33,764 bases of DNA from a virus. The translations under genes were made by a program, and so were the position numbers. The notes below the pieces were generated by a model. That model saw nothing but the letters and a program-made list of their open reading frames with translations. It ran no database searches and had not been told where the DNA came from. Positions 1 to 33,764 of the stretch are shown here, piece by piece. Within the stretch, counting starts at the first letter, position 1. Each line of letters opens with the position of its first letter. The stretch is taken from the IMG/VR virus record IMGVR_UViG_3300037963_000397, positions 1 through 33,764 of that record, one strand, 5' to 3'.

Positions 1-297
1 ATTGTATTAGGTTCTATCGTAATACGCTCATATTCGCCCCAGAATCCCGCATCTATGATTGAATCGGTACTACCATAGGCATAGCAATCAAACTCTGGAA
101 TATAAATCATTTGAATCGGATTGTTAGCTTTTACCATATAAACATAATTTGGTTGCTCTAAGTCCGCCCAAACAATCGCAACACGACCTTGAACTTTTGG
201 CAATCTATCATCTAAAAATTCATCAACACTTCCAGAGGTTTCATACAATCTAAATATCGCCTCACTATCTACTTGAGCATATCTCTTCATATCGTAT
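1..297. repeat. Left copy of the imperfect terminal overlap
   Basis: These bases align without gaps to 33468-33764, with 11 mismatches in 297 (96.3% identity). The match lies wholly inside the glutamine amidotransferase gene and keeps its frame. Only two residues differ (Gly/Thr and Asn/Asp); the other changes are silent. It most likely marks circular closure of a permuted or concatemeric genome assembled from two closely related variants. True direct terminal repeats copied during replication would be expected to be identical. Confidence 0.9.
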
Positions 298-677
298 TTA
301 TGAAACAACTCTTTATGATTAGATATAGAACCATTATGAGTGCCTATAGTTTGACCTGTCCTAATCGGATGATTGTTACTATTGATTGATGGCGAACCTA
401 ATGTTGCATATCTAGTATGACCCATCATTGTAGTAATACCATCGTAAACCAAATCAATATTATCTTGAACTTCATTATCGCCAAAAAACTCATAAGCATC
501 TTTTGGTTTTTTGCATATTACATAATCCCCATACTTATCAATTAAAGCAAATCCTGTAGCGTGTCCACCTCTCATATCTGCTTCTGTAAGCATTTTAGAA
601 AAAGACTTTGAGACCCGATTAAGGGTCTCGTTGTCTCTAGTTTTTTGTTTTAGAATAACTCCTGCTAATCCACACAT
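1..677 (-). CDS. Class II glutamine amidotransferase (N-terminal part, cut by window end)
   Basis: Predicted Ntn-type glutaminase that releases ammonia from glutamine, or a related amidotransferase. The chain opens MCGLAGV, so Cys2 becomes the N-terminal nucleophile after Met removal. Further family motifs are RGGHATGF (residues 36-43), GHTRYATLGSP (86-96), HPI (103-105) and THNGSI (113-118). The start is fixed by GGAGG seven bases upstream of the ATG, two bases after the amidoligase stop. The frame is open to base 1 and continues in frame from 33764 down to a stop at 33254 if the genome is closed, giving about 296 residues. No synthase domain follows the glutaminase domain, so any ammonia acceptor must be on a partner, probably the adjacent amidoligase. 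The family call is firm; the substrate is unknown. Confidence 0.9.
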   Translation of the reverse strand, partial: MCGLAGVILKQKTRDNETLNRVSKSFSKMLTEADMRGGHATGFALIDKYGDYVICKKPKDAYEFFGDNEVQDNIDLVYDGITTMMGHTRYATLGSPSINSNNHPIRTGQTIGTHNGSISNHKELFHKYDMKRYAQVDSEAIFRLYETSGSVDEFLDDRLPKVQGRVAIVWADLEQPNYVYMVKANNPIQMIYIPEFDCYAYGSTDSIIDAGFWGEYERITIEPNT

Positions 678-679
678 TT

Positions 680-1690
680 TTAAGCCTCCACTTGGTTTGT
701 AGTTAGTCCATCTTGAACATAACTATATTGTTCATTTCTTCTATAATCATCTTCTCTAGCACTCAACTCTTTGAATCTTTTTAAAGAATAAGAACTAGCA
801 TCTTTTGTTCTTTGGTCTGTATCACAAACAACAAAACCGATAGCTTTTCTAAATCTCCAAAAACCTCTATTAACATCATTAGGAACATAGTTCATCTGAA
901 CGCTATTTGTATCTTCAACTGTATTTATTATAGCTTGAGTAAGAACAATCCAAGAAACAATTTTCTCAAAGTTTAAAGAACCATTGTGATATCTGAACTC
1001 AACACTACCTCTTGTCCAAACATTACGAAAGTTAAGACCACAAGCTCTCCTATCTTGTGCATAAGGATAAGTTTGACCCCTATCAATGCTAGTATCGTTA
1101 GAACTACCATATTTTCTATTACAATCTCTTTTAACTTTATAAACCATTTTAGCAACATCATCTTTGCTTAGTGTAGAACCATATCCAAAGAACTCTTGTC
1201 TAACTGGAGTGCTATAGCATCTACTATCTAATCTTGATGGAGAAACTAACTTGTAAATTAGATGCTCATACTTAGCAACAAATTTGATAAGGTTAGCTAA
1301 GAATTTTTCGCTTTGCTTCTTACCCTCAACCATCTTGTTAGTTACATCGTGATGAATATGAATACCACAAGTGTAATTCACTTCACAACCTACTTCATTA
1401 AGAACATCTAAGACATTCTTTAACTGCTCAAAACCATTTTCGCCATAAAGAATTGGAGAAACAATTTCATTATCTCCAACCAAACCTCTTCTGTATTGAC
1501 TATCATTTTCATTTACTGAGCAATCAGTAACAATTTTCCAATGTGGTCTAGTGATGTGGTTATATCCCTCTACCTCACATTCGACTGTAAGAGCATCACA
1601 TATATCTTGCTTAGAAACATTACTAGGTCTGATGTATTCAATTTCAACTCCAAAACCTCTATTATTATTAAAATTACCTTTTTGCATTTT
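680..1690 (-). CDS. Amidoligase (Amidoligase_2, GCS-like COOH-NH2 ligase)
   Basis: Predicted ATP-dependent carboxylate-amine ligase of the glutamine synthetase/gamma-glutamylcysteine ligase fold. Numbered from the upstream GTG at 1723, the motifs are GVEIEY (25-30), WKIVTDCSVN (62-71), DNEIVSP (84-90), CGIHIHHDV (119-127) and GSVEFRYHNGSLN (239-251), the last two typical of the family's active site. I place the start at the ATG at 1690 (336 residues) because GAGGA lies five bases upstream; the GTG at 1723 and ATG at 1717 lack an SD. The gene follows a 104-bp gap after the methyltransferase, which contains a TTGACT hexamer (1758-1753) but no clear -10. It is followed after two bases by the glutamine amidotransferase gene. 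The substrate is not visible; a gamma-glutamyl or peptide amide bond is the family expectation. Confidence 0.85.
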   Translation of the reverse strand, partial: KMQKGNFNNNRGFGVEIEYIRPSNVSKQDICDALTVECEVEGYNHITRPHWKIVTDCSVNENDSQYRRGLVGDNEIVSPILYGENGFEQLKNVLDVLNEVGCEVNYTCGIHIHHDVTNKMVEGKKQSEKFLANLIKFVAKYEHLIYKLVSPSRLDSRCYSTPVRQEFFGYGSTLSKDDVAKMVYKVKRDCNRKYGSSNDTSIDRGQTYPYAQDRRACGLNFRNVWTRGSVEFRYHNGSLNFEKIVSWIVLTQAIINTVEDTNSVQMNYVPNDVNRGFWRFRKAIGFVVCDTDQRTKDASSYSLKRFKELSAREDDYRRNEQYSYVQDGLTTNQVEA

Positions 1691-1794
1691 TTCCTCACTT
1701 GTTAAATGGTTAATCATAATCACATCAAGAAGTTCTTAAAAAATACAACACCAGTCAAGTCTTTTTTTTATTTATTTTAAGGGTTAGGCAAGAG

Positions 1795-2694
1795 TTAGTC
1801 GATAAATTTGGGATTTCCTTTACAAAATACTAAAACATTTTGATGAATTTTGACTACTTTTTTGTAAGTCATATTATTATCTGCTCTTAAAGCTGCAGTT
1901 GTAGCTTGATTTTTTAATATAATTTCATTGTAAAACCTTAATCCGCATTGTTCAAAAAGTGTTATAGTTATTCCTACTAAATCAATTATAAAACCATCTT
2001 TATCCCTTATGTTTCCAACAACAAAACAAGCAAATCTATTATCTTTTAATAACTTACAACATTTTAGAATAATTGCTTTATAAGCAATATAAAAATTGAG
2101 GTAATCCATATTGCTTAAATCTTTTATATTGTTAGAGTAAACTTCTAAATTATAATATGGTGGGCAAGAAAAAATAAAATCAAAAGTCTTATCAAATTTA
2201 TCTAACTCTGTGTAACTATCTCCAATTATCCATTCTGGTATATTATCTGGTATTATTCTTAATGCTTGATTTTGATTAGATAATATTTGCTCCTCTTTTA
2301 AATCAATTCCAGTATATTGATAATCTAAATAGTTAGCAACGATTCCTCTTACACTACCACCCGCAAATGGGTCTAATATTGTTCCATTAGGTATTACAAA
2401 CCAATTATAGATTATTTCACATAGTACAGGGTCAAATATTGAAACATAAGGATTTTTTGTAGTTGTTTTATTAGATTTAAGGTTTATTAATTGTCTACTG
2501 CCAGTCATTCTTTGATAAGAATTTTTATTTTGTCTACCTACTTCACTTTCAATCCCTAATGATTTCCATTTGTTTTTCCTATTTTGCCAATCGCCACTAG
2601 CGGTATCAAATATAGAGAATGGTGGAATTAAATATTTTCTTTTTAGACTATTAGGTTCAATAATTTCATTTCCAAATAAATCAAGATTCTTCAT
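1795..2694 (-). CDS. DNA N6-adenine/N4-cytosine methyltransferase (orphan)
   Basis: SAM-dependent amino-methyltransferase acting on phage or host DNA. Motif I is LDPFAGGSVRG (107-117) and the catalytic motif IV is SCPPYY (176-181). Motif I precedes motif IV by about 60 residues, which leaves room for target recognition near the C terminus or N terminus and suggests a gamma-like order. Length is 299 residues. The start overlaps the previous gene's stop as ATGA and has GAGG four bases upstream. No restriction endonuclease lies beside it, so it is more likely an orphan enzyme that protects phage DNA or marks it than half of a restriction-modification pair. The SCPPY form does not settle whether adenine or cytosine is methylated. 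Confidence 0.88.
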   Translation of the reverse strand: MKNLDLFGNEIIEPNSLKRKYLIPPFSIFDTASGDWQNRKNKWKSLGIESEVGRQNKNSYQRMTGSRQLINLKSNKTTTKNPYVSIFDPVLCEIIYNWFVIPNGTILDPFAGGSVRGIVANYLDYQYTGIDLKEEQILSNQNQALRIIPDNIPEWIIGDSYTELDKFDKTFDFIFSCPPYYNLEVYSNNIKDLSNMDYLNFYIAYKAIILKCCKLLKDNRFACFVVGNIRDKDGFIIDLVGITITLFEQCGLRFYNEIILKNQATTAALRADNNMTYKKVVKIHQNVLVFCKGNPKFID

Positions 2695-3089
2695 AAAACC
2701 TCATCTATCTTTTTATCTAATTCTTCTTTTGTTATCTTGCCATCACGATATTCAATTCCCCAATCAAATAGTTTTCTTATTGTACCAGATTCAATTTCTT
2801 GTTTTTTAGTTTCTTTGTGTTTTGCTTCCCATTTATCAATTCTATTACTTAAAAGCATTTGTTCTATAGTGTGCATCTTTGGTAATCGACCTGCCATTTG
2901 TCCATTTGGTGGTTCGCAACTATAAACAATATCTTTCCAAGTTTTTTTAATTGTGTCTTTACTGAATTTCATCAATAAGCTGCAGAACTGATTAAACAAT
3001 AATTGATTATTTCCCTTTATGTCTAAAAGTTCAAACAAATCATTTACATAAAAACTAGCTTCCTGTGAAGTGCATTTCTTTTCGCTCAT
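2691..3089 (-). CDS. Unknown 132-residue helical protein of the replication region
   Basis: No family recognised. The chain is mostly charged and helical, with a Lys/Glu-rich C-terminal third that could form an extended helix (residues about 88-132). It sits between the DnaD-like replication organiser, which it overlaps by 35 bp at its 5' end, and the methyltransferase, which it overlaps by 4 bp. This position, directly after a putative initiator/loader gene, would suit a helicase-loading or initiation partner, but that rests on context alone. Confidence 0.7.
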   Translation of the reverse strand: MSEKKCTSQEASFYVNDLFELLDIKGNNQLLFNQFCSLLMKFSKDTIKKTWKDIVYSCEPPNGQMAGRLPKMHTIEQMLLSNRIDKWEAKHKETKKQEIESGTIRKLFDWGIEYRDGKITKEELDKKIDEVL

Positions 3090-3702
3090 TATTTTCTTTC
3101 TTGTTAATCTTCCACTCTTTATTATTTCTTACCCAAGTTGCCAATCTTCTAGCAATATCAAAGGTCTGTTGTAATTCAAATCGCATCTTAGTGTTTGAAG
3201 TGTTACGCTCTGTCCAAAAACCTACAAAATTATTAGTCTCTTCATTTGTGTATTTTTTATCTTTAATAACTTCATTTACTTTATCTATGAATTTATCTTG
3301 TCTTTTATCTATTTCTTCAACTTGTTCTTTATCTTTATCCTTAAGAGTTACAAGAACCCTTTGTAAATAGTTATTTAACCCTTTTTCTTCTAATCGTTTA
3401 ATAACACTCAAATGAGGCTTAGAATTAATTCTTAAAGCACCATATTGATAATCTATAAAAGATGGAATAAAGAATTGATTTTCGTCTATTGATTCCATTT
3501 TGTTTTTTATAGAATCTGGTATTTCATTATAATCGTTTATATTAGTACCAATAAAAAAGTTCATTGCTTCCCAATCAGCATCTAAGATTCCAGCGTGGTC
3601 GCATTTAGTTAATATATAAATCCATATTAATTTTGAATTTGTATCTAATTTTCTAAACCAAGCCTTATCCCATATCTTAGTATCTATAAATCGTTTAGCC
3701 AT
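3055..3702 (-). CDS. Putative replication organiser (DnaD/phage replication protein-like)
   Basis: The N terminus (residues 4-55: FIDTKIWDKAWFRKL, then WIYILTKCDHAGILDADWE) resembles the winged-helix N-terminal domain of phage replication organisers and DnaD-like helicase loaders. The middle is a charged linker and the C-terminal part is basic, consistent with DNA binding. Length is 215 residues. The start has AAGGAG eight bases upstream of the ATG and overlaps the end of the 54-codon gene by 8 bp. It is flanked by a PD-(D/E)XK nuclease, an OB-fold-like protein and a methyltransferase, so DNA replication is the likely role. Because no phage polymerase or helicase was recognised, it probably recruits the host replisome. 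Family identity is moderate. Confidence 0.6.
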   Translation of the reverse strand: MAKRFIDTKIWDKAWFRKLDTNSKLIWIYILTKCDHAGILDADWEAMNFFIGTNINDYNEIPDSIKNKMESIDENQFFIPSFIDYQYGALRINSKPHLSVIKRLEEKGLNNYLQRVLVTLKDKDKEQVEEIDKRQDKFIDKVNEVIKDKKYTNEETNNFVGFWTERNTSNTKMRFELQQTFDIARRLATWVRNNKEWKINKKENNERKEMHFTGS

Positions 3703-3859
3703 TTTTCTTGCTCCTTTTTTTATATTCTTTTCTTAAATCTCTATACTTCTTTAACAACTTTCCATCTTCATCTCTATATTCTAAATGAGAATACATTACA
3801 TCTTCTGCATCTGGAAGTTTCTCACGAGTTATTAAATCAATAAATTCTGTAACCCTCAT
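3695..3859 (-). CDS. Small 54-residue protein, coupled
   Basis: Short gene starting MRVTEFIDLITREKLPDAED and ending KKRSKKNG. It is supported by AAGGAG six bases before the ATG, an ATGA overlap with the stop of the zinc-ribbon gene upstream, and an 8-bp overlap with the start of the replication organiser. The C-terminal half is strongly basic (Lys/Arg). Function is unknown. Tight coupling implies co-translation with the replication organiser. Confidence 0.7.
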   Translation of the reverse strand: MRVTEFIDLITREKLPDAEDVMYSHLEYRDEDGKLLKKYRDLRKEYKKRSKKNG

Positions 3860-4122
3860 TTTTTCTCCTTACAATTTGGGCATTCTTTTCTTTGTTTTCC
3901 GATTATTGGTATGTGATTGGATGGGTACGATTCCCAACTCCTAGACATCATTTTGCGATTCTTTTGCCATACTCTATTACAAGGTTCACAATAGAATAAT
4001 TGGTCATCAATCTTTATATGAAGTCTTTCGTATTTATTAGAATCTTTTAATCGACCCATCCTATGTTTTATATTACTTTGTTCTGTTACATCTAAAATCC
4101 ACTCAATCATTGACTTCTTCAT
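3856..4122 (-). CDS. Small zinc-ribbon protein, 88 residues
   Basis: The C-terminal half carries two Cys pairs, CEPC (about 52-55) and CPNC (about 81-84), spaced as in a zinc ribbon that binds one zinc ion. The N-terminal 45 residues are helical and charged. It overlaps the resolvase-like nuclease gene by 20 bp and the next small gene by 4 bp (ATGA). Such proteins usually bind nucleic acid or serve as small adaptors. No specific family is recognised. Confidence 0.75.
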   Translation of the reverse strand: MKKSMIEWILDVTEQSNIKHRMGRLKDSNKYERLHIKIDDQLFYCEPCNRVWQKNRKMMSRSWESYPSNHIPIIGKQRKECPNCKEKK

Positions 4123-4477
4123 AAGTCCGCACCTTTTTTTGAAGTTCCATTATTTGAGATATTAGATATAAGAAATCCTCTAGCCTTAACCAAGTAAACC
4201 AATCCCCTTTAAACTTAGCAATCAATAATCCAGACTTACCTAAAGGTTGGTCGTTTTCTATTTGCTTCATCCATTTAGGAATTTGAAGCGTGTTAGTGTT
4301 CTTGATTTCAATGTGGAAGTCATATAAGGGATTAGTATTATCGATATCTATTATGTCCCCTTTGATTGATAATCCCCCAGAATTTGGTGTTCTTTTGAAG
4401 TTAGTTCCCAAGTAGCGATTTATCTTTTTTACGACTGCTAACTCGCCTCGCTTCCCTTTAGCATTAGAGTTAATCAT
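4103..4477 (-). CDS. PD-(D/E)XK nuclease, Holliday junction resolvase-like
   Basis: Predicted metal-dependent endonuclease acting on recombination or replication intermediates. The chain shows the fold's signature: Glu12 in KGKRGELAVV, Asp41 after the GGLSIKG loop (34-40), and EIK (57-59) in a beta strand, followed by a helix with KWMKQIE (68-74). This is the pattern E-x(n)-D-x(n)-ExK of archaeal-type resolvases and phage PDDEXK nucleases. Length is 124 residues, near that of single-domain resolvases. It starts on the last base of the OB-fold gene's stop (TAATG overlap). It may process branched replication products before packaging. The nuclease fold is well supported; junction specificity is inferred. 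Confidence 0.75.
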   Translation of the reverse strand: MINSNAKGKRGELAVVKKINRYLGTNFKRTPNSGGLSIKGDIIDIDNTNPLYDFHIEIKNTNTLQIPKWMKQIENDQPLGKSGLLIAKFKGDWFTWLRLEDFLYLISQIMELQKKVRTYEEVND

Positions 4478-5010
4478 TAGAATAATTCCTCTGCTTTATC
4501 TACAACCGCTTTAGCTTTTTCCCAACTTTGAGCTTCTGATGATTCATTAATTACTTCATCAACCATTTCTTTATGCAATGATTGAACCGCATAAGTATTT
4601 ATCTTTAAATCATCTAATGACTTACTAAATGATGATGCTATTTTCATACAAGCAAACAACTCAATCTTAATCTCGGTCTTGTTCTTACTATCTTTCATAA
4701 TATTATCTAATGAATCAGATACACCAACTGACATAACACTCCAATCGTGTCCATAAGGATTATCGCCAACATAATTGTCTTGAATTTCTAAAATATCTCC
4801 ACGACCATATTTTTTTAATTCATCGTGCAAATCATAATCTGCAAAAAATGTATATTCATTAGAATTATACTGACATTGATATAAATACCAATTATAAGAT
4901 TTACCATCTGGCTTTGTTGTCTTACCAGATTTACAAGTATCAAAGATTAATTGAATCTTATATTTCTTTCCTAGTTCAAATTCAATCTTAGGTTTTCTAT
5001 TATTGTCCAT
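4477..5010 (-). CDS. Putative single-stranded DNA-binding protein (OB-fold-like)
   Basis: Residues about 15-95 alternate short hydrophobic strands with aromatic residues (NWYLYQCQY, YTFFADYDL, GDILEIQDN), the look of an OB-fold domain. The C-terminal half is helical and acidic, ending EELF. Length is 177 residues, about that of phage SSBs, and the gene lies directly upstream of the resolvase-like nuclease. I infer ssDNA binding from fold impression and context; no diagnostic motif is present. The ATG shares a base with the stop of the preceding 36-codon membrane peptide gene. Confidence 0.5.
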   Translation of the reverse strand: MDNNRKPKIEFELGKKYKIQLIFDTCKSGKTTKPDGKSYNWYLYQCQYNSNEYTFFADYDLHDELKKYGRGDILEIQDNYVGDNPYGHDWSVMSVGVSDSLDNIMKDSKNKTEIKIELFACMKIASSFSKSLDDLKINTYAVQSLHKEMVDEVINESSEAQSWEKAKAVVDKAEELF

Positions 5011-5120
5011 TATATACTCCTATATATTAGTTTAATTAAAAATTGTATCACTACCGCAGTAAATGCTGCACAAATGTACAAGAACATCCACATTTCAAAG
5101 TTTTCAAAAAAGTCTTTCAT
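5010..5120 (-). CDS. 36-residue single-pass membrane peptide
   Basis: Starts MKDFFENFEMWM, followed by about 19 hydrophobic residues (13-29), then basic LIKLIYRSI. The charge pattern predicts the acidic N terminus outside and the basic tail in the cytoplasm. AGGAG lies seven bases upstream of the ATG, and the stop overlaps the next ATG (TAATG). It sits directly downstream of structured RNA element A. Function is unknown; phage membrane micropeptides can block superinfection or alter host membrane processes. Confidence 0.65.
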   Translation of the reverse strand: MKDFFENFEMWMFLYICAAFTAVVIQFLIKLIYRSI

Positions 5121-5139
5121 TGTTTACTCCTAAAGTTTT

Positions 5140-5197
5140 GGGGATAAGGAAAAGCGAAATCCAAACGCTATAGCGTGTGTGAGGAAACCTTATCCCC
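5140..5197 (-). ncRNA. Forked RNA element A (outer stem plus inner hairpin)
   Basis: On the minus strand GGGGATAAGG (5197-5188) pairs perfectly with CCTTATCCCC (5149-5140). Inside lie an 11-base 5' spacer with TTTCCTC, a 12-base palindrome ACGCTATAGCGT (5176-5165), and a 15-base 3' spacer. It fills the gap between the HTH gene stop and the SD of the 36-codon gene and has no T-run after it, so it is not a plain terminator. Elements at 5698-5776 and 7013-7085 have the same layout. Confidence 0.55.
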
Positions 5198-5203
5198 TTG
5201 TGA

Positions 5204-5521
5204 TTATCTTATATCTCCTTTTTTTAATTTAGGTGGCGAGTCTAACCACCTCTTAAATTCTTTTGGCTCATTACTAAACATAGATAATTGGTCTTTATTT
5301 CCCATCGCATTAATCATTCTATATTCTGCAAACCTAATAGTCTGACCATCTGTGTTTGTATGAGACTTATCTATAGTCTCAATTTTCATCCCCTCTTCTT
5401 TTAAATCAAAGATAACTGCGGATAATCTATAAGCATTAAAAAGTTCTATCGCATCTTTTTGAGTGATGCCATTACCATATTCTAAATGCTCTTTTATTTT
5501 TTGCTTTTTAGATTTCTTCAT
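5204..5521 (-). CDS. Helix-turn-helix protein (HTH_39-like)
   Basis: Residues about 8-70 fit a small phage helix-turn-helix domain: a first helix (KIKEHLEYG), the phrase ITQKDAIELFNAYRLSAVI, and a wing-like segment KEEGMKIETI. I place the start at 5521 (MKKSKKQ, 105 residues) because GAGGAA lies eight bases upstream and the 55-codon gene before it ends at 5508. A longer frame from 5566 would overlap most of that gene. It is a likely DNA-binding regulator of phage genes or a small replication accessory. The structured RNA element A follows its stop directly. Confidence 0.7.
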   Translation of the reverse strand: MKKSKKQKIKEHLEYGNGITQKDAIELFNAYRLSAVIFDLKEEGMKIETIDKSHTNTDGQTIRFAEYRMINAMGNKDQLSMFSNEPKEFKRWLDSPPKLKKGDIR

Positions 5522-5675
5522 TAGAAAATTCCTCATATAAGTTATTATATCTGTATGGCTTTTCAACTACATCAATTATTTTCTCTTCATTGTAGTTATA
5601 GTTTCTTACAAGCCATCTTAAAAATGGTGTAAAGTCATCATCGGTTACCATTGGTTTTGTTTCTCCTATCATCAT
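5508..5675 (-). CDS. Small acidic protein, 55 residues
   Basis: Begins MMIGETKPMVTDDDF and ends NEEI. It has GGGAG five bases upstream of the ATG at 5675 and overlaps the HTH gene start by 14 bp. Charged and aromatic residues (FLRWLVRNYNYNEEK) suggest a compact helical protein. No family is recognised. It lies directly downstream of RNA element B, which could control its translation. Confidence 0.65.
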   Translation of the reverse strand: MMIGETKPMVTDDDFTPFLRWLVRNYNYNEEKIIDVVEKPYRYNNLYEEFSNEEI

Positions 5676-5697
5676 TTCATCTCCCTAATTAAATAAA

Positions 5698-5776
5698 GGG
5701 AGTGGGTATATTCTGTCAAAAATAAAAAATGTCTATGTTGAAAGGAAAATAATAACATAGATAAAATCCCACTCCC
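5698..5776 (-). ncRNA. Forked RNA element B (outer stem plus inner hairpin)
   Basis: On the minus strand GGGAGTGGG (5776-5768) pairs with CCCACTCCC (5706-5698), nine perfect pairs. Inside, TCTATGTT (5761-5754) pairs with AACATAGA (5739-5732), with a loop containing TTTTCCTTTC. The 5' spacer is about 6 bases and the 3' spacer about 25, an asymmetry shared with element C and less strongly with A. It lies between the 71-codon gene stop and the SD of the 55-codon gene, and only a weak T-rich tract follows. Confidence 0.55.
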
Positions 5777-5781
5777 CATTT

Positions 5782-5997
5782 TTATTTCATTCCTAAATCA
5801 TTTTGTTCGAAAGCATCCATCTCAATTATCGTAGCATCAATCCTTGCTTTCATTATATCTAATTCGTTTAATATGTCCCTTAAATCGCTTTGTTTATCAA
5901 AGCCTAGATGGTTGTCTAGGCTTCGGATAAAACTACTCAATTTAGAGCAATATTCTTTTAGCTTATGTAATTCAAATACATTAGTTGGTGCTATCAC
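5782..5997 (-). CDS. Small helical protein, 71 residues, GTG start
   Basis: I start this gene at the GTG at 5997 because GAGGAG lies seven bases upstream; a longer frame from 6048 would run through the end of the HNH gene without an SD. The product begins MIAPTNVFELHKLKEYC and is helical throughout with heptad-like hydrophobic spacing (LRDILNELDIMKARIDATIIEM), so it may form a coiled-coil dimer. It overlaps the HNH gene by 17 bp. No function is recognised. Confidence 0.6.
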   Translation of the reverse strand: MIAPTNVFELHKLKEYCSKLSSFIRSLDNHLGFDKQSDLRDILNELDIMKARIDATIIEMDAFEQNDLGMK

Positions 5998-6400
5998 TAT
6001 GAGTCTCCTCTGCGTGGCACAAAACACATAATGCAACACACTTTGCAATTTCTTTTAATATCGTCTTAATAGAATAATCATTATAAACCATATTTGAAAC
6101 ATTATCTACTTTTGTTGATGGGTCTATGTGATGAAATTCAAGAGCTTGTGGGACTCTATCATACCCACAATTTTCGCAACATAATCCAAGTTTGATTTCT
6201 TTGTACCAATGAATTTTAGCATCTCTCTTGGGTCTAGCGTTTTTCCAATACCAACACTTTTTGCAAACTCTTCTGCGATAGTGTTTACGCACTCCATTTT
6301 TAAGTGTTCTCCAACTAGCGGTTTCCATCTCTTCGTGTAGTTTGTACTTATCGCAAATCTTGCATTTTTTCTTAATAGGCCTTACTTCTTGAACTAACAT
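5981..6400 (-). CDS. HNH endonuclease-like protein with zinc-binding Cys pairs
   Basis: The C-terminal half has a typical HNH core: CENCGY, then ALEFHHIDPSTK (about 87-98) with the catalytic His pair, then EIAKCVALCVLCHAEETH (about 117-134) supplying the last Cys pair and His. The N-terminal half carries two more Cys pairs (CKIC and CKKC) and a basic patch (KHYRRRV), likely DNA-binding. Length is 139 residues. It may be a packaging-linked HNH nuclease, a recombination nuclease, or a free-standing homing-type enzyme. It lies in the early region far from the terminase genes, so a packaging role is less likely. Confidence 0.8.
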   Translation of the reverse strand: MLVQEVRPIKKKCKICDKYKLHEEMETASWRTLKNGVRKHYRRRVCKKCWYWKNARPKRDAKIHWYKEIKLGLCCENCGYDRVPQALEFHHIDPSTKVDNVSNMVYNDYSIKTILKEIAKCVALCVLCHAEETHSDSTN

Positions 6401-6708
6401 TATCTACTCCTTAATCTGTTAAACATTATAGTTGCTTCATCCGCACAAAATTGTTGGACATTCTTCGCCCACCTAATGTAAGTGCTTTTGATATTAGCAC
6501 ACCTTGAGCAAGAATTAGATTCTATTGTAGTTGTTCTCGCTCCAGTATGTTGCATCATTAAGGTTTTCATATTGTCATTGGCTACTTGCACTAGCATTTG
6601 CTTTATCGTGCTTTCTACCGCCCTATTTATACCCTCATAGGAATCGGGACTAATTCTATATCCCTCATCTCTTATGAGCTTTTTGACTTCGCTTTTTTTC
6701 AATAACAT
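6400..6708 (-). CDS. Histone-fold-like DNA-binding protein candidate
   Basis: Residues 5-60 read like a histone fold: short helix EVKKLIRDEG, loop YRISPDS, long central helix of about 28 residues (from YEGINRAVESTIKQML), then loop ARTTT, matching the order and spacing of archaeal histone segments including the Arg-Thr loop. A Cys pair (CSRC, about 67-70) and a second helical stretch follow, so the third histone helix is replaced or displaced. Length is 102 residues. It could compact AT-rich phage DNA or act as a small transcription factor. The resemblance is judged by eye and needs a profile or structure test. Confidence 0.4.
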   Translation of the reverse strand: MLLKKSEVKKLIRDEGYRISPDSYEGINRAVESTIKQMLVQVANDNMKTLMMQHTGARTTTIESNSCSRCANIKSTYIRWAKNVQQFCADEATIMFNRLRSR

Positions 6709-6709
6709 C

Positions 6710-6916
6710 TTACTTAACTCCCCCCATTTTTTTTATAGACTCTTTAAAATAATCACTTGCTAAATTTGAAAATAGTATAATTTTAGCTTTTTCATTAAGT
6801 TCTTCCCACTCTTCACAATCTTTACATTCATCAAGAATAAATTCTTTATCTAAATATGAAGAGCTATTCCAAGTTAATGAAAAATCAAGTCCATCATAAT
6901 ATTCTTTAAATTTCAC
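6710..6916 (-). CDS. First early-region gene, acidic 68-residue protein, GTG start
   Basis: The GTG at 6916 is chosen as start because AAGGAG lies six bases upstream; the longer frame from 6949 has no SD and would lie inside the leader. The product begins MKFKEYYDGLDF and is acidic, with one Cys pair (CKDC) in a Glu/Asp-rich segment. No family is recognised. As the first gene after the promoter/operator gap it is probably among the earliest expressed, a place where phages often keep host-takeover proteins. Confidence 0.65.
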   Translation of the reverse strand: MKFKEYYDGLDFSLTWNSSSYLDKEFILDECKDCEEWEELNEKAKIILFSNLASDYFKESIKKMGGVK

Positions 6917-6956
6917 TTTTGACTCCTTGTTGTTTTTTAAATAATTCACGATGTAA

Positions 6957-6983
6957 TCTATAAACCCTAAAATTAAGATGCAA
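6957..6983 (-). promoter_or_regulatory. Candidate early promoter
   Basis: Minus-strand TTGCAT (6983-6978) and TATAGA (6962-6957) are separated by 15 bases, slightly short for sigma70. Transcription would begin near 6950, giving a leader of about 35 bases to the GTG at 6916. The -10 lies inside the left arm of the inverted repeat at 6959-7005. It is the best promoter-like pair in the gap that separates late and early genes. Confidence 0.35.
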
Positions 6984-7005
6984 GTATTTTTTTATAGGGT
7001 TTATA
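6959..7005. promoter_or_regulatory. 11-bp inverted repeat, possible operator
   Basis: TATAAACCCTA (6959-6969) and TAGGGTTTATA (6995-7005) are perfect inverted copies with a 25-bp spacer, flanking the candidate -35 and overlapping the -10. A related AAGGGTT follows at 7007-7013. The arrangement suits a repressor such as the HTH protein at 5204-5521. It could also form a weak hairpin in RNA. Confidence 0.4.
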
Positions 7006-7012
7006 AAGGGTT

Positions 7013-7085
7013 AAAAAAAGAGGGATGGAAGTGTGATTATTTAACAAGAAGGCGTTGCAAGGAAGCAACGAAGAAACCATCCCTC
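7013..7085 (-). terminator. Late-operon terminator, forked RNA element C
   Basis: On the minus strand GAGGGATGG (7085-7077) pairs with CCATCCCTC (7028-7020) and is followed at once by seven T residues (7019-7013). The loop holds a hairpin CGTTGC/GCAACG (7070-7065 with 7058-7053) closed by TTCCTT. It follows the last tail gene and precedes the early promoter. It has the same overall layout as the elements at 5140-5197 and 5698-5776, but only this copy has a clear T-run. Confidence 0.6.
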
Positions 7086-7138
7086 AAAGAGACTAAAATA
7101 GTATCTCTAACTTAATACAAAATTTTAATTATAAAAAG

Positions 7139-8128
7139 TTAAAATTCTTCTACGAATGATAATTGAGTGCTATATTGGTTGTAGGCTACTTGGCTAAACG
7201 ATGGCTCATTGTCTAATCTACACCATAAAAAACCATCATCATCATCGTTAAAATCTTTATCTAATTGTAGTAAAAATGGGAACATTCCGCCATTCGTTAA
7301 GTATAATAATTTAGGGACTATCGCATCATCTTGTTGTGAGCTTTCCGCTCTATATACATCACTACTAAAAACATCACTATCAGATAAAAAGCTAAATGAC
7401 ATATCTAGTTTTATTCTACCGCTTTTCATTGATGGTTCTGTAGAGCCATCCCAATAGCTAGTAGATACCCAACTTCCATTTGTTAAATATGTGGCGTGAG
7501 CATATTTTTGACCGCCTAATGATTCATTTACTTTTACACCATCATATTTAAAAGATTTTTTTATGTTCAAATCTGGAGCATTTGGAAACTCATAGGTAGT
7601 TCCATATAATATACATCCTATCTTTATATCTTCATCGTAGTTACTTGTAGTAGAATCAATTACAATTCTATGGTATCTATTATCGGTAGCCTGTGTAAAT
7701 GTAATTAATGTCCATCCATCTTGTGCGGGTACAGAATACCCAGAGCTAATTGTTCCGTTGCATATAGCAGTCATTGTTGGAGTTTGAGCAGAACCAAAAT
7801 CACTAGCATCATCTGTTTCAATTTTAAATTTAGCATCTGCACTTTTTAAATTATGTCCTAGTATCGCAACAAACATTGGCTCTGCTAATAATCTACCATC
7901 TGTATCTAAGTTAGTATCAATCACAATCGTTTGTTGTGTATTTGTACCATTACCGCCTATTGTAATAGTGTTATTTGGTCTATTATCAAATAATTGAATT
8001 ATAGATGCTGCGGTTGTCAATAGTCCAGTTCCAGTTATCTGGTCTGTTCCAGTTATAATTCCTTTTTCTAATAAGGGATTAATAATATCTAAATATGCCT
8101 TTGGCGTTCCTACTCGTTGATATGCCAT
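7139..8128 (-). CDS. Putative tail tip or virion structural protein, 329 residues
   Basis: Last gene of the late operon. The chain is rich in beta-prone Thr, Ser, Gly and Asn and has a central segment with the look of a beta-sandwich (MFVAILGHNL, then DASDFGSAQTP, then YHRIVIDSTTSNYDEDIKIGCI, residues about 85-180). No catalytic motif is seen. It starts through a TAATG overlap with the long tail protein, so the two are co-translated and probably sit together in the tail tip or baseplate. A carbohydrate-binding or fiber-anchoring role is possible but not shown. Confidence 0.65.
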   Translation of the reverse strand: MAYQRVGTPKAYLDIINPLLEKGIITGTDQITGTGLLTTAASIIQLFDNRPNNTITIGGNGTNTQQTIVIDTNLDTDGRLLAEPMFVAILGHNLKSADAKFKIETDDASDFGSAQTPTMTAICNGTISSGYSVPAQDGWTLITFTQATDNRYHRIVIDSTTSNYDEDIKIGCILYGTTYEFPNAPDLNIKKSFKYDGVKVNESLGGQKYAHATYLTNGSWVSTSYWDGSTEPSMKSGRIKLDMSFSFLSDSDVFSSDVYRAESSQQDDAIVPKLLYLTNGGMFPFLLQLDKDFNDDDDGFLWCRLDNEPSFSQVAYNQYSTQLSFVEEF

Positions 8129-11100
8129 TATCCTACCTCTCTTGCAGTAATTTTAATTTTACCCATAGACCTAATAATATTTACAATCATATAATAATTG
8201 TTCCAATCACTTCCAAATGGCTCAACTACCATATCATCAAATTTAATAACATCTCCAACTTCTAATAGATAGCCTTTTTGAATATTTACAATCTCACAAT
8301 CAATTAATTTTTTTACATCCCCATTAGCTTGGCTATAATAAGAAAAAAAATCATCTTGTTTATCGGTCGCAATCGTTGATGGTGGTATTGGGAAAAGAGC
8401 ATCTAGGTTTATTGTAGCAATATTTTCTTTACTTTTAATATTATATTTTTGTCTAGGTGTAGAATTAAGTGCAGTTACTTCTCTTAAATATGTGCCTTTA
8501 GCAGGGTGTTTAAATGTGTTTATTACGCTCTTAGTTACAATATCTTTTACTGCGGTAGTGCTTATACTTAAAGAAGATATGTCGGATGTTTTTAGTGTAG
8601 ATACAACATCTTCTGCTCTAAAAGCATTATTAGTTCCAGTTCCGTGAATCCAAACATATTTGCTTTTACCATTACTAGGATTAATTAAATGCACAAAACC
8701 AAATTCGTATTGAAGTTTTTCAAGTAATTTTATTAATGGCATTTCTTTATTAAGCCAATATTTAATAAACCAGCTTGTTCTATCACTATCTAATTCTGAC
8801 CAGTTTTCTGGTTCTATTGTTGGCATACCCGCATAACGAATTAATAAATCTCTATGAGCATCGTGTCCCTCATCTATAGCATCACCATCCCAACTTGCGG
8901 TCAAACCATCAGCACCGCTATATAATTGCTTAACATCTCTAATTCTACTCATACCCTCTGCGGTAGAGTTAAAATTTCTTACTCTTAATGTTGTTTTAAA
9001 TCTTACATCATATACTTTTAAATCGCCTTTTAGAGTTACATCATCATCACCACTAGCATCGCCTGGTCTACTAGCTCTTCTTTGAAACCTTAACCACATA
9101 CCATCTTCATATTGACCTGATGTATCTGCATATAATTCTAAATGAGGTAATAAAGCATAAGTATCTGTTCTTTCCGCTATAGTTGCTTTAGTTGCAATAC
9201 TTATTGCATTGACTTCATCCTGTGTAAATATAGTTGCACCATCAGTTATTGTATTTGTGGGTGTAACACTACCACCATATCTGCTTTGGTCTATAATTTT
9301 AAAAGTGTTTGAAGCGTGTACAGAGCCATCCCAATTTTTAGTGGCATAAAAATTATCTAATTGCCATCTAATTTGTAATTCTAAACCATTTTTTTCGCTT
9401 GATGAAAAACTATCAAACTGGTCATCAAAAGCGGGAATATCATATTGAGCATCAATGTTTCTTTGTTGTGGTGCAGTTCCAGCTTGAGTAAAATCAGCCC
9501 CTGCAAATGTTGATGGAGTGCTTGAGCTTGTCTCATCAGTTATTCCATCAAACGCATTAAATACTTGATTAGTATTATCCCAACCAGTAGACCTTAATGG
9601 AACATCAATAGCTTTAAATTTAAAATGTCTTTTTAAATCCCATTTTGTTTTTACAATATATCCATTGCCATAAGATTCTGCATCGTTACTATCTGCTAAA
9701 GGTAGAAAAGCATCGATAGATTCTTCATAATAATGTAAGGTTGTATCAGTTGAGCCTATATCTTTATGAAACAAACATTTATAACTAAACCCCCATTCAT
9801 CTACTTCAACTGGGAATACTTGTTTTTTAAATCCCTCTGCGTATGCCTCACTACCAAATGCACTTGTGTTCTTAACATAATTGCCATAAGAAATAGGGAA
9901 CAATCTACCATTAGGCGATTTAACATTTGGAACAACTTTATTATCCCACGGAGATTTGTTTACTACAGATAAACTTATAGAACTATCATCGTGTTTAATC
10001 GTTGTCAATCTTCCGTGATATAGTTGTAAGCATTCACTAATATCGCTCATTTCGTTTAATTGAGAAAACACCCTCACAGTTCTATTATAATAATTATTTG
10101 AGCCTAAAAATAATTCTTTAGATAAATCAGAGCCTTGATATTTATTATTAATAATTTTTAATGATATGTTCCCAGTTTTAGATGTTGATTTTAAAACATC
10201 AATACTATTTCTTATTGATGCAGATGAACTAACGACTCCATAATAAAAAATATCATCAACTTTTGTGTCTCTATATGATAGTGGCAAAAACCCACCATAT
10301 TTAGCTCCATTAATAGTACCAGTAGATATATTTCCAGTTAAATCTTGAACAAAATTCTCTCCATTATTTAGTTCCCAATATGCTTTTAAATTTGATGATT
10401 GATTATAATTACCGCTATCTTCTTCTAAACTTAAAAAATCTCCACTATTATAAATAGCAGTCCTATTATCAGAATCTAATATTGCTCCCCAAATAGCTAA
10501 ATTTTTTATATATAATTTTCCACCATAATTAGTAGCAGTGAAATCTTCTCTTGCTATATATGCTTTACCATCACTTACATAAGTTGGCGTTGTTGCGGTT
10601 GCATTGCCATCATCAGATATTGTTTCTGCTACATTGTTTATATATATATTTGTTCCAGATGTTGCATTTGCAAATGTGCTTGTAATAATTATATGATACC
10701 AAGTATTTACAGATAAAGCAGTGCTACCAATCATTGTTCTTCTATCGTGTTGAGTTGCTCCAGTATCATCCCCCCATTGAAATCTTATTTTATTATTATC
10801 ATCTTTATCAATCCAATATCCTGAATAAGTAGCGGTTGTATTTGATGCAAAAATTGATTCCACCTGACCAAGTTCAGGAAAGTTAATTAAAAAACTTATA
10901 GATATACCAGTCCCACCAGATTCGCTTGTGCCTTTTACATTTATACTTGAACTAGCGGTTGTAGTTCCTAAATCAACATAGTCATCTACGCCATCAAATG
11001 CTAAATAAGAATCTTGATTAAATAGTTGAAATAACCAGTTTTCTTTTACATTGCTTAAATGAGATGCACCTGTATAATTACTAGACTGGTTTAAACTCAA
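8128..11100 (-). CDS. Tail tip/hub protein with inserted LamG-like domain
   Basis: A 990-residue structural protein downstream of the tape measure, the place of tail hub and baseplate genes in siphoviruses. Residues about 31-270 form a concanavalin/LamG-like jellyroll, opening with YLAFDGVDDYVDLG and closing with LKAYWELNNG...DLTGN. This domain appears inserted between WLFQLFNQD and LSYRDTKVDDIFYYG, which would otherwise run on as one tail domain. The C-terminal 300 residues hold the segment WLNKEMPLIKLLEKL and a final beta-rich region. The start is TTG at 11100 with AGAGG seven bases upstream, overlapping the tape measure stop as TTGA. LamG-like domains on tails usually bind glycans, so receptor recognition is likely. 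Confidence 0.75.
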   Translation of the reverse strand: MSLNQSSNYTGASHLSNVKENWLFQLFNQDSYLAFDGVDDYVDLGTTTASSSINVKGTSESGGTGISISFLINFPELGQVESIFASNTTATYSGYWIDKDDNNKIRFQWGDDTGATQHDRRTMIGSTALSVNTWYHIIITSTFANATSGTNIYINNVAETISDDGNATATTPTYVSDGKAYIAREDFTATNYGGKLYIKNLAIWGAILDSDNRTAIYNSGDFLSLEEDSGNYNQSSNLKAYWELNNGENFVQDLTGNISTGTINGAKYGGFLPLSYRDTKVDDIFYYGVVSSSASIRNSIDVLKSTSKTGNISLKIINNKYQGSDLSKELFLGSNNYYNRTVRVFSQLNEMSDISECLQLYHGRLTTIKHDDSSISLSVVNKSPWDNKVVPNVKSPNGRLFPISYGNYVKNTSAFGSEAYAEGFKKQVFPVEVDEWGFSYKCLFHKDIGSTDTTLHYYEESIDAFLPLADSNDAESYGNGYIVKTKWDLKRHFKFKAIDVPLRSTGWDNTNQVFNAFDGITDETSSSTPSTFAGADFTQAGTAPQQRNIDAQYDIPAFDDQFDSFSSSEKNGLELQIRWQLDNFYATKNWDGSVHASNTFKIIDQSRYGGSVTPTNTITDGATIFTQDEVNAISIATKATIAERTDTYALLPHLELYADTSGQYEDGMWLRFQRRASRPGDASGDDDVTLKGDLKVYDVRFKTTLRVRNFNSTAEGMSRIRDVKQLYSGADGLTASWDGDAIDEGHDAHRDLLIRYAGMPTIEPENWSELDSDRTSWFIKYWLNKEMPLIKLLEKLQYEFGFVHLINPSNGKSKYVWIHGTGTNNAFRAEDVVSTLKTSDISSLSISTTAVKDIVTKSVINTFKHPAKGTYLREVTALNSTPRQKYNIKSKENIATINLDALFPIPPSTIATDKQDDFFSYYSQANGDVKKLIDCEIVNIQKGYLLEVGDVIKFDDMVVEPFGSDWNNYYMIVNIIRSMGKIKITAREVG

Positions 11101-13004
11101 GCTAAGACCTCTGCTCTTTCTATTTCAGGAATTAATGTATCTCTTACAAATGATTCTTCGCCAATAATATTACCACCAATGTTTATTGTAACGCCACCCA
11201 TTCCACTAGCTAGATTATCTTGTTGTGCTTGATTTAAAATAAGCTCTCCCGCAGTTGCCATAACTGGTACTACATCGCCTTGAGATGGATTACCTTGTAC
11301 GATTCCACCTTTTGCAAATTGTTGTGCTTCAATAGTTGCAATTTCAGCTGCACCTTTCGCAGCTACCAACGCCATCATAATCGGTCTACCTAAAAATTTA
11401 GTAACTGCTTCTGCGGTATTTATGATTGCTTCTGCTTTCCTTACCGCTTTCATTTTTCTAGCATCTGCAATTTCTTTTTGTTTAAATCTTTCTTTTAAAT
11501 TTGCTATAGCAGATTCTTTTTCTTCTTCTGACATTTTAGATTTTAAAATATTTTGTATTTCTTGATTTAATTCATTATCTCTTAATTGTTTTCTATGTTT
11601 TGCAAGAGTATCTGCTAAACTAATACTAGCCTTTATTCTATCTCTAAATACACCAATTTTCTTTTTTTCAGCATCTGTAAATTCAAATAAGGCTTTTTTC
11701 CTAGCATCTGCTTTATCTTTTTCATTATCAATAGTATCTTTTAAATCTTTTTCTTTTTCTTCTTCTTTCATTACTTTTATTTGCTCAAAATAAGTGGTCA
11801 TAATTTCCGCACTAGCATCTAAAAACTCTTGAGTTGTATCTATATCTCCACTCTCTGGAACTAAAAACTTTGATATCTTAGCTTCTTTTAATTTGTCTAA
11901 TAATGGGTCTACTTGAACACTATCTAATAAGTTCACTTGTGGTATTTCGTCAAACCCTAACTTAGTTCCAACTAAATTTACTTTCTCTATTAAAAGATTT
12001 ACACCTCCTAGTAGTCCATTAATAACAGTTACCCAATACTGTTTTAATCTTTGCCCTATATGTGTAAAAGTAATTACTAAAGGTTCAAATGCAATTAAAG
12101 CAACTTCCTTAACGCCCTCTATAAAAGCAGTAAATATTTTTTTAGATATAGGAAGCATTTTATTCAAACTTGCTTTAAAAAAATCTGGTAAGAAATCAAA
12201 AGTTATTTTAATCAATCCTTTAACCGCTTTCATTAGTGCATCTGTACTTTTTAAAAAATTCTTTCCAGTTTTTGCAAGGTCTATTTTAGATATTGCAGTT
12301 AAAGTTTTTCCAAAATTTTCTGCAAAAGTTTTTAATGATTTAGCGGATGATTGTATTGCGGGTTGAAATAGCTTTCCTAATACTTCTCCAGTATCGCCAA
12401 TAGCATTTTGCATTTGCTCAATAGAACCTGCAAATGTGTCTGCTTGTGCGGTTGCTTGTCCACCAAAAAGTTTTGCAATATTGGTTGTTAAAGACTCTAA
12501 TCTTTCTTGGCTACCAACTGCACCCTCAACTTGTATTCCATATCGTGATAAAGCATTAGTTGATGAACCCAATGTTTTAGCAATTAAATCTCCAGAGCTT
12601 TTTAAATCCATTCCCATAGCAACTGCCATATCTAATGTAGCACTTGTTGCCTTTTTAATTTGTTCTTCTGATTTTACAAAAGCACTTATAGATGCTTGAA
12701 CACCTAAAATTGCTTCATCTCCAAAAGTTGTTTGTTGTTGTAATGCGGATGCTTGGTCTAATAATGCTTGTGAGCGTTTACCTAATGCAACTTCTAATCG
12801 TTTTTCTGCTTGTTCTTGTATTCCCGCTAATTCAACGCTTTGTTTCATTCCATTGATTAAAGCTCTAGCACCAAAGAACGCAGCTCCTGCTTTTAAAGCA
12901 GATTTACCAAGACTACCTAATCCAGATTCAACACCTTTTATTTTATCTTTGGCTTTTTTATCTCCTACAACACCTAGCTTTATTAATAATTTTTTAATTG
13001 CCAT
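11097..13004 (-). CDS. Tail tape measure protein
   Basis: A 635-residue, mostly helical protein that sets tail length and threads the tail tube. The N-terminal 200 residues contain the TMP core (GDEAILGVQASISAF, then LGSSTNALSRYGIQVEG, residues about 93-160). A central hydrophobic stretch and a Lys/Glu-rich coiled coil (about 410-530) follow, and the end is Gly-rich (GGIVQGNPSQGD). At the commonly used 0.15 nm per residue it predicts a tail near 95 nm. It follows the frameshifted tail assembly chaperone, the canonical order, and overlaps it by 11 bp. Confidence 0.9.
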   Translation of the reverse strand: MAIKKLLIKLGVVGDKKAKDKIKGVESGLGSLGKSALKAGAAFFGARALINGMKQSVELAGIQEQAEKRLEVALGKRSQALLDQASALQQQTTFGDEAILGVQASISAFVKSEEQIKKATSATLDMAVAMGMDLKSSGDLIAKTLGSSTNALSRYGIQVEGAVGSQERLESLTTNIAKLFGGQATAQADTFAGSIEQMQNAIGDTGEVLGKLFQPAIQSSAKSLKTFAENFGKTLTAISKIDLAKTGKNFLKSTDALMKAVKGLIKITFDFLPDFFKASLNKMLPISKKIFTAFIEGVKEVALIAFEPLVITFTHIGQRLKQYWVTVINGLLGGVNLLIEKVNLVGTKLGFDEIPQVNLLDSVQVDPLLDKLKEAKISKFLVPESGDIDTTQEFLDASAEIMTTYFEQIKVMKEEEKEKDLKDTIDNEKDKADARKKALFEFTDAEKKKIGVFRDRIKASISLADTLAKHRKQLRDNELNQEIQNILKSKMSEEEKESAIANLKERFKQKEIADARKMKAVRKAEAIINTAEAVTKFLGRPIMMALVAAKGAAEIATIEAQQFAKGGIVQGNPSQGDVVPVMATAGELILNQAQQDNLASGMGGVTINIGGNIIGEESFVRDTLIPEIERAEVLA

Positions 13005-13661
13005 CTTTTGACCTGTATGTATTTATTTTATTTGCTTCATCTTTTATAACATTAAAACAATCTAAAACCCAAGCATTAGCCTTGTCTAATGTTTTAGCTA
13101 ATGGAATATTATATTCAGTTGTTACATAATAATCATCAATCATTTGCCAACACCATTCTGGAATTTGTTCTTCTGGATTGCAAAAAAAAGGTAATTGAAA
13201 ATAAAGACTCTGACCAATTCCGTGTTTTTCAATATTTGGCGTAGATAAAATTCTTTCAATCTCATCTTCAATGTCCTTTTCATTTTTAAATTCAATCCGC
13301 TTGAAAAGGGTTGGCGATTGAGCGGTATATGGGAGGAGTAAACCAGTTCTTGGGATTCCAAAAGAGGAAAACCACAATGCAGTTCTCAATCGCCAATATC
13401 GTTTCCCAAATCAAACCCCATATAAGAACCAATGATTTCATTTAAGACTTCATCTTCTTGTACTGCACTTAATTTACCTAGTTGCTCTTCTGCTTTTTTT
13501 TCATCCCCAAAAGCAAGAATTGCAAATTCATCTGCTAGGTCGTGAAGTTTTTCAATATCTCCACCAGAACTTATGTGCTTTACTTTCTTATACAAGGCTC
13601 TGCGTTGTTTTCTAGTTATGTCTTTACATTCAAATTGACCATATTTAGTATCAACTATCAT
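12994..13661 (-). CDS. Tail assembly chaperone, frameshifted long form (gpGT-like)
   Basis: Predicted -1 frameshift fusion of the 91-codon gene with the next frame. Ribosomes slip at G_GGA_AAC (13407-13401) after Asn87 and continue RYWR-LRTALWFSSFGIPRTG to the stop at 12994, for about 222 residues. Without the shift the second frame could only begin at a TTG (13389) overlapping the stop TGA. Placement just upstream of the tape measure gene is that of lambda G/T and other siphovirus chaperones, where the long form recruits the tape measure protein and tail tube subunits. The T-like part is rich in aromatics and Cys (PEWCWQMIDDYY). The frameshift is inferred from the heptamer and context. Confidence 0.75.
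13386..13661 (-). CDS. Tail assembly chaperone, short form (gpG-like)
   Basis: Short 91-residue product made when no frameshift occurs. The chain is a basic N-terminal part (ITRKQRRALYKKVKHI, 15-30) followed by an acidic helical C-terminal part ending GFDLGNDIGD. It lies between the major tail protein and the tape measure gene, as in lambda. It has AGAGGAGT upstream of the ATG. In lambda the short form coats the tape measure protein in excess over the long form, and the same stoichiometric role is expected here. Confidence 0.75.
   Translation of the reverse strand: MIVDTKYGQFECKDITRKQRRALYKKVKHISSGGDIEKLHDLADEFAILAFGDEKKAEEQLGKLSAVQEDEVLNEIIGSYMGFDLGNDIGD
13401..13407 (-). other. -1 ribosomal slippery heptamer G_GGA_AAC
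   Basis: In the reading frame of the short chaperone the codons are TTG GGA AAC, giving the X_XXY_YYZ heptamer G GGA AAC. Slippage pairs the tRNAs with GGG AAA and opens the T-like frame four codons before its TTG. The heptamer differs from lambda's GGGAAAG only in the last base and lies 12 bases before the short-form stop codon. Confidence 0.75.
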
Positions 13662-13685
13662 TATTTACTCCTCTGTTACTATTAA

Positions 13686-14762
13686 TTAAAAAGCATCTGG
13701 TGCTTCATTTTTGTATGTTGATATTTTTAATGCTTCAGTCGAACCATTTTGAACACACTCAAAATCAAGTGAATGGAATATACCGCTTTCACTTAAATCT
13801 TGGCTTGGGTCTCCAGTATATTGTATCTCTGCTAAGATATTTAACTCGCCCTCTGAACTTATAGTTCCATCGCCAATTTTGATTGCTAGGCTCATAGTAT
13901 TGCCATCAAGAAAATCTTGAATAACATTATTATCAGCACCATAATCAAACTCATCATCATACTTAATTACTAGATTTCCAGTTATTGCATATTCTGGGAA
14001 AGCATATACTTCTGCGTTTCCATTTGTATCAAAACCAACTCTATTAACACCATTTGCAATATTAAATGAAAATGACTTCATTATAAAAGTTTGAGTTGCG
14101 TTACCCTCAACATCTAATGTTCTTACATCTGCATCCATAACATTAAAATATTGAGTTTCTCCAGCTCCCCAAGTGCCATCAAATGTTTGTTCTAAAACAG
14201 TTGAAGTTGATACTGGATTACTAAATCCACTAAAATAATTACCACTCATAGAAATCAATCCATTATTTGCTCCTACATCTCCCGCAATGGACAGGTCAGA
14301 ACAAACTACACCACAAACTTTAATACCCTCACCAGCTGCGGGATAATAAGCTAAATTAGCACTATGTGGCATACCACTAGATATTGTTCCACCAATAGAA
14401 TCTGAATTACTTGAACCATCAAATTCTGTTTCGTGAACTCCACTAGAATATCCACTCTCTTGTCCAACTAACAACAGATGTTGTGCTAATGTTCTTGGTG
14501 TTGCTACCATATCAAAAGGCATTGTAACTGTTCCACCTCTTTTATTTATTATTGTATCTGCGGAATTTTTAATGCTTCCACGACCACTTAACAACCTTGA
14601 TTCTCTCAAAATGTTAAATGTTGGTTTTTCTGCTTGGACAACTGGTTGCGTGAAATACGCAGTTCCATCATTGCCACTTGAATCTAATCCTACCCCGAAA
14701 GATGTTTCAGCTTTTAAGCCATATTTAACACCACTAACAGGGAGTACACGAGTATCTGCCAT
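13686..14762 (-). CDS. Major tail protein (tail tube)
   Basis: A 358-residue beta-rich protein located directly before the tail assembly chaperone, the standard position of the siphovirus tail tube gene. The N-terminal segment SGVKYGLKAETSFGVGLDSS and the line of Gly/Asn/Asp-rich strands (FSFNIANGVNRVGFDTNGN, 232-250) fit a tube-forming beta sandwich. It would form hexameric rings around the tape measure. No Ig-like or LamG addition is seen. It starts through a TAATG-type overlap with the 64-codon gene. A decoration role is the main alternative, but position favours tail tube. Confidence 0.75.
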   Translation of the reverse strand: MADTRVLPVSGVKYGLKAETSFGVGLDSSGNDGTAYFTQPVVQAEKPTFNILRESRLLSGRGSIKNSADTIINKRGGTVTMPFDMVATPRTLAQHLLLVGQESGYSSGVHETEFDGSSNSDSIGGTISSGMPHSANLAYYPAAGEGIKVCGVVCSDLSIAGDVGANNGLISMSGNYFSGFSNPVSTSTVLEQTFDGTWGAGETQYFNVMDADVRTLDVEGNATQTFIMKSFSFNIANGVNRVGFDTNGNAEVYAFPEYAITGNLVIKYDDEFDYGADNNVIQDFLDGNTMSLAIKIGDGTISSEGELNILAEIQYTGDPSQDLSESGIFHSLDFECVQNGSTEALKISTYKNEAPDAF

Positions 14763-14956
14763 TACTTACTCTCCTTTTTCTTTTTTGGTTTATTTTTAAC
14801 TGACTCAACAAAGCCCATATTTAAAAGCTCGTTGGCTACATCTTCGGATAATTCTACGACCTCACCATTCCGAAGTTTTTTAAGTGAGGATTTATCACAA
14901 GCAACTCCATTAGGATTTACTCTGTGAAATTTATTTTCTCTTGCTTTTACTTTCAT
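14762..14956 (-). CDS. Small basic protein of the tail-neck region, 64 residues
   Basis: I start it at the ATG at 14956, which shares a base with the stop TAA of the previous gene and has GAGG seven bases upstream; an upstream start at 14980 has no SD. The product begins MKVKARENKFHRVNPNG and contains a short LRNGEVVELSEDVANELLNMGFVE segment, split here by line of sight into a strand pair and a helix, then a Lys-rich tail (KNKPKKKKESK). Similar short proteins occur beside connector genes of many phages; function is unknown. Confidence 0.65.
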   Translation of the reverse strand: MKVKARENKFHRVNPNGVACDKSSLKKLRNGEVVELSEDVANELLNMGFVESVKNKPKKKKESK

Positions 14957-15378
14957 TATAATGCCTCTATGTTTTGACAATTAAATATTGCTATTCCTCT
15001 CAATAAAGATGTATCATCTTCATCTCTTTCATATTCAATGCTGGAAATATTAGCATCAAAAAATTCTGCACCATTACTTGATGTTGGATTATTATCTATT
15101 AATCTTTTCAATCTTTCCATTATGCCACTAACTTGTTTAATACTATTCTTATTATAACTACCGCCAAATTTTACTTCGTAGCTTATCTCAACATCATACT
15201 CTCTTTGAGTCCCATAAGATAATTGAGTTACTAAAGAATCCGATTGAGGCGTTATTAAGAACGAAGTGTTTCCACGATGCTCGTCATAATGAACTGGAAC
15301 ACTAAATTCTGCATTAATCAAACTTGTCAATGGCTCAATAATTTTAGTGAATAATATATTTGTAAAATCTGTAGGCAT
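14956..15378 (-). CDS. Putative tail terminator/completion protein
   Basis: A 140-residue alpha/beta protein. The order helix (about 8-23), strand with HYDEHRG, long helix (KQVSGIMERLKRLID, 80-95) and final strand (GIAIFNCQNI) resembles tail terminator proteins of lambda gpU type. It lies between the connector-like protein and the tail tube, exactly where head-tail joining and tail termination genes occur. Evidence is positional with moderate fold resemblance. It overlaps the connector gene by one base and the next gene likewise. Confidence 0.5.
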   Translation of the reverse strand: MPTDFTNILFTKIIEPLTSLINAEFSVPVHYDEHRGNTSFLITPQSDSLVTQLSYGTQREYDVEISYEVKFGGSYNKNSIKQVSGIMERLKRLIDNNPTSSNGAEFFDANISSIEYERDEDDTSLLRGIAIFNCQNIEAL

Positions 15379-16367
15379 TATCGTCTAGTCATTTGCACTC
15401 GTTTAATTGGTGTAAACATTTGGTCAGTTGTGCCACTAAATTCTAATTCCCACTCATCTGATGCTGTGTACACTCCAGCCGAAAATCGTACATAGAGGTT
15501 ATGACCCACTAATTGCCAGTAACAATCTATTACTTCATCATTAGCCATTTGCTCTAATTTCAATCCATTTTCATTGCCTATAAAAGAATTAAACTTTACA
15601 GTTGTATTTGCGACTCCCTCGGTTATTGTGCCACCATTACTAATTATAATTTTTATTTTATCCCACGAATAGCTTGGTGTTCCTTTTACATCTACAATCC
15701 CACCAGTAGAGCTTCCATTTTGACTTATAGTTCTAATTATGCCACGCTTTTTATATTCACTTTCGCTAGAATAGATATGAACTTGTCCAGTTCTTAGCAT
15801 ATCTAAATAGCCAGTTCCTTGTTCATTTATTGCTTGGCTTAATATCTGGTCTGCTTTTTCTACATCGTAAGGTCTAATCAAAGACTCACAAGCTAAAATA
15901 GCACAACTTCTTACAATAATTTCTGGAAAATCTCGCTCTGTACTATCTTGCGTTCCCACTCCTTTGTTAGGATAGATTGGAAATGGTAAATATCCTCGAA
16001 TAAAATCACTAGCTCTTTTTACCGCATCTGTTTTTAATGTTACCCAATCGCTAGATGCTTCAACCATACTTGAGTTTAAAGTGTTAGCACTTCCACCATT
16101 TTGATATAGCTCTAATAAATCTGTTGATGCAGTATAGCGATATTCGTTATCAGCATTTGGAGCATCTGTTACCGCAGTCATTTCTTGTCCATCTAAATAT
16201 AATTGACCACTTACATCTCCGCTATTATATAAGTAAAATAGATGCGTTGTCCCACTAGCTACCCAATTACTAGCTAAAACTCTTTTTCCATCGTATTGAC
16301 CTATATTTGGCTCTACAAATAATAAGTCTGTTGTGGTATTACAATATGTTGTTTCAAATGTACTCAT
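15378..16367 (-). CDS. Head-tail connector-like structural protein
   Basis: Residues about 112-200 hold a helical segment (DAVKRASDFIRGYL, then EIIVRSCAILACESLIRPYD, then KADQILSQAI) that resembles head-tail adaptor proteins of the HK97 gp6/DUF1320 kind. N-terminal (1-105) and C-terminal (220-329) parts are beta-rich, so the protein is about twice the usual adaptor length. It may combine an adaptor with a decorating domain. It overlaps the phosphoesterase stop by four bases and precedes the tail terminator candidate. A binding surface for the portal ring is expected but not visible. Confidence 0.5.
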   Translation of the reverse strand: MSTFETTYCNTTTDLLFVEPNIGQYDGKRVLASNWVASGTTHLFYLYNSGDVSGQLYLDGQEMTAVTDAPNADNEYRYTASTDLLELYQNGGSANTLNSSMVEASSDWVTLKTDAVKRASDFIRGYLPFPIYPNKGVGTQDSTERDFPEIIVRSCAILACESLIRPYDVEKADQILSQAINEQGTGYLDMLRTGQVHIYSSESEYKKRGIIRTISQNGSSTGGIVDVKGTPSYSWDKIKIIISNGGTITEGVANTTVKFNSFIGNENGLKLEQMANDEVIDCYWQLVGHNLYVRFSAGVYTASDEWELEFSGTTDQMFTPIKRVQMTRR

Positions 16368-17443
16368 ACTTTTTTCTTACGCTTAAATGTTAGATAATCC
16401 GCAGCTTCATACGGATTAAAAAATGTTGTGATTAACCTATTGTCATCATCATCATATTTAGGGTCTATAATCGTAACTGGAGCATTAAATATATTCTTAT
16501 CATCTAAGCCAAGTTTATTAGCGTATTCATCCATATTCTTAAATGATGCCACTTGAATTGCGTGGCTTATTAATCCAGATGCAGGGTCTTTTAATACTTG
16601 GTAGCCACTAATATGAGTATGACCCGCAGTTAAGATGTGGTCTCGCCATCCAGTTTGCACCGCCCTACTAATTGCGTGAGCAGTATTCCACATTGAATTA
16701 CCTTTAAATTGATGTCTAGCATTGACCCTAATACATTTTCCATTAGGAAATTTAAGATTCATTCTTGCTCCGTGTTGTTTATATAATGCCTTTTTATCAC
16801 GCATAATAAACTCCAAAGGGTCTCCATCCCCACTCCAAACATCGTGGTTTCCTGCTATCAAATATAACCAATCTACACTATTTAAGAAATGCTCTGATAT
16901 TAGCCACGATTCTTTTGCAGTTGTTGATTGTTGTCCGTGCAAATATGTCAATCTGCCTACCCAATTATTTTGCACATCCCCTAAATTACCCGCAAACAAT
17001 CCATCTGTTCCACGAATCAAATCACATAGAGAATAAACTTCTGCTAAGTTTGTTCCATCATCATCAATGTGAGGGTCTCCAAAATGACATATCCCAATGA
17101 CTCCAGTTTTATTAATTTGTATATCAATTAATTCTCTTTGTTTATACGCATCATATTTTTGAACATATCTCTTTTTACGATATTCAATAATATCATCAAT
17201 GTTCATTTCCTCAATCGGTAAATCTTGAACACTAAAGTCATTCCCTTGTATTATTACTGGATTCAATGTTTTCTTTCCGCAATCATTACAATAATATCTT
17301 TGCCTTTTTCTATTATTCTTCCAATATTGCCATCCATCTTTTCTAATGTTCTCACTTTGACAATTTGGACAAGCTACTAAATTTCCTTCTGGGTCTTTTG
17401 TTGGTTGTTTAGTAATCCCATTAGGTTGTTTTTTATTACTAAT
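16364..17443 (-). CDS. Zinc-ribbon metallophosphoesterase, probable ATT start
   Basis: Calcineurin-like phosphoesterase acting on a phosphodiester or phosphomonoester, possibly nucleic acid. Numbered from the ATT at 17443 (359 residues), metal ligands are GDPHID (122-127), Asp156 in GNLGDV, GNHD (198-201) and GHTHIS (274-279). In front lies a zinc ribbon, CPNC (25-28) and CNDC (52-55), of the type seen in transposase and nucleic-acid-binding proteins. The first ATG/GTG/TTG in frame is a TTG at 17266, which would delete the zinc ribbon and has only weak SD. GAGGAG lies six bases before ATT. The frame is also continuous with the endolysin past its TAA stop, so readthrough is an alternative. The enzymatic family is certain; start and substrate are inferred. 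Confidence 0.75.
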   Translation of the reverse strand: MSNKKQPNGITKQPTKDPEGNLVACPNCQSENIRKDGWQYWKNNRKRQRYYCNDCGKKTLNPVIIQGNDFSVQDLPIEEMNIDDIIEYRKKRYVQKYDAYKQRELIDIQINKTGVIGICHFGDPHIDDDGTNLAEVYSLCDLIRGTDGLFAGNLGDVQNNWVGRLTYLHGQQSTTAKESWLISEHFLNSVDWLYLIAGNHDVWSGDGDPLEFIMRDKKALYKQHGARMNLKFPNGKCIRVNARHQFKGNSMWNTAHAISRAVQTGWRDHILTAGHTHISGYQVLKDPASGLISHAIQVASFKNMDEYANKLGLDDKNIFNAPVTIIDPKYDDDDNRLITTFFNPYEAADYLTFKRKKKV

Positions 17444-17446
17444 ATT

Positions 17447-17881
17447 TTACTCCTCAACTAATTCATAGTGTAATAAATCGTCAAAAGAATTATCACTTGT
17501 AGTCCTAACTTCTTTTCCCATCATTACATTTTTATCAAGGCTAGGCGATGACCAATCCCCGCCCCAACGAATGTTTACACCCATTGAAGCTGCGACACCT
17601 AAAACGAATCCGCCCAAATAATGCCAATCATCTCTATTTTCCCAATCTATTTTTTTAGTGCGGTAGTTATATGGGGCTATATCCACCGCCAAACCTTGAG
17701 TATGTTTGCCAAACTTGGTCTTAGATTTTCCTTGTGCCAACAATTCGTTTTGTCTTTCCTGACTTCGCAAACCCTCTATGACTGTAATATCATAATATTT
17801 CACCACTTTTTGTAAGACTGATACAAGTCTAGGGTCTACGCCTTTCAGTCTTTTCATACTTCTTCGACCAAGTTTAGGCAT
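17447..17881 (-). CDS. Endolysin, M15 L-alanyl-D-glutamate/D-Ala peptidase
   Basis: Peptidoglycan peptidase that opens the cell wall at lysis. Numbering from the ATG at 17881 (144 residues), motifs are EGLRSQERQ (36-44), the zinc site HTQGLAVD (60-67) with His and Asp ligands, and the C-terminal HYEL with the third ligand. WHYLGGF and the GGDW segment fit the VanY/M15 fold. The start shares a base with the stop of the preceding gene (TAATG); a GTG three codons upstream is less likely. It follows three membrane-type genes, a typical lysis cassette. Confidence 0.88.
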   Translation of the reverse strand: MPKLGRRSMKRLKGVDPRLVSVLQKVVKYYDITVIEGLRSQERQNELLAQGKSKTKFGKHTQGLAVDIAPYNYRTKKIDWENRDDWHYLGGFVLGVAASMGVNIRWGGDWSSPSLDKNVMMGKEVRTTSDNSFDDLLHYELVEE

Positions 17882-18111
17882 TACTTCCACACCATTCTGA
17901 TTGCGACAGATAAGATGTCCATACTTTCTTTTGCGATAGCTTGTTTCTCTTTTGCAGACAATTTACCATCTTTCATAGCTTCATTATATTTTTCAGCTAC
18001 ATCTTTAAATTCTTTTAAAATAGGTCTCCATTTAACTGCTACAACGCTCATATATCCACCGATTAAAATAGCAACTAAGTACGCAAAATTACTTAACGAT
18101 AACCATTCCAT
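17881..18111 (-). CDS. Membrane protein, holin candidate (76 residues)
   Basis: One N-terminal transmembrane segment (FAYLVAILIGGYMSVVAV, residues about 9-26), then a charged helical cytoplasmic or periplasmic part rich in Lys (KLSAKEKQAIAKE). GGAGAG precedes the ATG. It lies directly upstream of the endolysin, where holins usually sit. Two other small membrane proteins follow upstream, so which one makes the hole cannot be decided here. Confidence 0.55.
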   Translation of the reverse strand: MEWLSLSNFAYLVAILIGGYMSVVAVKWRPILKEFKDVAEKYNEAMKDGKLSAKEKQAIAKESMDILSVAIRMVWK

Positions 18112-18112
18112 A

Positions 18113-18349
18113 TTATTTACTCTCCTTTAGTGTTTCTTTTATTTCTGCAATATCTTTTATTATTACATCTAATTTATATTCAATTAATTCTCTATCTGCT
18201 ATCACTTGTCTTTTATCTGCCTTTAAATCAAGGTCTTTTTTAATTAGGTCTATATCGTATTGCATAAACCCAAAAGCAAGTGTTATAGAGCAAATTAGAG
18301 CGATTATAGTTACAATATTTTCAACAGATATGTTAGTATTTAGCTTCAT
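18113..18349 (-). CDS. Membrane plus coiled-coil protein, 78 residues
   Basis: One transmembrane segment (IVTIIALICSITLAFGF, about 12-28) followed by a coiled coil with heptad spacing (DLIKKDLDLKADKRQ, then VIIKDIAEIKETL). The form recalls XhlA-like and Rz-like lysis accessory proteins. It overlaps the DUF5872 gene by four bases. The role is inferred from the lysis neighbourhood. Confidence 0.5.
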   Translation of the reverse strand: MKLNTNISVENIVTIIALICSITLAFGFMQYDIDLIKKDLDLKADKRQVIADRELIEYKLDVIIKDIAEIKETLKESK

Positions 18350-18744
18350 CTTCTTCTTCTTACTTTCTTTGCTACTTTTTTGCTATACTTAGCTCTGGTT
18401 TGACCTTTTTTAGTGGCTTGTCTTTTCTTCCTATTTTCATACGCTTTTTGAGATGGAGTTAATGATGCCCTAGTTTTTTTTGGTAAATATCTTCCACGCT
18501 TGGCTCTTGGTTTTTTTGAATCGCCTTTTGTAACATATCCCCAATCTTGTTTTGTCCATTTAGATAATTTATTTTTAGATGACTTACCACCACGATAACC
18601 ACCACCCGCTTTTTTATATTTAGCAACTGCTAATTGTGCTTTACGCCCACTCCAAACTCCTTTTCTTCCGCCTTTATTACCTGCCTTAACAGAAGCAACA
18701 ATTCGTTTCCAAAGTTTAGGTTTAGTTTTTGTAGATGTAGCCAT
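18346..18744 (-). CDS. Highly basic DUF5872-like protein
   Basis: A 132-residue protein with about one third Lys and Arg. Family signature: LWKRIVASVKAGNKGG (11-26), WSGRKAQLAVAKYKKAGGGY (31-50) and KLSKWTKQDWGY (59-70), as in the DUF5872 family of giant viruses and phages. The tail (81-132) is almost purely basic. Function is unknown; strong charge suggests binding to packaged DNA or other polyanions, or entry to the virion. It overlaps a transmembrane gene at each end by short ATG overlaps. The family call is confident; the role is speculative. Confidence 0.75.
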   Translation of the reverse strand: MATSTKTKPKLWKRIVASVKAGNKGGRKGVWSGRKAQLAVAKYKKAGGGYRGGKSSKNKLSKWTKQDWGYVTKGDSKKPRAKRGRYLPKKTRASLTPSQKAYENRKKRQATKKGQTRAKYSKKVAKKVRRRR

Positions 18745-19061
18745 TAATTTTTGCCATTCAGCCGAGAAATTATACCTTCAATCTTACTCACTTGGTTATC
18801 TAGTGAATTGATTTCTTTGTTAAGGTCATCAAATTTTCTATCAATTCTTTCGTCTGATTTATTCCATCTATCTATTAATTTAATTAGCATCTGCTCACTG
18901 TTTTCAAGGGTCTCACTTTGCCCTCTGTTTTCCGTTTTTAGGTCTTGTAAAGCCTCTGCTTGTGTAGTTCCCCTTTTGTTCATAGAGTAAACGACATACA
19001 CTAATAAAGCTCCTACGACACCTATCATACCCGCTTCTGAATAAATCGCTAGAAAGTCCAT
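18744..19061 (-). CDS. Membrane-anchored coiled-coil protein, 105 residues
   Basis: Transmembrane segment at residues about 12-27 (MIGVVGALLVYVVYSM), then a long coiled coil (ALQDLKTENRGQSETLENSE, 37-56, onward) ending SRLNGKN. The pattern fits a lysis or head-associated membrane protein, possibly a holin or spanin partner. GCGAGGA lies a few bases before the ATG. It precedes the DUF5872 gene with a one-base overlap. Confidence 0.55.
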   Translation of the reverse strand: MDFLAIYSEAGMIGVVGALLVYVVYSMNKRGTTQAEALQDLKTENRGQSETLENSEQMLIKLIDRWNKSDERIDRKFDDLNKEINSLDNQVSKIEGIISRLNGKN

Positions 19062-19162
19062 TCTTCATCCTCGCACTCTTCGTAATTCTTTGTTAATAAA
19101 ATAATTATGTTCAATATCATCTAATTCTGTCCAAGTATCTTCAAGCCACCAGTTATTAGGCT

Positions 19163-19489
19163 TTATTTTTTTCTTTTTTTCTTTCCCCAACTTAAAGGGT
19201 TTAAATTTAATTCCTTTGAATACCATTCTATTTCTTGTTCCATTTTTGCAATCTTGGCTTGTTCTTCTTCTATATGCTTACTGACAAGCTCTTCAATTTC
19301 GGTATCAGCGAGTTGAACTCTTCGCTCAAGTTCTGCAATTCTATTTTCAATTTGTAGGTACGAATAAACAAGTCCAGCCACAAGTATGAGTACCTGACCA
19401 GCCCATTTAAGATTAATGCTAACAACAGTATTGTCCCCAACGACAGATGCCCTATAAGACCTTGCGGTTTTAGGTTTGCCATTACTCAT
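19163..19489 (-). CDS. TM plus coiled-coil protein, Rz/i-spanin-like candidate
   Basis: A 108-residue product with basic N terminus, one transmembrane segment (WAGQVLILVAGLVYSYL, about 29-45), and a long coiled coil (ENRIAELERRVQLADTEIEEL, split at 49-69, onward) ending in the basic GKKKRKK. It begins as ATGA overlap with a small lipoprotein gene, an arrangement suggesting a spanin pair, though the lipoprotein is much smaller than usual. A candidate -1 slip site at 19172-19166 just before the stop would extend it by 33 residues to 19065. It may be an i-spanin or a holin accessory. Confidence 0.5.
   Translation of the reverse strand: MSNGKPKTARSYRASVVGDNTVVSINLKWAGQVLILVAGLVYSYLQIENRIAELERRVQLADTEIEELVSKHIEEEQAKIAKMEQEIEWYSKELNLNPLSWGKKKRKK
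19166..19172 (-). other. Candidate slippery site A_AAA_AAA before a stop codon
   Basis: In frame the gene reads AGA AAA AAA TAA, giving A AAA AAA directly before the stop. A -1 slip reads ATA AAG CCT AAT... and opens 33 further codons (IKPNNWWLEDTWTELDD, then IEHNYFINKELRRVRG) to a TGA at 19067-19065. This would fill the otherwise empty 100-bp gap. The extension contains Trp and acidic residues not expected by chance. An indel in the A run of the assembly is the main alternative. Confidence 0.4.
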
Positions 19490-19602
19490 ACCTCATAACC
19501 ACCAACGCTCCAACCAGAATCACAAGCTAATAAAATAAAAGACAAAAAGAATATGGCTATAAATATTAATATTTTCATTTCGTTTGTATAATCTTTTTTC
19601 AT
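19486..19602 (-). CDS. 38-residue lipoprotein
   Basis: The product MKKDYTNEMK-ILIFIAIFFL-SFILLACDSG-WSVGGYEV has a hydrophobic signal segment and lipobox LLAC at 24-27, so Cys27 would be lipidated after signal peptidase II cleavage, leaving 12 residues. The ATG overlaps the stop of the 91-codon gene (ATGA) and its stop overlaps the next ATG (ATGA), strong signs of a real gene. It may be an outer-membrane spanin-like partner for the coiled-coil gene, or a small lysis or superinfection-exclusion lipoprotein. The mature part is shorter than known o-spanins, so the role is uncertain. Confidence 0.65.
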   Translation of the reverse strand: MKKDYTNEMKILIFIAIFFLSFILLACDSGWSVGGYEV

Positions 19603-19874
19603 TTTATTTCTGCAGCTACACCATTTATTAAGGTATGCTTACCAATTTCTAATTTTTGAATTTCATCTTTTGATTCTTTTAAAAAAGAGGATTGAGCGGT
19701 AGAAAAAGAATTGGTTCTCTTAATTACCGCCCCATCACTTACTACAATATAAGACTTATTCTGTGCATCAAAAGAAACCGACTCATCTTCACTAAAAGTG
19801 TAGGTAGCGTTTTCCTTTGTTCTTGGTTTAAAAATATAAACCTTACTCCCTTTTGCACATTTACGAATAAGCAT
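19599..19874 (-). CDS. Unknown 91-residue protein
   Basis: Beta-rich small protein (KVYIFKPRTKENATYTF, then KSYIVVSDGAVIKR) with no recognised motif. It overlaps the genes on both sides by four bases or less. It lies between fiber-linked small genes and the lysis cassette. It could be a fiber assembly factor, but nothing shows this directly. Confidence 0.6.
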   Translation of the reverse strand: MLIRKCAKGSKVYIFKPRTKENATYTFSEDESVSFDAQNKSYIVVSDGAVIKRTNSFSTAQSSFLKESKDEIQKLEIGKHTLINGVAAEIK

Positions 19875-20098
19875 TATTCTTCTTCAGACTCCTCTTCTAA
19901 AGATTCTTTTAAGCGATTAATAAACGCTTCTTTTCCAACATTAAGCTGGTCTAGATTAAAAGCAGTTCCAGATATTTTATTTTCTAGGTCTGCGATATGA
20001 TTTACCATTGCTTTTTGCTCATCCGTTAAGTCATCCAACAAATATTTTTTGTCGAATAGAGTTACTGTTTTAGGCTCGTTTTTTTCTTTTTTAGCCAT
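19874..20098 (-). CDS. Small helical protein, 74 residues
   Basis: Starts MAKKEKNEPKTVTLFDKKY and then LLDDLTDEQKAMVNHIADLE, with acidic C terminus EESEEE. Similar short two-helix proteins lie beside fiber genes in many marine phages and carry no known function. It ends in the next gene's start region with a one-base overlap. Confidence 0.6.
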   Translation of the reverse strand: MAKKEKNEPKTVTLFDKKYLLDDLTDEQKAMVNHIADLENKISGTAFNLDQLNVGKEAFINRLKESLEEESEEE

Positions 20099-20122
20099 TA
20101 TTGTTTCTCCTATTTTTATTGA

Positions 20123-20446
20123 TTAAAGTGCTTTTAAGTCTTTTTCTAGTTCTTCCCAATCAGCTTGTTCAGCTTGTGCTTGAGATACTCTATCTTTACA
20201 AGATTGAATTTCTCTAGCTACTTGGTCTAAGCTAAAAGATTGAACTGAGTCATCTAGTGCTTTACCGCTATTTGGGTCAAACTGCTTTTTAACTAGTTGT
20301 AATTCATCGTGAGATTGCTCTGCTTGTGCTGTTCTTACAACATTTCCGTCATCATCTTTGACTTCAGAAACTGCTGGAGAATCAACAATCTTAGCTTTCT
20401 TTACTGACCAACTTTTAGCAGATTTCATTGCTTTATAGTTTTTCAT
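20123..20446 (-). CDS. Small Gln/Asp-rich helical protein, 107 residues
   Basis: The C-terminal half is a heptad-like helix (VAREIQSCKDRVSQAQAEQ, about 75-93, ending LEKDLKAL), suggesting a trimeric or dimeric coiled coil. The N-terminal half is charged. It begins on the last base of the fiber gene's stop, so it is co-translated with the fiber and may be a fiber chaperone or clamp. No family is recognised. Confidence 0.6.
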   Translation of the reverse strand: MKNYKAMKSAKSWSVKKAKIVDSPAVSEVKDDDGNVVRTAQAEQSHDELQLVKKQFDPNSGKALDDSVQSFSLDQVAREIQSCKDRVSQAQAEQADWEELEKDLKAL

Positions 20447-23400
20447 TATTTATCCTTGAGTTGTTGTTTTAATTGATTTACTTCGGTGCTTAGTTCCTGC
20501 ACCGCATTCACTAATGCCCAAATCATTGGTTCTTGATTAGCTGATAACCATTCGCCATCATCTTTAATCATTTCAGGCAAAACTTTTTGTGCTTCTTGAG
20601 CAATAATTCCTTGTCGCTTTTTATCGGAATCATACTTATATGGATTGTCTTTTTTAAAGTTATATGATACAATTCTTAGATTATTTATTGCATCTAAACC
20701 TACATTCCAATCTTCAACATTTTCTTTTAATCTACCATCAGATGTAGTACTCCAAGCAGAACCATTATCGCCCATAAAAACATCTGCACAACTTGAGTTA
20801 CCAATGATAGCACTATTATCTTGAACTCCACTTGCACCTTTACCAATAACAATCTGATTTGCTCCACCACTTGCAGATGGGTCTGCTCCTTGTCCAATAA
20901 TAATATTGTCTGAACCAGTAGCAATTAAATCTCCTGCATTAGCTCCGAGTGCTGTATTGTTTTGACCTGAAGTTTGATTTTTTAATGCGTGATGTCCGAT
21001 AGCAGTTGCATTTGAAGTGGTAGTTCCACCACCACCGCCTTCTAATGCTGAGTTTCCTATAGCAGTGTTATTACTTCCAGTAGCAAATAAACCACTATAA
21101 TATCCAAGTGCAGTATTATTTTCATTACTTGATAAATACCTCAAAGACTCATAACCTACCCCAGTGTTTCTAGCACCCGATGTAAGTTGTTTTAATGCAG
21201 ACCTACCTACACCTACTGAACCATCAGCATTATTATTATCAATATTATTTAATGCCTCTGAGCCAACAGCAACAATATCATCTACATCTTGATTATTTCC
21301 ACCAGTTCCAGCATTATATCCAATACAAGTGTTATGGTCATTGCCAGTATTATTAAATCCTCCACCTGCTCCTGAACCAATACAGGTATTATAATCACCT
21401 TCAGCATCAGCATCTAATGCTCGGTAACCTATTGCTGTATTATGAGTGCCAGTTGTAAGAGACTTTCCTGATTCATATCCAACAGCAGTATTGCCATTGC
21501 CTGAAGTAAGTGCAGTAAGGGCGTTTGAGCCTATCGCTATTGTTCCTACTTGCCCATTTGCTCCAGTTGAATTTAAAGCCTCATCTCCAATAGCTATATT
21601 ATCTGTTACTACTTTTTCAGCATTATTAAAATCTGCTCCCCTAAATGAGTTATAACCTAATGCTATATTTCTATCAAATCTTGTATTAGCGTGAACATCT
21701 CCAGTTCCACCTTGAAATGCTTCCATTGCACTTACGCCTATTGCAATATTTTTAGTACCACCATTATTACTATCATCGCCTTTGTAGTCTTTCATTGCAA
21801 GATTACCGATAGCAATGTTATATGCTCCAGCTATATTATCTTTTAAAGCTCTTCTACCTATTGCAGTATTGTCTGTTCCACCATTTAATGCTAATAATGC
21901 ATTACTACCAATAGCAGTATTATAAGCCCCAGTTGTATTTGCTACTAATGCTTGATATCCAACCGAAGTATTATGACCTCCACTTGTATTGGCTTTACTG
22001 GCTTGATATCCTATATAAGTTCCACCTTCTGCATTATTGTGATTAACTGCTGAACCAGCACTATGTCCAACTGCGGTCATATTACTTGTAGTTGTTAAAG
22101 CATCTAAACTATAAGAACCTAAAGAAACATTATTATTGCCAGTTGTAACTTGATAAAGAGCATCTGAACCTAGAGCTACATTTCCGTACCCTTGGGTGAT
22201 TGTAGTTCCTGCCCTATTGCCGATTATGGTGTTATTACTACCTGTGGTGATAGCATACATACTCTGATATCCGATACTAACATTATTATATATGCTTGAA
22301 GTTGATGAACCACTACCATTCATTGCACTATTACCAATAGCAATATTATTTACTATTGCTTCGTCAGCTGGGATTGATGCCATAACCCCACTACCTACAC
22401 CAACATTTCTACTGCCAGTAGTTAATGCTGTCATTACATTTCTACCAATAGCCGTATTTTGACTACCAGTAGTTGTATTTTTTAACGCTTGATACCCAAA
22501 AGCATCATTTGTTCCTGAAGTAAGAGATTGTAATGCTTGTTGCCCTATCGCTATACTTCCATCAGCCCCAGATGTCATTGCACCTTGAGCAGTAAATTTA
22601 CCTATAGCAACCACACCATCAGCCGAATTACTAGCATTATCCATACTGGTTTGACCAATAGCAATATTATTATTTCCAGTAAGTGATTCTCCAGCTTGTT
22701 GTCCTATTGCTATATTATGGTCAGTTGTACTAGCATTTACTGATTGCATAGCTTCAAAACCTATTGCAATATTATAATTTTCACCACTATCAGCAGATGC
22801 TAAAGCAGAAAATCCAATAGCAACATTTGCTATGTTATCTGTTGCAGAAGATAATGCACTTGAACCTATGGCAATATTTCTAATCCCATCAGTAAGAGCC
22901 AATAGTGCATTTTTACCAATACCAACATTATCTGCTCCGTCATTTGCTTCGCTTGAATTACCTTTTAATGCTTGATAACCTATGCCAACATTACTAGCTC
23001 CATCATCCATATATAAACCAGCATAAGAACCAAGATAAGTATTAAATGATGGTGTTGCTCCACCAGCTACCATATTCGCACCAGCTTGATATCCCAAAGT
23101 AGTGTTATCTGTACCACTTACTAAATCTTTTGAGGCTTCAAATCCTATGGCAGTATTTCTAGCACCTGAAGTAAGTGCAGTAAGAGCAGAATGCCCTATT
23201 GCCACTGCACCATTCATTGGGTTTGTACCAGTAGAATTAAGAGCGTTGTTACCTATTGCTATATTAAACTCAAAGCTACCTGATGATGGTTGACCACCAG
23301 TCATAGTATTTTGACCTATAGCAATATTATGATTTGTATATTGACTACCACTAGAACCTTTTGCAACTGCACTCATTGCCCCAGCTCCAATAGCAACATT

Positions 23401-25158
23401 TCCTGACTCTGTTGTTAATGCTTTAGCTGAATCTGCACCGATTAAGACATTTGCTCCACCAGTTAATAAAGCAAGACCAGCATTTGAACCCATAATAGTA
23501 TTGTTATTTGCTGCACCTTCTAAAACTGCTCCAGCATTTGCTCCTATAGCAGTATTATGAGAGCCAGTAATTCCAGCACTAGCATTACCACCCAAAGCAT
23601 CATAACCTAGTGCGGTATTATTATCTCCAGTTGTAACCCCTAATCCAGCATCGAAACCAATTAAAGTTGATTTTTCAGCATCTGATATAGAAAATCCTGC
23701 TCTATAACCTACCGCAGTGCTTCCCGAAGCAGTAGTTGTTGATGTCAAAGCCTGATAGCCAACTGCGGTATTATTACTATGAGAGTTTCCACTTACACCA
23801 GCTAATGCAGAATGTCCTACTGCGGTATTATATTGTCCAGTAACATTATGATATGATGCTACATTTCCTATAGCGGTGTTATAACTTACTGTATATGCTG
23901 AACTAAAATTTTGTGAATTTAGTGCATTTAAACCTACTCCTACACTACCAGCTCCACGAGTATCTGACTGACCAGCTCGTTTTCCTATCAAAACATTCTC
24001 ACCACCATCATTCATTGATTTTGCAACTTCCCAACCAATGACAGTATTGCCATTAGCATTCCCTGAAGATTTTAATGCTTGATTACCAATAGCTATACTC
24101 TGACCGCCAGTAAGTGTTTTACCTGCTTCATAACCTATAGCAAGATTTTCATCGTGAGTAGTAGATGTAGATAAAGCGTGATGCCCAATAGCAATATTTT
24201 TATCTCCAGTTGTTATTGCAGTTAAAGCACTTGAACCAATCGCTATGTTACTAACTCCCTCGCTTATTGAAAGCATTGCTACATCGCCTACTGCGGTATT
24301 ATCAGAACCTGTTGTTATATTTTGTAATGCTTGAACACCAATTCCAATATTTTTAGAAGCAGTTTTAGTCCCACTTGATGCTCCAAGCATAGCCGCACTT
24401 CCAATAGCAACATTACTATCATTAGCCGCATTATTTAATTGCCTACCAGCAGTATTACCAATATAAACATTATTAGCAGACCCTGAAACAAGATTTTCAC
24501 CCGCTTTGTAACCAAAGAGGGTATTAGCTGTACCAGCATCATTATTATTAAGACTAATGCGAGAGTCGAGGTCAAGAATTAATTTAGCACTAGCAACTTG
24601 AAAAGTCATTTTGTCGCCATCGTGATTATATCTTATGCCACCTCTTGAGCTATCGTCTGCATCTCCAAAAAATACGCCTGTTTCTTTATCGGCTGGTGAT
24701 TTTATAGTAATTCCAGCGTGGTCGCTATTTTCAATTACAAGTTCATCTGCTTGATTAAATATTGCACTAGAACCACCAGCAGAACCTGAATAAATGTGAG
24801 CTTTACCACTAGGCGAGGTTGTGCCTATTCCAAAATTTTGCCCATTATTTATGTAAGATGCTGTACCAGTATGAAAGAGAAAATCTGCATTACCAGCAGT
24901 GTCTCGCATTGTTAAAGAGCCATCACCGCCTGAACTTTCATCAAACCTTAATAATTCTATGCCATCAGATGCTTTAATTAGAAATATAGCAGAATCAGCA
25001 GAGTTTGATTCTATGCTAAGAGTACCTTCAATTATCTCATCAAATGCAAAACTACCAGCACCCTCAACTTTAAAATCTCCAGTAACTACTAAATCGCCAT
25101 CAACTGTCCCACCACTAGCTAAACCAGCACTTACATTACTTATCATTGATTTTAGCAT
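20446..25158 (-). CDS. Giant trimeric tail fiber with YadA-like repeats and S74 chaperone
   Basis: A 1570-residue host-recognition fiber. Residues about 1-205 are an attachment region with a segment of GVFFGDADDSSRGG. Residues about 208-1462 are dozens of head repeats of the YadA/trimeric autotransporter kind (core NTAIG.NAL, about 20-25 residues each). The last 98 residues are an intramolecular chaperone of the S74 family: SDGRLKENV (1473-1481) contains the catalytic Ser-Lys pair that cleaves the chaperone after trimer folding. The protein likely projects as a left-handed beta roll. Unlike most phage fibers, the gene lies between capsid and lysis genes rather than next to the tail tip. Confidence 0.92.
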   Translation of the reverse strand: MLKSMISNVSAGLASGGTVDGDLVVTGDFKVEGAGSFAFDEIIEGTLSIESNSADSAIFLIKASDGIELLRFDESSGGDGSLTMRDTAGNADFLFHTGTASYINNGQNFGIGTTSPSGKAHIYSGSAGGSSAIFNQADELVIENSDHAGITIKSPADKETGVFFGDADDSSRGGIRYNHDGDKMTFQVASAKLILDLDSRISLNNNDAGTANTLFGYKAGENLVSGSANNVYIGNTAGRQLNNAANDSNVAIGSAAMLGASSGTKTASKNIGIGVQALQNITTGSDNTAVGDVAMLSISEGVSNIAIGSSALTAITTGDKNIAIGHHALSTSTTHDENLAIGYEAGKTLTGGQSIAIGNQALKSSGNANGNTVIGWEVAKSMNDGGENVLIGKRAGQSDTRGAGSVGVGLNALNSQNFSSAYTVSYNTAIGNVASYHNVTGQYNTAVGHSALAGVSGNSHSNNTAVGYQALTSTTTASGSTAVGYRAGFSISDAEKSTLIGFDAGLGVTTGDNNTALGYDALGGNASAGITGSHNTAIGANAGAVLEGAANNNTIMGSNAGLALLTGGANVLIGADSAKALTTESGNVAIGAGAMSAVAKGSSGSQYTNHNIAIGQNTMTGGQPSSGSFEFNIAIGNNALNSTGTNPMNGAVAIGHSALTALTSGARNTAIGFEASKDLVSGTDNTTLGYQAGANMVAGGATPSFNTYLGSYAGLYMDDGASNVGIGYQALKGNSSEANDGADNVGIGKNALLALTDGIRNIAIGSSALSSATDNIANVAIGFSALASADSGENYNIAIGFEAMQSVNASTTDHNIAIGQQAGESLTGNNNIAIGQTSMDNASNSADGVVAIGKFTAQGAMTSGADGSIAIGQQALQSLTSGTNDAFGYQALKNTTTGSQNTAIGRNVMTALTTGSRNVGVGSGVMASIPADEAIVNNIAIGNSAMNGSGSSTSSIYNNVSIGYQSMYAITTGSNNTIIGNRAGTTITQGYGNVALGSDALYQVTTGNNNVSLGSYSLDALTTTSNMTAVGHSAGSAVNHNNAEGGTYIGYQASKANTSGGHNTSVGYQALVANTTGAYNTAIGSNALLALNGGTDNTAIGRRALKDNIAGAYNIAIGNLAMKDYKGDDSNNGGTKNIAIGVSAMEAFQGGTGDVHANTRFDRNIALGYNSFRGADFNNAEKVVTDNIAIGDEALNSTGANGQVGTIAIGSNALTALTSGNGNTAVGYESGKSLTTGTHNTAIGYRALDADAEGDYNTCIGSGAGGGFNNTGNDHNTCIGYNAGTGGNNQDVDDIVAVGSEALNNIDNNNADGSVGVGRSALKQLTSGARNTGVGYESLRYLSSNENNTALGYYSGLFATGSNNTAIGNSALEGGGGGTTTSNATAIGHHALKNQTSGQNNTALGANAGDLIATGSDNIIIGQGADPSASGGANQIVIGKGASGVQDNSAIIGNSSCADVFMGDNGSAWSTTSDGRLKENVEDWNVGLDAINNLRIVSYNFKKDNPYKYDSDKKRQGIIAQEAQKVLPEMIKDDGEWLSANQEPMIWALVNAVQELSTEVNQLKQQLKDK
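20449..20742 (-). other. Peptidase_S74 intramolecular chaperone domain
   Basis: Encodes residues 1473-1570 of the fiber: SDGRLKENV with catalytic Ser and Lys, then the conserved RQGIIAQEAQKVLPEMI segment and a coiled-coil end (STEVNQLKQQLKDK). Domains of this type assist trimer folding and then cut themselves off. Confidence 0.9.
20772..24540 (-). repeat. Array of coding repeats of the fiber
   Basis: About 3.8 kb encoding more than 50 degenerate 20-25-residue repeats with the recurring core N-T-A-I-G and A-L. Repeats vary in sequence and length, so the array is a protein repeat and not a CRISPR or a recent tandem expansion. Irregular insertions (for example GADFNNAEKVVTDN) interrupt some turns. 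Recombination between units could change fiber length between relatives. Confidence 0.85.
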
Positions 25159-25496
25159 TCTACTATCCTAACCGCTCCAGTTGTTGTTGAGGTTGAGTTA
25201 TAATTAAAATATATTGTATGTCCTAACCCTCTTGGAACTGTAATAAATGTAAGTGTGTTTTTTGGTATTAATAAATCGTTTGATGCGTTTACATCTGTTC
25301 CTGATGTTGCAAAATTAAAATAAATTTCCACCGCACTATAAACTCCGATAGTTCCAGTAGATGCTTTTAATACTTGATGAATTGAGTTATTTACATTTGC
25401 ACTTGAACCCGCAGTTCCTACACTTTTGACTGACCATTCTCCGCCAACTGTTGTGTTTAATGCTTCTTGTACTGAATAGGTATGTGTATCTGCCAT
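25152..25496 (-). CDS. Small virion protein upstream of the fiber, 114 residues
   Basis: Beta-rich and Ser/Thr/Asn/Val-rich, with VRIVEC at the end. The composition is that of a capsid decoration or fiber-anchoring protein. It starts after the capsid-operon hairpin (25562-25591) with an SD GAGGAAG and ends by overlapping the fiber start by 7 bp. That coupling suggests it is made with the fiber. No family is recognised. Confidence 0.6.
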   Translation of the reverse strand: MADTHTYSVQEALNTTVGGEWSVKSVGTAGSSANVNNSIHQVLKASTGTIGVYSAVEIYFNFATSGTDVNASNDLLIPKNTLTFITVPRGLGHTIYFNYNSTSTTTGAVRIVEC

Positions 25497-25561
25497 TTTT
25501 TCTTCCTCTCTAAGCTATGACTAGCGTGAATGAGTTATTATTACTATTAAAAATTAAAAAT

Positions 25562-25591
25562 AGAAGTAAAGTTTTTGAAAGTGTTACTTCT
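25562..25591 (-). terminator. Hairpin with T-rich tail after the 63-codon gene
   Basis: Minus-strand AGAAGTAA (25591-25584) pairs with TTACTTCT (25569-25562), eight perfect pairs around a 14-base loop, followed by ATTTTTAATTTTT. The stem contains the stop codon of the small gene. It is a likely weak terminator or attenuator between capsid and fiber genes. Confidence 0.5.
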
Positions 25592-25775
25592 TACTTTTCT
25601 TTTTCTTTTTAAGTATGCGTTTTTTAGGCTTAGAATATGCAGAATCATCGCTTTCTGACTTTACCCTTACATAACCTTGCCTTTGCAAAGATTCAAGTTT
25701 TTCTGGATGTTTTTCAAAATCACTATCTTCAAATCTTTCAACTTTGCCACTATTTTCTTTTTTCCAATATTGCAT
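25584..25775 (-). CDS. Small protein with very basic tail, 63 residues
   Basis: Starts MQYWKKENSGKVERFEDSDF and ends in a poly-Lys/Arg tail (KPKKRILKKKKKSKK). AAAGGAT lies before the ATG. It directly follows the major capsid gene and its hairpins. The basic tail could contact DNA or the capsid interior. Function is unknown. Confidence 0.6.
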   Translation of the reverse strand: MQYWKKENSGKVERFEDSDFEKHPEKLESLQRQGYVRVKSESDDSAYSKPKKRILKKKKKSKK

Positions 25776-25796
25776 CTTATAATCCTTTTTTAAAAT

Positions 25797-25822
25797 GCGG
25801 GGAAGAGCGAATCATTCCCCGC
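25797..25822 (-). terminator. GC-rich hairpin after the major capsid gene
   Basis: Minus-strand GCGGGGAA (25822-25815) pairs with TTCCCCGC (25804-25797), eight perfect pairs around a 10-base loop, followed by ATTTT. It is much more GC-rich than its surroundings. It may terminate some transcripts or protect the capsid mRNA 3' end. Confidence 0.5.
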
Positions 25823-25829
25823 TTATTAA

Positions 25830-25849
25830 GTAGATTAAAATTAATCTAC
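25830..25849 (-). other. Hairpin overlapping the major capsid stop codon
   Basis: Minus-strand GTAGATTA (25849-25842) pairs with TAATCTAC (25837-25830), eight pairs with a four-base loop. The stop codon of the capsid gene lies within the first arm. With the GC-rich hairpin 8 bases downstream it forms a tandem stem-loop block. Confidence 0.5.
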
Positions 25850-26737
25850 ATTCCTTATTTTGATTCCACGCTTGTTATCAGTGTCATCAATACGCTTTAC
25901 ACCATACAATAAATCACTTACGACTTTTGTACCTAAAGCATCGATTGAGTATTCTGATTGTACACGAACCTCGTTTTGAACTGCTATAGCACAAGCTGAC
26001 TTGTGAAAAATAGCACCAGAGATTGTGTTAGCGTTGCCACCAGTTCCAAAAGTATTAGACATATAAACATCTATACCATATAAAGAACCAACCATTCCAG
26101 ACCTAAGTCCACGATTGCCTTCTCCGACTGCATCATTTCTGATGAAGTATTGAGCAATACCCGCAGATGGATTTAATATGTCTGCAAATAGAGTTGGATT
26201 AACAACCATTGCAACATCTCCATCCATATAAGGGATGTCATTTTCTCCAAGAGTAGCTAATGCTTCTTCAAATTTGGCAGCTGTAAGAGTATCATCAGCG
26301 GATAGATTCAAAGAATCTTCTAAGCTAGATAGCTCTGTGTAAATGTCTGCATCAACTTGTCTAGCAAGAGCTTCGCCCATCATCCTAGAATACTTAGCAA
26401 CTAAGTCTCCATTGGACTGAATTTGAGCCACATCTTCAAATAATTTTGCGACATATTTATGTTTATTAACTGTTAGTTGAGTCTCTGTAGTTGCAGTTGC
26501 ATCGTAAGATACATCTGAACCAGCAGATTTATCATCAGCACTAATCAAGCTCATTTCTGGAATATGTAATACATCTCCAAAACCCGCTCCGCTAAATACC
26601 GCAGAGTAGTCATCGATTAGTCCTCTTAATACAGTTTTTCTTTCGAAGAACTTATAGATTCCGTCTTGCCAAATTTCTGGGATGAAATGTTGGTCTGTTG
26701 TGGTAGTAACTGGACTACCTTGATAATGTTTAGCCAT
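25841..26737 (-). CDS. Major capsid protein (HK97-fold type)
   Basis: A 298-residue coat protein that builds the capsid shell. The segment IPEIWQDGIYKFFERKTVLRG, split at 18-38, the beta-strand run GFGDVLHIPEMSL (52-64) and the helix MMGEALARQVDADIYTEL fit phage coat proteins of HK97/P22-like fold. The gene follows the scaffold gene by 16 bp and is followed by two hairpins, a typical mark of a highly expressed coat gene. Length and position after portal, morphogenesis and scaffold genes support the call. No delta domain is obvious in the coat; a separate scaffold provides that job. Confidence 0.88.
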   Translation of the reverse strand: MAKHYQGSPVTTTTDQHFIPEIWQDGIYKFFERKTVLRGLIDDYSAVFSGAGFGDVLHIPEMSLISADDKSAGSDVSYDATATTETQLTVNKHKYVAKLFEDVAQIQSNGDLVAKYSRMMGEALARQVDADIYTELSSLEDSLNLSADDTLTAAKFEEALATLGENDIPYMDGDVAMVVNPTLFADILNPSAGIAQYFIRNDAVGEGNRGLRSGMVGSLYGIDVYMSNTFGTGGNANTISGAIFHKSACAIAVQNEVRVQSEYSIDALGTKVVSDLLYGVKRIDDTDNKRGIKIRNVD

Positions 26738-26753
26738 TATTCATTTTCCTTAT

Positions 26754-27323
26754 TTAACGCCTACGATACGCATCTAAAATAGAACCCCAGTTTGCTCGTC
26801 TTTCATCATCGGATAAATCAACCCAGTTTTTATTTTCTGGATTAGCACTTCTAGCGGGAGTTCCATCAGTCGGTGCAACCTCGGCTTGTGTTTGAACATT
26901 TAATTTATTATGAAGAACCTTGAGTTTATCTAGCGGTAAATCGCCAAATGTCTCTCTATCTTCTTCACTCATATCTGCTAAGATTTCTTCCCTCATTGCT
27001 TCAAGTTGTTTCATCGCAGCTTCTATGACTGGTTCTTGCTCTTGAAGTTTAGCACCTCGTTGTTCAGCTAGTTCTTGCCATTTATTCTGCTCTGCCATCT
27101 GCGTTTCTTTATCTGCTTCTAACTTCTTTTGCAATTTAGAAAGTGTTTCTTCAGCTTGTTGTGCCCTGCTTCTATACTTTTTGCTTTCTGCAATCAAGCT
27201 ACCAACTTCAGAGCTAGGTTCGGTTGCTTGTGTTTGGCTATCAGTTGCCACCTCTTCTGCGTTATCTTGCATAGGGTTAGGTACTTCTTTTTCTACCTTT
27301 ACCCCCGATTTAATTTCAGACAT
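26754..27323 (-). CDS. Scaffold protein
   Basis: A 189-residue acidic, coiled-coil protein immediately upstream of the capsid gene, the normal scaffold position. Helix segments such as KYRSRAQQAEETLSKLQKKL and WQELAEQRGAKLQEQEP show long heptads, and the C terminus is basic (DERRANWGSILDAYRRR), the type of end that binds coat protein in other phages. It would guide procapsid assembly and then leave the shell. No protease motif is seen. Confidence 0.8.
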   Translation of the reverse strand: MSEIKSGVKVEKEVPNPMQDNAEEVATDSQTQATEPSSEVGSLIAESKKYRSRAQQAEETLSKLQKKLEADKETQMAEQNKWQELAEQRGAKLQEQEPVIEAAMKQLEAMREEILADMSEEDRETFGDLPLDKLKVLHNKLNVQTQAEVAPTDGTPARSANPENKNWVDLSDDERRANWGSILDAYRRR

Positions 27324-27354
27324 TCTGTCCTCCGTTTTGTTTTATTAAAAATCT

Positions 27355-27663
27355 TTAGCCTTTTTTCCACTTAGTAGATTTAGACCTTGTTTTGCTTGGA
27401 CTCCATTTTACTTTGTTTGCCCAGTAAGCGGCACTCATTTTGCCCTTTGCAATATTCTTACGATGCCTAGATTTGAACGCTCTCATTTGACCAACTGTTT
27501 GATTAGTCTTTACGCCTTGTTGTCCAAACCTAATAGTCTTGATTTTATTGCCTTCTTTAGCAACAACAATATGAGACTTTGTTTTATGATTTGGAGTTCT
27601 CTTTGGCTTATTAAAAGCGGACACTCCCGCTCTAGCTAGTCTTGGGTCTTTTTTCTTAGGCAC
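27355..27663 (-). CDS. Basic DUF6321-like protein
   Basis: A 102-residue very basic protein. The segments KRTPNHKTKSHIVVAKEG, IKTIRFGQQGVKT and FKSRHRKNIAKGKMSAAYW match the DUF6321 family of phages and large viruses. It lies between a head morphogenesis protein and the scaffold, so it could enter the capsid or act on DNA. The start is GTG at 27663 with GAGGA about nine bases upstream, overlapping the previous stop by 8 bp. Together with the DUF5872 protein it forms a pair often seen in giant viruses. The role is unknown. Confidence 0.7.
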   Translation of the reverse strand: MPKKKDPRLARAGVSAFNKPKRTPNHKTKSHIVVAKEGNKIKTIRFGQQGVKTNQTVGQMRAFKSRHRKNIAKGKMSAAYWANKVKWSPSKTRSKSTKWKKG

Positions 27664-28186
27664 GGAATTTTTCCTCTAATTCTTTTTTGCGTTCTCTTCT
27701 TCTTACTACACTTTGAACTTCTTTATCATTATATGTTGATGGCACTAATTGACATTGACAATTTTGCTTACATACACTAAATCCGCTTCTAGGCGTTCCA
27801 ATAGCAGACCACTCTTCCCAAGTAGCAATGTCTCCGTGTCTAGGTTTACAATCATCACAAACATTACCACCCGCAGTAATCCATTTAAAGGTCTTTATTC
27901 CCTTGTCTCCATATTGTCCACGAATTGCAGATTCACTCATCATCTGAACCGCATTACCAGTTGTATTTTTTATAGCATTGCGAAATGTTCCAAAGATAAT
28001 TCCACCATCATTTAAGTCTTGTAATAATACATTTCTTATAGCCTCTGTACTTGCTCCAGTAGCTCTTAGATTAGTAATCGTTTGTTGTAAATCTAATATT
28101 GTTTTTGTTGTTGCAGTTGCCATAGCACTTGTAATAATAATTTCTAATTCGTCTAACGCATCTTCTGTTTTTAATTCGTTAGGCAT
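27656..28186 (-). CDS. Minor head morphogenesis protein (Mu gpF-like)
   Basis: A 176-residue protein with the family's C-terminal Cys-His pattern: NVCDDCKPRHG (about 108-118), TWEEWSAIGTPRSGFSVC (122-139), then CQC and a basic tail. These motifs form a structural zinc or disulfide cluster in phage head morphogenesis proteins. The N-terminal helix part (ALDELEIIITSAMATATT) is shorter than in Mu gpF, so this may be the C-terminal portion of a split or reduced form. It sits between portal and scaffold genes as expected. Confidence 0.75.
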   Translation of the reverse strand: MPNELKTEDALDELEIIITSAMATATTKTILDLQQTITNLRATGASTEAIRNVLLQDLNDGGIIFGTFRNAIKNTTGNAVQMMSESAIRGQYGDKGIKTFKWITAGGNVCDDCKPRHGDIATWEEWSAIGTPRSGFSVCKQNCQCQLVPSTYNDKEVQSVVRRRERKKELEEKFRA

Positions 28187-28625
28187 TTCTCAATATTCTT
28201 TCAATTTTAATAGACATAGTTCTTAATAAATCTTTTTCTACTTTTTCGGTAACACCAAACCATTCTCTTTGAGGTAGATTAATGTTACCCTCTTGATGAT
28301 ATACGCCTATTTCGCTTCTGCTTTTAGGCGGTGTTAATCTAGCTTCTTGATTTGCCCTTGTAGCTTTTTTATCTATCCTAAGATTCTTCATTGTACCAGT
28401 AGCATATAATGGAACTCTAGGCTTTGCATATCCTTTTAAACGCTTACTCTTTATTGTAGATGGTTGCAACTTAGCCATCATCTTTCCATCAACACCTTGC
28501 CCAAAACTCAATCTCCTGTCGTGGTCTTTTACGACTGCTTTGGCAGCTTCGTTTATCTCTTTTGATAAATCAAATTTTACCTTTTTAAGATTAAATGCTT
28601 TTGATATGTCGATTGTAGTTCTCAC
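28179..28625 (-). CDS. Virion morphogenesis/tail completion protein (gpG/gpS-like)
   Basis: A 148-residue basic protein with the segments GVDGKMMAKLQPSTIKSKR (44-62) and PLYATGTMKNLR (72-83), seen in Mu gpG-like virion morphogenesis proteins, and PQREWFGVTE near the C terminus. It overlaps the gpF-like gene by 8 bp. It likely helps join head and tail. Homology is moderate. Confidence 0.65.
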   Translation of the reverse strand: MRTTIDISKAFNLKKVKFDLSKEINEAAKAVVKDHDRRLSFGQGVDGKMMAKLQPSTIKSKRLKGYAKPRVPLYATGTMKNLRIDKKATRANQEARLTPPKSRSEIGVYHQEGNINLPQREWFGVTEKVEKDLLRTMSIKIERILRNA

Positions 28626-28846
28626 GATTTATCTATTATTTTAGTTGCAAATTTTTGACCCTCTTTATATCCTTGTTTTATTTCTTTGTCGTGGTCTTTC
28701 ATAAATTGTTCACTTAATGCGTTTAGATAAGCCTCTGGGTCTTTTAGTAAATCATCTATATCTATTGCTTCTAATATTTTATCGGCATCTTGTCCTATCT
28801 TTAGTTTTAATATATCTATTTTATCTAAGAACTTATTGACTATCAT
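28622..28846 (-). CDS. Unknown 74-residue helical protein next to portal
   Basis: Acidic-then-basic helical protein (FLDKIDILKLKIGQDAD, then EQFMKDHDKEIKQGYKE). It overlaps the portal gene by 14 bp and the morphogenesis gene by 4 bp. Function is unknown. Its place between portal and head morphogenesis genes suggests a small neck or portal accessory. Confidence 0.6.
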   Translation of the reverse strand: MIVNKFLDKIDILKLKIGQDADKILEAIDIDDLLKDPEAYLNALSEQFMKDHDKEIKQGYKEGQKFATKIIDKS

Positions 28847-30218
28847 TTTGCTCTTGAGCCTCTTGTCTTAATGATTGGAATACTGCTGGTTGATTCGCTT
28901 GTCTATCCGCTTGAATTTGTTGAGTCCTTTCCTCTTGTACTTCTCCCATCTTCATTGCTAATTCTTCATCGCTCATATCGGGATTAAAATACAATAATAA
29001 ATCACGCTTACTCATAACGCCATTAGCTAGTTTCCAATCAAGCATTTTTAACTCTTGCTCAACATTCATAGGGTAAGATACTTCGCCAAAGTCAATAGAT
29101 AAATCTTCACTTAGATTCATAGCTTTATGCTTCTCTAATATGATTCTATCTATTTCATATCTAGTATGTTCCCACTCTTTGAAATAAGGTATATCACTTT
29201 CCCTAGATTCTAAGTTTTCTATTTCTAAGATTCGTAACGCTTCTCCACTTGGACTATTACCACCAGACTCGCCCCATCTAATCCTAAGATGATTATTTTC
29301 TGCGGTTTGATTAGCAAATGCTTTTACACTTTCAATCATCTCGCCAATACCACCGCTTGGACTTACATATTGAAACGATGCACCCTCTGGCAAGATTATA
29401 GCGGAATCAATACCAGATTTAATAACTGATTGACCCTCATCGATTCCAGTAAATACTGGTTGTCCTAATCTACTTCTAACGCTTAATGCAATCTCGGTCA
29501 TAGCAATACCAATCTGGATTGCACTTCTTACCACATCATAACTAGATGATGGATATGCTACTTTAGATATTGGTGCAACGCCATAAGGGTTTACCATATC
29601 TTCATTACCACTAACTGCAAAGCGATGACCCTTTTGATTAAACTTGAAGTGCATCCCTTGCATACCATCTCTATCTTCTGACCAAAATACATATTGCCTA
29701 TCTTTATTATTGCCTTTATCTATTTCATAACTATATCCATAAGGCTCTGAATCACCTGCTAAATAATATTCTTTTACAAATGGTAATATCTCATATTCTA
29801 ATCTTTGCTTACGCTCATTGTATTTACTTTTAAAATGGCAACTGCCAAGAAGCCAAGCTAACTCACTAAAGCATTTGGTTTGGCTATCTAACATATATGC
29901 AATCTCTTTATAATCATCATTCTCTTCTCCGCCTATTATTCTCTTTGGCGGACTCTTATATAACATCATTCTAGCACGACTAAATCTTGGCACTACTTTT
30001 TGCGGGAATGTTGGGATTTGTTGTAGAGATTCACTTGAGAAATATTGTTCAATATGCTTATCCATATTGATATTGTAATAAAAATCCATAGCGGTCATTC
30101 GTTCCGCCATTTCTTTTTCTTTAAACTCTTGTTCTGCCTTTGCAACTGTTTGTAAGATGATTTGCTCGGATAGTTCTGGGATGACTACTTGATTAACTGT
30201 TCTGCCAAAATTCAACAT
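28833..30218 (-). CDS. Portal protein
   Basis: A 461-residue subunit of the dodecameric DNA channel. Features are a helical N terminus, the clip and stem region around YGVAPISKVAYPSSSY, the segment SGIDSAIILPEGASFQYVSP (265-284) and helices with NSPSGEALRILEIENLES (327-344), all familiar in siphovirus portals. The C terminus is Gln-rich. It lies four bases after the large terminase stop, the standard order TerS-TerL-portal. Confidence 0.9.
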   Translation of the reverse strand: MLNFGRTVNQVVIPELSEQIILQTVAKAEQEFKEKEMAERMTAMDFYYNINMDKHIEQYFSSESLQQIPTFPQKVVPRFSRARMMLYKSPPKRIIGGEENDDYKEIAYMLDSQTKCFSELAWLLGSCHFKSKYNERKQRLEYEILPFVKEYYLAGDSEPYGYSYEIDKGNNKDRQYVFWSEDRDGMQGMHFKFNQKGHRFAVSGNEDMVNPYGVAPISKVAYPSSSYDVVRSAIQIGIAMTEIALSVRSRLGQPVFTGIDEGQSVIKSGIDSAIILPEGASFQYVSPSGGIGEMIESVKAFANQTAENNHLRIRWGESGGNSPSGEALRILEIENLESRESDIPYFKEWEHTRYEIDRIILEKHKAMNLSEDLSIDFGEVSYPMNVEQELKMLDWKLANGVMSKRDLLLYFNPDMSDEELAMKMGEVQEERTQQIQADRQANQPAVFQSLRQEAQEQNDSQ

Positions 30219-30222
30219 ATAT

Positions 30223-31425
30223 TTACCATTTCATTATTCGGGATGCCTTACTAATCACTGGAAACTTATATGCTATTGCATAGCTACAAGCATCTAGTGA
30301 ATGAGTTAGCTCCATATTAGACTTATCTATGCCCCCCTTTTTATCTCTCTGCACTTGTTCTAAATCTTTTATTAAATATTTACATTTAGGGTCAATGGTC
30401 ATTGTTACATTGCCCTCTGCATCTAATAGTTTTCTATTCAATGCGTTCAATCTATCTATGTGGCTTGGGTGTGCTTTTTTAGCTCGAATCAAAAAGCCAT
30501 AGTCTCTTAGAATGTGATGGTCTGAGCGATTAGAAGTTGTAGACCTTGCACTTCCCGCAGGGTCTGGATATACTTCCACATTAGGTTCTATAGCTTTCAT
30601 CTTCTTAGCCATCTCTTCTGTATTACTATTCTTTAATCTTATTTCATCATAGTAATGAATCGTGCCATCAGTAAATTGACAGGCTAGAGTCGCTGACATC
30701 CAGTCTACATTAAAATCGCAACCCCACCATTTATAGCTAGATAATTCTTTTGCTTCTTTAATATGAATGTTTCTATCAAAGTTCCACGCAGCTCTATTGC
30801 CAGTTGTTTCAAACGATGCTTCAAACTCTTGTCTAAATACACTAGCATCCATTGTTTTCTTTGCGTTAGCTATTTCATCCGCAGATACAAAACCACCATC
30901 TATTGTTTTAAACTGCCAAGACCGCCAATTAGGCTCACTCTGACCCTTTAAATATAAATCATACATAATATCATACCCGCTTGGTGTACCTATAAATAAA
31001 ACACTTCCCTGTGTTGTTGCTAACATAGGATAAACAATCTCTTCCCAAACATTAGGTTTAATATATGCCATCTCATCCATTACTGCCTTTGTTAATTCCA
31101 CACCACGCAATGCGTGTTCATTATCCGCACCTTTAACCGCAAACTCTGCACCATTACCAAACCTAACAGACATCTCAGTTTCATTTAATTTAGCTCCAGC
31201 AAACCCTTGAAACATTTGACGAAGAATAGGAAAAACAATGTTGCGACCCATCCTGTAAGTAGGTGTGATAAACCATCTTCTTTCGTTTGCTTGGAATGGG
31301 TCTTTCAACAAATACATAAGAGATAAAATAGTTTTTCCCCATCTGCGACCACATACTAAAACTTTGAACCTGCTTGGGTCGTTTAATATATCTTTTCTTG
31401 TTTTGTCTAGTGTCCATTCAATCAT
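30223..31425 (-). CDS. terL: Terminase large subunit (ATPase and nuclease)
   Basis: Motor that drives DNA into the capsid and cuts the concatemer. Walker A is GRRWGKT (26-32), Walker B is AVMDE (114-118), with the coupling motif IGTPSG (145-150). The nuclease domain shows GCDFNVDW (Asp237), YPDPAGSARS (Asp288) and a C-terminal SLDA acidic residue, the RNase H-like acid set. Length (400) is short to normal for the large subunit. It overlaps TerS by 8 bp. Confidence 0.95.
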   Translation of the reverse strand: MIEWTLDKTRKDILNDPSRFKVLVCGRRWGKTILSLMYLLKDPFQANERRWFITPTYRMGRNIVFPILRQMFQGFAGAKLNETEMSVRFGNGAEFAVKGADNEHALRGVELTKAVMDEMAYIKPNVWEEIVYPMLATTQGSVLFIGTPSGYDIMYDLYLKGQSEPNWRSWQFKTIDGGFVSADEIANAKKTMDASVFRQEFEASFETTGNRAAWNFDRNIHIKEAKELSSYKWWGCDFNVDWMSATLACQFTDGTIHYYDEIRLKNSNTEEMAKKMKAIEPNVEVYPDPAGSARSTTSNRSDHHILRDYGFLIRAKKAHPSHIDRLNALNRKLLDAEGNVTMTIDPKCKYLIKDLEQVQRDKKGGIDKSNMELTHSLDACSYAIAYKFPVISKASRIMKW

Positions 31426-31741
31426 TTATTACCATTACTTGAATTGGTTCATTCTTTGTTGTGCGTTCTTGTCGCTCTAATGCTTTTCCTTCCATTCGCT
31501 CAACTATAAATTGTATTGCTCTTAAATCTCCACGCTCTGCTAATTGAAATAACTTACCTAATATTATTTCCCTACGCTCTTTGCCATTTACTTCTTGGAA
31601 ACTAAACTGCTTTATTAAATCACTATAAGCGTTTCTTCTGCCATTAGGATTGCCAGATTGTCCTTTTTTCCATCTATTACCTAGCGTGTTGCCTTTAGCA
31701 AACTTACCATCTTTGCGTTTGTTCTTCGTTTGTTTAGTCAT
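31418..31741 (-). CDS. terS: Terminase small subunit-like protein (DUF5681-like)
   Basis: A 107-residue DNA-recognition subunit. The N terminus reads KDGKFAKGNTLGNRWKKGQSG-NPNGR, typical of DUF5681-type proteins placed before large terminases. The rest is helical (QLAERGDLRAIQFIVERMEG, 67-86). It overlaps TerL at its end. It would bind the packaging site, which should lie near this gene, but I see no clear repeat to name as that site. Confidence 0.75.
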   Translation of the reverse strand: MTKQTKNKRKDGKFAKGNTLGNRWKKGQSGNPNGRRNAYSDLIKQFSFQEVNGKERREIILGKLFQLAERGDLRAIQFIVERMEGKALERQERTTKNEPIQVMVIND

Positions 31742-31916
31742 CTAATTGAACTAATCCCATTGCCACAGGTTTGTTTAACATATCCATTAAATCTTTGACT
31801 GCTTCGGTCTCAAACTCATATACATCAAATTCTATTCGCCACGCTCCCGCAATCTTTAAGTTCTTAATGCCAACTAATTCAGCATTTAGCGATGTTTTAT
31901 TTTCGCTTTTTGCCAA
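31734..31916 (-). CDS. Small 60-residue protein, TTG start
   Basis: Starts at the TTG at 31916 inside the end of the AT-hook gene; no other start is available in frame before the C-terminal third. The sequence is mixed beta/alpha (AGAWRIEFDVYEFETEAVKD). It overlaps TerS by 8 bp. Function is unknown, perhaps a packaging accessory. No SD is visible before the TTG, so initiation may depend on coupling. Confidence 0.5.
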   Translation of the reverse strand: MAKSENKTSLNAELVGIKNLKIAGAWRIEFDVYEFETEAVKDLMDMLNKPVAMGLVQLDD

Positions 31917-32001
31917 ACTTAAATTTTTTTGATTTCATTGATTTAGATTTTTTTGGTGGTCTCCCACGCTTTGAACCATAAGTTCCTTTGCCTTTTGGCA
32001 T
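31897..32001 (-). CDS. 34-residue AT-hook microprotein
   Basis: The product MPKGKGTYGSKRGRPPKK-SKSMKSKKFKFGKKRK contains the AT-hook core KRGRPPKK (11-18), which binds the minor groove of AT-rich DNA, and a Lys-rich tail. AAGGAG lies before the ATG at 32001. It is the first gene of the packaging block, next to TerS. Short RGRP proteins of this kind recur in marine phages. Binding to the AT-rich phage genome at packaging is a sensible inference. Confidence 0.75.
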   Translation of the reverse strand: MPKGKGTYGSKRGRPPKKSKSMKSKKFKFGKKRK

Positions 32002-32097
32002 AGCAATCTCCTTAATTTTTAAGTGTTTAAATTTAAAAACGCTTTTAAAATTAATGAAAGTGCTTATTTTATATAAATGTAGTAATTAGAATAGGGT

Positions 32098-32388
32098 CTA
32101 TTTGGAACTATAATAGGGTTTAAATCGCATTAAAGTGAGTATCTTAGGTGTTATATTGATTGACTCTTCTTTTGGCTTGTATAACGCTTGAACTAATTTA
32201 GGGTCTCTGTTAGCTAATTGTTTTAATCTTATATCTATATCTCTTAATAATTCTTTGAGCGTGTTGCCAACCGCAGCTTTGTAATCAAACCCATCTTTAG
32301 TTTCATACATAATCTCAGCGTGATATAAATAATCGTGATTTACTTTACGAATATCCATAAGCCTCTGTTTGATAAGTATAATCGCCAT
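32098..32388 (-). CDS. Unknown 96-residue protein (or 86 residues from 32358)
   Basis: Mixed alpha/beta protein (HDYLYHAEIMYETKDGFDYK, then LKELLRDIDIRLKQLANRD). The upstream start at 32388 has no SD; an internal ATG at 32358 has AGAGG only three bases away, so the start is unsure. It overlaps the previous gene. After its stop lies a 96-bp AT-rich gap (32002-32097) with a TATAAA run but no confident promoter, before the AT-hook gene. Function is unknown. Confidence 0.55.
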   Translation of the reverse strand: MAIILIKQRLMDIRKVNHDYLYHAEIMYETKDGFDYKAAVGNTLKELLRDIDIRLKQLANRDPKLVQALYKPKEESINITPKILTLMRFKPYYSSK

Positions 32389-32509
32389 TTATCTTTGCCA
32401 CCGCTTGTATTAGTTCCATTGTAGTTATTTCATCAGTCCCAACTGTAACTAACAATTCTTCAAACTCTTCAAAAGATAATATAGTTACTAAATATTCGTC
32501 TAATTCCAT
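32345..32509 (-). CDS. Acidic 54-residue protein
   Basis: I start it at the ATG at 32509 (MELDEYLVTILSFEEFEELL), which overlaps the end of the zinc-ribbon gene; a GTG at 32545 lies inside that gene. The product is strongly acidic and helical. It follows the glutamyl-chemistry module. Acidic micro-proteins sometimes act as inhibitors or carriers, but no function is shown. Confidence 0.55.
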   Translation of the reverse strand: MELDEYLVTILSFEEFEELLVTVGTDEITTMELIQAVAKINGDYTYQTEAYGYS

Positions 32510-32643
32510 ACTGGATATTTTTCTTTGCAGGTAGTACACGCCCACCTTATTTTGTTTCCCTTGTTTTGTCTGTCTACAATCGTTACTTGCTCCTCACAAA
32601 TACTACATATTATAGAATCTATATATTCGTTATCTAAACTCAA
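32500..32643 (-). CDS. 47-residue zinc-ribbon protein, TTG start
   Basis: Two Cys pairs, CSIC (13-16) and CTTC (36-39), form a compact zinc ribbon; around them are acidic and Lys-rich segments. The TTG at 32643 overlaps the cyclotransferase stop as TTGA, and the gene ends overlapping the next ATG. Strong coupling to the enzyme module makes it a candidate accessory of that module, or simply a small regulator. Confidence 0.55.
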   Translation of the reverse strand: MSLDNEYIDSIICSICEEQVTIVDRQNKGNKIRWACTTCKEKYPVWN

Positions 32644-33257
32644 TATTCATTCCATAAACGATAATTGTGAATTGGCTCTTTGAACTCAGTAACTACTCCA
32701 TTGATTATACAATCTCTTAAAAATATCTCTTCATCTTCAGTATTCAAATCTAAATGACTTCTTCTTTTTACCATATCCATATAGATTTTATTTGTTGGTG
32801 TTCTTTGCCCATCAAAAAACCTCAAATGAAAAACCAATTTATCTGCTTTATCTGTGTAGTTACGATTGTCTATTATTAAGTTCAAATCAACTTCTCTTTT
32901 AGTTTTCCAATATCCACTTGCTATTTTATCAAGCTCTTCATCCCAAACGACATTCCCATATTCTTTATTAAAAAGATAATATTGAAAGCCTAATTTAGAA
33001 TCATTAACACGAGTGTATAAATACCCCTCGCTTTCAAGCATATCTAATTTAGCTAGTGTTGTGCTAGTTATGCGATAGACTTCTCCATATACTTTATCGC
33101 CTTTACTTTCTATAAGTAATGGAAACCCAAATTGATTTGGTTGATAAATAGCGTGGTCTTTTAAAATCTCGTGCCTAACAAAATCACTATCTTTTAAGAA
33201 GTGATGATTGCTACCACCTTTTTTTAATGTACCATATACGAATACTTCTGTTGTCAT
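32640..33257 (-). CDS. Gamma-glutamylcyclotransferase-like (AIG2/GGCT) protein with long C-terminal extension
   Basis: Enzymes of this fold release gamma-glutamyl groups as 5-oxoproline. The substrate loop VFVYGTLKKGGSNHHFL (5-21) and the acidic catalytic position Glu75 in LDMLESEGYLYTR (71-83) are present. The fold ends near residue 110; about 95 further residues (from GYWKTKREVDLN to the end) form an extension not seen in the basic family. The ATG overlaps the glutamine amidotransferase stop as ATGA. In context it would remove or recycle the gamma-glutamyl groups that the amidoligase forms, or act in its synthesis route as BtrG does in butirosin. Family is firm; reaction is inferred. Confidence 0.85.
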   Translation of the reverse strand: MTTEVFVYGTLKKGGSNHHFLKDSDFVRHEILKDHAIYQPNQFGFPLLIESKGDKVYGEVYRITSTTLAKLDMLESEGYLYTRVNDSKLGFQYYLFNKEYGNVVWDEELDKIASGYWKTKREVDLNLIIDNRNYTDKADKLVFHLRFFDGQRTPTNKIYMDMVKRRSHLDLNTEDEEIFLRDCIINGVVTEFKEPIHNYRLWNEY

Positions 33258-33764
33258 TTTATTTTCCTTATTATTGAACCATCATTTGCTTTGAACATTT
33301 TTAATTGGTCGCTATATGAAAACCTCGGAACGAATCTTTTAACTGTTTGAGGTTCATCTTTATACGCTCCAATCTTTGAATCATAGAACGAATATCTTTT
33401 TAACTTTGGTTCTTTTATCTTAATCTTCTTTGTGTCAATCTTTAGTGTCTTAGTATTAATCCTAACCATTGTATTAGGTTCTATCGTAATACGCTCATAT
33501 TCGCCCCAGAATCCCGCATCTATGATTGAATCGGTACTACCATAAGCATAGCAATCAAACTCTGGAATATAAATCATTTGAATCGGATTGTTCGCCTTTA
33601 CCATATAAACATAATCTGGTTGCTCTAAATCCGCCCAAACAATCGCAACACGACCTTGAACCTTTGGAAGTCTATCATCTAAAAATTCATCAACACTTGT
33701 AGAGGTTTCATACAATCTAAATATCGCCTCACTATCAACTTGAGCATATCTCTTCATATCGTAT
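33254..33764 (-). CDS. Class II glutamine amidotransferase (C-terminal part, cut by window end)
   Basis: Same gene as 1-677, seen from the other side of the break. The frame here is open to 33764 and lines up exactly with the left copy (ATG at 33757 equals 290, in frame). It encodes the second half of the glutaminase domain: VDSEAIFRLYE, then GRVAIVWADLEQPDYVY and CYAYGSTDSIID, then a basic C-terminal tail with KIDTKKIKIKEPKLKR and ending RKIK. Relative to the left copy it has Thr for Gly and Asp for Asn, from 11 base differences. The stop overlaps the cyclotransferase ATG. Confidence 0.88.
   Translation of the reverse strand, partial: YDMKRYAQVDSEAIFRLYETSTSVDEFLDDRLPKVQGRVAIVWADLEQPDYVYMVKANNPIQMIYIPEFDCYAYGSTDSIIDAGFWGEYERITIEPNTMVRINTKTLKIDTKKIKIKEPKLKRYSFYDSKIGAYKDEPQTVKRFVPRFSYSDQLKMFKANDGSIIRKIK
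33468..33764. repeat. Right copy of the imperfect terminal overlap
   Basis: Second copy of bases 1-297 with 11 mismatches. The offset is 33467, so the closed genome would be about 33,467 bp. Most mismatches are silent, pointing to two natural variants and not to random sequencing error. Confidence 0.9.

Follow-up and report, generated by a model that had tools for sequence, protein, structure and literature searches.

The question raised by this locus is what a phage could do with an amidoligase, a class II glutamine amidotransferase (GATase) and a gamma-glutamylcyclotransferase-like protein of the GGACT/AIG2 type encoded one behind the other. The genes lie at the two ends of IMG/VR record IMGVR_UViG_3300037963_000397 (the window, that is, the whole stretch of 33,764 nucleotides analysed here), and the question of function is therefore preceded by that of how the ends are to be joined.

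Closure of the Genome

Positions 1-297 and 33468-33764 of the window are identical at 286 of 297 bases without a gap, which is to say that one region is present twice; the circle therefore closes at 33467/1 and its size is 33,467 bp. The 11 mismatches between the two copies hit nine codons, of which seven are changed synonymously, and they look like two variants within one population. An overlap that is imperfect to this extent is invisible to an exact end-repeat check. The record is catalogued as linear and is probably a complete circular genome.

The original prediction was that the three genes form an operon split by the contig ends, with base 33764 joined to base 1 and the glutaminase running from 677 to 1 and then from 33764 to 33254. 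Since 297 is a multiple of three, this join remains in frame and seems plausible; it was nevertheless dropped, as it gives a GATase of 395 aa with a false in-frame tandem duplication of 99 residues. The join at 33467/1 gives a GATase of 296 aa, the same intact length as in 7/7 closest relatives, and in these relatives the trio (amidoligase, 296-aa class II GATase, GGACT protein) is uninterrupted. The linkage of the three genes was thus borne out, and the place of the junction was not.

A physical genome end inside the GATase gene was also rejected: the gene is intact in the relatives, and where these carry end repeats, the repeats are at other places. Exact repeats of this kind were seen in two relatives, measuring 123 bp in the one of 34,214 bp and 114 bp in the one of 34,159 bp; their location agrees with circular or permuted genomes. 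The norm is therefore a circle of about 34 kb, and the GATase gene was interrupted by an accident of the assembly.

The virus is a tailed phage with a small genome, the window ORFs including matches to terminase, major head protein, tail fibre and tape measure. A tRNA scan found no tRNA genes in the window, and a promoter scan yielded predicted promoters that were no more frequent than, or below, the shuffled background. Among the other genes, the 1570-aa protein at 20446-25158 has repeated tail spike/virion structural PHROG matches, in up to 14 stretches; this repetition suggests internal repeats in what is probably a host-recognition protein. Among the tail genes, 16364-17266 has a DNA repair exonuclease PHROG match (1.2e-34) and a weak calcineurin-like phosphoesterase match. 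Positions 17447-17890 (gene 17890-17447) encode a probable endolysin with a Peptidase_M15_4 domain, of the stem-peptide-cutting type, whose action could change if stem peptides are altered.

The Cassette and Its Neighbours

The features of the locus, in the order of minus-strand reading, are as follows.

1795-2694, minus strand: DNA methyltransferase upstream of the cassette (PF01555, 1e-12)
680-1687, minus strand: amidoligase (Amidoligase_2, predicted GS-fold carboxylate-amine ligase), 335 aa (PF12224, 2.3e-31; PHROG 2443)
1-677, minus strand: GATase, N-terminal part, with its ATG at 677 and Cys2 as nucleophile (PF13522, 2.5e-16)
33468-33764, no strand: redundant contig end, a second copy of 1-297 with no additional coding sequence
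33254-33467, minus strand: GATase, C-terminal part, which joined with 1-677 makes 296 aa
32640-33257, minus strand: two-domain GGACT/AIG2 protein, 205 aa (PF06094, 1.1e-20, residues 5-118), in ATGA overlap with the GATase stop
32643-32897, minus strand: partner domain at the C-terminal end of the GGACT protein (residues about 121-205), with homologues among small stand-alone proteins encoded directly after amidoligases
32500-32643, minus strand: zinc-ribbon ORF, 47 aa, TTG start, overlapping the GGACT stop, in the closest clade only
32345-32545, minus strand: downstream ORF, 66 aa, position conserved in the closest clade
32098-32388, minus strand: downstream ORF, 96 aa, position conserved in the closest clade

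The trio genes are each about 1 kb or less, and both the two-base gap between amidoligase and GATase and the ATGA overlap between GATase and GGACT protein are as had been predicted. The amidoligase start is a different matter: it had been placed at 1690, and the ATG is at 1687, preceded by a GAGGA motif. Beyond the GGACT gene come three small, overlapping ORFs (47, 66 and 96 codons), with the terminase genes further along. The cassette occupies the border between replication and packaging genes, outside the structural genes. The 47-residue zinc ribbon had been proposed as a possible member of the unit. It is likely to be co-transcribed with the trio, but its membership is unsupported outside the closest clade.

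The gene on the other side is less constant. The slot at 1795-2694 is variable: one relative has at this place (L006, 6087-7884) a different methyltransferase, of the cytosine-C5 type by sequence reading, and the methyltransferase of the window was not found in three others (L005, L007, L008). The upstream methyltransferase is therefore an interchangeable neighbour, outside the cassette. Its presence just upstream of the trio might have pointed to DNA hypermodification or anti-restriction, in which the ligase would put amines on a base or base precursor. The trio stays while the methyltransferase slot differs between relatives, which speaks against such a role, and there was no match to a thymidylate-synthase-like protein, a base hydroxymethylase or a nucleotide kinase among the ORFs scanned; this explanation is highly improbable.

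Another possibility is counter-defence: a small metabolite with a glutamyl or carboxylate group, acting as a signal or as a toxin, would be removed or masked by the cassette. Small enzyme cassettes of this kind are common in the accessory regions of phages; the trio proteins match no defence-related models (PADLOC), however, and this role is very unlikely.

Three Enzymes under Purifying Selection

All three families named in the original prediction were recovered with Pfam matches beyond the curated cut-offs, and the PHROGs results agree. The amidoligase scores 110 bits for PF12224, where the cut-off is 22, over positions 2-244 of the 245 in the profile. Its residues E15, E17, D55, E74, H110, E230 and R232 are invariant in up to 168 relatives, and H112 and R152 are nearly so. 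The PDB contains no sequence relatives of this protein, and its AF2 model is of moderate quality (pLDDT 65.6); the top PDB matches of the model in Foldseek, GshF, glutamine synthetase and YbdK, nevertheless all belong to the GS-fold ligases, with a TM of about 0.4. By family and fold, it is predicted to be an ATP-dependent carboxylate-amine ligase.

The GATase, which exceeds the cut-off of GATase_6 (PF13522), has GlmS-like residues, Cys2, Arg89, Asn115, Gly116 and Asp137, that are invariant in 84-86 relatives. No synthase domain was found behind its glutaminase domain, the last 71 residues being without a confident Pfam match, and its scores against the NCBIfam models of GlmS, PurF and AsnB are far under the cut-offs. 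As judged from its sequence, it is a free-standing class II glutaminase without the synthase domain of GlmS, PurF or AsnB.

In the GGACT protein, which is likewise above its cut-off (PF06094), Y8 and G9 of the YGTL motif and E75 are kept in 39 of 39-40 relatives, and E75 aligns with the catalytic Glu82 of human GGACT. Its AF2 model is very good (pLDDT 92) and is matched in Foldseek by PH0828 and human GGACT; the family and the model together predict a cyclotransferase that releases 5-oxoproline. The expectation that the active-site motifs would be kept thus proved correct, the residues being essentially invariant in 168, 87 and 40 relatives, respectively, with no loss. Compared with five relatives, the dN/dS values are 0.26-0.34 for the amidoligase, 0.06-0.15 for the GATase and 0.15-0.26 for the GGACT protein, and the whole trio is under purifying selection.

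Dependence of the GATase on the Amidoligase

Co-occurrence was surveyed in 68 distinct viral GATase loci, which were gathered from the GATase alone. An amidoligase is present in 67/68, and the exception is a locus that starts inside the GATase at a contig end; in 54/68, the amidoligase ends no more than 150 nt upstream of the GATase. When the amidoligase is taken as the starting point, by contrast, more than half of the loci have no GATase match. The near-obligate linkage therefore holds in one direction: the GATase depends on the amidoligase and not the reverse, a pattern to be expected of a GATase that works for the ligase. In three loci (L155, L162 and L166), two amidoligase genes flank one GATase gene.

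The GGACT protein is found in 10/10 records of the close clade and in 9/29 distant records with GATase and amidoligase; its absence from about two thirds of the latter indicates that it is dispensable for the core reaction. These counts are raw with respect to shared ancestry, and many of the records are fragments. The co-occurrence of the families in phages, which had been predicted, is hence confirmed, with the GGACT protein as the looser member.

A tentative reading, to which a probability of about 0.45 may be given, is that the trio is a glutamine-fed phage amide-bond cassette with a remover of gamma-glutamylamines, and that it acts on peptides of the host envelope. The class II GATase would hydrolyse glutamine and supply the released ammonia to the amidoligase, a GS-fold enzyme whose gene lies 2 nt upstream; the amidoligase, using ATP, would activate a carboxylate, likeliest a side carboxylate of glutamyl or diaminopimelate in a peptide, and make an amide. 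The GGACT domain would take off gamma-glutamylamine adducts as 5-oxoproline, while the C-terminal domain attached to it may either tether it to the amidoligase system or replace one of the subunits of that system. As to the target, the best guess, from the chemistry of the families and from a published suggestion (see below), is a peptide of the host envelope, in the peptidoglycan stem or its precursor; nothing at the locus singles out the envelope, however, and no cell-wall biosynthesis gene adjoins the trio. A change in the envelope during infection might lead to the exclusion of other phages or to a tuned lysis. The general scheme of the original prediction, with its ligase, glutaminase and cyclotransferase chemistry, is plausible as far as the sequences go.

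A Partner Domain Fused to the Cyclotransferase

The original prediction did not notice that the cyclotransferase has a conserved domain at its C-terminal end, and this is the part about which least is known. Residues about 121-198 form, in the AF2 model, a well-conserved domain of the order strand-strand-helix-helix-helix-strand. It has no significant match in Pfam, PHROGs or NCBIfam and no clear fold match in the PDB with Foldseek, where the GGACT part alone was matched. A search of BFVD with the GGACT model gave a single full-length match, a viral protein of 202 aa that is 64% identical.

Using a single-pass profile of this domain against 22,785 ORFs, 42 matches to proteins other than GGACT were obtained at E <= 1, and 35/42 are encoded just downstream of an amidoligase. 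Among ORFs of 70-150 aa, 28/35 domain matches are in this position compared with a background of 1.5%, a comparison that is descriptive since it ignores kinship among the sequences. The fused and the stand-alone domains were related to each other by a profile-profile comparison (93.8% probability, E 1.7e-07). An iterated search then found the stand-alone protein, of ~80 aa and directly behind the amidoligase, in 50 of the 79 amidoligase loci that have no GATase and extend far enough downstream, Bacteroidota loci among them. One locus (L088) has all four parts unfused, as neighbouring genes: amidoligase first, then GATase, small domain and GGACT, an arrangement that looks like the state preceding the fusion.

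In many loci of Bacteroides, Prevotella and Phocaeicola (L177-L202), the gene directly after the amidoligase encodes the partner domain as a stand-alone protein; the copy in Phocaeicola vulgatus adjoins a Mu-like transposase, in a Mu-like element.

The main rival to the envelope-peptide model starts from this domain. It supposes that the amidoligase couples an amine, which could be glutamate or ammonia, to a protein or peptide, perhaps a virion protein or the small domain itself, and that the GGACT protein reverses this tagging. The domain does adjoin amidoligases even where there is no GATase, and in the window it is fused to the GGACT protein; the GS-fold ligases include the Pup-related Dop, which is a weak structural match (rank 38) to the amidoligase model; and in a Porphyromonas phage (L013), the pair of amidoligase and small domain lies among head and portal genes. 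In the window, however, the cassette lies away from the structural genes, at the replication/packaging border, and the small domain has no evident conserved C-terminal Gln/Glu tag motif. Tagging of proteins or peptides is accordingly rather unlikely. A stronger form of the idea, in which the domain would represent an unrecognised small family of amidoligase partners, separate or fused to GGACT, that might be a substrate-recognition subunit or a modification acceptor, the cassettes being tagging systems with an eraser, is unlikely.

Comparison with Known Systems

The set of amidoligase, GATase and GGACT is already known in phages, and the version here is a compact one with a GGACT fusion. In RIO-1-like podoviruses (PSA-HP1 ORFs 40-47), the genes were described as a 'peptidoglycan modification cassette', with the suggestion that a change in the cell wall acts against superinfection (PMC5498523). 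Both that cassette and the one in the window cluster an amidoligase, a glutamine amidotransferase and a gamma-glutamyl cyclotransferase. The RIO-1-type cassette further includes a second amidoligase together with an enzyme of the ATP-grasp type (PMC5498523), neither of which was matched among the window ORFs scanned with Pfam, and the cyclotransferase of the window has an extra C-terminal domain. The gene set and the hypothesis of cell-wall change and superinfection have thus been published for other phages, and the novelty is lower than the original prediction claimed; the new part is the fusion of GGACT with an undescribed small domain, which elsewhere is a separate gene beside the amidoligase.

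Other phages vary in arrangement. In UFV-P2 and other LUZ24-like Pseudomonas phages, a PF12224 amidoligase, a PF13522 GATase and an AIG2 protein lie within about 5 kb (PMC3890496). In UFV-P2, HNH and ATP-grasp genes are scattered between the three, and a COOH-NH2_lig (PF14395) gene lies upstream, whereas the trio of the window is contiguous; PF14395 had no match in the window or in nine relatives, though the control genomes gave none in that search either. The GATase of UFV-P2 has 486 aa, as against 296 in the window, and its AIG2 protein of 131 aa is too short for the extra domain. The Arthrobacter phages Waltz and Laroye/Salgado (Laroyevirus; MG099950.1; see also PMC5513430) have the same three families as neighbouring genes, but their order is GGACT-amidoligase-GATase, the identity to the window proteins is about 23-32%, and the GGACT protein, of 155 aa, is without the partner domain. 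The marine OM43 phages MEP401/402 (PMC10580990) share the PF12224 and PF13522 genes with the window phage, GGACT being unmentioned.

Related phage cassettes have been read as peptidoglycan-modifying (PMC5498523, PMC10580990), and the roles proposed for phage amidoligase sets, as predictions, are either superinfection exclusion or nitrogen metabolism (PMC5498523, PMC10580990, PMC10945688). The second of these would make the trio an auxiliary metabolic module that directs ammonia and glutamate towards the making of amino acids or of compounds like glutathione and so raises the use of nitrogen by the host. It was suggested for Phage-ZRK32, which has an amidoligase, a GATase, a GGCT and a gene of the glutathione-synthase type (PMC10945688); the growth effects reported there belong to the whole phage and not to these enzymes. 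Among the window ORFs scanned, there is no glutathione-synthase/ATP-grasp gene. Moreover, hosts usually have ample glutamine and glutamate metabolism of their own, which also counts against this explanation, and it is quite unlikely.

For the envelope-peptide model, cellular analogies exist. MurT-GatD and LtsA/AsnB carry out glutamine-dependent amidation of the D-Glu or mDAP of peptidoglycan, and their working is analogous to that proposed here in that a glutaminase and an ATP-dependent ligase amidate a stem-peptide carboxylate. The likeness is one of working and not of descent into the same families: GatD is a class I enzyme, MurT is a Mur ligase and AsnB-type enzymes use an asparagine-synthase domain, whereas the trio of the window lies outside the MurT-GatD and LtsA/AsnB families.

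Implications

The domain fusion marks which proteins work together, and a set as compact as this one suits expression and assay. If the cell-wall idea is true, phages would enzymatically rewrite the peptidoglycan of their hosts during infection; if, on the other hand, the small domain serves as the carrier or the target, the cassette would represent a new kind of peptide-modification module.
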